A stretch of 50,237 nt of DNA from Arenimonas sp. Lineage in GTDB: Bacteria; Pseudomonadota; Gammaproteobacteria; Xanthomonadales; Xanthomonadaceae. Numbering within the stretch: position 1 is the first letter of the stretch; every line of letters begins with the position of its first letter. The stretch lies in assembly GCF_022842045.1 (NCBI RefSeq), contig NZ_JALHQI010000015.1:1-50237 (forward strand), in the 5' to 3' direction. The notes under the pieces are model-generated. The model ran no database searches. It had not been told where the DNA came from and was given only the letters and a program-made list of their open reading frames with translations. Shown piece after piece: positions 1 to 50,237 of the stretch. The translations under genes and the position numbers were made by a program.

Positions 1-1
1 G

Positions 2-1189
2 CTGGCCGCCGGCCTGCCGGGACCGCGCAGCGAGCGCTGGAAATACACGTCGCTGCGTGCGCTGTCGGCGCGCGGCTTCGTGGCGCCGGCCGCGACGCGC
101 GTGGATGCGGGCGCGCTGGCCGCGATCGCGGCGCCGCGCCTGGTGTTCGTCAACGGCGTTTTCGATGCGTCGCTGTCGGCGCTCGATGCGCTGCCCGCGG
201 GCGTCGAGCTGCGGCCGATGTCGCAAGCGCTGGCCGGCGACGACCCCCGCGCCGTGGCGGTGTTCGGCCGCCTGTTCGACGAGGCCGACGCGCTGTTCGC
301 GAAGTTCAACGCGGCGCTGGCGCTCGAGGGCGTTTCGCTGCGGGTGGCCGAGGGCGTGCGCGCCGAGGTGCCGCTGAACCTCGTGTTCGTCGGCGCGCCC
401 GGCGCCGCCGACGCCGCCGCGCACCTGCGCCACCTGGTCGAACTGCGCGCGGGCGCCGCCGCCACCGTGGTCGAGCACCACCTCGGCACCGGCGCCCACC
501 GCCACCTCGCCAACCACGTGGTGCACGTGCACCTGGCCCGCGACGCCCGCCTGGTGCACGCCCGCGTGCAGGCCGAGGACGCCGGCGCCAGCCTGTTCGC
601 ACGCACGGACGCGGTGCTCGCCGCCGGCGCCGAATACCGCCGCGCCGACCTCGAGCTAGGCGCCGCGCTCTCGCGCCATGAGCTCAACGTCGACCTGCAG
701 GGCAGCGGCGCCACCCTGCTGGCCGGTGGCGTGCTGCTGGCCGACGGCCGCCGCCACCTCGATACCCGCCTCGGCATCCGCCACCAGGCGCGCGACACCC
801 GCTGCGAGCTGCCCTGGCGCGGCCTGGCCGACCAGCGCGGCCGCGCCGTCTTCCACGGCGGCATCGAGATCCAGGCCGGGGCCGACGGCAGCGACGCCAA
901 CCTGTCGAACAAGAACCTGCTGCTCTCCGACGCCGCCGAAATCGACAGCCAGCCGGTGCTGGTGATCCACGCCGACGAAGTGAAGGCCGCGCACGGTGCC
1001 ACCGTCGGCCGCCTCGACGAGACCGCGCTGTTCTACCTGCGCAGCCGCGGCATCCCGCAGGCGCTCGCTCGGGCGCTGCTGGTGCAGGCCTTCCTGCGCG
1101 AGCCGCTGTCGGTGCTCGGCGACGCCGAGCTGGCGAAATCCCTTGGCGAGCGCATCACCGCCCGCCTCAACGCCCAGGACATCCCCTGA
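2..1189 (+). CDS. sufD: SufD, Fe-S cluster assembly scaffold protein (5' end outside window)
   Basis: SufD forms the SufBC2D scaffold complex on which Fe-S clusters are built in the cytosol. The reading frame is open from base 2, so the gene starts upstream; 395 residues are visible against a usual length of about 420-440. Near the visible N-terminus is the SufD/SufB-type stretch RSERWKYTSL. The C-terminal half carries the family beta-helix core, ending with NKNLLLSD and AAHGATVG, where the His corresponds to the conserved cluster-assembly histidine of SufD. The helical tail FYLRSRGIP is also typical. The stop TGA shares its A with the sufS ATG, so the two are translationally coupled. sufB and sufC would be expected just upstream, outside the window. 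Confidence 0.95.
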   Translation: MAAGLPGPRSERWKYTSLRALSARGFVAPAATRVDAGALAAIAAPRLVFVNGVFDASLSALDALPAGVELRPMSQALAGDDPRAVAVFGRLFDEADALFAKFNAALALEGVSLRVAEGVRAEVPLNLVFVGAPGAADAAAHLRHLVELRAGAAATVVEHHLGTGAHRHLANHVVHVHLARDARLVHARVQAEDAGASLFARTDAVLAAGAEYRRADLELGAALSRHELNVDLQGSGATLLAGGVLLADGRRHLDTRLGIRHQARDTRCELPWRGLADQRGRAVFHGGIEIQAGADGSDANLSNKNLLLSDAAEIDSQPVLVIHADEVKAAHGATVGRLDETALFYLRSRGIPQALARALLVQAFLREPLSVLGDAELAKSLGERITARLNAQDIP

Positions 1190-2421
1190 TGAACGTCGCT
1201 TCGCACCGGCCCGACTGGCTGCGCATCCGCGCCGATTTCCCGGTGCTGACCCGGGAAGTGCACGGCAAGCCGCTGGTCTACCTTGACTCGGCCAACACCT
1301 CGCAGAAGCCGCAGTCGGTGATTCGCGCGGTGGATGTCTTCTATCGCGAGCACAACGCCAACGTCTCGCGCGCGGTGCATGCGCTGGGCAGCGAGGCGAC
1401 CGAAGCCTACGAAGGCGCGCGGACCAAGCTGGCCGGCTTCCTCAACGTGCCCGCCGACGAGTTGGTGCTGACCTCGGGCACCACGTTCGCGCTGAACCTG
1501 GTCGCCTACAGCTTCGCGCTGCCGCGACTGAAGGCCGGCGACGCCCTCCTGCTCACGCGCATGGAGCACCACGCCAACATCGTGCCCTGGCAGCTGGTGG
1601 CCGAACGCACCGGGGCCAGCATCAAGGTCGTGGAGATCACGCCGGAGGGCGCGCTCGACCTGGACGACCTCCGCGCCAAGCTCACCGGCGACGTGAAGCT
1701 CATGGCGTTCACCCACGTCTCGAACGTGCTGGGCACCGTGAACCCGGTCGCCGAGATCTGCCGCGAGGCCCGCAAGCGCGGCGTCATCACCGTGGTGGAC
1801 GGTTCGCAGGCGACGCCGCATCGCCGCGTCGACATCCCGGCGCTGGGCTGCGATTTCTACGCCTTTACCGGCCATAAGATGCTGGGCCCGACCGGCACCG
1901 GCGGGCTCTGGGCGAGGCGCGAACACCTCAAGGCGATGCCACCCTTCCTCGGCGGCGGCGAGATGATCCGCGAGGTCCGGTTCGAGAAGACCGTCTACAA
2001 CGACCCGCCGCACAAGTTCGAGGCCGGCACGCCCAACATCGCCGGCGTGGTCGGCCTGGGCGCCGCGGTCGACTACCTGCAGGCGATCGGCATGGCCGAG
2101 ATCGAAGCGCGCGAACAGGCGCTGCTGCGGCTCGCCGAGAAGCGGCTGTCGGCGATCCCGGGCCTGCGCATGTTCGGCACCGCGCCGGGCAAGGCGGCTG
2201 TGATCAGCTTCCTGGTCGAGGGCGCGCACGCGCACGACCTGGCCACGCTGCTCGACCTCGAGGGCATCGCGGTGCGGTCGGGCCACCACTGCGCGCATCC
2301 GCTGATGGCGCACTTCGGCGTGCCGGCGACCTGCCGGGCCTCGCTGGCCTTCTACAACACCCACGCCGAGATCGAGGCGCTGGGCGACGCGATCGAAAAG
2401 GTGAGGAAGCTGCTCGCATGA
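1189..2421 (+). CDS. sufS: SufS, class II cysteine desulfurase
   Basis: PLP enzyme that removes sulfur from L-cysteine as an enzyme-bound persulfide and feeds it to the SufBCD scaffold. The protein has 410 residues, normal for SufS. The PLP lysine is K230 in TGHKMLGPTGTGG; the persulfide cysteine is C368 in RSGHHCAHPL, with the short active-site loop of the SufS group rather than the longer IscS loop. The start ATG overlaps the sufD stop by one base and the end overlaps the next gene by ATGA, so this lies inside a tight operon. No SufE or SufU gene follows directly; a Rieske protein and an acetyltransferase sit in that place. Confidence 0.96.
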   Translation: MNVASHRPDWLRIRADFPVLTREVHGKPLVYLDSANTSQKPQSVIRAVDVFYREHNANVSRAVHALGSEATEAYEGARTKLAGFLNVPADELVLTSGTTFALNLVAYSFALPRLKAGDALLLTRMEHHANIVPWQLVAERTGASIKVVEITPEGALDLDDLRAKLTGDVKLMAFTHVSNVLGTVNPVAEICREARKRGVITVVDGSQATPHRRVDIPALGCDFYAFTGHKMLGPTGTGGLWARREHLKAMPPFLGGGEMIREVRFEKTVYNDPPHKFEAGTPNIAGVVGLGAAVDYLQAIGMAEIEAREQALLRLAEKRLSAIPGLRMFGTAPGKAAVISFLVEGAHAHDLATLLDLEGIAVRSGHHCAHPLMAHFGVPATCRASLAFYNTHAEIEALGDAIEKVRKLLA

Positions 2422-3005
2422 GTTGGCAGAAAGATCCGGCGGGCGCGAACGCCGGGGGCGGCGATGCCGGCAACGGCTGGCTGCCACCGCTCCGGTTCCG
2501 CGCGGCCACGCCGGCCGACGCCGGGGCCATCGTGGCCCTGGTCGAGTCGGCGTATCGCGGCCACGTGAGCCGCGCCGGCTGGACCACCGAGGCCGACCTG
2601 CTGGACGGCCGCCGCACCAACACCGACGACGTGCTCGCGCACGTCGCGCGCCCGCGCAGCCAGGTGCTGCTGGCCTTCCGCGGCGACGCGCTGGTGGCCT
2701 GCGCGCACGTGGCGGTCGAGGATGGCGCCGGCTACTTCGGCATGTTCTCGGTGCTGCCGACCCTGCAGCGCAGCGGCGTCGGCAAGGCGATGATGGCCGA
2801 GGCCGAACGCATCGCCCGCGACGACTACGGCATGCTGGTGATGCGCATGACCGTTATCGACGTGCGCGACGAGCTGATCGCGTGGTACGAGCGTCGCGGC
2901 TACCGCCGCACCGGCATCAAGAAACCCTTCCCCTACGGCGACGAGCGCTTCGGCATCCCGCTGCGCGACGACCTGCGCTTCGAGGTGCTGGAGAAGGCGC
3001 TGTGA
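2418..3005 (+). CDS. GNAT family N-acetyltransferase in the suf operon
   Basis: A 195-residue GNAT-fold acetyltransferase. After a Gly/Ala-rich N-terminal tail of about 25 residues comes the fold start LRFRAATPADAGAIVALVE; the acetyl-CoA pyrophosphate loop is QRSGVGKAMM near residue 118, and the C-terminal WYERRGYRRTG is the typical end of the fold. Its ATG overlaps the sufS stop (ATGA) and its stop overlaps the following GTG start, so it is co-translated with suf genes. The substrate is unknown; a link to Fe-S assembly is suggested only by position. Confidence 0.9.
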   Translation: MSWQKDPAGANAGGGDAGNGWLPPLRFRAATPADAGAIVALVESAYRGHVSRAGWTTEADLLDGRRTNTDDVLAHVARPRSQVLLAFRGDALVACAHVAVEDGAGYFGMFSVLPTLQRSGVGKAMMAEAERIARDDYGMLVMRMTVIDVRDELIAWYERRGYRRTGIKKPFPYGDERFGIPLRDDLRFEVLEKAL

Positions 3006-3316
3006 CCGCCTGGGTGCGCGTCTGCGCCGAGTCCGAGCTGCTGCCTGGCGAGTCGCGCGTGGCCTGGGACGGCGACACCCCGATCCTGGTCGTGAACCTC
3101 GACGGCGCGCTGTACGCGCTCGAGGACAAGTGCACGCACGAGGACTTCGAGCTCAGCGCCGGTCCGATCGACGGCGACCAGGTCGAATGCACCCTGCACG
3201 GCGCCCGCTTCGACCTGCGGACCGGCGAGGCCCTTTGCGCCCCGGCTTACGCGGCCGTGCCGAAATTCCCGGTCAAACGCGAAGACGGCGCCATCTGGAC
3301 CCGCGACGACCGCTGA
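3002..3316 (+). CDS. Rieske-type [2Fe-2S] ferredoxin, last gene of suf operon
   Basis: A small 104-residue Rieske protein. The two ligand boxes are C44-T-H46 and C63-T-L-H66, separated by 16 residues, as in soluble Rieske ferredoxins of dioxygenase systems and in the non-heme Fe-S proteins linked to suf operons. There is no signal peptide or membrane segment, so it is cytosolic. The start is GTG at 3002, overlapping the acetyltransferase stop (GTGA); no other start fits the domain. Being last in the operon it may carry electrons for cluster assembly or simply be a client; which cannot be told from sequence. Confidence 0.92.
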   Translation: MTAWVRVCAESELLPGESRVAWDGDTPILVVNLDGALYALEDKCTHEDFELSAGPIDGDQVECTLHGARFDLRTGEALCAPAYAAVPKFPVKREDGAIWTRDDR

Positions 3317-3323
3317 GCCCCTC

Positions 3324-3914
3324 CTACACCGGGGAAAGCTTGGCGAGGAGGAGTTCGCCGCCACCGTCGAGGATGCGGCGCGAAGGGCCGGCCGGATCGT
3401 GGGTCATCAGCAAACTGTCGCCCTGGGCCAGGCGCAGCGGACGGGCGAGATCCTTCACGTGCGCCGTGCCCTGCATCAGGTGCACCAGCCAGGTGACACC
3501 CGGTTCGGCGAAGAAGACCATCGCGCCGACCAGCGGCCGGTGCAGCAGCGTCGCCTCGAGCGCGTCGCGGCGCCAGATCAGGTTGAAGTCGTGGGTCGGG
3601 CCGTTCACCAGCTCGGCGTGCAGCGCGCGCTCGCCGGCGAAGCGCAGGCGATCGTGTGGCGGCATCATCGGCACGCGCTCGCGTTCGCCGTCCTCGAACT
3701 GCAGGTGCATGCCCTCGCCCGCCAGCAGCACCAGCTCGCGGTCGCAGCCCGGGAAGGGCGAGAACGGCGCGTCCTGGTCGATCTCGGCGATGGATGCGCG
3801 CCACTGCCAGTCGGCGGCGCCCTCGGGATGGCGGTGGATCTCGCGGGTCCAGCCGCGCTCGTTGCGCCAGCGTTCGCGGCGATATTCGTGCGCAGGCAGG
3901 TGCAGCAGGCGCAT
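3324..3914 (-). CDS. HutD/Ves-like cupin protein
   Basis: A 196-residue protein resembling the HutD/Ves family of double cupin-like proteins. Visible marks are the opening LPAHEYRRERWRNERGWTREI, the central FSPFPGCDRELVLLAGEGM, and the second-half stretch VNGPTHDFNLIWRR, all typical of this family. HutD occurs near histidine-utilisation genes in some bacteria, but no hut genes are present here, so no pathway can be given. The ATG at 3914 overlaps the stop of the SET-domain gene by one base (TGATG), so the two are translationally coupled. It ends 7 bases from the convergent suf operon end, with no room for a separate terminator. Confidence 0.8.
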   Translation of the reverse strand: MRLLHLPAHEYRRERWRNERGWTREIHRHPEGAADWQWRASIAEIDQDAPFSPFPGCDRELVLLAGEGMHLQFEDGERERVPMMPPHDRLRFAGERALHAELVNGPTHDFNLIWRRDALEATLLHRPLVGAMVFFAEPGVTWLVHLMQGTAHVKDLARPLRLAQGDSLLMTHDPAGPSRRILDGGGELLLAKLSPV

Positions 3915-4378
3915 CAGGCGGCCTGCAGCGCGGCGAGTTCGCGCGTCGAGCGGGCCAGCGATTCCGCCCAGGAAAAACCGACGATGGCCTCGCCACTGGC
4001 GGCATCGCGGAACGCTTCCGCCTCGCCTTCCGGCAGCAGGTGGCGGTAGTCGACCGTCAGCTCCTCGCCGGCCTGCAGCGGCCGCGCCGCGAAAATGAAG
4101 CCCAGGTGCCACAGGCCGTTCGGCGCGAAGCTGTGGTTGACGTAGCACTCGTCCGGCCAGTCCAGCGACACCGTGCACTGGTCCTCGAACCAGCGCACCG
4201 CGGCGGCCATCGCAGCCGCCGCGTCCGGCCGCGCGCGGATGCTGTCCCAGCGCTGCGTACCGGGGATGTTGTCGGGCGCGACCACGATGCGCCCGGCGGC
4301 CACCGCCTCCTCGACGAACAAGCCGCGGCCGGCGCCGGGAATGGTGGAGGCAGCGATGCGGTAGCGCGGCAGGATCAT
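3914..4378 (-). CDS. SET domain-containing protein
   Basis: A 154-residue single-domain SET protein. The motifs GAGRGLFVEE (N-terminal SET box), YVNHSFAPN (the NHS knot motif near residue 79) and GEELTVDYR are present in the right order, so a SAM-dependent lysine methyltransferase fold is expected. A longer version starting two codons upstream at a TTG is possible, but ATG at 4378 is preferred. There is no Shine-Dalgarno sequence; instead a -10-like TAGACT ends six bases before the ATG, suggesting a leaderless or nearly leaderless transcript. The substrate is unknown; such small SET proteins are common in proteobacteria. Confidence 0.85.
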   Translation of the reverse strand: MILPRYRIAASTIPGAGRGLFVEEAVAAGRIVVAPDNIPGTQRWDSIRARPDAAAAMAAAVRWFEDQCTVSLDWPDECYVNHSFAPNGLWHLGFIFAARPLQAGEELTVDYRHLLPEGEAEAFRDAASGEAIVGFSWAESLARSTRELAALQAA

Positions 4379-4412
4379 GGCCAAAGTCTAGCGCAGGCCC
4401 TGCCCGCGGCAC

Positions 4413-4976
4413 TCAGCCCGATGGCACGTCGTCGCCGTCCCTGGGGCGCGCCGCGACATCGCCGGCCTCGCCCGGCGCCAGGTCGCCCGGCTGCAACCAG
4501 GCCGCGTTCCAGTACGCGTAGTCCGCGAGGCTCGGCACCAGCCCGGCGCGCACGGGGTTGGCCACGAGGTGCCGGCCCTCCGCCACCGGGTCATCGTTCG
4601 GGCCCAGCACGCGGTCGGTGAAGCCGCGGCCCCAGAGCCAGCCATTCACCCGATGCCGGTCTTCGACCGCGCGCGAGGTGATGGCCTTGAACCGGCCGAC
4701 GAGCGTGGACAGCGAGTCCCGCTCGCCCAGGGTCACCAGGCCGTGCCAGTGGTCCGGCATCAGCACCCAGGCCAGCAGGCAGGCGTCGCGCCAGGGCCAG
4801 GCCGCGGTGTGCACCCGGCAGACCGCCCGGGCGGCGTCGTGGTCCCGGAACAGCGGGCGCTTGTATAAGGTGTTGACCGTCAGCACGTAGGTTCTGCCCG
4901 GCACCGACCGATGCTCGAGCCGCCGGGCGCGGTAGCCGCTGGAAGGCCGGGCCGAAGCCGGCAGGATCGCGGACAT
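4413..4976 (-). CDS. RAYT, REP-associated tyrosine transposase (IS200-like Y1 family)
   Basis: A 187-residue Transposase_17/Y1_Tnp domain protein of the RAYT group, single-copy domesticated relatives of IS200/IS605 TnpA that act on REP palindromes. The HUH motif is H-W-H in LMPDHWHGLVTL, the N-terminal strand RTYVLTVNTLYKRPLF and the end motif NPVRAGLVPSLADYAYW with the candidate catalytic tyrosine are all present. The start at 4976 has a strong AGGAGG site seven bases upstream. There is no terminal inverted repeat or partner tnpB. Two GC-rich hairpins lie just upstream and REP-like palindromes occur elsewhere in the window, consistent with an active or recently active RAYT/REP pair. Confidence 0.9.
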   Translation of the reverse strand: MSAILPASARPSSGYRARRLEHRSVPGRTYVLTVNTLYKRPLFRDHDAARAVCRVHTAAWPWRDACLLAWVLMPDHWHGLVTLGERDSLSTLVGRFKAITSRAVEDRHRVNGWLWGRGFTDRVLGPNDDPVAEGRHLVANPVRAGLVPSLADYAYWNAAWLQPGDLAPGEAGDVAARPRDGDDVPSG

Positions 4977-5007
4977 CGAAGGCCTCCTTTCGACCCGGGA
5001 TAGTGGG

Positions 5008-5096
5008 CCGGCCCGGGGCGAGCGCCGGGCCGGAGCCCAGGACGCCCGTTCGTGGCCGGGGCAGGCCGTGCAGGGCCCGGCCGAGACCGGGCCCTG
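5008..5096. repeat. Two GC-rich palindromes upstream of the RAYT gene
   Basis: A 9-bp perfect inverted repeat (CCGGCCCGG at 5008-5016 with 5025-5033) and a 10-bp perfect inverted repeat (CAGGGCCCGG at 5071-5080 with 5087-5096) lie between the RAYT start and the comEA-like stop. RAYT genes are often flanked by their cognate REP hairpins, so these may be REP copies; they could also end the comEA-like transcript, though neither is followed by a T-run on the minus strand. Confidence 0.6.
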
Positions 5097-5109
5097 GACG
5101 GCAGCGGAC

Positions 5110-5451
5110 TCAGCCTTCGGCCGGCGGCGGCGACTTCGGGGCGGCGTCCGCGGCCGGCGGCGTCTTGGCACCCGCGGCACCGGCGCCGACCGTGATGCGA
5201 TCGCGGTTCGCCTCGACCGTGGACAGGCCGATGCCCTTCACCTCGGCCAGTTCGTCGGCGCTGCGGAAGGCGCCGTGCTGCTTGCGGTGCGCAACGATCG
5301 CCTCGGCTTTGCTGGGGCCGACGCCATCGAGCACGCGGTCGAGGGTGGCCGCATCGGCCGAGTTGATGTCCACCTTTTCGGCGGCAAGGGCGCCGCCGGC
5401 CAGCAAGGCCGACAGCAGCAGCGTGGAAAGCAGGGAAACGGACTTGCGCAT
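5110..5451 (-). CDS. ComEA-like exported helix-hairpin-helix DNA-binding protein
   Basis: A 113-residue secreted protein: Sec signal peptide at residues 1-23 (MRKS then a Leu/Ala-rich core ending in ALAAE), then a single ComEA-type helix-hairpin-helix domain beginning VDINSADAATLDRVLDGVG with the second hairpin KGIGLSTVEANRDRI, then an Ala/Pro-rich tail. ComEA-type proteins bind double-stranded DNA in the periplasm during transformation, holding it for uptake. GAGAGG seven bases before the ATG supports the start. No other competence genes are near, so a role in DNA uptake is inferred from the family only. Confidence 0.9.
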   Translation of the reverse strand: MRKSVSLLSTLLLSALLAGGALAAEKVDINSADAATLDRVLDGVGPSKAEAIVAHRKQHGAFRSADELAEVKGIGLSTVEANRDRITVGAGAAGAKTPPAADAAPKSPPPAEG

Positions 5452-5667
5452 GGCGATACCTCTCGGGAATGGGTGGGCCGGCCGCGGTCAACCCGCACCG
5501 GCAGCGCCAGTCTCGGCAAGGCGCGCCGCCTGCCCCATCGCCATTCGTTGGCCGGCGGCCTGCGAAGCGCGCGTCGCTCCGCGTCGGCGCCTTCCTACCG
5601 GGCTTCGGCAGGGCTACGGCCATCGGGGGTAAAATCCCGACATCACATCGCCGGAAGAAGGACGCCC

Positions 5668-7146
<1,479 letters not shown>

Positions 7147-7169
7147 GCCCCGTTCCCGCGGCACCCCTT

Positions 7170-7195
7170 GTGGGAGGGACTTCAGTCCCTCCCAC
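7170..7195. repeat. REP-like palindrome, possible terminator of the M20 gene
   Basis: A perfect 12-bp inverted repeat GTGGGAGGGACT / AGTCCCTCCCAC with a two-base centre. The arm GTGGGAGGGACTTCAGTCCC is identical to both arms of the larger element at 47879-47941, so it belongs to a dispersed family. It lies 24 bases after the M20 stop and may also end transcription. Confidence 0.85.
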
Positions 7196-7437
7196 GAGTT
7201 TTGCGGGGCCGGCACGGCAGATTCGCGAAAAACAGGACGTGGACCGCGGAATCTAGTCCCATCGTTCTATTCAGGATAATGCGCCGCGTGAAGACGCTCT
7301 TGACGGCTTCCTTAACGACACTTTAATTAATCCACCGGCCCGCTTATAGTCCGGAGGGTCTGCCGTTTTCCGGGGTGCGTGGCTTCACGTCGGCGGCGGG
7401 CTCCCATGCCAAATCAAGAACCACTTGGAGAGTAGAG

Positions 7438-10359
7438 ATGACCTTGAAGACCACCAAGCTCCGCGACGCGATCAAATTCGCGCTCGTCGTGGGTGCTGCG
7501 TCCGCCATGAGCACGGGCGCCGCGATCGCCCAGGACGAAGGCACTGAGGACGAAGCCGCCACCCTTGACGCGATCGTCGTCACCGGTACCCGCATCCAGA
7601 GCCAGACCGTCACCGCCTCGTCGCCCGTCGTCGAGATCAACCGCGAAGAGTTCCAGTTCTCCGGCGCCACCCGCGTTGACGACCTCGTCAACCAGTACCC
7701 GCAGCTGGCCACCTACTTCGACTCGTTCGCCAACAACGGTGCGACCGGTTACCCGACCGTCGACCTGCGTGGCCTCGGCGCCGCCCGCACCCTGACCCTG
7801 GTCAACGGCAACCGCCTGGCCCCGGGCGCGTTCGAAGTCCGTGACATCTCCATCATCCCGGCCGCCCTGGTCAGCCGCGTCGACATCCTGACCGGCGGCG
7901 CCTCGGCCGTTTACGGTTCCGACGCCATCGCCGGCGTGGTGAACTTCGTCCTCGACACCGAGTTCGAAGGCGTCAGCATCACCGCGGGCTACAACGCCTA
8001 CCAGCACAAGAACGACAACGAGTACATCCGCGGCCGCCTCGACGCCCGTGGCTTCGATTACCCGACCGGCAACTCCGGCTTCGACGGCGTCTCCAAGAAC
8101 GTCGACATCGCCATGGGCAGCAGCTTCGCCGACGGCGCTGGCCACGCGATGGCCTGGCTGACCTGGCGCAAGAACGACCCGCTGTTCCAGGGCGAGCGCG
8201 ACTATTCGTCCTGCGCGCTGAACGCGGCCGGCACCGGTTGCGGCGGCTCGGCCACCAACGCGACCGGCAACTTCTACGTCTTCCAGACCGACCCGGGCGA
8301 CCCGACCTTCTTCGACGGCAGCTCGGCCAGCCTGAATCCGGACGGCAGCTGGCAGGGTGCCTACGGCGCTCCGTACAACTACGCGCCGATCAACTACTAC
8401 CAGCGTCCTGACGAGCGCTACACCTTCGGCACCTCGATCAAGTACGAGATCAACGAGCACTTCAAGCCGTACATGGAGCTCATGTACGTCAACAAGCGTG
8501 ACTCGATCCAGATCGCCGAGTCCGGTGCGTTCTTCACCCTTGTCGACGGCCTGACCTGCGCCACCCCGTTCCTGGGTTCGCTCTGCGCCGACCTCGGCTT
8601 CAACCCGGCCCTGCCGGTCGGCGTCTACGTCGCCAAGCGCAACGTCGAAGGCGGCCCGCGCCTGCAGGAGATCGAGAACTCCTCGTATCGCATCCTCGCC
8701 GGCCTGGAAGGCGCCCTGAACGACAACTGGTCCTACAACGCCTCGTTCCTGTACGGCCAGACCACCAACAGCAACCAGGGCTTCAACGACTTCCTCAACG
8801 ATCGCATCGTTGACGGCCTGCTCGGCTGCCCGGCCGGTTCGTTCGACGGCTGCATCCCGTACAACGTCTGGGTCCCGGGTGGCGTCACCGCCGAGGCTGC
8901 CAATGCCCTGGCCGGTGTGAGCTTCAACCGCACCAGCACCACCATGAAGCAGGTCACCGCCTACGTCACCGGCGACACCGGCTTCGGCTTCGGTTCGGCC
9001 AACGGCGAGAACATCTCGCTCGTCGCCGGTGTCGAGTGGCGCGAGGAGACCTACGACTTCCGCGCTGACTCCAACTCCGAGGCCGGCAACTTCGCCGGTG
9101 CCGGCGGCCCGGCCCTGCCGGTCGCGGGCGGCACGAAGGTGTCCGAAGTGTTCATGGAGGCCATCGTCCCGCTGGTCACCGACGCTGGTTTCCTCAACAG
9201 CCTGAACCTCGACCTCGGCTACCGCATGTCGGATTACGACAACTCGGGCAACGAAGACACCTTCAAGCTCGGCTTCTCGGCCGACATGGGCATGGTTCGC
9301 GCCCGCGGCGGTTACAACCGTGCGATCCGCGCGCCGAACATCAACGAACTGTTCGCCCCGCAGGGCATCGGCCTGTGGGCCGGTACCGACCCGTGCGCCG
9401 GCGCCACCCCGGAGTTCAGCCTGGCCCAGTGCCAGAACACCGGCGTGACTGCGGCCCAGTACGGCTCGATCGCGGCCAACCCGGCGGCGCAGTACAACCA
9501 GTTCATCGGCGGCAACGCGAGCCAGTTCCCGGAAAAGGCTGACACCTACACCTTCGGTGTGATCGTCACCCCGATCGAGAACCTGCAGATCAGCGCCGAC
9601 TACTTCGACATCCAGCTCGAAGAGGCCCTGGACCCGATCGGCGCCAACAACATCCTGCGTGGTTGCGCCCTGACCGGCGATGCGTTCCTGTGCGACCAGG
9701 TCATCCGTAACCCGCTGACCGGCGACCTGTGGCGCGGTAGCGACATCAACACCTCGGGCTACATCAACAACGTTGACGGCAACTTCGGTTCGCAGAGCTT
9801 CCGGGGCATCGACCTGGGCGTGAACTACCGTTGGGACATGCTGGGCGGTCGCTTCTCGACCAGCATCCAGGGCACCTACCTGCTCGAGCAGGAAATCACC
9901 CCGCTGCCGAACAACAACAAGATCCTGAGCTACGACTGCGCGGGCATCATCAGCCCGGCCTGCCAGTCGCCCGAGTGGCGCCACATCGCCAACGTGCGGT
10001 TCTCGCGTGACTGGTACACCGTGAACCTGCGCTGGCGCTACTTCGGCGAGATGGACTACAAGGATCCGCAGACCGGCGCCGCGATCATTGCCGACCGCAT
10101 CACCTGCGCCGTCGGCACCCCGGTTCCGTCGGGCGTGCCTTGCAGCGGCAGCGGCGGTATCGACGCGTACAACTACCTCGACCTGTCCGCTTCGGCGTTC
10201 ATCGGCGAGTACGCGGAGTTCACCGTCGGCGTCAACAACATCGCCGACAAGGAGCCGCCGATGGTTGGCGGCGCGCTGGCCCCGCTGAACGGCAACTCGC
10301 CGGGTGGTTACGACCAGGCTGGTCGTTACTTCTTCACCAGCGTGACCTTCAAGTTCTAA
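7438..10359 (+). CDS. Large TonB-dependent outer-membrane receptor
   Basis: A 973-residue TonB-dependent receptor. Signal peptide at residues 1-31 ending AIAQ; TonB box/plug start LDAIVVTGTRI; plug motifs LVNQYPQ, VDLRGLGAARTLTLVNGNRL and TGGASAVYGSDAIAGVVNF; 22-strand barrel ending FFTSVTFKF with terminal Phe. Seven closely spaced Cys pairs lie in probable surface loops (for example CALNAAGTGC, CATPFLGSLC). Many Gly, Arg and Val codons end in T, unlike the C/G-ending neighbours, which suggests selection for high expression. The start at 7438 has GGAG upstream. A -35-like TTGACG at 7300 and the -10-like TATAGT at 7345 are weak promoter candidates. The ligand is unknown; an intrinsic terminator follows, and TPR-sulfotransferase and hydroxylase genes lie next door. 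Confidence 0.93.
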   Translation: MTLKTTKLRDAIKFALVVGAASAMSTGAAIAQDEGTEDEAATLDAIVVTGTRIQSQTVTASSPVVEINREEFQFSGATRVDDLVNQYPQLATYFDSFANNGATGYPTVDLRGLGAARTLTLVNGNRLAPGAFEVRDISIIPAALVSRVDILTGGASAVYGSDAIAGVVNFVLDTEFEGVSITAGYNAYQHKNDNEYIRGRLDARGFDYPTGNSGFDGVSKNVDIAMGSSFADGAGHAMAWLTWRKNDPLFQGERDYSSCALNAAGTGCGGSATNATGNFYVFQTDPGDPTFFDGSSASLNPDGSWQGAYGAPYNYAPINYYQRPDERYTFGTSIKYEINEHFKPYMELMYVNKRDSIQIAESGAFFTLVDGLTCATPFLGSLCADLGFNPALPVGVYVAKRNVEGGPRLQEIENSSYRILAGLEGALNDNWSYNASFLYGQTTNSNQGFNDFLNDRIVDGLLGCPAGSFDGCIPYNVWVPGGVTAEAANALAGVSFNRTSTTMKQVTAYVTGDTGFGFGSANGENISLVAGVEWREETYDFRADSNSEAGNFAGAGGPALPVAGGTKVSEVFMEAIVPLVTDAGFLNSLNLDLGYRMSDYDNSGNEDTFKLGFSADMGMVRARGGYNRAIRAPNINELFAPQGIGLWAGTDPCAGATPEFSLAQCQNTGVTAAQYGSIAANPAAQYNQFIGGNASQFPEKADTYTFGVIVTPIENLQISADYFDIQLEEALDPIGANNILRGCALTGDAFLCDQVIRNPLTGDLWRGSDINTSGYINNVDGNFGSQSFRGIDLGVNYRWDMLGGRFSTSIQGTYLLEQEITPLPNNNKILSYDCAGIISPACQSPEWRHIANVRFSRDWYTVNLRWRYFGEMDYKDPQTGAAIIADRITCAVGTPVPSGVPCSGSGGIDAYNYLDLSASAFIGEYAEFTVGVNNIADKEPPMVGGALAPLNGNSPGGYDQAGRYFFTSVTFKF

Positions 10360-10380
10360 GCAACACTTAGCGTCACCTTC

Positions 10381-10412
10381 AAGCGGCGGGCTTCGGCCCG
10401 CCGCTTTTTTTT
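10381..10412 (+). terminator. Rho-independent terminator of the TonB-dependent receptor gene
   Basis: An 11-bp perfect stem AAGCGGCGGGC / GCCCGCCGCTT closed by a TTCG tetraloop and followed by a run of eight T, 22 bases after the receptor stop. Confidence 0.95.
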
Positions 10413-10440
10413 GCCCGTTCGTCAGGCGCCGTCGTCACCG

Positions 10441-10504
10441 GGAAAGCGAGGGTCGCTTTCTCCGACATCAAGGCTTCACGGGGGAGAAAGCGACCTTCGC
10501 TTCC
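10441..10504. repeat. Imperfect inverted repeat downstream of the receptor
   Basis: Left arm 10441-10463 (GGAAAGCGAGGGTCGCTTTCTCC) and right arm 10483-10504 are near-perfect reverse complements around a 19-base centre. A GC-rich direct repeat with CCGCGGTGGCC follows at 10503-10560. It lies between the terminator and the convergent sulfotransferase gene and could be a REP-type element or help end the minus-strand operon. Confidence 0.7.
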
Positions 10505-10585
10505 GCGGTGGCCCCGGCGCCGTAGAGCCTGACGTGCGCTCCCGCGGTGGCCGCGGCGCCCGCGGCCACCTAATGCGAATGTGGC

Positions 10586-12175
10586 TCAGAGGCCGTGGTG
10601 GGCGAGACGGTCCTTCAGCACCCGCAGGCCGTCGGCGTAACGGCGCCACTTGCCGACCGAACCGGTGTGGACCGGCTGCCGGACCTGGGAGGCGCTGGCC
10701 GAGGTGGACGGGCGGTCGCTGGCCTCCGGGGCGAGCACGTCGTCGTTCCAGGCCAGCCCGCAGAACTCGAGCAGGCGGCGGGCCTGGCCCTCCGGATCGG
10801 TCACCAGTTCCTCATAGCGCACGTCCAGCACCTGGCCGGGCATCACCTCGTGCCAGTGCTGCATCAGGCGGCGATAGGCCGCGTAGTAGTCGGCCAGTTC
10901 CACCTGGTCGTAGGAGAACGGATAGGCCTGGCTGAACATGGTCTTGTAGACCGCGTAGCCGGTATCCATCGGGTCGCGCACCAGGTGGATGATGCGCGCC
11001 TTGGGCAGCGCCTTCCGGATCATGCCGCAGTACATGTAGTTGATCGGCATCTTGTCGATCACGAAGCGGTGGCCGGGCGCCGCCTGGCGCAGTCCGGCCA
11101 TGTAGTCGCGGCCCAGCGCGGCGAAGTCGATCCGGGTCGAGGCCTCGGCCAGCGGCATGCCCGGCGGCCTGGCCGCCATCCGCTGTGCCGCGGCGGCCAG
11201 CAGCTGGCCGAAGTCGAGCAGCTCGCCGGCCTCGCCCACCTCGCCCTGGCGGCCAAGCATCCGCTCTACCAGGGTGGTGCCGGTGCGCGGCATGCCGACG
11301 ATGAAGATCGCGCCCTCCTCGTCATGGCCTGGCGCGTCGTTGGCCATCACCTCGCGCGTCCAGGCCGTGCGGACGCTCTCGAGCGCCGCAAGCTCGCCCG
11401 CCGGGTCGTGCCGCAGGGTCGAATGCTTGAGCGCCGCGGCCCGGTTGAGCTCCTCGATCGCGCGCGCATCCTGGCCCAGGTCCTCCAGCTCCTTGGCCAG
11501 GGCGAAGCGACAGGCCGCCTCGGAGGCCGGCTCGGCGAAACCGTCCGCCAGGCGAGACTCCAGGTCGGCGACGTGGTTCCCGGCCTCGGTGGCCGTGCGC
11601 AGCGTGGAGCGCAGATAGAGCGCGGCGCCCGCCTTGGGCGCCATCGCCAAGAGGGACTCGAGCTGCGCGGCGGCGGCTTCGGTTTCGCCCAGGAAGAACA
11701 GCGCGGCCGCCAGGTCGTACAGCAGGCCCGGATGGGTGAAGCCCGTGCCCAGCGCCTTCTCGAGCAGCTCGCGCGCCTGCGCCGGCTGGCCGGCATTAGC
11801 CGGGATCTTGGACAGCGCCCACAGCGCCCGCCCGTCCTTGTAGGCGATGTTGGCCGCCTCGCCCACGAGCGTGCAGGCGTCCTGGCGGCGGCGCAGCATC
11901 AGCAGCACGTGCGCGAGCTTGAGCATCAGCGGCGGCTGGCCCGGGGCGGCGGCATTGGCCGCGGTGACCAGGGGCAGCGCGCCCGCCGCGTCGCCGGCGG
12001 CCAGGCGGATCTCGCCGGCCAGGAACAGCACCTGGGCATTGCCCGGATGCTCGGCCAACAGCGCCGTGGCCAGGCGCATCGCCTCGCCGAACTTGCCCTG
12101 CCGCAGCAGGTCCATGCCCTCGCCAATCTTCTGCTCGAGCGGCGACAGCGCCGGGCCCGTGTTCTGCTCAACCAT
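10586..12175 (-). CDS. TPR-containing sulfotransferase (first copy)
   Basis: A 529-residue two-domain protein. Residues 1-280 are tetratricopeptide-like helix pairs (for example LAAGDAAGALPLVTAA, ALFFLGETEAAAAQLE). From about residue 290 comes a PAPS-dependent sulfotransferase domain with the 5'-phosphosulfate loop VGMPRTGTTLVERML and the 3'-phosphate motif IIHLVRDPMDTGYAVYK, and the late RYEELVTDPE. No signal peptide or membrane helix is present, so it is cytosolic. The ATG at 12175 is chosen because AAGGA sits eight bases upstream; another ATG three codons earlier touches that site. It is last of a four-gene minus-strand operon. Relatives include tyrosyl-protein sulfotransferases; the acceptor here is unknown. 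Confidence 0.9.
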   Translation of the reverse strand: MVEQNTGPALSPLEQKIGEGMDLLRQGKFGEAMRLATALLAEHPGNAQVLFLAGEIRLAAGDAAGALPLVTAANAAAPGQPPLMLKLAHVLLMLRRRQDACTLVGEAANIAYKDGRALWALSKIPANAGQPAQARELLEKALGTGFTHPGLLYDLAAALFFLGETEAAAAQLESLLAMAPKAGAALYLRSTLRTATEAGNHVADLESRLADGFAEPASEAACRFALAKELEDLGQDARAIEELNRAAALKHSTLRHDPAGELAALESVRTAWTREVMANDAPGHDEEGAIFIVGMPRTGTTLVERMLGRQGEVGEAGELLDFGQLLAAAAQRMAARPPGMPLAEASTRIDFAALGRDYMAGLRQAAPGHRFVIDKMPINYMYCGMIRKALPKARIIHLVRDPMDTGYAVYKTMFSQAYPFSYDQVELADYYAAYRRLMQHWHEVMPGQVLDVRYEELVTDPEGQARRLLEFCGLAWNDDVLAPEASDRPSTSASASQVRQPVHTGSVGKWRRYADGLRVLKDRLAHHGL

Positions 12176-12227
12176 GTGGATCATCCTTTCTTTGGAATGG
12201 CGTGGCGCCGTGCGGCGCCGGCGTGGT

Positions 12228-13493
12228 TCAGGGCTGCCCCTGGTACTCGCGGGTGGCGGCGGACAGCGCCCGCACCATGTCCCGCTCGGCCGCCGACAAC
12301 AGCGGGTTCCAGACGTCGAAGATCAGGACGACGCGCAGTTCGTCGCCGTCGTTGCGGGCCTCGTGCTCGATGCTGTCGTCGAAGATCAGCACCTCGCCCA
12401 CGGTCCACGTGCGGTGTTCGAAACCGACGCGGTAGCGGCAGCCCGGCGGCACCACCAGCGGCAGGTGCACCACCAGGCGGGCATTGGTCTCGCCGTGGTG
12501 CGGCGGGATGTGGGTGTGCGGCGCCAGCGCCGAGAACATCGCGTTCGGGCACAGGCCGCCGATGTCGGCCATCTGCACTTCGCGCAGGGCCGCGGTGGTG
12601 CGGGGGCAGCGCTGCTGGTGCTCGTCGACCGGCGTGCCGTCGCGCCAGAGGAAGTAGCTGCTCCAGCGCGTGGAATGGTTGAGCTCGCGCCACTGGTTCA
12701 CCGGCGCGCCCGGGGCGCACTCCACGTAGGGCCGGAAATCATCCTGCCGCTCCGCCAGCAGGCCCTGCAGCTCGGCCGTGATCTCGGCGGTGCGCGACTC
12801 CAGCGCCTCCACCCAGGCGAAGTCGCGCCGCTCGCTGAACGGGATCGCCGGCAGCCGGGGCACGTACAAGCGGTTGCACTCGGAGCGATAGGGCCTGGCC
12901 TGGCCGCTGATGATCGCCCCGGCCTCGCGGAAGCGCTGCGCCTCCACCGGATCCAGCCGCGCCAGCGCGGCGCCGGTGCGTTCGGCCAGGAAGTCGGACA
13001 GGCGGCGGGCGTTCGCCTCGACGGCCTGCTGCGCATGCTCCAGCTGCGGCCTAAGCGCGGGCGGCCAGGCTGTCTCCGGCGGCGCGATCTTGAGCGCATT
13101 GCGGAACTGTTCGGCCGCCAGCTTGGGGCGACCCCGGCGCTCGTACAGGTTGCCCCTGGCCAGCAGGCCCGGCAGGAAGTAAGCGTCAGCCACCAGCGAG
13201 GCATCGATCGCGCGCTGTTCGCCCGCCTCGTCGCCGCGCTCGCGAAGCACGTGGGCGAGGCTGAGCAGGATCATCGGCTCGCGCGGCGCCGCCTTGTGCG
13301 CGGCCTGCAGCAGGCCCTCGGCCTCGGCCAGGTCGCCGCGGCGGAACGCGTGCATGCCCAGGCTGTGCAGCGCCGCCGCGTTGCCCGGGTCGAGCGTGCG
13401 CACCTGCTGCCAGAGCTGCTCGGCCTGCTCCCAGCGGCCCTGCGCGGCGGCCTGTCCGGCCGACTGCACCAGCGACTTCACCCTGTCATTCAT
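12228..13493 (-). CDS. TPR-containing aspartyl/asparaginyl beta-hydroxylase
   Basis: A 421-residue protein with about 150 N-terminal residues of TPR-like helices and a C-terminal PF05118-type 2-oxoglutarate/Fe(II) hydroxylase domain. Key residues are H in HTHIPPHHGETNARLVVHLPL and the second iron His in IFDDSIEHEARN, followed by RVVLIFDVWNP. Family members hydroxylate Asp/Asn side chains or fatty acyl chains (LpxO); the TPR front end favours a peptide or protein substrate. The ATG at 13493 has AGGAG six bases upstream. It sits between the other TPR enzymes in the same direction, with gaps of 52 and 82 bases. Confidence 0.9.
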   Translation of the reverse strand: MNDRVKSLVQSAGQAAAQGRWEQAEQLWQQVRTLDPGNAAALHSLGMHAFRRGDLAEAEGLLQAAHKAAPREPMILLSLAHVLRERGDEAGEQRAIDASLVADAYFLPGLLARGNLYERRGRPKLAAEQFRNALKIAPPETAWPPALRPQLEHAQQAVEANARRLSDFLAERTGAALARLDPVEAQRFREAGAIISGQARPYRSECNRLYVPRLPAIPFSERRDFAWVEALESRTAEITAELQGLLAERQDDFRPYVECAPGAPVNQWRELNHSTRWSSYFLWRDGTPVDEHQQRCPRTTAALREVQMADIGGLCPNAMFSALAPHTHIPPHHGETNARLVVHLPLVVPPGCRYRVGFEHRTWTVGEVLIFDDSIEHEARNDGDELRVVLIFDVWNPLLSAAERDMVRALSAATREYQGQP

Positions 13494-13575
13494 TCCCGGC
13501 TCCTGGACACCCCGGGCCCACGGCCACGGGGCCCCGAAGGATACCGCGAATGCCGGCGACGGCTCCTGGTGGCGC

Positions 13576-15447
13576 TCAGCGCGCGAGTGCGCGCGGCGCC
13601 ACGTCGAAGGCGATGGTGACGCGCGGCTGCTCGTCCTGGAATGGCACGGTGCCGTGCCACAGGTAGGACGGGAACAGGGCCAGGCGCCCGCGGATGGGCC
13701 GGATCACGCGCCGCGGCGCCAGGTCCAGGCCCAGCTCGACCGGCGGCTGGCCAAACTGGATGCAGCCGGCGTCGCCATCGGCCTGGGTCGGCTGGCGCAC
13801 CGAGGGCGGCAGCGACACGTAGTAGGCCGAGCTGATCCAGCCTTCGGGGTGTATGTGGTTGACGTGGCTGCCCGCCGACCAAAGCCGCACCGACCACGAG
13901 CCCGAGAAACGCAGCGACGCGGCGCGGCGCGACAGGAAGGGATGCTTGTCGTCCGCGGGCAGCCGCGCCAGCCAGCGCTCGACCGCACGGGCGATGGTGG
14001 CCTGGGCCTCGGCCAGCACGGGATCGGGACGACCGAACAGCCGCCCGGGCGTCTGGGAACCACCGCGCAGCGTCTGCAGGATGGGCTCGCGGCGAGCCTG
14101 GTGCAGCGGTTCCAGCGTGGCCAGCAACGCCGCGAGGTAGTCGTCCTGGCCCGCGTATCCCGGCGGCGGCTCCACTTCCACCAGCTCCACCAGGTGGTCG
14201 TAGGCGCACAGCCAGTGCTCGCGCGGGTCGTCCAGCAGGCGCCAGGCCGTGGCCAGGTAGGCCCAGGCCTCCTGGTTGGCCGGGGCAAGCACCGTGGCCG
14301 CCTCCGCCATCTTCGCGGCCTGGTCCCACTGCCCCGCCCGCAGCAGGTGGCGGGCGTAGACGTTGAGGAACACCGGGTCGCGATCGCCCAGCGCCTTGAA
14401 GGCCTGCGCGTAAAGCCGGCCTGCCTCCCCGGTGCGACCGATCGCTTCGAGCGCGTTGGCCTCCAGCGACACATAGACCGGGTGGTCCTCGTCGGCGCGC
14501 AGGCGACGAACCTGCTCGAGCGCGGCTTCGGGCTGCTTCGCGGCCATCAGGAACTGCGAGTAGGCCACCCGCAGCGGGCCGTTGCCCGGCTGTGCCTCAA
14601 GCCCGGCGCGGAAATGCGCCGCCGGGTCGACGCCCGGCGCGTGGCTCGCGCCGTGTTCCCAAAGCAGGTGCCCCAGCGTGCCGTAGCCCGGCACGAACTC
14701 AGGGTGCCGTCGATTCAGCTGCAGCGCCTGCGCCAGGGCCTGCGCCGGTTCGCCGGCGTCGAGCAGCGCACCCGCACGCGCGTCGAGCAGCTCCGGGCCG
14801 CTGGCACCGGCCGCCTCGGCGCGGGCGTAGCACGCCAGCGCCTGCTCGGCGCGACCGCACAGGCGAAGCATGCCGCCCAAGTTGAGCCAGGCCTGGCCAT
14901 TGCCGGGCTCGATCTCGGCCACGCGCCGGAACGCCACTTCCGCCGCTTCGAACTCGCCCAGCGCGCGCTGCGCGCTGCCCAGCACGTGCCAACCCAGGCT
15001 GGACCCGGGATGCAGCGCCAACCCGCGTTCGGCCGCCGGCACCGCGGGGCCGGGCTTGCCGCTGGCGACCATGGCTGCCGCCAGCTCGATCCAGGCCTTG
15101 GCGAAGTTGGGCGCGGCCGCCGCGGCGGCGCCGAAGGCGCGGATGGCGTCCTCGATCCGCCCGGCGCGGCGCAGCGTGGCGCCCTGGTTCACCAGGATCA
15201 TCGGATGCCGGGGCGCCAGGGCCAGCGCGGCCTCGAAGGACCGTTCGGCGTCGGCGAACTGGTTCGCGGCGCCCAGGCACATGGCCAGGGCATGGTGCGC
15301 GTCCGGCGAGCGCGGCGCGCCCTGCACCAGCGCGCGGGCGAGCCCGGTCGCCTCGGGCACGCGGCCGGCGGACAGTTGGGCGAACACCTGCTCGAGCTGG
15401 CGCGCCTGGTCGGCCGCCAGGGCCTGGGCGTTTTCGGCGGTGGCCAT
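13576..15447 (-). CDS. TPR-containing putative 2OG-Fe(II) oxygenase (TIGR02466-like)
   Basis: A 623-residue protein. The first 400 residues are a long run of TPR-like repeats (for example FGAAAAAAPNFAKAWIELAA, AFRRVAEIEPGNGQAWLNLG). The last 190 residues form a 2-oxoglutarate oxygenase domain: metal-binding HVNHIHPEGWISSAYYVSLP, then FPSYLWHGTVPF with the distal His and PRVTIAFD with the 2OG-binding Arg. This matches the uncharacterised TIGR02466 type, often fused to TPRs. The start lies five bases after the stop of the upstream exported-protein gene, so translation is probably coupled. The substrate is unknown. Confidence 0.88.
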   Translation of the reverse strand: MATAENAQALAADQARQLEQVFAQLSAGRVPEATGLARALVQGAPRSPDAHHALAMCLGAANQFADAERSFEAALALAPRHPMILVNQGATLRRAGRIEDAIRAFGAAAAAAPNFAKAWIELAAAMVASGKPGPAVPAAERGLALHPGSSLGWHVLGSAQRALGEFEAAEVAFRRVAEIEPGNGQAWLNLGGMLRLCGRAEQALACYARAEAAGASGPELLDARAGALLDAGEPAQALAQALQLNRRHPEFVPGYGTLGHLLWEHGASHAPGVDPAAHFRAGLEAQPGNGPLRVAYSQFLMAAKQPEAALEQVRRLRADEDHPVYVSLEANALEAIGRTGEAGRLYAQAFKALGDRDPVFLNVYARHLLRAGQWDQAAKMAEAATVLAPANQEAWAYLATAWRLLDDPREHWLCAYDHLVELVEVEPPPGYAGQDDYLAALLATLEPLHQARREPILQTLRGGSQTPGRLFGRPDPVLAEAQATIARAVERWLARLPADDKHPFLSRRAASLRFSGSWSVRLWSAGSHVNHIHPEGWISSAYYVSLPPSVRQPTQADGDAGCIQFGQPPVELGLDLAPRRVIRPIRGRLALFPSYLWHGTVPFQDEQPRVTIAFDVAPRALAR

Positions 15448-15452
15448 GGAAG

Positions 15453-15935
15453 TCAGTTCAGGCGGCGGGCGCGCAGCGTGGCGCGGCCCGGGGCGACCAG
15501 CACGAACGAACCCAGCGCGGCGGCGCGAATGGCGATGCGGTCGCCCGGCTTGAGCGGGCCCTTCGAAGTGGCCTCGGTGAGCAGCCAGACCTGGCCGTTG
15601 TCGAGCGTGACCACGCGCTGGCCCGAGGCGCGGTAGGTGACATCGGTGATCGAGGCCTCGATGCGGCTCGGGAGCTCGTCGCCGGCGGCCTCGGCCGAGC
15701 GCTCGCGCAGCTGCATGGCGTCGAGGCCGAACTCCTGCAGCGCCTTCTCGCGGCGCGCGGCGGCGGCGGCGGCGATGGCGGCCTCGTCGCGCACGGGCGG
15801 GAAGGCCGCGTCATAGCAGGCCAGGCGATCCTCGGGGTCGAGCACCTTGGCACAGTCGTGGCCTTGCGCAAGCGCCACGGGAGAGGCGACGACCAGGGCC
15901 AGCGCGGCCAGCCAACGCACACGGGAGTAGGACAC
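15453..15935 (-). CDS. Exported small protein with VasI-like CYD motif, unknown function
   Basis: A 160-residue protein I do not recognise as a named family. It has a Sec signal peptide (residues 1-23, ending ALAQG), then a Cys pair in CAKVLDPEDRLACYDAAF, resembling the N-terminal motif of VasI-like and other small periplasmic proteins, then a charged helix, and a C-terminal beta-rich region (VVTLDNGQVWLLTEATSKG, PGDRIAIRAAALGSFVLV). The start is GTG at 15935 with AAGGAG six bases upstream. It is first in the operon with the 2OG oxygenase, beta-hydroxylase and sulfotransferase, so it could be a partner or substrate, but nothing in the sequence proves that. Confidence 0.75.
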   Translation of the reverse strand: MSYSRVRWLAALALVVASPVALAQGHDCAKVLDPEDRLACYDAAFPPVRDEAAIAAAAAARREKALQEFGLDAMQLRERSAEAAGDELPSRIEASITDVTYRASGQRVVTLDNGQVWLLTEATSKGPLKPGDRIAIRAAALGSFVLVAPGRATLRARRLN

Positions 15936-16011
15936 GGGGAGCTCCTTGGGATTGCGCCGGACCCGCGCGCCAGCCGGCTAGGCCTGCGCCGGAAAGGCCG
16001 AAAATGGACCG

Positions 16012-16020
16012 TGATAATAT
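16012..16020 (+). promoter_or_regulatory. Extended -10 promoter element for the methyltransferase gene
   Basis: TGATAATAT in GC-rich surroundings gives an extended -10 (TG-N-TAATAT). Transcription would start near 16027, downstream of the in-frame ATG at 16004, which supports the TTG start at 16049. No good -35 is visible. Confidence 0.55.
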
Positions 16021-16048
16021 TCCCCGCTCCAACGGGAGTAAGCAAGCT

Positions 16049-16999
16049 TTGAGCCTGGAACAGTGGGAAAACTACTATCGCAGTGGCGCCATCGCGACCT
16101 GCCCCACCGCCGTTGACGGCGGCTACGACCTCGAGGTCCGCCAGGCCTGGGTTGCCTTCTTCTCCACCCTGCCCGACGGCGCCCGCCTGCTCGACGTGGG
16201 CACCGGCAACGGCGTCATCCCGCTGATCGCCGCCGAGACCGCCGCGTCGCTCGGCCGCCGCTGGGAGATCCACGGCAGCGACCTCGCCCGCATCGACCCG
16301 GTCGCGCAGGTGCGCGACGGCGCCAAGCGCTTCGCCGGCATCACCTTCCACCCCGGCGTCGGCACCGAGAAGCTGCCGTTCGTGGCCGGCCACTTCGACG
16401 CCGTTTCGGGCCACTACGCGCTCGAGTACACCCAAACCGCCGCCGCGCTGGCCGAACTCCACCGCGTGCTCAAGCCCGGCGGCGACGCCCAGTTCGTGGT
16501 CCACCACGCCGATTCGATCCTGCTGCGCACGGCGCATGCGTCGCTGCGCGACTCCGACCTGGTGTTCAAGGAAACCAAGCTCTACCGAAAGCTGCACAAG
16601 CTGGTGACGATGGAGCAGGCCACGCCCGGCGTGACCGAGCGCGCCACCCATGAACTGCGCGCCGCCATCCAGGCGCTGAAGCAGGCGCTGCCGGCCGCGC
16701 GCCAGGCGGGCGGCGGCCGCATCCTCACCGTGGCACTCGACGCCACCCAGAAGCTGCTGGAGGCGCGCAAGACGCTGCGCCCCGAGCTCGCGGGCAACGA
16801 AGTCGACCGCGCCGAGGCGGACCTTCGCGCGTCCACCCGCCGCCTGCACGACCTGATCGAGCACGCGCGCGATGCCGCCGCCATGGAGGCGCTGCAGGCC
16901 GAGGCCAACGCCGCGGGCTTCACCGCGATCGAGCGGCTGCCGCAGTACCACGGCGGCGACAACCTCGTGGGTTGGCTGTTGATGATGCGCCGGCCGTGA
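16049..16999 (+). CDS. Class I SAM-dependent methyltransferase
   Basis: A 316-residue methyltransferase with motif I LLDVGTGNGVIPLIA near residue 48, the acidic end of strand 2 in IHGSDLARIDP, and post-motif III LAELHRVLKPGGDAQFV. A helical extension of about 100 residues lies between the Rossmann core and a final GWLLMM strand. The proposed start is TTG at 16049, with GGGAG ten bases upstream; an in-frame ATG at 16004 overlaps the likely -10 element and is less likely. It reads divergently from the exported-protein/oxygenase operon and is followed by the second TPR-sulfotransferase. Substrate unknown. Confidence 0.85.
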   Translation: MSLEQWENYYRSGAIATCPTAVDGGYDLEVRQAWVAFFSTLPDGARLLDVGTGNGVIPLIAAETAASLGRRWEIHGSDLARIDPVAQVRDGAKRFAGITFHPGVGTEKLPFVAGHFDAVSGHYALEYTQTAAALAELHRVLKPGGDAQFVVHHADSILLRTAHASLRDSDLVFKETKLYRKLHKLVTMEQATPGVTERATHELRAAIQALKQALPAARQAGGGRILTVALDATQKLLEARKTLRPELAGNEVDRAEADLRASTRRLHDLIEHARDAAAMEALQAEANAAGFTAIERLPQYHGGDNLVGWLLMMRRP

Positions 17000-17018
17000 T
17001 GCCGGCGGGCCTGGGATC

Positions 17019-18527
17019 GTGAGCACGGCCGCCGAGGGCCTGCTGCGGCAGGCCGCCGCCCTGCACCGGCAGGGCCGGCGCGCCGAGGGCCTGGCCCAGT
17101 TCCAGCGCGTGCTGGCCGAGCACCCGCACCTGTCCGAGGGCTGGTACGAGCTGGGCTACCTGCTCAAGGCCGACGGCCGCCACGAGGACGCACTGGCCGC
17201 CTTCGCCGAGGCCTTGGCCCGCGGCGTCGACCGCGCCGAGGAGGTACACCTCAACCGCGCCGTCATTTATTCCGACATGCTGCGCCGGGACGACGACGCC
17301 GAGCGCGAGCTGCTGGCCGCGATCGCCTTGGCGCCGGGCTACGTGCCGGCCCTGCTCAACCTGGGCAACCTGCACGAGGAGCGCGGCCGGCGCGAGGACG
17401 CCATGGCCTGCTACCGCAAGGTGCTGGCCGGCGAAGGCAACGACCCGCGCCACGCCGACCTGCGCCACGAGGCCCTGGCCAGGCTGGCCATCCTCTCGCC
17501 GCCGGAGCGGCTCGACGATCCGATGCTGGCCCGGCTCGACCAGGCCGCCACCGAGGCGGCGCGCGGCAACCCACACGTGCGCGCGAACCTGCTGTTCTCG
17601 CTGGGCCGCTCCTACGAGCGGCTGGGCGACTTCGACCGTGCGTTCGAGGGCTTCTCGCGCGCGAACCGCTCGCTGTTGCGCCAGTCCGGCCGAAGCTACG
17701 ACCGCACGCAGGCCGAGCAGCAGGTGGATTCGCTGATGCGCGCCTTCACCGCCGAGCACCAGGGCGGCCGCACCGACCCCGGCGACGCCGGCGCCGAACC
17801 GCTGTTCGTCTGCGGCATGTTCCGCTCCGGCTCCACCCTGATCGAGCAGGTGCTGGGCGCCCACCCGCAGGTGACCGCCGGCGGCGAACTCGATTACTTG
17901 CTGCGGCTGGCGCTGGGGCCGCTGGCGCCCTTCCCCGCCTCGATGGCGCGCGTGGACACCGCCCGCGACGCGGAGCTGGCCGCCGGCTATCGCGCGCATC
18001 TGGCCAAGCTGTTCCCGGAGGGCATGCACGGCCGCTACATCACCGACAAGCGACCGGACAACTTCAGCCTGATTGGCCTGGTCAAGCGGATGTTCCCGCG
18101 CGCCAAGGTCATCCACACCGTGCGACACCCGCTAGACACCGGGCTGTCGGTGTTCACCCAGCACCTGAACCTGCGCATCGCCGGCTACTCGGCTGACCTA
18201 GGCGACATCGGCCATCATTTCGGCCAGGACCGCCGGCTGATGGCGCACTGGCGGGCCCTCTATCCGGACGACATCCTGGACTTCGACTACGACGTCTTCG
18301 TGCGCGACCCGCGGCCGGCGCTGGAGCGCCTGCTGCAGTTCCTCGGCCTGCCCTGGGACGACGCCTGCCTGCAGTTCCACACCCGCGAGAGCACGGTCAA
18401 GACGGCCAGCTACTGGCAGGTGCGGCAGCCGCTGAACGCCAGGTCCTCCGGACGCTGGCGCCAGTACGGCGCCCACCTCGACCCGCTGCGCGCCGCGCTG
18501 CTCAACGCCGGCGTCGCCATCGACTGA
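17019..18527 (+). CDS. TPR-containing sulfotransferase (second copy)
   Basis: A 502-residue protein with TPR-like helices over residues 1-230 (for example LAQFQRVLAEHPHLSEGWYE, LLNLGNLHEERGRREDAM) and a sulfotransferase domain from about residue 262: 5'-loop CGMFRSGSTLIEQVLGAHP, 3'-phosphate motif KVIHTVRHPLDTGLSVF, late DYDVFVRDPRPALERLLQFL. The architecture is the same as the copy at 10586-12175, but the sequence is quite different, so this is an old paralogue rather than a recent duplication. The start is GTG, 19 bases after the methyltransferase stop; only a weak ribosome site is visible. Probably co-transcribed with the methyltransferase. Confidence 0.9.
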   Translation: MSTAAEGLLRQAAALHRQGRRAEGLAQFQRVLAEHPHLSEGWYELGYLLKADGRHEDALAAFAEALARGVDRAEEVHLNRAVIYSDMLRRDDDAERELLAAIALAPGYVPALLNLGNLHEERGRREDAMACYRKVLAGEGNDPRHADLRHEALARLAILSPPERLDDPMLARLDQAATEAARGNPHVRANLLFSLGRSYERLGDFDRAFEGFSRANRSLLRQSGRSYDRTQAEQQVDSLMRAFTAEHQGGRTDPGDAGAEPLFVCGMFRSGSTLIEQVLGAHPQVTAGGELDYLLRLALGPLAPFPASMARVDTARDAELAAGYRAHLAKLFPEGMHGRYITDKRPDNFSLIGLVKRMFPRAKVIHTVRHPLDTGLSVFTQHLNLRIAGYSADLGDIGHHFGQDRRLMAHWRALYPDDILDFDYDVFVRDPRPALERLLQFLGLPWDDACLQFHTRESTVKTASYWQVRQPLNARSSGRWRQYGAHLDPLRAALLNAGVAID

Positions 18528-18542
18528 GGGCGGGGCGGCGAC

Positions 18543-19475
18543 TCACTTGTCGCTGGCGCTGGCGCTGCCGGTGCTGATGCGGATGTCGCCGGAAAAGGTT
18601 TCCAGCCGCAGGTCGGCCGAGCCGTCGCCCAGCTGGCCCTTCAGCGAGCTGCCGGGACCGTATTCCTCGGTGACCACCTTGCCGACCGGGCTGCGGATGC
18701 TGCCGCTGAAGGACTCGGCCTGCACGCGGCCGGAGGCGTTCGCCGGCAGGCGCAGCGTGAGGTTGCCGCTCAGGGTCTCGGCGGTGACGCGCGCACCCGG
18801 CGCGAGCGCCAGCTGCAGATCGGCATCGCCGGAGACGCTGCTGACGTCGAGCCGGTCGACCGTGCCGGCGCGCAGGCCGAGGTCGCCGGACACCGACTCG
18901 AGCGCCACCCGGCCAGCGATCGCGCCGCGCAGGCGCAGGTCGCCGCTGACGGTCTCGGCGCTGGTGCTGCGGCTGTCGATCTCGACGTCCACGTTGCCGC
19001 TCACCGACTCGAAGCTCGCTTCACCGGCGCGGGCGCCGCGCACCGTGAGGTCGCCGCTGACCGATTCCAGGCCCAGACGCGCGCCGCCGGTGCCGGCGAC
19101 ATCGATGTCGGCGCTGACCCCGGACGCCTTCAGTCCCGCGGCGGCGGGGATGGTGAGCTCGAGCGTGCTCGCCTCGCCTTGCGACGCGCCCCAGTTGAAC
19201 CAGCCGCTGCGCTGGGGGTAGCGAACGAGGATGCTCAGGCGTTCGGCGTTGCCTTCGATCTCCAGTTTCTCGACGCCTTCGCCGAGGCTGCCGGTGATGC
19301 GCACTTCCGGGCGGTCCCACGTGCGCACCGTGATGCTGCCCTTGAGATTGTCGACGCTGACGTGGCCGGTGGCCGACAGCGGGCGGGTTTCGTTGATGGG
19401 CGTGGCCGCGAGCGCGCTGGCGCCGGCGAACAGGCCGGCGAGCGCCGCAGTGCGCAGCAGGGCGTGGGTGGACAT
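18543..19475 (-). CDS. DUF4097-type exported beta-repeat protein
   Basis: A 310-residue protein with a Sec signal peptide (residues 1-22, ending ALAAT) and a body made of about eight degenerate 20-residue beta-strand repeats centred on a V/F-S-G-D/N motif: LESVSGDL, FESVSGNV, AETVSGDL, LESVSGDL, VSSVSGDA, AETLSGNL, AESFSGSI, LETFSGDI. This is the DUF4097 / putative auto-transporter adhesin head pattern, a right-handed beta-helix probably in the periplasm or cell envelope. ATG at 19475 is chosen because GGAG lies six bases upstream and the signal peptide begins there; an ATG eight codons earlier overlaps the anti-sigma stop. It is the last gene of the ECF sigma operon and is a likely target of it. 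Confidence 0.88.
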   Translation of the reverse strand: MSTHALLRTAALAGLFAGASALAATPINETRPLSATGHVSVDNLKGSITVRTWDRPEVRITGSLGEGVEKLEIEGNAERLSILVRYPQRSGWFNWGASQGEASTLELTIPAAAGLKASGVSADIDVAGTGGARLGLESVSGDLTVRGARAGEASFESVSGNVDVEIDSRSTSAETVSGDLRLRGAIAGRVALESVSGDLGLRAGTVDRLDVSSVSGDADLQLALAPGARVTAETLSGNLTLRLPANASGRVQAESFSGSIRSPVGKVVTEEYGPGSSLKGQLGDGSADLRLETFSGDIRISTGSASASDK

Positions 19476-19495
19476 GGTGTTCTCCGTGATCGTCT

Positions 19496-19966
19496 TCATG
19501 CGTGGGTCGCGCCGGCGGCGCGTTGGGTCAGTTCGAGGCGGCGGGCATAAGTGCGGCGCAGCTGGCCGAGCAGGTAGGTGGCATTGGGGTCCGCATCCAG
19601 CGCCGCCCGGATCTCCGCGGCGCTGCGGTCGAGCGTCGCCAGCGCGGGTGCGATGGGGTCGGGCATCGGCGCGCCTGCGAGCTGGCCCAGCGCGGCCTGG
19701 TATTCGCGGGTCATGGCCTCGGCTTCGCGCTGCACCAGCTCGGCCTGCGGGTCGAAGGGCGCGGCGGATGGCACGCGCAGCTGCCAGCCCAGGCCGATCG
19801 CCAGCGACACTGACGCAGCCAGCGCCAGCCCGCCCAGCCAAGGTGCGATGCGGCGGCGCGGCGCCGGCGCCGGCAGGCGGGCGGCGATGCCCGGCCACAG
19901 GTCGCGCGGCGGATCGAGTTCGTGCGGCAGCTGGCGCAGCTGCCAGCGCAGTTCAGTCTCGCCCAT
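19496..19966 (-). CDS. Putative anti-sigma factor, single-pass membrane protein
   Basis: A 156-residue protein with a short cytosolic N-terminus (MGETELRWQLRQLPHELDPP), one transmembrane helix near residues 50-68 (PWLGGLALAASVSLAIGLGW) and a helical C-terminal domain probably in the periplasm. The ATG overlaps the ECF sigma gene by 14 bases, and GGGAGAAG precedes it. Size, membrane layout and position directly after an ECF sigma gene identify it as the probable anti-sigma factor; no zinc-binding HxxxCxxC motif is present, so it is not a ZAS-type anti-sigma. Confidence 0.75.
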   Translation of the reverse strand: MGETELRWQLRQLPHELDPPRDLWPGIAARLPAPAPRRRIAPWLGGLALAASVSLAIGLGWQLRVPSAAPFDPQAELVQREAEAMTREYQAALGQLAGAPMPDPIAPALATLDRSAAEIRAALDADPNATYLLGQLRRTYARRLELTQRAAGATHA

Positions 19967-20552
19967 GGGCTTCTCCCAGTCGCACGCGCAGCAGGCCGCG
20001 GGCGCGATGCAGTTGTGCTTTTGAACTACCGACCGCCATGCCCAGCTCGGCGGCGATCTCCTCGTGTTTCCAGCCCTCGATGTCGTGCAATACCAGCACC
20101 GCGCGGGCACGCGGCGGCAGCGTGGCCACGGCGCGCTCGAGGTCGAGCCCGAGCGCGGTGCGCTGGCCGGCGCTGTCGCCGGTGGCGTGGAATTCCAGCG
20201 CGGCATCGTCGTCTTCCAGCGCCTCGGCGCCGCGGCGCGAGCGCAGCTCCATCAGCGCGGTGTTCACCGCGAGCCGGTGCAGCCAGGTCGAGAACGCGCT
20301 CTCGAAACGGAAGGCCGGCAGCGCCTGCCAGGCGCGCACGAAGGCTTCCTGCACCAGGTCCTCGGCCCTGGCCTCGTGGCCGCACAGGCGCCAGAGCACG
20401 GCGTACACGCGGCGCGAGTGCTTCCGGTACAGCTGCTCGAACGCGCGCACGTCACCGCCGCCGGCGGCGCGGACCAGCGCGTGGTCCTCCTCGCGCGGCG
20501 GCGCGGCGGGCAGGTCGGTGGCGGCATCGAGGGTCACGGCGAGGCTCAGCAT
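19953..20552 (-). CDS. ECF-family RNA polymerase sigma factor
   Basis: A 199-residue sigma-70 factor of the extracytoplasmic function type, with region 2 (FEQLYRKHSRRVYAVLWRLC, then EDLVQEAFVRAW and FSTWLHRLAVN) and region 4 (LPPRARAVLVLHDIEGWKHE, EIAAELGMAVGSSKAQLHRA helix-turn-helix). The start MLSLAV at 20552 is chosen because upstream residues are Arg/Pro-rich and unlike a protein. It overlaps the anti-sigma gene and follows the HDAC-like gene by 32 bases, giving a four-gene minus-strand operon. Confidence 0.9.
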   Translation of the reverse strand: MLSLAVTLDAATDLPAAPPREEDHALVRAAGGGDVRAFEQLYRKHSRRVYAVLWRLCGHEARAEDLVQEAFVRAWQALPAFRFESAFSTWLHRLAVNTALMELRSRRGAEALEDDDAALEFHATGDSAGQRTALGLDLERAVATLPPRARAVLVLHDIEGWKHEEIAAELGMAVGSSKAQLHRARGLLRVRLGEAHGRD

Positions 20553-20584
20553 ACCCACTCGGATGCGCGGCACCGCCGGAGGGT

Positions 20585-21520
20585 TTAACCGGGAGCCGCC
20601 CCGGCCGGGCGGCCCTGTTCGCGGTGGTGCCGCGCGGCCTGACGGACGGTGGCGAAGTGGATGTCGACGATGTCGTCGACCTCGGGCGCATAGCCACCGG
20701 CCATGCACACGGCCACGGGCAGGCCGTGGCGCCGGCAGGCGGCCAGCACCTGCCGGTCGCGCTCGGCCAGCCCCGCCTTGCTCAGCGCGAGGTGGCCGAG
20801 GCGATCGCCGACGAAGGGATCCGCGCCGGCCAGGTAGACCACGGCGTCGGCCCGGGCGCGGTCGATGGCCTGCGGCAGGTGGGCGGCCAGGGCGTCGAGA
20901 TAGGCGTCGTCGCCGGTGCCGTCGGGCAGGGCCACGTCGAGGTCGGAGGCCGGCTTCACCGCGGGGTAGTTGCGGGCCGAATGCATCGAGAAGGTGAACA
21001 GGGTGTCGTCTCCAGCCGCGATCAGGGCGGTGCCGTCGCCCTGGTGCACGTCCAGGTCCACCACCAGCACGCGCCTGGCCCAGCCGTTCGCCTGCACATA
21101 GCGCGCCGCCACGGCGGCATCGTTGAACACGCAGTAGCCGCCTCCGCGCGCCGGCCCCGCATGGTGCGTGCCACCGGCCAGGTTCACGGCGATGCCCTCG
21201 CCCGCCACTGCATCGCGCAGCGCCATCATCGTGCCGCCGGACGAGCGCCGGGATCTCTCGACCATCGCTTCGGACCAGGGGAAACCGACCCGCCTCATCA
21301 CGGCGGGATCGACCGAGCCGTCCGCCATCGCACGCACGTACCAGGGATCGTGGGCACGGCCCAGGTCCTCGTCCGTCGCCGGCGGCGGCTCGCGCAGGAC
21401 GATGCCCAGTGCCGGCGCCAGTCCGACCACGCGCTCGTGCAGGCGCGTGTACTTGGCCATGGGAAACGAGTGGCCCTCCGGTAGCGGCAGGACGAAATGA
21501 TGGCAGTAGTAGGCATTCAT
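20585..21520 (-). CDS. Histone deacetylase-like deacetylase
   Basis: A 311-residue zinc-dependent amidohydrolase of the HDAC/acetoin-utilisation (AcuC-like) family. The signature residues are there: GGTHHAGPARGGGYCVFND (catalytic His pair and substrate loop), VDLDVHQGDGTA (metal D-x-H), and AGADPFVGDRLG (metal Asp). Bacterial members deacetylate small amines such as acetylpolyamines, or acetyl-lysine. The start MNAYYCHHF fits the fold beginning; longer versions are out of character. It is first of the operon with the ECF sigma factor, anti-sigma and DUF4097 genes, though the 32-base gap could hold a separate sigma promoter. Confidence 0.9.
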   Translation of the reverse strand: MNAYYCHHFVLPLPEGHSFPMAKYTRLHERVVGLAPALGIVLREPPPATDEDLGRAHDPWYVRAMADGSVDPAVMRRVGFPWSEAMVERSRRSSGGTMMALRDAVAGEGIAVNLAGGTHHAGPARGGGYCVFNDAAVAARYVQANGWARRVLVVDLDVHQGDGTALIAAGDDTLFTFSMHSARNYPAVKPASDLDVALPDGTGDDAYLDALAAHLPQAIDRARADAVVYLAGADPFVGDRLGHLALSKAGLAERDRQVLAACRRHGLPVAVCMAGGYAPEVDDIVDIHFATVRQAARHHREQGRPAGAAPG

Positions 21521-21580
21521 CGCCCGCAGGATAACGGACGGCATCCGGCTCCCGGTGAACCCCTCGCCCCGCGCATTAAG

Positions 21581-21609
21581 GGAAAGGCCCGCGCGGGGCG
21601 GGCCTTTCC
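21581..21609 (-). terminator. Hairpin terminator of the subtilase gene
   Basis: A 12-bp stem GGAAAGGCCCGC / GCGGGCCTTTCC with a five-base loop, 24 bases beyond the subtilase stop. Read on the minus strand it ends in CCTTTCCCTTAAT, a moderately T-rich tail. Confidence 0.7.
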
Positions 21610-21632
21610 TTGGCTGACAGGTTGCCCCGGCG

Positions 21633-23696
21633 TCAGGGCGCCGCCACCGCCCGTGACACCACGGCATCGACCCGGTAGTTGGTGAGCAGGCTGGCGTAGC
21701 CGTTGACGCGGATCCGGTAGGTGCCGGGCAGCGTGACCTGGACGTCGAGCACCTCCGGGTTAGCCAGGCTGGCGGCGCTCGCGACCTCGCTGCCCGCCGG
21801 ATCGAGCAGCACCAGGTCGAGGTCGGCGACGCCGGACCAGCCGAGCTGCACGCGGACCGAGACGCCATCGGCCGGGATCTCCAGCGCGTACTCGTCCACC
21901 TCCAGGTTCTCGACCGAGGGCCCGATGCTGCCCTCGAAACGGGACGCTTCCTGGACCAGCGATACCGAGGGCTCGAGCAGCGCGCCGTCGACGAGCACAC
22001 CGTCGAGGTACACCTTGCCCTGCACCGCGCGCAGCTCCACCTGGTGCACGCCCGCCTCCAGCCCGGCGACGGCGAAGCGCGCATCCGACTCGGCCGTCGC
22101 CGAGAGGTAGCTCACGCGGCCGCGCAGGACGCCGTCGACGTACACGTCGGCCTGGCCGCCCGATGCGTTGCGCGGGAAGCGAAGCTGGAATGCGGTGCCG
22201 GAGAACGCGAAGCGCGCGCGCGGGACGTCACGCTTGCCCAGGCTGGCGCTGGTGAAGGCACCGTCCACCGCCGTGGCGTCCGACACGGCGCGCCAGCGGC
22301 CTTCGAGGCTGATGTTGCCGTTGTTCTCTGCAGCCGTGTTCCAGGCGCCCTGGCTGGACCAGGCCGTGGCGCCGGCGAGGAACGCCGTCCGCTCACCGAC
22401 CTCCATCGCCGCGGCCTCGACGGCGCGCGCGACGTTGATGTAGCCGCCGCCGACGTCTTGGTAGGCCTGGCCCGGCATCGGGTTGGCGGTTTCCATCAGC
22501 AGGCGCTCGATCTGGTCGGGCGAGAGCTCGGGGTTCACCTCGAGCATGAGGGCGGCGGTACCCGCGACGAACGGCGTGGCCATGCTGGTGCCGCTGATGC
22601 AGTGGTAATAGGCCGTGTAGGTCGGGTCGGTCGCGTCGAACAGGGTGCCGGTGGCACCGATCGCGGTGCCGATCGCCCGGGTCGAGCATATGCCCGAACC
22701 GGGGGCCACCACGTCGATGTGCTTGTAGAAGTCGCCGGCCAGGCCGCGGCTGGAGAAATCGGACAGACCCTTGTCCTTGGTCCCCGACCCGACATTCACC
22801 ACCCAGGGAACGATCGCGTAGGGATTGAGCGTGTCTTCGGTGGGGCCGTCGTTGCCGGCGGCGAAGGTCACCACCATGCCGCGGCGGTAGGCCTCGTAGC
22901 TCGCGCGGTTGATGGGGTTGCTCGGGTCGTAGACGCTGTTCGAGGAGCCCCAGGAGTTGGTGACGATGTCGATCCCGTAGCGCTGCTGGTTGGCGAGCAC
23001 CCAGTCGAAGCCCTGCAGCGCGAAGAAGATATTCAGGCCCTCGCCGGCACCCAGACCGATCAGGCTGGCCTCCGGCGCGATGCCGTCGTAGTAGGCGGCG
23101 CGGCGCGGATCGTTCGCCGAGGCGGCGCCGGTGCCGGCGACGGTGCCAGCGACGTGGGTGCCATGGCCGCTGCTGGTGTCGGTATTGGGCTGGTTCTCGA
23201 TCGCCGCGGCCACGCCGGCCAGGCCGAGGTCGCCGACCAGCTTCACGTTCTGCACCGTGGTGCGGCCAAAGCTCAGGTCGGGATGGTTGGCATCGATGCC
23301 GGAGTCGATCACCGCGACGGTGACGCCGGCGCCCTTGGCGCCGTACTGATCGTGCACGAAGTGGCCGCCGGTGATCTCTGCCGCCTCGTAGTTGCCGAAG
23401 GACAACGGCTCGTTGAGGTAGATGCTCTCGACGTCATCGCGCGCCGCCAGCGCTTCGATCTGCGGGCGCGTCAGGATGGCACCCGCCATCGGCAGCTCGC
23501 TGAGCAGCTGGTAGTTGAGCGTGTAGAGCGAGATCGAACGGGCCGCCTGCGGGTCACGGAAGGTCACGATTACCTCGTGCGCACCGCCCTGGCCGAGGAC
23601 GTCCTGCAGGGAGCTGCCGAGCCGGGCCTCGGCCAACGCCGCGTTCGCGCCGAGCGCGAGCGCCAGGGTGATGGATAGGGAAAGGGTCGTGCGCAT
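21633..23696 (-). CDS. Secreted S8 family subtilisin-like serine peptidase
   Basis: A 687-residue secreted protease. Signal peptide at residues 1-22; I9-like propeptide (EVIVTFRD to VESIYLNEPL); catalytic triad Asp in VAVIDSGIDANHPDL near residue 128, His in GHGTHVAGTVAG near 179, Ser in GTSMATPFVAG near 369. The C-terminal 230 residues hold a beta-rich region with VYVDGVLRGRVSY and LDGVLVDGAL, and then a pre-peptidase (PPC-like) domain with DLDLVLLDPAG and PGTYRIRVNGYAS. The ATG at 23696 has GGAG six bases upstream; an in-frame extension lacks signal-peptide logic. It probably degrades extracellular protein; predatory or saprophytic relatives have many such enzymes. Confidence 0.93.
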   Translation of the reverse strand: MRTTLSLSITLALALGANAALAEARLGSSLQDVLGQGGAHEVIVTFRDPQAARSISLYTLNYQLLSELPMAGAILTRPQIEALAARDDVESIYLNEPLSFGNYEAAEITGGHFVHDQYGAKGAGVTVAVIDSGIDANHPDLSFGRTTVQNVKLVGDLGLAGVAAAIENQPNTDTSSGHGTHVAGTVAGTGAASANDPRRAAYYDGIAPEASLIGLGAGEGLNIFFALQGFDWVLANQQRYGIDIVTNSWGSSNSVYDPSNPINRASYEAYRRGMVVTFAAGNDGPTEDTLNPYAIVPWVVNVGSGTKDKGLSDFSSRGLAGDFYKHIDVVAPGSGICSTRAIGTAIGATGTLFDATDPTYTAYYHCISGTSMATPFVAGTAALMLEVNPELSPDQIERLLMETANPMPGQAYQDVGGGYINVARAVEAAAMEVGERTAFLAGATAWSSQGAWNTAAENNGNISLEGRWRAVSDATAVDGAFTSASLGKRDVPRARFAFSGTAFQLRFPRNASGGQADVYVDGVLRGRVSYLSATAESDARFAVAGLEAGVHQVELRAVQGKVYLDGVLVDGALLEPSVSLVQEASRFEGSIGPSVENLEVDEYALEIPADGVSVRVQLGWSGVADLDLVLLDPAGSEVASAASLANPEVLDVQVTLPGTYRIRVNGYASLLTNYRVDAVVSRAVAAP

Positions 23697-23810
23697 CGCG
23701 AGCTCCAGGGTGGAAGAAGACCCCTCCACCCTGCGCCGGGCCCCTGCCTGCGCCCATCCGGACATTCCCCCAGGCCCGCCCCGGGTCTACCCCCAGGGCG
23801 GGACGGCCGC

Positions 23811-25559
23811 TCAGGCGAGCTGGGCGGCGATCCGGGCGCGTTCGGCCTTGAGCGCGTGCGGCGTGCGGTCGCCGAACTCGTCGAGGTACTCGCCGATGCT
23901 GGCCATCTCCGCCTTGTAGCCCTCGCGGTCCACGGTGAGCAGCTGCTCGAGCACCGCCGCGTCCAGGCCCAGGCCGTCGGTGTTGAGGTCGGCCGGGTTG
24001 GGCACGTTGCCGACCGGCGTTTCCAGCGCACCGGCCTGGCCCGTGGCGCGCTTGAGCACCCACTCCAGCACCCGCAGGTTGTCGCCGAAGCCGGGCCACA
24101 TGAACTTGCCGTCGGCGTCCTTGCGGAACCAGTTGACCTGGAAGATCTTCGGCAGCTTGGCGCCCGGCTTGTCGAAAGACAGCCAGTGCGCGAAATAGTC
24201 GCCGAAGTTGTAGCCGGCGAAGGGCTTCATCGCCATCGAGTCGCGGCGCACCACGCCGACCGCACCGGTGGCAGCGGCCGTGGTCTCGGACGCCATCGAG
24301 GCACCCACCAGCACGCCGTGGGTCCAGTCGCGGGCCTCGAGCACCAGCGGCACCAGCGAGGCGCGGCGGCCACCGAAGATGATCGCGCTCAGCGGCACAC
24401 CCTGCGGGTCCTCGGCCTTGTCGGTGTAGCTCGGGCACTGCTTCGCGCTGACGGTGAAGCGCGCGTTCGGGTGCGCGGCCGGGCTCACGGCCCTGTCGTA
24501 CGGGCGGCCCTGCCAGTCCTGCGCCGGCGCGCCCGTGGTCATGCCTTCCCACCACGGCTGGTTGTCGGCGGTGACGCCGACGTTGGTGAAGATCGCATCG
24601 TGGTTGAGCATGGCCATCGCGTTGGCGTTGGTCTTCTCGCTGGTGCCGGGCGCCACGCCGAAGTAGCCGGCTTCCGGGTTGATCGCGTACAGGCGGCCGT
24701 CGGCGCCCGGGTGCATCCAGCAGATGTCGTCGCCGACCGTCCAGACCTTCCAGCCGTCGCGGCGGTAGCCCTCCGGCGGGATCAGCATGGCCAGGTTGGT
24801 CTTGCCGCAGGCGCTGGGGAAGGCGGCGGCGACGTAGTGCGTCTCGCCCTTCGGGTTCTCGATGCCGACGATCAGCATGTGCTCGGCCAGCCAGCCCTCG
24901 GTGCGCGCCTGGTAGCTGGCGATGCGCAGCGCGTGGCACTTCTTGCCCAGCAGGGCGTTGCCGCCGTAGCCGGAGCCGAAGCTCTGGATGCTGAGCTCTT
25001 CCGGGAAATGCATGATGAAGCGGCGGTTCGGGTCGAGCTCGCCGATCGAGTGCAGGCCCTTCACGAACGAACCCTCGCGCTCGATGCGCGCCTGCGCGGC
25101 AGCGCCCATGCGGGTCATGATGCGCATGTTGGCGACCACGTACGGGCTGTCGGTGATCTCGACGCCGCAACGCGACAGCGGCGAATCGATCGGACCCATG
25201 CAGTAGGGCACCACGTACATGGTGCGGCCGCGCATGCAGCCGGCGTACAGCGCGTCCATCTGGGCATGGGCCTCGGCCGGCTCCATCCAGTGGTTGTTCG
25301 GACCGGCGTCGGCCGGGTTCGTGGTGCACACGAAGGTGAGGTGCTCGACGCGGGCCACGTCCTGCGGGCTGGAGCGGTGCAGGTAGCAGTTCGGGTGGGT
25401 CTGTTCGTTGAGCTTGAGCAGGTCGCCGTTGGCAAGCATGCGCTCGACCATCAGGGCGTTCTCGGCATCGGAGCCGTCGCACCAGTGGACCTGGTCGGGC
25501 TGGGTGAGGCGGGCGACGTCGTCGACCCACTGTTTGAGGCTGGCGAGCTGGCTGGGCAT
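23811..25559 (-). CDS. pckG: Phosphoenolpyruvate carboxykinase (GTP)
   Basis: A 582-residue GTP-dependent PEPCK, converting oxaloacetate and GTP to phosphoenolpyruvate in gluconeogenesis. Visible features: substrate region RTMYVVPYCMGPIDSPLSRC, metal-binding KKCHALRIAS, kinase-1a P-loop FPSACGKTNLAML near residue 250 with the reactive Cys, then VGDDICWMHPG and the NPEAGYFGVAPGT nucleotide region, and the mobile-lid area. The start MPSQLASL has GAGGAG ten bases upstream. The GTP type is usual in xanthomonads. It stands alone, 114 bases before the subtilase gene. Confidence 0.96.
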   Translation of the reverse strand: MPSQLASLKQWVDDVARLTQPDQVHWCDGSDAENALMVERMLANGDLLKLNEQTHPNCYLHRSSPQDVARVEHLTFVCTTNPADAGPNNHWMEPAEAHAQMDALYAGCMRGRTMYVVPYCMGPIDSPLSRCGVEITDSPYVVANMRIMTRMGAAAQARIEREGSFVKGLHSIGELDPNRRFIMHFPEELSIQSFGSGYGGNALLGKKCHALRIASYQARTEGWLAEHMLIVGIENPKGETHYVAAAFPSACGKTNLAMLIPPEGYRRDGWKVWTVGDDICWMHPGADGRLYAINPEAGYFGVAPGTSEKTNANAMAMLNHDAIFTNVGVTADNQPWWEGMTTGAPAQDWQGRPYDRAVSPAAHPNARFTVSAKQCPSYTDKAEDPQGVPLSAIIFGGRRASLVPLVLEARDWTHGVLVGASMASETTAAATGAVGVVRRDSMAMKPFAGYNFGDYFAHWLSFDKPGAKLPKIFQVNWFRKDADGKFMWPGFGDNLRVLEWVLKRATGQAGALETPVGNVPNPADLNTDGLGLDAAVLEQLLTVDREGYKAEMASIGEYLDEFGDRTPHALKAERARIAAQLA

Positions 25560-25689
25560 GGCGTAAAGGCTCCTCGCGGGGCCGGTCAAGGGGAAAGCGG
25601 GGGCGGCGCGAGGACCCAGCGCCGGTCGTCGGCGGCCATTCTAACCGCTCGGTCCCGGCGGTGCGTCGCCGCCGCGCGAATGCACGCCC

Positions 25690-26274
25690 TTATTCGGGGA
25701 TCAGGGTGGTCATCACGTGGCCCACGTAGGCCTCGAACTCGTCGTGGTGCAGGCGCGGCTGGCCGAGCTGCAGCGAGAGCTGGAGGAAGCCGACGTAGGC
25801 GGCGTAGGTCAGGCGCGCGCGGTTCTGGGCGTCCAGGCGCGGCAAGCCGGCCTGGCGGAAGCTGGCGGTGAGGTAGTCCAGGCGCCGCTGCGACACCCGG
25901 TGCAGCACCGGCTGCACCACGGGGTGGTCGAGCGCCTTGAGCAGCTCGCTATAGATGATGTGCGGCTTGAGCTCGTGCGCCACCAGCTGGAACAGCGACT
26001 GCAGGCGCGCGCGCGGGTCGGAGATGGCCTCGAGCTGGCCGAACACGGTCTCCTGCTCCATCACTTCCCAGCGCTCGAGCGCCGCGACCAGCAGCGCTTC
26101 ACGCGACGGGAAATGCCAGTAGAAGCTGCCTTTCGTGACGCCCAGGCGGCGCGCCAGCGGCTCGACCGCGACCGCGGCGAGGCCTTGTTCGGCGATCACG
26201 TCGAGGGCGGCCAGGGCCCAGTCCTCGGCGCTCAGGCGCGAGGGGCGTTCGGTTTTCGGGACGGATGCGACCAT
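25690..26274 (-). CDS. TetR family transcriptional regulator
   Basis: A 194-residue repressor. The N-terminal helix-turn-helix is seen in WALAALDVIAEQGLAAVAVE, then LARRLGVTKGSFYWHFPSRE (residues about 40-60). The C-terminal ligand domain is not assignable to a subfamily. It is divergent from the alpha/beta hydrolase-fadE operon, with 123 bases between starts. Its own start codon lies in CCGTATGG, the same octamer that covers the start codon of the hydrolase, which suggests autoregulation and control of that operon by binding CCATAC half-sites. A fatty-acyl ligand is plausible from the neighbours but not shown. Confidence 0.92.
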   Translation of the reverse strand: MVASVPKTERPSRLSAEDWALAALDVIAEQGLAAVAVEPLARRLGVTKGSFYWHFPSREALLVAALERWEVMEQETVFGQLEAISDPRARLQSLFQLVAHELKPHIIYSELLKALDHPVVQPVLHRVSQRRLDYLTASFRQAGLPRLDAQNRARLTYAAYVGFLQLSLQLGQPRLHHDEFEAYVGHVMTTLIPE

Positions 26275-26360
26275 ACGGCGGAGTCTACTGGCTGCAGGGA
26301 CGCCGGGTAAGCCTTCACAGGCCGGCCGGGCGCGCCCATCATGCACCATACGCTTTGGTA

Positions 26361-26390
26361 TTGACAGGTCCGCGGCGGGCAGCCCATACT
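26361..26390 (+). promoter_or_regulatory. Sigma-70 promoter of the hydrolase-fadE operon
   Basis: A consensus -35 TTGACA (26361-26366) is followed after 18 bases by CATACT (26385-26390). Transcription would start at about 26397-26398, the hydrolase ATG, so the mRNA may be leaderless; no Shine-Dalgarno sequence precedes that ATG. Confidence 0.7.
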
Positions 26391-26401
26391 CGTCCGTATG
26401 G
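26384..26401. promoter_or_regulatory. Candidate TetR operator palindrome
   Basis: CCATAC-N6-GTATGG, a perfect 6+6 inverted repeat, covers the -10 element, start point and start codon of the hydrolase. Other CCATAC half-sites lie at 26345 and at the TetR start codon (26271), so the divergent TetR protein is the likely binder. Confidence 0.55.
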
Positions 26402-27297
26402 ACTCGCTAGCCCAAGCTGCCGTCGTACCCGCCGATTCCGTTGCGCTGCGCTTGCGCACGGGCGACGGCCTGGCGCTGGCCGCGGAACACGTGGCGGGCG
26501 CGGGCCCGGGCCTGCTGCTCGCCCATGGCTTCGGCCAGACCCGGCAGGCCTGGCGCAGCACCCAGCAGCGCCTGGCCGAGGCCGGCCGCGCCAGTCTGGC
26601 CTGGGACGTGCGTGGCCACGGCCAGTCCGAACGCAATCCGGTCGGTTCCCGCTATTCCGGCGAACAGTTCGTGGACGACGTCGGCACCGTCGCCCGCGCC
26701 CTGGGCCGGGCGCCGATCCTGGTCGGCGCCTCGATGGGCGGCCTCACCGGCCTGATGGCGCAGGCCCGGGACCGGGTGTTCTCGGCCCTGGTGCTGGTGG
26801 ACATCACCCCCCGCTGGGAAGCCGCGGGCGTCGAGCGCATCCTTGGCTTCATGAACGCCCACCCGGACGGGTTCGACTCCTTCGAGCACGCGGCCGAGCA
26901 AATCGCGGCCTACCTCCCGCACCGCCGCGAGAAAAAGTCTCCCGCGCAGCTGGCGCACTTGCTGGTGAAGCGCGCCGATGGCCGCCTCGGCTGGCACTGG
27001 GACCCGCGCCTGCTCACCGAGTTCATCCCCGACACCGACGGCCTTCAGCACGTCATCGAGGACGCCTGCCGCGACCTGGACGTGCCGGTGCTGCTGGTCA
27101 GCGGCGGCCGCAGCGACCTGGTCACCGACCGCACAGTCGGACACTTCCTGGAACTGGCGCCGCACGCGCGCCACGTCCAACTGCCACAGGCCACCCATAT
27201 GGTGGCCGGTGACGACAACAGCGCCTTTACCGATACCCTGCTTCAATTCCTGCACGACCTGCCGGCCCCCACGGCCGCCCACGGAGATCCAAGATGA
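26398..27297 (+). CDS. Alpha/beta hydrolase
   Basis: A 299-residue alpha/beta hydrolase. The oxyanion region is LLLAHGFGQTRQAW, the nucleophile elbow GASMGGLTG near residue 116, acid Asp likely in SGGRSDLVTDRTVG, and His in LPQATHMVAGDDN. The cap between strands 6 and 7 is helical. No signal peptide is present. The ATG seems to be at or next to the transcription start. Its stop overlaps the fadE start (ATGA), so the two are coupled; with an acyl-CoA dehydrogenase partner it may act as a thioesterase or esterase on fatty acyl compounds, but the substrate is not determined by sequence. Confidence 0.9.
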   Translation: MDSLAQAAVVPADSVALRLRTGDGLALAAEHVAGAGPGLLLAHGFGQTRQAWRSTQQRLAEAGRASLAWDVRGHGQSERNPVGSRYSGEQFVDDVGTVARALGRAPILVGASMGGLTGLMAQARDRVFSALVLVDITPRWEAAGVERILGFMNAHPDGFDSFEHAAEQIAAYLPHRREKKSPAQLAHLLVKRADGRLGWHWDPRLLTEFIPDTDGLQHVIEDACRDLDVPVLLVSGGRSDLVTDRTVGHFLELAPHARHVQLPQATHMVAGDDNSAFTDTLLQFLHDLPAPTAAHGDPR

Positions 27298-29765
27298 GCA
27301 TCCTCGCCCCCTTCCTCGCGCTGGCCCTGGCGATCCTGCTGGTGGCCTACCACCGGCTCAGCCTCGCGGTGTTCACCGCGGTGGCGGCCACCCTGCTGGT
27401 GGCCGTCGGCCTCGGCGGCGCCAACCTGACCGCGACCTACGTCGCCGCCGGCCTGCTGGCCGTGGTCACGCTGCCGCTCCTGGTCACCCCGCTGCGGCAG
27501 GCGGTCATCACCAAGACCCTGCTGGGCATCTACAAGAAGATGCTGCCCAAGCTCTCGGACACCGAGAAGACCGCGCTCGACGCCGGCACCGTCGGCTTCG
27601 AGGGCGAGCTGTTCTCCGGCATGCCGAAGTGGAAGGAGCTGCTGGCCCAGCCCAAGCCCGAGCTCACCGCCGAAGAGCAGGCTTTCCTCGACGGCCCGGT
27701 CGAGCAGGCCTGCCGCATGACCAACGACTGGGAAATCACCCACGTCCGCAACGACCTTCCGCCGGAGCTCTGGGAGTTCCTGAAGAAGAACAAGTTCTTC
27801 GGCATGATCATCCCGAAGGAATACGGCGGCCTGGGCTTCTCGGCGCTGGCCCACCACAAGGTGATCCAGAAGCTGGCCTCGATCTCGGCCACGCTCAGCT
27901 CCACCGTCGGCGTGCCGAACTCGCTGGGCCCGGCCGAGCTGCTGCTGCACTACGGCACCGACGAGCAGAAGAAGCACTACCTGCCGCGCCTGGCCGATGG
28001 CCGCGAGGTGCCCTGCTTCGCGCTGACCGGCCCGACCGCCGGTTCCGACGCCACGTCGTTGCCCGACTTCGGCATCGTCTGCGAGGGCGAGTGGAACGGC
28101 GCCCGCGTGCTCGGCGTCAAGCTCACCTTCGACAAGCGCTACATCACGCTGGCCCCGGTGGCGACCGTGATCGGCCTGGCCTTCCGCCTGCACGACCCCG
28201 ACAAGCTGCTGGGCGAGGAAAGCGACCGCGGCATCACCCTGGCGCTGATCCCGCGCGACACCCCGGGGCTGAACATCGGCCGCCGCCACTTCCCGCTCAA
28301 CTGCGCCTTCCAGAACGGTCCGCTCAACGGCAAGGAAGTGTTCCTGCCGCTGAGCCAGCTGATCGGCGGCGAAGACTACATCGGCCAGGGCTGGCGCATG
28401 CTGGTCGAGTGCCTGTCGGTCGGCCGCGCCATCACCCTGCCGTCCACCTCCAGCGGCGCCTCGAAGCTCGCGGCCGTGGTCACCGGTGCTTATGCGCGCA
28501 TCCGCAAGCAGTTCGGCCTGTCCATCGGCCGCTTCGAAGGCGTCGAGGAAGCGCTGGCCCGCATCGCCGGCAACGCCTACGCCTGCGCGGCGCTGTCGCA
28601 GGCCACCGCCGCCGCGGTCGATCGCGGCGAGAAGCCGGCCGTGCCCTCGGCCATCGCCAAGTACCACGCCACCGAGATGGCGCGCATGGTCGCGGCCGAC
28701 GCCATGGACATCCACGGCGGCAAGGGCGTCATCCTCGGGCCGATGAACTACATGGGCCGCGGCTGGCAGGCGGCGCCGATCTCGATCACGGTCGAGGGCG
28801 CCAACATCATGACGCGCACCCTGATGATCTTCGGCCAGGGCGCGATCCGCTGCCATCCCTGGGTGCTGAAGGAAATGCAGGCGGCGCAGAATCCGGACGC
28901 CGCCGCCGGCCTGCGCGAGTTCGACCGCAACCTGTTCGGCCACATCGGCTTCGCCATTTCCAACGCGGTGCGCAGCTGGGTGCTGGGCCTGGTCGGCGCG
29001 CGCATCGGCAAGGTGCCGGGCGACGCCTACACCCGCCGCTACTACCGCAAGCTCAACCGCTACTCCGCGAACCTGGCGCTGGTGGCCGACGTGTCGATGC
29101 TGACGCTCGGCGGCAAGCTCAAGTTCAAGGAGAAGATCTCCGGCCGCTTCGCCGACGTGCTCAGCCAGCTCTACATCGCCAGTGCGATGCTCAAGCGCTA
29201 CGAGGACGAGGGCCGCCCGGCGGCCGAGCAGCCGCTGCTGGCCTATGCCTTCCATGATTCGGCGCACAAGATCGAGCTCGCGCTGTCCGGCGCGCTGCGC
29301 AACTTCCCGATCCGCCCGGTGGGCTGGCTGATGTGGATGCTGGTGTTCCCGTGGGGCCGCCGCGCCCAGCTGCCGTCGGACCGCCTGGGCCGCCGCGCCG
29401 CCGCGCTGCTGATGTCGCCGTCGGATGCGCGCGACCGCCTGGCCCAGGGCGTGTTCCTGACGCCCTGCGAGAACAACCCGGCCGGCCGCATCAACAGCTT
29501 CCTGCCGAAGGTGATCCTGGCCGAGCCGGTCGAGCGCAAGTTCCTCAAGGCGCTCAAGAACAGCGACATCGAGGCGCTCGACTTCCCGTCGCAGCTGGCC
29601 GAGGGCGTCGCCGAAGGCTGGATCACCGCCGAGGAGAAGACCCAGCTCGAGGAGCTGCGCGCGCTGACCTGGGAAACCATCACGGTGGACGACTTCGACC
29701 CGGCGGACCTGGTGTCGGCGTCGCTGCATCGGGGCGAGCGGGCGCAGCAGCATCGCGCGGCGTGA
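27294..29765 (+). CDS. fadE: FadE-type acyl-CoA dehydrogenase, membrane-associated
   Basis: An 823-residue acyl-CoA dehydrogenase, close in length to E. coli FadE (814). Two hydrophobic segments at residues 1-25 and 28-62 anchor it to the membrane. The dehydrogenase core follows: FGMIIPKEYGGLGFSALAHH, CFALTGPTAGSDATSLPD (FAD/acyl-binding), and the helical domain with AMDIHGGKGVILGPMNYMGR and ISITVEGANIMTRTLMIFGQ. The last 250 residues match the C-terminal extension typical of FadE. It does the first step of fatty acid beta-oxidation, passing electrons to the ETF/quinone pool. Its start overlaps the hydrolase stop and a palindromic repeat element follows. Confidence 0.94.
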   Translation: MSILAPFLALALAILLVAYHRLSLAVFTAVAATLLVAVGLGGANLTATYVAAGLLAVVTLPLLVTPLRQAVITKTLLGIYKKMLPKLSDTEKTALDAGTVGFEGELFSGMPKWKELLAQPKPELTAEEQAFLDGPVEQACRMTNDWEITHVRNDLPPELWEFLKKNKFFGMIIPKEYGGLGFSALAHHKVIQKLASISATLSSTVGVPNSLGPAELLLHYGTDEQKKHYLPRLADGREVPCFALTGPTAGSDATSLPDFGIVCEGEWNGARVLGVKLTFDKRYITLAPVATVIGLAFRLHDPDKLLGEESDRGITLALIPRDTPGLNIGRRHFPLNCAFQNGPLNGKEVFLPLSQLIGGEDYIGQGWRMLVECLSVGRAITLPSTSSGASKLAAVVTGAYARIRKQFGLSIGRFEGVEEALARIAGNAYACAALSQATAAAVDRGEKPAVPSAIAKYHATEMARMVAADAMDIHGGKGVILGPMNYMGRGWQAAPISITVEGANIMTRTLMIFGQGAIRCHPWVLKEMQAAQNPDAAAGLREFDRNLFGHIGFAISNAVRSWVLGLVGARIGKVPGDAYTRRYYRKLNRYSANLALVADVSMLTLGGKLKFKEKISGRFADVLSQLYIASAMLKRYEDEGRPAAEQPLLAYAFHDSAHKIELALSGALRNFPIRPVGWLMWMLVFPWGRRAQLPSDRLGRRAAALLMSPSDARDRLAQGVFLTPCENNPAGRINSFLPKVILAEPVERKFLKALKNSDIEALDFPSQLAEGVAEGWITAEEKTQLEELRALTWETITVDDFDPADLVSASLHRGERAQQHRAA

Positions 29766-29790
29766 GAACCCGGAAAAGCGTGAGAGCCAG

Positions 29791-29937
29791 GAAATAGTAA
29801 AAAGGAAATAGGAACTAGTAAGAGCAGTCCCAGGCTCGCGGGCGCGCTTTTCACTAGTTCCTAGTTCCTAGTTCCTAGTTCCTAGTTCCTAACCACTACC
29901 TCCTACCTCCTACCCCCTACCTCCTAGCCCCTAACCC
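29791..29937. repeat. Heptad (CTA-NNNN) repeat element with hairpin, running up to a start codon
   Basis: Left part 29791-29818 has four heptads of form NNNNTAG (GAAATAG, TAAAAAG, GAAATAG, GAACTAG). Right part 29854-29937 is twelve consecutive 7-bp units: five exact CTAGTTC, then CTAACCA, CTACCTC, CTACCTC, CTACCCC, CTACCTC, CTAGCCC, CTAACCC. The arms 29804-29819 and 29853-29868 pair with 15 of 16 matches around a GC-rich loop. The array ends one base before the ATG of the DUF4442 gene, so no purine-rich ribosome site exists there. I do not recognise a named family. Confidence 0.9.
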
Positions 29938-29938
29938 C

Positions 29939-30409
29939 ATGCCCGACACCCCGCTCCTCCGGCTCTACCGCAAGTTCACCCGCTACCCGGGCGGCCACTG
30001 GCTCTTCAGCCGCGCGGTCTGCTTCAAGGCGCCCTACTTCGGCAGCATCAAGCCGACCATCCGGGTGCTGGAGCCGGGCCGCTGCGAAGCCACCATCCCG
30101 CACCGGCGCGCCGTGCAGAACCACATCGGCACCGTGCACGCGATCGCGCTGTGCAACCTGGCCGAGCTCTGCGCCGGCGTGATGACCGACGCGTCGCTGC
30201 CCAAGGACATGCGCTGGATTCCGAAGGGCATGACGGTGGCGTACCTGAAGAAGGCGAACGGCACGATGCGCGCGGTCGCGACGCCGATGATCCCGATCGT
30301 GAGCGCCGCCGAGGGTTACGACCTGCCGGTGAACGTGGATGTGCTGGATGCGGCCGGCGAGAAGGTCTTTCATGCGGAGATCCGCATGTGGCTGAGCGCC
30401 AGGAAATAG
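29939..30409 (+). CDS. DUF4442 hotdog-fold protein
   Basis: A 156-residue protein of the DUF4442 group, related to PaaI/YiiD-type hotdog thioesterases. The diagnostic stretch is RRAVQNHIGTVHAIALCNLAEL (quoted in part: NHIGTVHAIALCNLAE) near residues 60-76, on the central hotdog helix, with the acidic E/AEL residues that could be catalytic. It follows fadE and may act on acyl-CoA or acyl-ACP. The region before the ATG is a pyrimidine-rich heptad repeat with no ribosome-binding site, so it may depend on coupling, leaderless start or poor expression. The last codons AGG AAA TAG are themselves part of the next repeat element. Confidence 0.85.
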   Translation: MPDTPLLRLYRKFTRYPGGHWLFSRAVCFKAPYFGSIKPTIRVLEPGRCEATIPHRRAVQNHIGTVHAIALCNLAELCAGVMTDASLPKDMRWIPKGMTVAYLKKANGTMRAVATPMIPIVSAAEGYDLPVNVDVLDAAGEKVFHAEIRMWLSARK

Positions 30410-30500
30410 GAAATAGTGAAGAGGAGATAGGAGATAGTGGGAAGCGGGAGCCTGCGAGACCCCGCTGTTCACTATCTCCTATCTCCTCTTCACTATTTCC
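30401..30500. repeat. Perfect 31-bp inverted repeat made of heptads, between convergent genes
   Basis: Arms 30409-30439 and 30470-30500 are perfect 31-bp reverse complements around a 30-base GC-rich loop that itself contains AGCGGG...CCCGCT. The left arm is heptads of form NNNNTAG (GAAATAG, TGAAGAG, GAGATAG, GAGATAG), the same family as the element at 29791. The stop codon of the DUF4442 gene is within the repeat. It lies 13 bases from the convergent DUF1304 stop and may end both transcripts. Confidence 0.95.
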
Positions 30501-30513
30501 TTGTTCCAGACAC

Positions 30514-30864
30514 TCAGAAGTAGTGGACGGCGACGGCCGCCAGGATCGCGGGCACGGCCTGCACGTAAAGGATCGAGCGCTTCACGGTCGCGGCGCCGAA
30601 CAGGCCGGCTACCACCACGCAGCCCAGGAAGAACAGGCAGATGCCCTTGTCGCCCAGCCACAGGCCCCAGGCCAGGCCGGCGGCCAGGAAGCCGTTGTAG
30701 AGGCCCTGGTTCATCGCCAGCTTCGCGGAATCCCGCGCCACCTGCGGGTCGAGCCGGAACACCTTGCGACCCAACGGCTTGGTCCAGAAGAACATCTCCA
30801 GCACCAGGAAGCCGAGGTGCAGCAGGGCGACGAAGGCGGTGAGCAGCTGCGCGGTCAGGGACAT
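30514..30864 (-). CDS. DUF1304 family small membrane protein
   Basis: A 116-residue integral membrane protein with about four transmembrane helices. The family pattern is clear: helix 1 LLTAFVALLHLGFLVLEMFFW, then TKPLGRKVFRL, then KLAMNQGLYNGFLAAGLAWG, and the last helix ending AVAVHYF. The function of DUF1304 proteins is unknown. GGAG six bases before the ATG supports the start. It follows fghA by 14 bases on the same strand and is probably co-transcribed with the formaldehyde genes. Confidence 0.9.
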   Translation of the reverse strand: MSLTAQLLTAFVALLHLGFLVLEMFFWTKPLGRKVFRLDPQVARDSAKLAMNQGLYNGFLAAGLAWGLWLGDKGICLFFLGCVVVAGLFGAATVKRSILYVQAVPAILAAVAVHYF

Positions 30865-30878
30865 GGTGGGCTCCGGGA

Positions 30879-31720
30879 TCAGTCGGAAAGCTGGGCGGCG
30901 TGGTGCCGCAGGTGGTCTTCGATGAAGCTGGCGATGAAGTAGTAGCCGTGGTCGTAGCCGGCATGGCGGCGCAGCGTGAGCGCCTGGCCGGCCTCGGCGC
31001 AGGCGGCCTCGAAGCGCTCGGGCTGCAGCTGCGGCACCAGGAATTTGTCGTCCAGGCCCTGGTCGATGAGGATCGGGCCGCCGAACGGCCGCCGCTTCAC
31101 CAGTGCACAGGCGTCGTGTTCGGCCCAGGCGCGGTAGTGGTCGCCCAGGTAGCGCGAGAACGCCTTCTGCCCCCACGGCACCTGGCTGGGTGCCACGATC
31201 GGCGCGAACGCCGACAGGCTGCGGTATCTGTCGGGATGCCGCAGCGCCAGCACCAGCGCACCGTGGCCGCCCATCGAGTGCCCGAAGATGCCGGCGCGAC
31301 CCGGGTCGGCCGGAAAGTGCTCGGCCACCGCGGCCGACAGCTCGTGCACCACGTGCGTCTCCATGCGGAAGCGCGATGACCACGGTGCCTGCGTGGCGTC
31401 GAGGTAGAACCCCGCCGCCTCGCCGAACTCCCAGTCGCCGGTGGCGCCGTCGATGCCGGTGTCGCGCGGGCTGGTGTCGGGCATCACCAGCATCAGGCCC
31501 AGCTCGGCCGCCACGCGCTGGGCGCCGGCCTTCATGGTTGCAGTTTCCTCGCTGCAGGTCAGGCCGGCGAGGTAGTACAGCACCGGCACCCGGCCCTCGC
31601 GCGCCTGCGGCGGCTGGAACACCGCGAAGCGCATCGTCCCGCCGCAGGCCGGCGAGGCCATCCGGTAGAAGCCCTGCACGCCGCCGAAGCAGCCGTGTTC
31701 GCTGGCGACCTCGACCGACA

Positions 31721-31721
<1 letters not shown>
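30879..31721 (-). CDS. fghA: S-formylglutathione hydrolase
   Basis: A 280-residue esterase-D type alpha/beta hydrolase that cleaves S-formylglutathione to formate and glutathione, the second step of glutathione-dependent formaldehyde removal. The nucleophile is Ser in GIFGHSMGGHGALVLA; acid in DQGLDDKFL; His in HAGYDHGYYFIASFI. The motif YYLAGLTCSEET is typical of the family. The ATG at 31721 overlaps the frmA stop (TGATG), confirming an operon and the pathway pairing. Confidence 0.96.
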
Positions 31722-32830
<1,109 letters not shown>

Positions 32831-32949
32831 GCGGAATCTCCCCGGGAACGATGCCGCCCAGCGTACCGCAGCGGGCCGCGGCGGGTGTCGCCGGGGCGCG
32901 AAGGCCGCCGGGGCGCGGCGGCCTCGAACGGCGGCCTGCGTCCGCCGAT

Positions 32950-34284
32950 TCAGTGCCGGTCGGCCGGCAGCTTCGCCTGCTCCCGGATCAGGCGCCAGGC
33001 ACCCAAAGTCATGCATCCGGCCACCAGCAGGCCAGTACCGAAGACCGCCACCGAACCGAACGCGGCCAGGAACTTGTGCGCCCAGACGAAGAACAGGTCG
33101 CCACCGCGATAGACCGCCGTGTCGATCACGGCCTTGGCCTTGTAGCGCACTTCGCGGTCGACGCGGGTGTAGATGGTTTCGCGCGCCGGCTTGGCGAGCG
33201 AGAACTCGCCGGCCCGGGTCGCCACCTGCACCACGGCCACCAGCAGCGGCAGCGGCGAGGCGGTGAGCGCGGCGAATCCGAGCAGGATGGCCACCGCAGG
33301 GATCAGCAGCACCGGCGCGACGCCGAACCGCACCAGCAGCGTGCGGGTCAGGAACACCTGCACCAGGATCGTGACCAGGTTGATGGCGAGGTCGATGTTG
33401 GCGTAGTAGGCCGTGCGCGACTCGACGTCAGGGTAGAACGCCCGCGCGATCGCCGCCTGCTCGTTGTAGAGCAGCGTGCCCACGCCAACGCCGAAGAACA
33501 TCACCACCGCCATCGCCTGGAGCAGCGGCTGCTCGCGCAGCAGCCGCAGGCCGGCAAGCACGCTGCCACCCATCGCCTGTTCGGCGCCGGACCGGCCGCG
33601 CTCGGCCTCCCGCAGCCTGGCCCAACGCCCCAGCCGCAGGATGCACACCACCGCCATCGCCATCAGCCCGGCCGAGACCAGCAGCAGGTTGGGCACGCCG
33701 ATCTCGTTCACCAGCACCCGGGTGATCACCGGACCGGTGAAGCCGCCGATGGTGCCGCCGGCCGCGATGAAGCCGTACAGGCGCCGCGCTTCGAGGTCGG
33801 AGTAGATGTCGGCCATGAAGCTCCAGAACACCGACACCGCGAACAGATTGAACACCGCCACCCATATGAAGAACACGGCGCCGCGCCCCGGCACCTCGCG
33901 CCCGAACAGCAGGTAGAACCCGATCAGGCAGGCGATGAACAGCAGGTACAGCACCGGCAGGAACACCCGCCGCGGATAACGGCTCACCAGCGCGCCATAG
34001 GCCGGCTGCAGCAGCACCATCATGATGAAGGTGCCGGTGAACAGCAGCTGCAGCGTGAGGTCTCCCAGTACCCAGCCCCGTGCCGCCGCCCATTCGACCA
34101 GGCCCGGCGGGAACACCGCCTGCACGTCGTCCGAGGCGCCCATGGCGTCCCGCACCGGCCGCAGCACGTAGTAGCCGGTCAGCAGGAAGAAAAAATAGAG
34201 GAACGACCAGACCAAGGGCGGGAACTCCCGCAGCGCGCCGCGCAGGTGGTCGAAGCGTCCGGCGGTGTGCTTGTCTGGTTCCAT
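32950..34284 (-). CDS. MFS / Npt-like membrane transporter
   Basis: A 444-residue polytopic protein of about 12 transmembrane helices. The start [26 protein letters not shown] resembles the N-terminal helix and PxRDxxG motif of the Npt1/Npt2 nucleotide (ATP/ADP) transporter group and of related MFS proteins common in xanthomonads (motif PVRDAMG). The middle helix ASVFWSF-type region ([15 protein letters not shown]) and [17 protein letters not shown] are also characteristic. The substrate is not known; free-living relatives need not exchange ATP. The start at 34284 has AGGA upstream. A hairpin (32902-32924) after the stop may end the transcript. Confidence 0.78.
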
Positions 34285-34450
34285 GCGCTTCCTGGTGGCT
34301 CGGCGAACGATAGCCAACCCGCCCGGTGGCCGCCAGTCCGTTAACTGCATGTGAGCGCCGTCACACCCGGGCATCGGCATTGCCACGGCCCGAGTGTTTG
34401 CTCTAGAACGGGGGCCTAGCCTCGGTCCGTTACCGAATGAAGAAGACCTT

Positions 34451-36043
34451 GTGTACGACTACATCATCGTAGGCGCCGGCTCCGCCGGCTGCGTGCTGGC
34501 CAACCGCCTCAGCGAAGACCCGGCCTGCCGCGTGCTGCTGCTCGAGGCCGGCCCGTCCGACTGGCACCCCTTCATCCACATGCCCGCCGGACTGGCCAAG
34601 CTGGTCGGCAAGAAGGGCGTGAACTGGGACTACAACACCGCCCCCGAGCCCGCGCTTGACGGCCGCTCGCTGTGGTGGCCGCGCGGCAAGGTGCTCGGTG
34701 GCTCCAGCTCGATCAACGCCATGTGCTACATCCGCGGCCACGCCGGCGACTACGACGAATGGGCGGCGATGGGCGCCGAGGGCTGGCACTGGTCCAACGT
34801 GCTGCCCTATTTCAAGCGCAGCGAAGGCAACCAGCGCGGCGACAGCGAGTACCACGGCGGCAACGGCCCGCTGGGCGTGTCCGACCCGCGCCACAAGAAC
34901 CCGCTCTCGGAAGTCTTCATCGAGGCCGCGCGCCAGGCCGGCCACGCCGGCAGCGACGACTTCAACGGCGCCCGCCAGGACGGCTTTGGCTGGTACCAGA
35001 CCACCACCCGCGACGGCGCCCGCAGCTCCAGCGCCCGCGCCTACCTGGCGCCGGTGCGCCAGCGGCCCAACCTCACCGTGGTCACCCGCGCCACCGCCAG
35101 CCGCATCACCTTCGACGGCGACCGCGCCAGCGGCGTCGAGTACGCGGTGGGTGGCAAGGCCGGCTTCAGCGAAACCGCCCGCCGCGAGGTCATCCTCTGC
35201 GGCGGCGCGCTGAATTCGCCGCAGCTGCTGATGCTCTCGGGCATCGGCCCGGCGGAACACCTGCGCGAGCACGGCATCGCGGTGCGCCGCGACCTGCCCG
35301 GTGTCGGCGCCAACCTGCAGGACCACCTCGACGTCTGCACCATGAACCGCTGCACGCAGGGCCTGAGCTACGACAAGCTCAGCGACGTTTCGGTGGCGCT
35401 GCAGTACTACCTGTTCAAGTCCGGCCCGGGCACCAGCAACATCGCCGAAGCCGGCGGCTTCCTGCGCAGCAAGCTGGCGGAAGACGAGCGGCCCGACATC
35501 CAGTTCCACTTCGTGCCGGCCCAGCTCGACGACCACGGCCGCAACCGCCTGCCCGGCAACGGCTACACCCTGCATGCCTGCGGCCTGCACCCGCGCAGCC
35601 GCGGCCGGCTGCGCCTGGCCAGCGCCAACGCCGCCGACAAGGTGAAGATCGAGGCGGGCTACCTCAGCGACCCGGAAGGCTACGACCTGAAGGTGATGCT
35701 GGAGGCGCTGCGGCTGTCGCGCGAGATCCTGGCGCAGCCGGCGTTCGCTCCCTACCGCGGCGAGGAACTCTTCCCGGGCGACCAGCTGCAGGACGAAGCC
35801 GACCTGGTCGCCTTCATCCGGCGCAAGGCCGAATCGATCTACCACCCGGTCGGCACGTGCCGGATGGGCGCGGATGGGGATGCCCACGCCGTGGTCGACC
35901 CGCAGCTGCGCGTGCGCGGCGTCCGCGGCCTGCGCGTGGTGGATGCCTCGGTGATGCCCAAGCTGGTCGGCGGCAACACCAATGCCCCGACCATGATGAT
36001 CGCCGAGCGCGCCGCCGACCTGATCCGCGGCCTGGCGGCCTGA
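34451..36043 (+). CDS. GMC family FAD-dependent oxidoreductase (choline dehydrogenase-like)
   Basis: A 530-residue GMC flavoprotein. FAD Rossmann motif YIIVGAGSAGCVLANRLSE at residues about 4-22; GMC signature 1 around RGKVLGGSSSINAM; signature 2 GGALNSPQLLMLSGIGPAEHL; C-terminal YHPVGTCRMG with the catalytic His, then GGNTNAPTMMIAERAADLI. It would oxidise an alcohol, such as choline or a long-chain alcohol, to an aldehyde; the substrate is undecided since no betB or betI gene is nearby. The GTG at 34451 with GAAGAAG upstream is chosen over a longer GTG version because the FAD motif begins right away. Its stop directly touches the convergent M48 stop. Confidence 0.92.
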   Translation: MYDYIIVGAGSAGCVLANRLSEDPACRVLLLEAGPSDWHPFIHMPAGLAKLVGKKGVNWDYNTAPEPALDGRSLWWPRGKVLGGSSSINAMCYIRGHAGDYDEWAAMGAEGWHWSNVLPYFKRSEGNQRGDSEYHGGNGPLGVSDPRHKNPLSEVFIEAARQAGHAGSDDFNGARQDGFGWYQTTTRDGARSSSARAYLAPVRQRPNLTVVTRATASRITFDGDRASGVEYAVGGKAGFSETARREVILCGGALNSPQLLMLSGIGPAEHLREHGIAVRRDLPGVGANLQDHLDVCTMNRCTQGLSYDKLSDVSVALQYYLFKSGPGTSNIAEAGGFLRSKLAEDERPDIQFHFVPAQLDDHGRNRLPGNGYTLHACGLHPRSRGRLRLASANAADKVKIEAGYLSDPEGYDLKVMLEALRLSREILAQPAFAPYRGEELFPGDQLQDEADLVAFIRRKAESIYHPVGTCRMGADGDAHAVVDPQLRVRGVRGLRVVDASVMPKLVGGNTNAPTMMIAERAADLIRGLAA

Positions 36044-37945
36044 TCAGACCTCGAGCATCGGCGGCAGCGGGCAGCGCAGCGTCGCGCAGATCGCCCGCAG
36101 CAGTTCGGCTTCGGCCACGCAGATGCGGCCGTCGTGGCTGACCGCCGCGACCAGGCCTTCCAGCAGCAGCTCCTTGCCCAAGGGCTCGACCTCGTCGAGC
36201 TTGGGCAGCGCCTCGTCGAGCGCGGACAACGGGTCGGCCGGCGGACGGTAGGGCGAGTTCAGGCGCGGGAACACGCGGGCCAGGCCCGCCAGGTAAGCGC
36301 GCATCGCCGCCGCCGGGTCGTCGTGCCCGGCCTGCGCCAACACGGCCATCACGTCGATCGCGGCGGCGCTGGCGTCGGCCAGGCGCCGCGTCGACGGCTT
36401 CGAACCGCCGGCCGGATCGAGTACGTGCTTTACGTGGCTGCCCAGCAGCCGGCCCAGGCTGTATTCGAACAGGCTGACCTGGCCGTCGGCGTGGGTCAGC
36501 ACGTAGCAGGCGTCCGTGAACTGCTCGAGTTCGGCGCGCGGACGCCGGCGCAGCGCGGGCATCGCCATCGCCGCCAGCGGCAGGCACAGGATGCGCGGCA
36601 GGTCGGCCAGGCGATCGGCGTAGTCCAGCGCCTGGCGCACCACGCGCTCGTCCAGGCGGCTGCTGAGCTCGAATTGCTGGCGCTCGCGCACCTTGCCCGC
36701 GGGCGCCATCAGCAGGCCGAACAGCAGCGCCGGCACCTCGTCGCGCTCGTGCGCGGCGCGGCGCAGGGTCTCGGGAATGGCGGTGACCAGCGCGCCGGCC
36801 CGCTCGTAGTCGTTGGACTGCGGTGCGCCGACCTGGGCCACCACCGCCGGCGGCGTCACCCTGAGCTCGGCGCGGTCGCCCGGCAGCGGCGGGGGTGACT
36901 TCGCGTCCAGGCCGAGCGCGAGGTCCTCGTCCAGGCCCGAGGGCGGATGCATCTGCCAGCGGGCGGACTGTTCGACCAGCGCCTCGGGCCGGAACGACGG
37001 CTCCAGCGCCTGGATGCGGGCGACCAGCGGTGGATGGGTGGCGAACAGCGAGGAATAGCCGACGCCATCGCCGAACAGCATGTGCGCCACCTCCTCGGTG
37101 TCGCCGCTGGCCAGCTTCGAGCCGCCGTCCAGCCCGCCGATCTTCTTGAGCGCGCCCGCCAGGCCCTTCGTCTGGCGCGTGAACTGCACCGCCGAGGCGT
37201 CGGCCAGGAATTCGCGCTGCCGGCTGACGCCGGCCTTGATCAGCCGGCCGAACAGCAGGCCGGCGTAGCCGACCAGCATCACCACCAGCGCCAGCAGGAT
37301 GATCGGCACGCCGTCTCGTGAACCGCCGCGTGCGTGCACCAGGACCTTCCGGCCAATGACGGTGAGCGCCAGGATGCCAAACAGAAGACCCATCAGCCGG
37401 ATGTTCAGGCGCATGTCGCCGTTGAGCACGTGGCTGAACTCGTGCGCGATGACGCCCTGGAGTTCATCCCGGTTGAGCTTGTCGAGCGCGCCGCGGGTGA
37501 CCGCCACGGCGGCGTCGCCGGGCGCGTAGCCGGCGGCGAAGGCATTGATGCCGGCCTCCTGCTCGAGCACGAACAGCTGCGGCACCGGCACGCCGGAGGC
37601 AATGGCGATCTCTTCGACCACGTTGCGCAGACGCCGGTAGTGCAGGTCGGTGGTGTCCTCGGGCACCGGCGTGCCGCCCATCTGCAGCGCCACCGCGGCG
37701 CCACCGCCGGCCAGGCTGGAGATGCGGTGCATCGACGCGACCGCGATGATGCCCACGGTGACGATGCTGACGACCAGCATCCCGCCCAGCACGTGGCGCG
37801 GCGAGCCTTCGTCGGGGAAGCCGCCCACGGCGATGAAATAAACCAGGTTCACCGCGACCACGATGGCCAGCACCGCCAGCCCGAACAGGACGACCAGGCG
37901 GCCCGACTGGCGCCGGGCCTGCTCCTGGCGCTCGAAGAAGTTCAT
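36044..37945 (-). CDS. M48 family membrane metallopeptidase with long C-terminal domain
   Basis: A 633-residue HtpX-like zinc peptidase. Two transmembrane helices open the protein (residues about 16-42 and 54-75), then the zinc motif VIAHEFSHVLNGD near residue 170 and the third ligand in REFLADASAVQFT; two more hydrophobic segments lie between. After residue 330 comes a 300-residue extension absent from HtpX, ending in a TerB-like acidic helical stretch VSHDGRICVAEAELLRAIC. The LemA gene lies eight bases upstream, a pairing seen in many bacteria. The last codon is TGA next to the reverse complement of the GMC stop, making TGATCA with no space between genes. It likely acts in envelope quality control. 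Confidence 0.92.
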   Translation of the reverse strand: MNFFERQEQARRQSGRLVVLFGLAVLAIVVAVNLVYFIAVGGFPDEGSPRHVLGGMLVVSIVTVGIIAVASMHRISSLAGGGAAVALQMGGTPVPEDTTDLHYRRLRNVVEEIAIASGVPVPQLFVLEQEAGINAFAAGYAPGDAAVAVTRGALDKLNRDELQGVIAHEFSHVLNGDMRLNIRLMGLLFGILALTVIGRKVLVHARGGSRDGVPIILLALVVMLVGYAGLLFGRLIKAGVSRQREFLADASAVQFTRQTKGLAGALKKIGGLDGGSKLASGDTEEVAHMLFGDGVGYSSLFATHPPLVARIQALEPSFRPEALVEQSARWQMHPPSGLDEDLALGLDAKSPPPLPGDRAELRVTPPAVVAQVGAPQSNDYERAGALVTAIPETLRRAAHERDEVPALLFGLLMAPAGKVRERQQFELSSRLDERVVRQALDYADRLADLPRILCLPLAAMAMPALRRRPRAELEQFTDACYVLTHADGQVSLFEYSLGRLLGSHVKHVLDPAGGSKPSTRRLADASAAAIDVMAVLAQAGHDDPAAAMRAYLAGLARVFPRLNSPYRPPADPLSALDEALPKLDEVEPLGKELLLEGLVAAVSHDGRICVAEAELLRAICATLRCPLPPMLEV

Positions 37946-37953
37946 GCGTCAGC

Positions 37954-38544
37954 TCAGAACGAGACTTTCGGCGCCTCGCGCTTGGCCGGCTCGGTGATCT
38001 CGAGCAGGGTGGCGGCGACGAAGTTGAACATGCCGGCGATGATGTTCGAGGGGAACACCTCGCGCTTGTTGTTGTAGGCCATCACCGAGTCGTTGTAGGC
38101 CTGGCGCGCGAAGGCGACCCGGTTCTCGGTGGAGGTGAGCTCTTCGGTGAGCTGCATCATGTTCTGGTTGGCCTTGAGGTCCGGGTAGGCCTCGGCCACG
38201 ACCATCAGCCGCGAAAGCGCGCCGGCCAGGCCGGTCTCGGCGCCACCGAGCGAGGCCATGGCGTTGCGGTCGCCCGGGTTGGCCTTGGCGGCGGCCAGGC
38301 CGCTGACGGCGGCGGCGCGCGCCTGGATGACGGCCTCGAGGGTCTCGCGCTCGTGCTTGAGGTAGCCCTTGGCGACTTCCACCAGGTTGGGGATCAGGTC
38401 GTAGCGCCGGGTCAGCTGCACGTCGATCTGTGCGAAGGCGTTCTTGAACGCGTTGCGGGCGGTGACAAGCCCGTTGTAGATGCCGACGCCCCAGGCGGCG
38501 GCGACGCCGACGACCAGCACCAGCACGAGCAAAGTGATCATCAT
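37954..38544 (-). CDS. lemA: LemA family protein
   Basis: A 196-residue membrane-anchored helical protein. One N-terminal transmembrane segment (residues 1-24, ITLLVLVLVVGVAAAWGVGI) is followed by the LemA core: YNGLVTARNAFKNAFAQIDV, QLTRRYDLIPNLVEVAKGYL, and the C-terminal YNDSVMAYNNKREVFPSNII. Function is not established; it is widely paired with M48 peptidase genes as here. Two adjacent ATG codons at 38544 and 38541 could each be the start, both with GGGGAGA upstream. Confidence 0.95.
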   Translation of the reverse strand: MMITLLVLVLVVGVAAAWGVGIYNGLVTARNAFKNAFAQIDVQLTRRYDLIPNLVEVAKGYLKHERETLEAVIQARAAAVSGLAAAKANPGDRNAMASLGGAETGLAGALSRLMVVAEAYPDLKANQNMMQLTEELTSTENRVAFARQAYNDSVMAYNNKREVFPSNIIAGMFNFVAATLLEITEPAKREAPKVSF

Positions 38545-38584
38545 GGACTCTCCCCTGTTCAGTACCCCGGCGCGGAACGCGCGC

Positions 38585-38590
38585 TAGAAT
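38585..38590 (+). promoter_or_regulatory. -10 element for the serine hydrolase gene
   Basis: TAGAAT in GC-rich surroundings, between the divergent lemA and hydrolase genes. An in-frame ATG overlaps its last bases (38589), so translation should start at the later ATG, 38619. No clear -35 is visible. Confidence 0.5.
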
Positions 38591-38618
38591 GGGGCCGTTC
38601 CCCAAGCATACGTCGGAC

Positions 38619-39836
38619 ATGCCACGCAAGAAAGCCAACGCGCCGTCCCGCCTGCCCGCCGCCGTCGCGGCCCTCTGGCTCGCGGTCGCGGGCACGGCGG
38701 CCGCCGCCGATGCGGCCAAGGCACCCGACTTCACCGCGCACGCCCGCGAGCTCGAAGTCCTGGCCGAAGGGGTCGTCACCCAGTCGCGCATCCCGGGCAT
38801 GGCGATGGCCATCGTCCAGGACGGCAAGGTGGTGTCGCTGCGCGGCTACGGGGTGGTCGACAGCCGCGACCCGCAGCCGGTCGGCACCGACACCGTGTTC
38901 CGCGTCGCTTCCTTGTCCAAGGCCTTCGCCGGCACGCTGAGCGCGATGCTGGTCAGCGAGGGCGCGATGAACTGGGACGCCCCGATCGCCAACCAGTTGC
39001 CCGCCTTCACCCTGCGCGACCTGCAGGGTGCGCAGCGGCTGACGGTGCGCGAAGTGCTCAGCCACCGCGTCGGCCTGGGCTACAACGCCTTCGACCGCGA
39101 CCTCGAGGCCGACCAGCCCTACCCGCTGCTGGCCGAGAAACTTTCCGACGCGCCGCTTACCTGCGCGCCCGGCGATTGCTACGCCTACCAGAACATCGCC
39201 TTCAGCCTGGTCGGCGACCTGGTGTTCGCAGTCACCGGCGACTTCTACCACCACCAGGTCGAGAAGCGACTGTTCCACCCGCTGGGCATGTACGGCGCCA
39301 CCTTCGGCCGCGACGGCCTGGAAGCCAGCCCGAGCTGGGCGCGCCCGCACGTGCGCAGCGGGGGCAAGTGGCTGCCGGTGCGCCCGAAGGAAACCTACTA
39401 CCGCATCCCGCCGGCGGCGGGGGTCAACGCCAGCATCCGCGACATGTCGCAGTGGTTGATCGCGCAGATGGGCCACCGCCCGGACGTGCTGCCGCCGGCG
39501 CTGCTCAACGAGATCCAGACCCCGCAGGTCGAGACGCCGGGCGAGATCCGCGGCAACAGCTGGCGCCGGGAGCGCCTGCGCAGCGCCTACTACGGGCTGG
39601 GCTGGCGCATCTACGACTACGCGGGCCACACGCTGGTCTACCACGCCGGTGCGGTGCAGGGTTACCGGGCCATGGCCGCGTTCCTGCCCGACCAGGACAT
39701 CGGCGTGGTCGTCCTGTGGAATTCGGAATCGTCGATGCCGGCCGCGCTGCTGCCGACGGCGCTCGACCGGGCCCTGGGCCTGCCCGCGCGCGACTGGCTC
39801 GCGCCCGAACCCGTGAAGCCGCGCCGCCGGCGCTGA
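38619..39836 (+). CDS. Exported serine beta-lactamase-like hydrolase (class C / penicillin-binding fold)
   Basis: A 405-residue exported serine hydrolase. Signal peptide at residues 1-31 ending AAAAD. The S-x-x-K motif is RVASLSKAFAG near residue 94, the Y-x-N motif CYAYQNIAF, and the third motif YHAGAVQGY (HAG in place of KTG). This arrangement is typical of the EstB/AmpC-like group: esterases, D-aminopeptidases or peptidoglycan-related enzymes rather than true beta-lactamases. The start MPRKKAN is chosen over an upstream ATG that overlaps the -10 element. It is divergent from lemA; a hairpin follows the stop. Confidence 0.9.
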   Translation: MPRKKANAPSRLPAAVAALWLAVAGTAAAADAAKAPDFTAHARELEVLAEGVVTQSRIPGMAMAIVQDGKVVSLRGYGVVDSRDPQPVGTDTVFRVASLSKAFAGTLSAMLVSEGAMNWDAPIANQLPAFTLRDLQGAQRLTVREVLSHRVGLGYNAFDRDLEADQPYPLLAEKLSDAPLTCAPGDCYAYQNIAFSLVGDLVFAVTGDFYHHQVEKRLFHPLGMYGATFGRDGLEASPSWARPHVRSGGKWLPVRPKETYYRIPPAAGVNASIRDMSQWLIAQMGHRPDVLPPALLNEIQTPQVETPGEIRGNSWRRERLRSAYYGLGWRIYDYAGHTLVYHAGAVQGYRAMAAFLPDQDIGVVVLWNSESSMPAALLPTALDRALGLPARDWLAPEPVKPRRRR

Positions 39837-39851
39837 GTCTGGCGGATGGCT

Positions 39852-39875
39852 GGCGCCGGGGACACCCCCGGCGCC
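39852..39875 (+). terminator. Hairpin after the serine hydrolase gene
   Basis: A 10-bp perfect stem GGCGCCGGGG / CCCCGGCGCC with a four-base loop (ACAC), 15 bases after the stop. It lacks a T-run, so it may act with Rho or protect the mRNA end. Confidence 0.55.
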
Positions 39876-39885
39876 TGACCAAAAC

Positions 39886-39910
39886 AAAACGCCGGCACTG
39901 GGCCGGCGTT
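39886..39910 (-). terminator. Intrinsic terminator of the H1-like gene
   Basis: A 9-bp stem AACGCCGGC / GCCGGCGTT with loop ACTGG. Read on the minus strand it is followed by TTTTGTTTTGG, a proper T-rich tail, about 80 bases beyond the H1-like stop. Confidence 0.85.
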
Positions 39911-39991
39911 CTCTTTGGTGCTTCTGGAAAGTCTCCCTCCCCGCCTGGGCAATACGGGGAGAGAGCCCAGATAACGCGCTTGCGATCCGTC

Positions 39992-40441
39992 TTAGAGCGA
40001 CGGAGCCACCGGGGCGGCAGGCATCGCCATCGCCGGCTTCTTGGCAGCGGGCTTGCGCGCCGCCTTCTTCTTCGCAGCAGGCTTCTTCGCAGCCTTCTTG
40101 GCGGCCGGCTTCTTGGCAGCCTTCTTGGCGGTCTTCTTGACCGACTTCTTGGCGGCCTTCTTGGCAGCCGGCTTGCGGGCAGCCTTCTTGGCAACCTTCT
40201 TCTTCGCGGCCTTCTTGGCCGGCTTCTTGGCGACCTTCTTGGCAGCCTTCTTGGCAACCTTCTTCTTGGCCGGCTTCTTGGCGACCTTCTTCGCGGCCTT
40301 CTTGGCCGGCTTCTTGGCAACCTTCTTGGCCGCCTTCTTCACGGTCTTCTTGACGGCCTTGACCGCCTTCTTGACCGACTTCTTCACGGACTTCTTCGCG
40401 GCCTTCTTGGCCGGTTTCTTCGCAGCTTTCTTCGTAGCCAT
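39992..40441 (-). CDS. Histone H1-like Lys/Ala-rich nucleoid protein
   Basis: A 149-residue, extremely basic protein built from about 25 short repeats of the type KKAAKK, KPAKKA and KKVAKK, with a short non-repetitive end AMAMPAAPVAPSL. It resembles bacterial H1-like and AlgP-type proteins, which bind DNA non-specifically and help pack the nucleoid. No folded domain is visible; it should be disordered until bound. The start has GAGGAG eight bases upstream. Repeats at the DNA level make copy number prone to slippage. It has an unusually long upstream region with A-tracts and a possible leader hairpin, described separately. Confidence 0.93.
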   Translation of the reverse strand: MATKKAAKKPAKKAAKKSVKKSVKKAVKAVKKTVKKAAKKVAKKPAKKAAKKVAKKPAKKKVAKKAAKKVAKKPAKKAAKKKVAKKAARKPAAKKAAKKSVKKTAKKAAKKPAAKKAAKKPAAKKKAARKPAAKKPAMAMPAAPVAPSL

Positions 40442-40576
40442 GGTGTCAACTCCTCGTCAGTTGGCGTTTGGACTGCCCAGTCACAAAAGCATGGCCGCGG
40501 GAGGATTCCCGCGACGCAGCACCGCCACCGCGCCAAGGGCGCCGTGGACGGATCGGGTCCGGCGCGGGGCGGCGCC

Positions 40577-40615
40577 GGAAATGAAAACGCCCAGGCCATG
40601 ACCGGCCCGGGCGTT
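40577..40615 (-). terminator. Possible attenuator or sRNA terminator in the H1-like leader
   Basis: Stem AACGCCC / GGGCGTT plus GGCC/GGCC with one mismatch and a six-base loop (40586-40615). On the minus strand it is followed by TTTTCATTT. It lies 136 bases before the H1-like start codon and could cut transcription short. Confidence 0.5.
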
Positions 40616-40771
40616 GGAAAGGCGGTTCTTGCGGAAGCTCGATTTCGATTTCGCGGAGGGATGGTTGCCCTGATCCACCGACGACGGAGTCCGGGTGGAG
40701 TTCGGTGTTGTGGCCCGCGTTGTCGTTTCGATCCTGATCACTCGTTTCCGCAGTTGACATCTGCTGGGCGA

Positions 40772-40800
40772 AAGCTAATCACGGGAAATCTTGATGTCAA
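40772..40800 (-). promoter_or_regulatory. Candidate promoter for the H1-like gene or a small RNA
   Basis: Minus-strand TTGACA (40800-40795), 17-base spacer, then TAGCTT (40777-40772). The -35 is perfect and the -10 is weak. A start near 40765 gives a leader of about 320 bases to the H1-like ATG. Confidence 0.45.
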
Positions 40801-40933
40801 CAACTTTGCAGAAAAAATTTCAAGGCCCCCTCGCCATGTCCCGGCACGGAAGTCGGCGCTGCCTGGGCTCGGAGGAACAACGCTTTGCACGTGCGAGAAA
40901 ACTACATGCAAAAAAAGTGCTTTAAAAAAGCCA

Positions 40934-40980
40934 CGCGCGTTGCCGCATGCGACGGCGAGCACTTGCCGCGGCAACGCGCG
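40934..40980. repeat. 13-bp perfect inverted repeat between A-tracts
   Basis: Arms CGCGCGTTGCCGC (40934-40946) and its exact reverse complement (40968-40980) with a 21-base centre. A competing pair AAGTGCT (40915) / AGCACTT (40958) overlaps it. Role unknown; it could be a structured RNA or a protein-binding site. Confidence 0.6.
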
Positions 40981-41138
40981 GCGGGCGTTCCAGCCCGCAT
41001 GGAGCCGGCTGCGGCAAGCCCAAAAAAAACTTTGCGACCGGGCGCCCGGACGACGCGTTTCGATGCCCCGGATGGCCGAACTGCGCGAACTTCGGCCGCC
41101 ATCGCCGACGGCGCCGGCGACTTTCCCGTCCCCGGAAA

Positions 41139-41169
41139 CGACACCGGCCGCACGTGGCGGCCGGTGTCG
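41139..41169 (-). terminator. Terminator of the gcvH transcript
   Basis: A 13-bp perfect stem CGACACCGGCCGC / GCGGCCGGTGTCG with a five-base loop, 22 bases beyond the gcvH stop; on the minus strand only TTT follows, so it is a short-tailed terminator. Confidence 0.75.
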
Positions 41170-41191
41170 GATGCTTCGGGAGGACCGGCCG

Positions 41192-41587
41192 TCAGTGGCC
41201 TTCGTCCTCGAGCAGCTGGGCGTAGTCGTCGGGCGACAGCAGCTCGTTGAGCTGCTCCGGCTCGCTGGCCTCGAGCACGAACAGCCAGCCTTCGCCGTAG
41301 GCGTCCTCGTTGATGGTCTCGGGCTTGTCCGAAAGCGCCGAGTTGACCTCGACCACCTTGCCGGCGACCGGGGCGTAGACGTCGCTGGCGGCCTTGACCG
41401 ACTCGACCACCGCGGCGGCGGCGCCCTGCTCCAGGGTGTCGCCGACGTTGGGCAGCTCGACGTAGACCAGGTCACCGAGCAGGCCCTGGGCGTGGTCGGA
41501 AATGCCGACGGTGATGCGGCCGCTGTCTTCGACGCGGGCCCATTCGTGGGACTTGAGGAACTTCAGGTCGCCGGGGATCTCACTCAT
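41192..41587 (-). CDS. gcvH: Glycine cleavage system H protein
   Basis: A 131-residue lipoyl carrier of the glycine cleavage system. The lipoylated lysine is in [17 protein letters not shown] near residue 66; the ends [21 protein letters not shown] and [15 protein letters not shown] are typical of GcvH. It moves the aminomethyl group between GcvP, GcvT and the L protein. It lies 87 bases after gcvT on the same strand; gcvP is not in the window. Confidence 0.97.
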
Positions 41588-41674
41588 GACAGGCCTCGAT
41601 GGTCGGTGCGTGGCGGGGGGTGGTCGCTAGTCTAGCGGGGAGCGCGGGCGAAGGCATCCGCCGCGAGCGGCGGC

Positions 41675-42766
41675 TCAGGCCAGCACGCCGGGCTGGGCGA
41701 CACCGTCGCGGACGAAGGGATACTTCACCACGCGCACCGGCAGGCGCTTGCCGCGGATGTCGACCTCGACCGCACCGACCTCGCCGGCCGGAACCCGCGC
41801 CAGTGCGATCGCCTTGCCCAGGGTCGGCGAGAAGGTGCCGGAAAGGATCTCGCCCTCGCCCGCAGCGGTGAACACCGCCTGGCCGTGGCGCAGCACGCCC
41901 TTCTCGTCCAGCACCAGGCCGATCATCTGGCGTGCGGCGCCGGCGGCCTTCTGCGCCTCGAGCTTGCCGCGGCCGGTGAAGTCGCGGCCTTCGTCCAGCG
42001 CGACGGTCCAGGCCAGGCCGGCTTCGTAGGGCGTGGCCGACTCGTCCATGTCCTGGCCGTAGAGCGCCATGCCGGCCTCGAGGCGCAGCGTGTCGCGCGC
42101 GCCCAGGCCCGCCGGCTTGACGCCCGCGGCCAGCAGGCGATTCCAGAAATCGACCGCCTGCGACTCGGGCGCCATCACTTCGAAACCGTCCTCGCCGGTG
42201 TAGCCGGTGCGGGCGATGAACAGGCCGTCGGCCTCGCAGGCGACGAACTTGCCCAGCTTGCCGGCGCGCTGCGCGGCGTCCGGCGACAGCAGGCCCAGCA
42301 CCTTGTCGCGGGCGTTCGGTCCCTGCACCGCAACGATGGCCAGGTCGCGGCGCTCCTGGATCGTGATGCCGAAGGGCGCGGCCTGCGCCGTGATCCAGGC
42401 CAGGTCCTTGTCGCGGGTGGCGGCATTGACCACCAGGCGGAAGAAGTCCTCGGCCATGAAATAGACGATCAGGTCGTCGATGACGCCGCCGTTGGCATCG
42501 AGCATGCAGGCGTACAGCGCCTTGCCCGGCTTCTGCAGCTTGTCCACCGAGTTGGCCACCAGCTGGCGCAGGAACGGCCGCACCCGCTCGCCGCGCAGGT
42601 CCAGGATGGTCATGTGCGAGACGTCGAACATGCCGGCGTCGCGGCGCACCTGGTGGTGCTCCTCGATCTGCGAACCATAGTTGATCGGCATGTCCCAGCC
42701 ACCGAAGTCGACCATCTTGGCGCCCAGCGCCCGGTGGGTATCGTTGAGGACGGTCTTCTTGCTCAT
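41675..42766 (-). CDS. gcvT: Glycine cleavage system T protein (aminomethyltransferase)
   Basis: A 363-residue tetrahydrofolate-dependent aminomethyltransferase. Recognisable stretches are [34 protein letters not shown] (with the DVSHM motif), [16 protein letters not shown], and [17 protein letters not shown] with the folate-site residues. It takes the aminomethyl group from GcvH and makes 5,10-methylene-THF and ammonia. It starts at 42766; upstream, a 27-bp inverted repeat separates it from the iron permease gene. No glycine riboswitch fold was recognised in the 138-base gap. Confidence 0.97.
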
Positions 42767-42817
42767 GGCCTGCCAGTCGGTTCGGGGAAGACCGCCATTA
42801 TCTCCCCGAAACGGGGT

Positions 42818-42904
42818 CCAGGAACGGGGTCAGGTTCACTTCCTCGCGACGGGTCGCCCGTTGGCCACTGCTTCGCAAGGAAGTGAACCTGACCCCGTTC
42901 CTGG
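42818..42904. repeat. Perfect 27-bp inverted repeat between the iron permease gene and gcvT
   Basis: Left arm 42818-42844 and right arm 42878-42904 are exact 27-bp reverse complements around a 33-base centre that contains a smaller ACGGG/CCCGT pair. The right arm holds GAACCTGACCCCGTTCC; its core GAACCTGACCCCG recurs at 49120. The repeat begins directly after the permease stop codon, so it probably forms the 3' end of that transcript. It looks like a REP-type or MITE-like element. Confidence 0.92.
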
Positions 42905-44488
42905 TCATCGCTGCTGGCGGACCAGCCACCAGACGGGGACGAGGCCGACCAGGCACAGCCACAGGGACGGCCACGCGGCCTGCGCCCACAGGCCTTCGGT
43001 GGTGTAGCCGTAGATGCGCACGGCCAGCGTGTCCCAGCCGAAGGGACGCAGCATCAGGGTGGCGGGCAGTTCCTTCACGGTCTCAACGATCACCAGCAGC
43101 AGCGCCGCGACCAGGCCGGGACGCAGCAGCGGCAGCACGATGCGGCGCAGGCGCGCGCCGGCCGGCACGCCGAGCACGCGCGCCGATTCCAGCAGGGACG
43201 GACGCAGCGACTGGAAGGCGGACTCGGTCGCCTCGTGGCCCACGCGCAGGAAGCGCACCGACAGCGCCAGCAGCACCGCCACCAGGCTCGAGCTCAGCGC
43301 CAGCCCGCCCAGCCACGGCATCGCGCGCTCGGCCGCGACCAGCAGCCACATCGCGCCGACCGCCAGCACCGTGCCCGGCACCGCGTAGCCGAGTCCGGCG
43401 GTGAATCCGGCCGCCTGCACGATCCGGTCACCGCCACCGCGACGCCCCAGCAGCGTGAAGGCCAATGCGATCGCCAGCACCAGTGCCGCCGCCATCGCGG
43501 CAAGCAGGGCCGTGTTCAGCGCCGGCACGCCGACCTCGGGCAACGTCGCGCGCGACTGCCAGGACCAGGCCAGCAGTTGCGCCACCGGCACCAGGAAGCC
43601 CAGCGACACCACCGCCAGCGCCAGCGCGGACACGGCCCAACCGCGCCAGCCGGACAACGGGCGGCGCGGCGGCGGCATCAGCTGCGGACCGGCATGACGC
43701 CCGCGACCGCGGCCTATGCGCTCGAGCACCAGCACCAGCGCGACCAGCGCGACCATCGCGCAGGCCAGCTGCGCCGCGGCCGGCAGCGAATACAGGCCGA
43801 ACCAGGTCTTGTAGATCGCAGTCGCCAGCGTATCCACGCCCAGGATGCTGACGGCGCCGAAATCGGCCAGCGTCTCCAGCAGCACCAGGCTCAGCCCGGC
43901 CACCCACGCCGGACGCGCCATCGGCAGCGCCGCGCGGAAGAAGGCCGACAGCGGCCCATGCCCCAGCGAGCGCGCCGCATCCATCGCGGCGCTGCCCTGC
44001 CGAAGGAAGGCGGCACGCACGATCAGGAAGACATAGGGATAAAGGACCAGCGACAGCACCAGCGCCGCACCCGGCACGCTGCGCAGCTCCGGGAAGGCCG
44101 ATGGCGCGCCGCCCAGCGCGCGCCAGGCCGACTGCAGCGGGCCCGCGTAGTCGGTCAACCCGACATAAACGAAGGCGACCACGTAGCCCGGCAGCGCCAT
44201 CGGCAGCACCAGCGCCCAGTCGAACAGGCGGCGCCCCGGATAGTCGTAGCGCGCGCTGGCCCAGGCCAGGCCGACGCCCACCAGCATCGAGAGCGCCGCG
44301 ATCAGCCCAAGCAGCGCCAGGGTGTTGCGCACCGCGGCGGGCAGCACCTGCGCGAACAGGTGCGGCCACACCCCGGGCGCCGGCGTCGCGAAGGCACTCG
44401 CCAGCCACAGCGCCGGCAGCAGCAGCGGCAAGGCCAGCGCCCAGGCCAGCAGCCGCGGCCAGGCGGTGCGCGCGACGGCGGCGCTCAT
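42905..44488 (-). CDS. Iron(III) ABC transporter permease (FbpB-like, fused double domain)
   Basis: A 527-residue inner-membrane protein with about 12 transmembrane helices and two binding-protein-dependent transport domains in one chain, as in FbpB/SfuB/HitB. The first EAA-type loop is DAARSLGHGPLSAFFRAALP, the second LESARVLGVPAGARLRRIVLP; LPMALPGYVVAFVYVGL is also typical. It moves ferric ions from the periplasmic binding protein into the cell. The start is four bases after the binding-protein stop. The expected ATPase (FbpC) gene is not in this cluster. Confidence 0.93.
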   Translation of the reverse strand: MSAAVARTAWPRLLAWALALPLLLPALWLASAFATPAPGVWPHLFAQVLPAAVRNTLALLGLIAALSMLVGVGLAWASARYDYPGRRLFDWALVLPMALPGYVVAFVYVGLTDYAGPLQSAWRALGGAPSAFPELRSVPGAALVLSLVLYPYVFLIVRAAFLRQGSAAMDAARSLGHGPLSAFFRAALPMARPAWVAGLSLVLLETLADFGAVSILGVDTLATAIYKTWFGLYSLPAAAQLACAMVALVALVLVLERIGRGRGRHAGPQLMPPPRRPLSGWRGWAVSALALAVVSLGFLVPVAQLLAWSWQSRATLPEVGVPALNTALLAAMAAALVLAIALAFTLLGRRGGGDRIVQAAGFTAGLGYAVPGTVLAVGAMWLLVAAERAMPWLGGLALSSSLVAVLLALSVRFLRVGHEATESAFQSLRPSLLESARVLGVPAGARLRRIVLPLLRPGLVAALLLVIVETVKELPATLMLRPFGWDTLAVRIYGYTTEGLWAQAAWPSLWLCLVGLVPVWWLVRQQR

Positions 44489-44492
44489 CAGG

Positions 44493-45485
44493 TCAGCGCC
44501 AGCCGGCGCGATCCATCAGCTTCACGGCTTCGGCCTGGCGCGCGCCCGCCACCGACACGTTCACCGGGTCGGCCTTGAACGGCCCCCACGCGGCGACCAC
44601 CGGATCCAGCGCCACGCCCGGGCGCGCCGGGATCTCGAAATTGACGCTGGCGAAGTCGGCCTGCACCGATTCCGACGCCAGCCACTCCAGGAACTTGCGC
44701 GCCTCGTCCTTCTGCTTCGAGGCGGCGACGATGCCCGCGCCCGACACGTTCACGTGCGCGCCGACGCCGGCCTGGTTGGCCCAGAACACCTGCACCGGGA
44801 AGGCCGGGTCGTCGTGCTGGAGGCGACCGAGGTAATAGGTGTTGATGAGGCCGACATCGCACTGGCCCGAAGCAATCGCCTTGGCCAGCAAGGTGTCGTC
44901 GGCGAAGGGCTCGGTGGCGAGGTTGGCGACCCAGCCGCGCACCACGGTCTCGGTGTACTCGACGCCGATGCGCTCGATCAGCGTGGCCACCAGCGACTGG
45001 TTGTAGACCTTCTTCGACGAGCGCAGGCACAGCCGGCCGCGCCACTTCGCGCGCGCCAGGTCGCCGATGCCCGACAGCTCGGACGGGTCCACGCGATCGG
45101 TCGAGTAAACGATGGTGCGCGCACGCTGCGACAGCGCGAACCACCGGCCCTGCGGGTCACGCAGGTTGGCCGGGATCGCGGCTTCCAGCGCCGGCGACTG
45201 CACCGGCGCCAGCAGGCCGCGCTCGGCCGCCTGCCAGAGGCTGCCTGCGTCCACGGCCATGAACAGGTCGGCGCGCGTGTTCGCGCCCTCGGCGGCCAGG
45301 CGCTCGATCAGCACCGGCGCGCCGTCGGACAGCAGCTGGATCTTCGTGCCGGTCTCGCGCTCGTAGCGCTCGAACAGCGGCTTGACCAGCGGTTCCTTGC
45401 GCTCGGTGTACACGACGAGTTCCGCCGCCTGGACGGCGGGTGCCAGCAGGCTGGCCAGCAGGAGGGAAAGCGTGAGGCGCGACAT
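44493..45485 (-). CDS. Ferric iron ABC transporter substrate-binding protein (FbpA/FutA-like)
   Basis: A 330-residue periplasmic protein. Signal peptide at residues 1-20 (ending VQAAE), then LVVYTERKEPLVKPLFERYE, the usual opening of Fe(III)-binding proteins of the transferrin-like cluster D group. The iron-binding tyrosine pair is in GLINTYYLGRLQ near residue 216. GGAG is six bases before the ATG. Two Fur-type boxes lie in the 177-base divergent gap with the TonB receptor, so expression should rise under iron shortage. First gene of a two-gene operon with the permease. Confidence 0.95.
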   Translation of the reverse strand: MSRLTLSLLLASLLAPAVQAAELVVYTERKEPLVKPLFERYERETGTKIQLLSDGAPVLIERLAAEGANTRADLFMAVDAGSLWQAAERGLLAPVQSPALEAAIPANLRDPQGRWFALSQRARTIVYSTDRVDPSELSGIGDLARAKWRGRLCLRSSKKVYNQSLVATLIERIGVEYTETVVRGWVANLATEPFADDTLLAKAIASGQCDVGLINTYYLGRLQHDDPAFPVQVFWANQAGVGAHVNVSGAGIVAASKQKDEARKFLEWLASESVQADFASVNFEIPARPGVALDPVVAAWGPFKADPVNVSVAGARQAEAVKLMDRAGWR

Positions 45486-45513
45486 GGCGGGCTCCGGGGA
45501 AGGGTCAGGGAAT

Positions 45514-45532
45514 GATAATGATTCTCATCCTA
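45514..45532. promoter_or_regulatory. Fur box 1, near the binding-protein gene
   Basis: GATAATGATTCTCATCCTA matches the 19-bp Fur consensus GATAATGATAATCATTATC at 14 positions. It is 29 bases upstream of the binding-protein ATG. Confidence 0.82.
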
Positions 45533-45576
45533 ACTGCAATGCCGGGGCATGGCGAGGGGCTCATTCCCGATATTGG

Positions 45577-45595
45577 TATTGCGAATCATTCTCGC
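45577..45595. promoter_or_regulatory. Fur box 2, near the FecA-like receptor gene
   Basis: TATTGCGAATCATTCTCGC; its reverse complement GCGAGAATGATTCGCAATA resembles Fur sites of gammaproteobacteria, with 12 of 17 core positions matching. It lies 68 bases upstream of the receptor ATG. Confidence 0.75.
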
Positions 45596-45662
45596 TACCA
45601 GTACGATTCCTGGCACGCCCCGCCCGGGCCCCGACTCCCCTTTCGATCCGAGACCTGCCCCG

Positions 45663-47858
<2,196 letters not shown>

Positions 47859-47878
47859 TCCGATAGCGCCACCTCCCT

Positions 47879-47941
47879 GTGGGAGGGACTTCAGTCCCGA
47901 TGCCTTCCGCCGGAAAGCATCGGGACTGAAGTCCCTCCCAC
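47879..47941. repeat. REP doublet (inverted pair), likely terminator of the receptor gene
   Basis: Two identical 25-bp arms, GTGGGAGGGACTTCAGTCCC plus GATGC, in inverted orientation (47879-47903 and 47917-47941), with a small TTCC/GGAA stem at the centre. Each arm contains its own GGGACT/AGTCCC palindrome. The same unit occurs as a single palindrome at 7170-7195. TTTTT follows, so it may also end transcription. Confidence 0.93.
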
Positions 47942-47976
47942 ATTTTTGTGCGACGCTTTGGGCTCCCGCCGCATCC

Positions 47977-48555
47977 TTGACCGATGTGAGCCACCCCTCC
48001 TCCTTCGCCATCGATGTCCCGGCCGCCCTGGTCGACCGCGCCCGGCGCGGCGAGGCGGGCGCGTTCGAGCAGATCTACCGCCTGTTCGAGCGGCCGGTGT
48101 TCACCCTGGCGCTGCGCCTCACCGGCGAGCGCGAGGAGGCGCAGGACGTTCTGCAGGACACCATGCTCAAGCTGTTCGACCGCGTGGGCGAGTTCCGCGG
48201 TGAATCCCCGTTCTGGGGCTGGCTGCGCCAGATCGCGGTGAACGAAGCGCTGATGCGCCTGCGCCGCCGCGGCCGGCTGCCGCAGACCGAGGAGGCGGTG
48301 GACGCCGAACTCGAGAGCCATGACGTGATGCTGCCGGCCGCCGCCGCCGACGCCGCCCTGCTCACCCGCGCGCTCGGCCGCATGGCCGACGCCACCCGCA
48401 GCGTGCTCTGGCTCTACCACGCCGAGGGCTACACCCACGACGAAATCGCCGGACTGATGGGCCGCACGCCCAGTTTCTCCAAGTCGCAGCTCGCGCGCGG
48501 CACCCGCAAGTTGCGCGAACTGCTGAAGATCGAACAGGAGTTGTCCCATGCCTGA
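47977..48555 (+). CDS. ECF-family RNA polymerase sigma factor (second)
   Basis: A 192-residue sigma factor with region 2 (FEQIYRLFERPVFTLALRL, AQDVLQDTMLKLFDRV, FWGWLRQIAVNEALM) and region 4 (LGRMADATRSVLWLYHAEGY, HDEIAGLMGRTPSFSKSQLA helix-turn-helix). The start is uncertain: TTG at 47977 or GTG at 47986; no ATG or clear ribosome site lies in reach. It is followed, with an eight-base overlap, by its probable anti-sigma gene. Confidence 0.88.
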   Translation: MTDVSHPSSFAIDVPAALVDRARRGEAGAFEQIYRLFERPVFTLALRLTGEREEAQDVLQDTMLKLFDRVGEFRGESPFWGWLRQIAVNEALMRLRRRGRLPQTEEAVDAELESHDVMLPAAAADAALLTRALGRMADATRSVLWLYHAEGYTHDEIAGLMGRTPSFSKSQLARGTRKLRELLKIEQELSHA

Positions 48556-49090
48556 CGCCCGCGCCCACGACCCCGGCCTGCCGATCGCCGAGGCACTGCA
48601 GCGGCTGCCGCTGGAGGCGCCCGACCGCAGCGCCTGGCCCCTGCTGCAGCGACGCCTCGCCGCCCGCCAGCGCAAGCCGCGCTTGCGCTGGCCGTTCGCG
48701 CTCGCCGCCGCTGCGGTGCTGGCCCTGGCGGCGCTGCTGCCCGGCCGCCTCGCCACGCCGCCCGCGGCGCCGGATCCCGTCGCCCGCGTGGCCGCGCCCG
48801 ACGTCGATGCGCTGATGGCGGAATCCGCGCGCCTCGAGCATCTGGCCAACGCCGTCTCCCCCGAAGGCATGGCCTCGGCCAGCGGCACCCTGCTCGGCCT
48901 GGAGTTCGAAGACCGCCTGCAGCAGATCGACACCGCGCTGTCCGACCCCGCGCTCGGCCCCGACGGCCGCGCCGCCCTCTGGCAGCTGCGCGTCTCGCTG
49001 CTGCGCGAATACGCCGGCTTCCAGGGCACCCGCCAGTACCTGGCCGCCGACGGCGACACCGTGGATGGCGCCCTGGTCGCCACCTTCTGA
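48548..49090 (+). CDS. Putative anti-sigma factor, single-pass membrane protein (second)
   Basis: A 180-residue protein: a cytosolic N-terminal segment of about 45 residues, one transmembrane helix (LRWPFALAAAAVLALAALLPG, residues about 46-65), and a helical periplasmic domain with DVDALMAESARLEHLA and DRLQQIDTALSDPALGPDG. It overlaps the sigma gene by eight bases. I recognise no named domain; the layout and position match anti-sigma factors. The C-terminal helical part may sense an envelope signal. Confidence 0.72.
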   Translation: MPDARAHDPGLPIAEALQRLPLEAPDRSAWPLLQRRLAARQRKPRLRWPFALAAAAVLALAALLPGRLATPPAAPDPVARVAAPDVDALMAESARLEHLANAVSPEGMASASGTLLGLEFEDRLQQIDTALSDPALGPDGRAALWQLRVSLLREYAGFQGTRQYLAADGDTVDGALVATF

Positions 49091-49095
49091 AAAAC

Positions 49096-49131
49096 GAACC
49101 AGGTACCGAACCGGGTACCGAACCTGACCCC
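49096..49131. repeat. Three 12-bp direct repeats between the anti-sigma and PDZ genes
   Basis: GAACCAGGTACC, GAACCGGGTACC and GAACCTGACCCC in tandem. The first two hold the palindrome GGTACC; the third is the GAACCTGACCCCG core of the inverted repeat at 42818-42904. Confidence 0.8.
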
Positions 49132-49155
49132 GCTACTCGACCGAGGAATGCCCGC

Positions 49156-50237
49156 ATGAAGCTTCGACTGGTGTCACTGATGATCGCCGCGGCCCTGCTG
49201 CCGGCCGCCGCGTTCGGCGCGGACGCGCCGAAGGACGAGGCGGCCGCCCGCGCCGAGCTGGAGCAGGCGCGCGCCGAACTCGAACGCAACGCCCGCCGCG
49301 TCGCCGAACTCAGCCGCAAGCTGGGCGAAGCCGACGGCGCGCGCGTCCACCGCAACGTGATCGTGATGGGTCCCGAGGGTGCGGCGCTGGACGTGGACGA
49401 GCTGCGGTTCAACCTGTCCGAAACGCCGGGTGCCATGCGCCGCCCCGGCGTCGGCATCGTCATGGCCGAGAACGAGAAGGGCCCCGGCGTCCGCATTGCC
49501 GCGGTGACGCCCGACAGCCCGGCGGCCAAGGCCGGCCTGCGCACCGGCGACGTGCTGGTGAAGGTGGACGGCAAGACCATCGACCAGCGCGGTGAAACCG
49601 CCATCGACCAGGCGCGCGAATGGCTGGGCGGCCTCGAGAAGGGCCAGAAGCTGGCGCTGGGCTACACCCGCGACGGCAAGCCGGGCACCGCGAACGTGGT
49701 GGTGGACGAGATCGGCCGGGTAATGGTGTTCAACCGCGAGGACGGCGCCGTCGCCCGCGCGCTCGCGTTCGAGCGCGCCCAGGGCACGCCGCTGATCGAC
49801 CCGGGCGTAGCGATCGAGATCGAGCGCCTGCGCAGTGCGCCCTGCGCGCCTGGCAGCGAGGACTGCCAGCTGCCCGTGCTCAGCCAGGCCTTCCGCTGGA
49901 GCGGCCTGAACCTGGCCTCGGTGGATGCGAAGCTGGGCCGCTACTTCGGCACCGACCGCGGCGTGCTGGTGCTCAGCGGCGGCGCCGGTCTCGACGCGCT
50001 GGAGCCGGGCGACGTGATCCAGCGCATCGAGGGCGACGCCGTTGCCACGCCGCGCGACGCGATGCGCGCCCTGCGCGAGCAGGACGCCGGTGAGAAGGTG
50101 AAGGTCGAGGTCCTGCGCGACCGCAAGCCGCGCACCGTCGAAGTGACCGTGCCCGACGCCCCGCCCCTGCGCTGGTTCGCCCCGCCGCCCCCCGCCCCGC
50201 CGGCACCGCCCGCCCCGCCGGTCGCAGCGACGCCGCC
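49156..50237 (+). CDS. Exported protein with two PDZ domains (3' end outside window)
   Basis: An exported protein cut by the window edge; 360 codons are visible. Signal peptide at residues 1-22 (ending AAFGAD), a short coiled coil (AAARAELEQARAELERNARR), then PDZ 1 (GVRIAAVTPDSPAAKAGLRT, GDVLVKVDGKTI) and PDZ 2 (GVLVLSGGAGLDALEPGDVI, QRIEGDAVATPRDAMRAL), and a Pro/Ala-rich tail beginning at residue 336. Cys pair in APCAPGSEDC. No protease triad is visible so far, so it may be a PDZ adaptor rather than a DegP-type enzyme. GAGGA lies eight bases before the ATG. It follows the sigma/anti-sigma pair by 65 bases, in the same direction, and may help the release of the anti-sigma factor. Confidence 0.85.
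   Translation, partial: MKLRLVSLMIAAALLPAAAFGADAPKDEAAARAELEQARAELERNARRVAELSRKLGEADGARVHRNVIVMGPEGAALDVDELRFNLSETPGAMRRPGVGIVMAENEKGPGVRIAAVTPDSPAAKAGLRTGDVLVKVDGKTIDQRGETAIDQAREWLGGLEKGQKLALGYTRDGKPGTANVVVDEIGRVMVFNREDGAVARALAFERAQGTPLIDPGVAIEIERLRSAPCAPGSEDCQLPVLSQAFRWSGLNLASVDAKLGRYFGTDRGVLVLSGGAGLDALEPGDVIQRIEGDAVATPRDAMRALREQDAGEKVKVEVLRDRKPRTVEVTVPDAPPLRWFAPPPPAPPAPPAPPVAATP

Follow-up and report, generated by a model that had tools for sequence, protein, structure and literature searches.

TPR-sulfotransferases beside a TonB-dependent receptor in Arenimonas sp.: a candidate receptor-modification cassette with coupled tyrosine residues

The window, meaning the whole analysed stretch of 50,237 nucleotides of Arenimonas sp., carries in the region 7438-18527 seven genes, all of which were recovered as open frames where the original prediction had placed them. 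A TonB-dependent receptor (TBDT) of 973 aa starts with the ATG at 7438 (7438-10359, plus strand; Pfam plug 2.3e-18, barrel 3.6e-26). It is followed by four minus-strand genes encoding ST1, the first of two TPR-sulfotransferases (532 aa, TPR and sulfotransferase domain, 10586-12184; Sulfotransfer_3 PF13469, 7.5e-49), a TPR protein with an AspH-type Fe(II)/2OG hydroxylase domain (421 aa, 12228-13493; PF05118, 2.2e-43), a TPR protein with a PF13759 Fe(II)/2OG oxygenase domain (623 aa, 13576-15447; 5.3e-22) and a small exported protein of 160 aa (15453-15935), which has a hydrophobic N-terminus, a C..RL.C[YF]D motif and an LDNGQVW tail and yielded no Pfam or NCBIfam match. On the plus strand, a SAM methyltransferase (331 aa, 16004-16999; PF13649, 3.3e-10) lies upstream of ST2 (502 aa, TPR and sulfotransferase domain, 17019-18527; PF13469, 7.2e-40). 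As predicted, TPRs were detected by Pfam in four of the six non-receptor genes, namely ST1, ST2, the AspH type and the oxygenase. The oxygenase had been called TIGR02466-type, a label that stands by virtue of PF13759 (78.5 versus 27 bits) and not of TIGR02466 itself, which scored 40.6 bits against a curated cut-off of 62.5 bits. The two arms are arranged divergently across a gap of 68 bases; since a scan of 7147-18700 against the sigma-70 consensus returned no promoter-like site, the proposed divergent promoter region is to be read as deduced from the gene order. A terminator-like hairpin with a T tract lies 3′ of the receptor gene (10381-10406, plus strand) and has the longest stem of the four terminator-like sites in the region, where 4.9 were expected.

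The receptor shows the features of a TBDT, with plug, barrel, a TonB-box-like stretch and a hydrophobic N-terminus. Its AlphaFold model (pLDDT 87, pTM 0.86) has TBDTs such as PfeA and FepA as the closest solved folds. The description of the receptor as Cys-rich was borne out by 12 conserved Cys arranged as six close pairs (259/268, 374/383, 464/472, 653/665, 743/752 and 834/842), each retained by >=95% of 25 orthologues. Two Tyr residues of this protein are central to the analysis: Tyr280 (codon 8275-8277, plus strand, context GNF[Y]VFQT) and Tyr397 (codon 8626-8628, plus strand, context PVGV[Y]VAKRNVEGG), candidate acceptors for ST1 and ST2, respectively. The residues flanking Tyr397 are not strongly acidic. 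Judged by hydropathy alone rather than by a signal-peptide predictor, a hydrophobic N-terminus is present in the receptor and in the exported protein, whereas the four TPR enzymes are without a strongly hydrophobic one.

The sulfotransferase domains of ST1 and ST2 match protein-tyrosine sulfotransferases 1 and 2 (TPST1, TPST2). For ST1, all solved relatives at E <= 0.001 were protein-tyrosine sulfotransferases; for ST2, such an enzyme was the top sulfotransferase match in the PDB (2.7e-12), followed by a weaker match to a polyketide-synthase chain (8.3e-7). The first PAPS motif reads PRTGTT in ST1 and FRSGST in ST2. Among 86 related domains, Arg300, which we take to be the Arg of this motif, was conserved in 85, Glu321 in all 86, and Lys378 and Ser497 in 83 each. 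Alignment with TPST chains places Glu321 at the position that we assume to hold the catalytic Glu of TPST2. Both enzymes thus resemble tyrosylprotein sulfotransferases, and Tyr sulfation is their predicted activity. The animal enzymes TPST1 and TPST2 are the nearest solved relatives, and the catalytic positions are kept. TPSTs reside in the Golgi membrane and lack TPRs, whereas ST1 and ST2 are TPR fusions and have no hydrophobic N-terminus. The domain is common, PF13469 being above cut-off in 102 of 119 genomes of the host family, the Xanthomonadaceae, counted with or without TPRs.

The gene at 12228-13493 is the single PF05118 gene found in the genome. Human AspH was its nearest solved PF05118 relative by profile and by fold, and the ten best folds for its model were AspH oxygenase-TPR structures. 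In both proteins the PF05118 oxygenase domain comes after a TPR domain, but in the model of the bacterial enzyme the two domains are turned differently, and a hydrophobic N-terminus is missing. The HxG...H metal site (His332, Gly334, His377) was invariant in 16 and in 36 sequences, and its HxG is presumably shared with human AspH. The substrates of human AspH are EGF-like domains, which it modifies in the ER.

The original prediction had asked whether these genes occur together or are scattered independently in related genomes. They recur together, across orders, although not every member is always present. A TBDT was found on 54 of 80 named AspH-type loci, mostly at a distance of no more than 6 kb, and was lacking on the piece examined in the other 26; in one genus, two orthologues of the receptor occur on their own. 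Up to 6 kb from the AspH gene, 24/146, 15/133 and 17/124 flank bins contained a TBDT midpoint, compared with 4/119 at 6-8 kb and 0/13 at 8-10 kb. Likewise, 11 of 20 pieces around PF13469 genes, taken from the listed rows of one family, carried a TBDT (8 at >=100 bits), compared with 2 of 19 control pieces from elsewhere in the same genomes (1 at >=100 bits). Because of the recurrence across orders and the excess over both controls, the clustering is more than chance. The whole arrangement is present in Lysobacter sp. M2-1, and record titles place the AspH-type partner in Xanthomonadales, Caulobacterales, Hyphomonadaceae, Burkholderiales and others. The exported protein with the CYD motif, which had been put forward as a possible substrate, could be the common target of the cluster, as its gene lies between those of the enzymes and recurs, homologues being found on 18 of the 80 named loci. 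This is highly improbable, however: it was not seen on most loci with a TBDT and the AspH type, the motif Tyr is replaced by Phe in several homologues near other clusters, and in alphaproteobacterial pieces homologues also lie several kb from the AspH gene.

The association of Tyr397 with sulfotransferases was found first in the orthologues and wider kin of the receptor, where residue 397 was read from an alignment, a cruder motif search having left most receptors unassigned. Among 25 full-length orthologues, Tyr397 was present in 10/10 from ST2 loci and 1/15 from the rest; Asp109 and Asp207 each gave 9/10 versus 0/15, and Asp109 also occurs in the receptors of G226, G220 and G244, with no sulfotransferase on the DNA piece examined. 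The Tyr397 prediction and the sulfotransferase status were then fixed in writing before the residues of 60 further receptors were read, any sulfotransferase within 8.5 kb counting as positive whatever its clade. Tyr was present in 21/21 receptors with a nearby sulfotransferase and in 5/35 without, four being undetermined; after merging at 70% identity the counts were 13/13 versus 4/24 groups. Within the segment covered by this test and by the tree scan (residues ~251-561, with fragments ending near 547), Tyr397 ranked first of 711 tests (p 5e-11; next 2e-7). All 13 ST2-type loci with full sequence, including the window, carry Tyr397, with G126 as the 14th, whereas this position is occupied by T, I, F, Q, Q and N where the locus encodes ST1-like or other sulfotransferases but none of the ST2 type. 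Of the other cluster genes, AspH (p 1), the oxygenase (0.66) and the exported protein (0.60) showed no association with Tyr397, and the methyltransferase showed a weak one (p 0.056). The five receptors that keep Tyr397 without a nearby sulfotransferase belong to G700, G715, G454 (two receptors) and G097 (one). The first three genomes contain no match to the ST1 domain, and in G097 the sulfotransferase adjoins the other receptor. Outside the 60-receptor set, L035 and L144 also keep Tyr397, with no ST2-type enzyme seen.

Such a coupling is correlative, and the receptor gene and the cluster could travel together, in which case Tyr280 and Tyr397 would simply be markers of receptor lineages in which the cluster happens to be present, and the substrates of the sulfotransferases would be other exported proteins or glycans. 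Receptor and enzyme distances do correlate (r 0.71-0.78), and the 25 orthologues can be told apart at a few additional columns too. On the tree, however, Tyr397 gave 12 independent contrasts, of which 9-11 were concordant and 0 opposed. Its tree-aware score of 10.3 is not approached by any other column of the segment: the next positive score among 763 column-residue tests was 4.2, and by absolute value the next was a negative one, -6.3 for Val421. In addition, receptors without the enzyme have a mixture of residues at position 397 (T, L, A, N, S, R, G, F, Q), the pattern that repeated loss would produce. We consider the explanation by lineage quite unlikely. In this receptor subfamily, the alignments indicate that Tyr at position 397 is tied to ST2-type enzymes and is rare otherwise.

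Tyr280 appears to follow ST1 rather than ST2, although it barely leads its own scan. In the orthologues it was present in 8/8 with an ST1-type enzyme nearby and in 0/17 without, but columns 367, 399, 679 and 766 separate ST1 there just as cleanly. In the test set the counts were 9/10 versus 3/48, with two ambiguous loci, and 3/4 versus 2/29 after merging at 70% identity; the tree provided only 3 independent contrasts, and the score of 2.53 compares with 2.48 for the next column. G905 has Leu despite the rule, and Tyr occurs without ST1 in G751, G1030, G991 and L141. The distant locus L154, with an ST1-type enzyme only, has Tyr280 and is without Tyr397. Each Tyr is coupled with one sulfotransferase type.

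As TBDTs import cargo, the enzymes might instead modify a peptide or small molecule that is made by the cell and re-imported through the receptor, the two Tyr being binding-site residues that follow the sulfated cargo. Peptidase or peptide-transport genes, judged by eye from sequence, lie near several alphaproteobacterial receptors; an SppA-like gene beside TBDT and AspH in this class probably reflects local synteny. In PMC10040529, AspH-type and sulfotransferase families of Pontixanthobacter are tabulated with numbers next to lasso-peptide families, so that they may tailor peptides elsewhere. Comparison of the intergenic DNA with ten related loci revealed no conserved small open frame; it returned the N-terminus of the receptor itself, short segments close to the terminator and otherwise weak matches. 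A lasso-peptide cluster was rejected for lack of the B2 maturation protein, PF13471 having 0 matches in the genome (94.9% complete). Among genomes with B2 matches, the distance to the AspH gene was compared in G061, G200, G231 and G253, where B2 lies on other contigs or more than 1 Mb away. The CanE-type lasso-peptide hydroxylase, a PF05118 protein, is likewise a bacterial AspH-type enzyme and acts on a peptide, but the present host genome is without B2. Moreover, sulfate binding would more often call for Arg or Lys, whereas the top column in both scans of the segment, for ST1 and for ST2, is a Tyr, the acceptor residue of the enzyme family. Modification of receptor cargo therefore seems unlikely to us.

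The reading that we favour, and hold to be rather probable, is that the block is a receptor-modification cassette in which ST2 would sulfate Tyr397 and ST1 Tyr280 in the cytosol before export. The original prediction of protein decoration, with the receptor as target, is supported for the sulfotransferases only, by the two couplings and the likeness to TPSTs; its proposal of cytosolic action fits TPR enzymes without a strongly hydrophobic N-terminus, the timing itself being inferred. The enzymes would recognise the new, unfolded receptor ahead of export. Both Tyr are predicted to belong to, or to adjoin, surface loops that the Cys pairs hold in place, so the receptor would arrive in the outer membrane with fixed negative marks, which may alter the binding of a ligand, phage, bacteriocin or host surface by these loops.

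According to PMC6637879 and PMC9372746, RaxST of Xanthomonas (raxX-raxSTAB) sulfates Tyr in the cytoplasm before export, and the RaxX peptide is the bacterial case of Tyr sulfation known from there; a receptor substrate, if true, would extend it to integral outer-membrane proteins. Compared by description, RaxST and the block share a TPST-like catalytic domain and, as proposed here, cytosolic sulfation before export. The rax genes, however, encode a single small peptide together with a type I exporter, whereas the block has TPR enzymes and an outer-membrane receptor as the coupled partner, with no ABC exporter among its seven genes (six assigned) and no conserved small frame. A 2016 proteomics paper on X. 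oryzae tyrosine sulfation is cited in PMC6213323. In the open-licence PMC literature, as far as its text was accessible, we found no report of a sulfated or hydroxylated TBDT or of TPR-sulfotransferases as a class. What is new here is the apparent link between the residue-397 Tyr of a TBDT subfamily and a nearby sulfotransferase. Receptor Tyr that co-vary with sulfating enzymes suggest that bacteria chemically mark their surface receptors, which, if true, would give a common, little-studied enzyme family a role, name residues for mass spectrometry and bear on changes in the way receptors recognise ligands, phages and bacteriocins. More tentatively, and with slightly less than even confidence, we propose that many proteobacteria sulfate surface-loop Tyr of their own TBDTs with one dedicated TPR-sulfotransferase per Tyr, the AspH type and the 2OG oxygenase adding further marks. 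Such a receptor-decoration code would be readable from the genome, since gain or loss of the enzyme would go along with gain or loss of the acceptor residue; tracking acceptor residues in this way could reveal what other orphan modifying enzymes act on.

That the hydroxylase and the oxygenase also modify the receptor is a weaker extension, drawn solely from gene clustering. No Asp or Asn column of the receptor showed a coupling to AspH that generalises across orthologues, wider kin and the segment scan, and no oxygenase-coupled column was found in the orthologues. At position 44 in the TonB box, all 21 orthologues with AspH have Asp and all 4 without it have Glu, but Asp44 was not adopted as an AspH mark because Glu or another residue is frequent there in receptors encoded next to other AspH-type genes, the more distant receptors L226-L229, with no AspH on the piece examined, carry Asp, and the four Glu cases represent about three lineages. 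For residues 251-561, AspH coupling provided 5 contrasts only, with Tyr321 as the top score (3.5); matches at 544-556 were an artefact of fragments ending near codon 547. A few receptor columns were coupled to the methyltransferase in the orthologues.

The seven genes of the block (7438-18527) described in the original prediction are all there as stated, in the order of the TonB-dependent receptor TBDT (7438-10359, plus strand), then on the minus strand the TPR-sulfotransferase ST1 (10586-12184), the TPR-hydroxylase AspH, the TPR-bearing 2OG oxygenase and the exported protein, followed on the plus strand by the methyltransferase and the second TPR-sulfotransferase ST2 (17019-18527). The TPRs claimed for four of the six non-receptor genes were borne out as well (4/6). 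The genome itself (3.08 Mb, 94.9% complete) contains four matches to PF13469, one to PF05118 and 14 to the plug domain, so that one of 14 receptors has the sole AspH gene and two of four sulfotransferases as neighbours. Strongly hydrophobic N-termini were observed in the receptor and the exported protein and in none of the TPR enzymes. A further TPR-sulfotransferase of 692 aa on contig C23 of the same genome (locus L182) adjoins a gene for an RNB-domain ribonuclease; no receptor was found on this piece.

Among solved structures, the sulfotransferase domain of ST1 matched exclusively protein-tyrosine sulfotransferases at E <= 0.001 (best 4e-14), and the best sulfotransferase match of ST2 was the same chain (2.7e-12). 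In the alignment with TPST, the first-motif Arg, a Lys and the Glu aligned with the catalytic Glu of TPST2 are kept. Within 86 related sulfotransferase domains, Arg300 (85/86), Glu321 (86/86), Lys378 (83/86) and Ser497 (83/86) are conserved, residues which we take to have catalytic or PAPS-related roles. PMC6637879 names as essential a Ser, a residue of positive charge, and a His or Glu for catalysis. For the AspH structure model (pLDDT 93.8), the ten best folds were human AspH oxygenase-TPR structures. The two domains are turned differently from those of human AspH; the TM is ~0.41 over the whole and 0.83 when scaled only to the length of the solved oxygenase domain.

AspH-type proteins were searched in 151 genomes of the order and in named genomes. 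On the best 80 of the 592 named AspH-type loci, the TBDT was found 54 times, the oxygenase type 24, a sulfotransferase 21, the exported-protein type 18 and the methyltransferase two times, counts that are rough lower bounds because contig ends cut many loci and labels were assigned by phmmer with the window proteins. TBDT midpoints crowd near AspH, with 24/146, 15/133 and 17/124 in the flank bins below 6 kb and 4/119 and 0/13 beyond. The whole arrangement is kept in Lysobacter sp. M2-1 (L088; L214, judging by length, is the same contig), and AspH, ST2, the exported protein, ST1 and the TBDT are present in Xanthomonas hortorum (L102). In many alphaproteobacteria a pair occurs, TBDT then AspH on the same strand, and at L079, L081, L084, L086, L103, L104, L109 and other alphaproteobacterial loci a gene for an SppA-like peptidase, recognised by eye, adjoins it.

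A second recurrence test used 20 PF13469 matches, about every seventh among the matches listed, on pieces of <=16 kb. A TBDT was detected in 11 of these 20 sampled pieces compared to 2 of 19 controls taken from other parts of these genomes, and with a score of >=100 bits in 8/20 versus 1/19; one of the 19 controls itself carries a sulfotransferase. Since the TBDT model was built from kin of the window receptor, other receptor types may escape in both sets alike. Sulfotransferases also lie near shorter receptor types (~785-835 aa; L255, L259, L262, L264), three of these four scoring only 41-50 bits against the window receptor's model, so such pairings may extend beyond the window receptor's subfamily. 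A second recurrent module (L237, L240, L241, L243, L246, L247, L249, L253) consists of a TBDT, a PF13759-like oxygenase that at ~220-270 aa lacks the length for TPRs, and a sulfotransferase as long as the TPR fusions.

The receptor was found at >=48% identity in 14 of 119 family genomes, and one or more block enzymes lie beside it in 11 of them (G126, G061 and the window's own included). It stands alone in G211 and G236, both of one genus, and in G239 it is split over two contigs, none of the block enzymes being found on the pieces examined. The orthologues in G239 (C43/C58) and G908 (C1) are in pieces, with a TAG inside one piece of each.

When loci with and without each enzyme were compared for 25 receptor orthologues, one tyrosine stood out for the sulfotransferases, position 397, which is Tyr at 10/11 loci having a sulfotransferase nearby versus 1/14 lacking one. 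In the exception carrying a sulfotransferase (L098), the ST1-like enzyme adjoins another receptor; L035 is the sole orthologue of the 25 with Tyr397 though no sulfotransferase is near. The same trend was observed in more distant subfamily members, with L134 and L154 as exceptions, and the G126 orthologue, outside the 25, has both Tyr280 and Tyr397 with ST1 and ST2 types on its contig. The prediction for Tyr397 and the sulfotransferase status of each receptor were fixed before residues were read in a test set of 60 receptor fragments of 900 bases, close copies being thinned by hand and G850, of undetermined status, left out. Sulfotransferase positions came from an ST1-domain search of 58 genomes (E <= 1e-12), which replaced the domain score named at first. 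Tyr397 was present in 21/21 fragments with a sulfotransferase within 8.5 kb compared to 5/35 without (Fisher p 5e-11), and four loci of undetermined status had two Tyr and two Phe. Two loci were sorted against the flank rule (G097 C33, <3 kb on one side; G049, >3 kb on both), and swapping them keeps 5/35 because both have Tyr. Merging by identity yielded 17/17 versus 4/34 at 90%, 14/14 versus 4/29 at 80%, 13/13 versus 4/24 at 70% and 9/9 versus 2/20 at 60%. Tyr397 ranked first among 711 column-residue tests in the fragment, followed by Thr511 (2e-7).

A tree-aware test was performed with 89 subfamily sequences, fragments without the EGG-type motif being dropped, and the scan spanned approximately residues 251-561. 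For the presence of any sulfotransferase, Tyr397 gave 15 independent contrasts, 9-11 concordant and none opposed, and a score of 10.3 against 5.1 for the next positive and -6.3 for the strongest negative (Val421) of 776. When the enzymes were sorted by their likeness to ST1 or ST2, Tyr397 was seen, as judged from sequence, to follow ST2-type enzymes. All ST2-type loci with full sequence have Tyr397; with only ST1-like or other sulfotransferases, residue 397 is T (L098), I (L154), F (L134), Q (L113, L114) or N (L123), the EGG motif being missing in L113, L114 and L123. L144, on a contig of 8.2 kb, has Tyr397 with an ST1-like enzyme. In the set of 60 fragments, every sulfotransferase nearby was taken as ST2, the clade being assumed; each locus so counted has one that is <=41% identical to the ST1 domain. 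With L144 dropped, this state gave Tyr397 in 33/33 versus 6/55, 12 contrasts with 9-11 concordant and none opposed, and a score of 10.3 against 4.2 for the next positive of 763. Among the 25 orthologues of full length, Asp109 and Asp207 split the ST2 loci nearly as well (9/10 versus 0/15 each); three distant receptors, with no sulfotransferase on the piece examined, have Asp109 too.

The sole Tyr column separating the orthologues by ST1 is 280, with Tyr in 8/8 ST1-bearing orthologues, in 0/7 close relatives that lack ST1 and in 0/10 receptors of the Luteimonas-type group; four columns of other residues (Thr367, Ala399, Ala679, Arg766) split them equally. This prediction, with ST1 defined by >=54% identity within 8.5 kb, was fixed before listing, and the test is not fully blind because the aggregate count for column 280 had surfaced earlier. 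In the 60 fragments Tyr280 was found in 9/10 with ST1 versus 3/48 without (the 48 include the four undetermined loci), and two ambiguous loci had one Tyr and one Ala. Five of the ten ST1-bearing loci are near-identical Xanthomonas-type copies; merging gave 6/7 versus 3/42 at 90% identity (p 4e-5), 3/4 versus 2/29 at 70% (p 0.007) and 2/2 versus 1/23 at 60% (p 0.01). The pooled counts, 18/19 versus 4/66, comprise only three independent contrasts, two to three of them concordant, and the lead in the scan is slight (2.53 versus 2.48), the ambiguous G056, G107, L098 and L144 having been left out of the tree analysis. The Tyr280-ST1 coupling is held less firmly than that of Tyr397.

Both tyrosines adjoin Cys-paired stretches, 247-324 (C259/C268) and 373-393 (C374/C383), whose variable length among relatives argues for surface loops; relatives carry long insertions ahead of residue 397. 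The AlphaFold receptor model is good around both (block pLDDT 84 and 88). Receptors of this kind are synthesized in the cytosol and exported unfolded, so cytosolic TPR enzymes can reach them. The two sulfotransferases would each modify one tyrosine of the receptor, the simplest reason for joint loss of a Tyr and a tyrosine-sulfating enzyme being that the Tyr is the acceptor. Hydroxylase and oxygenase may, judging from the shared cluster, act on the same receptor, in which no residue coupled with either was found. TonB-box residue 44 (codon 7567-7569) is Asp in 21/21 AspH-bearing orthologues and Glu in 4/4 without; a link to AspH was rejected, as the remaining AspH-linked receptors do not show the pattern, and distant receptors without AspH have Asp there too. 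As to the effect of the marks, changed ligand affinity or avoidance of phages or bacteriocins using the receptor are guesses.

Bacterial tyrosine sulfation is known for RaxX, and TPR-AspH from animals. In the open-licence papers searched we found no report of a TBDT as sulfation target, of TPR-fused sulfotransferases acting on one, or of a one-enzyme-one-tyrosine coupling. In a table of a Pontixanthobacter genome comparison (PMC10040529), the sulfotransferase, AspH and lasso B2 families stand under neighbouring numbers. These families may tailor peptides elsewhere too.

Elsewhere in the window, the minus strand carries a small SET-domain protein (PF00856; 3914-4384), an IS200-like Y1 transposase domain (PF01797; 4413-5180), perhaps of the REP-associated type, and at ~40000-40440 a frame for a Lys/Ala-rich histone-H1-like protein (MATKKAAKKPAKKAAKK...).
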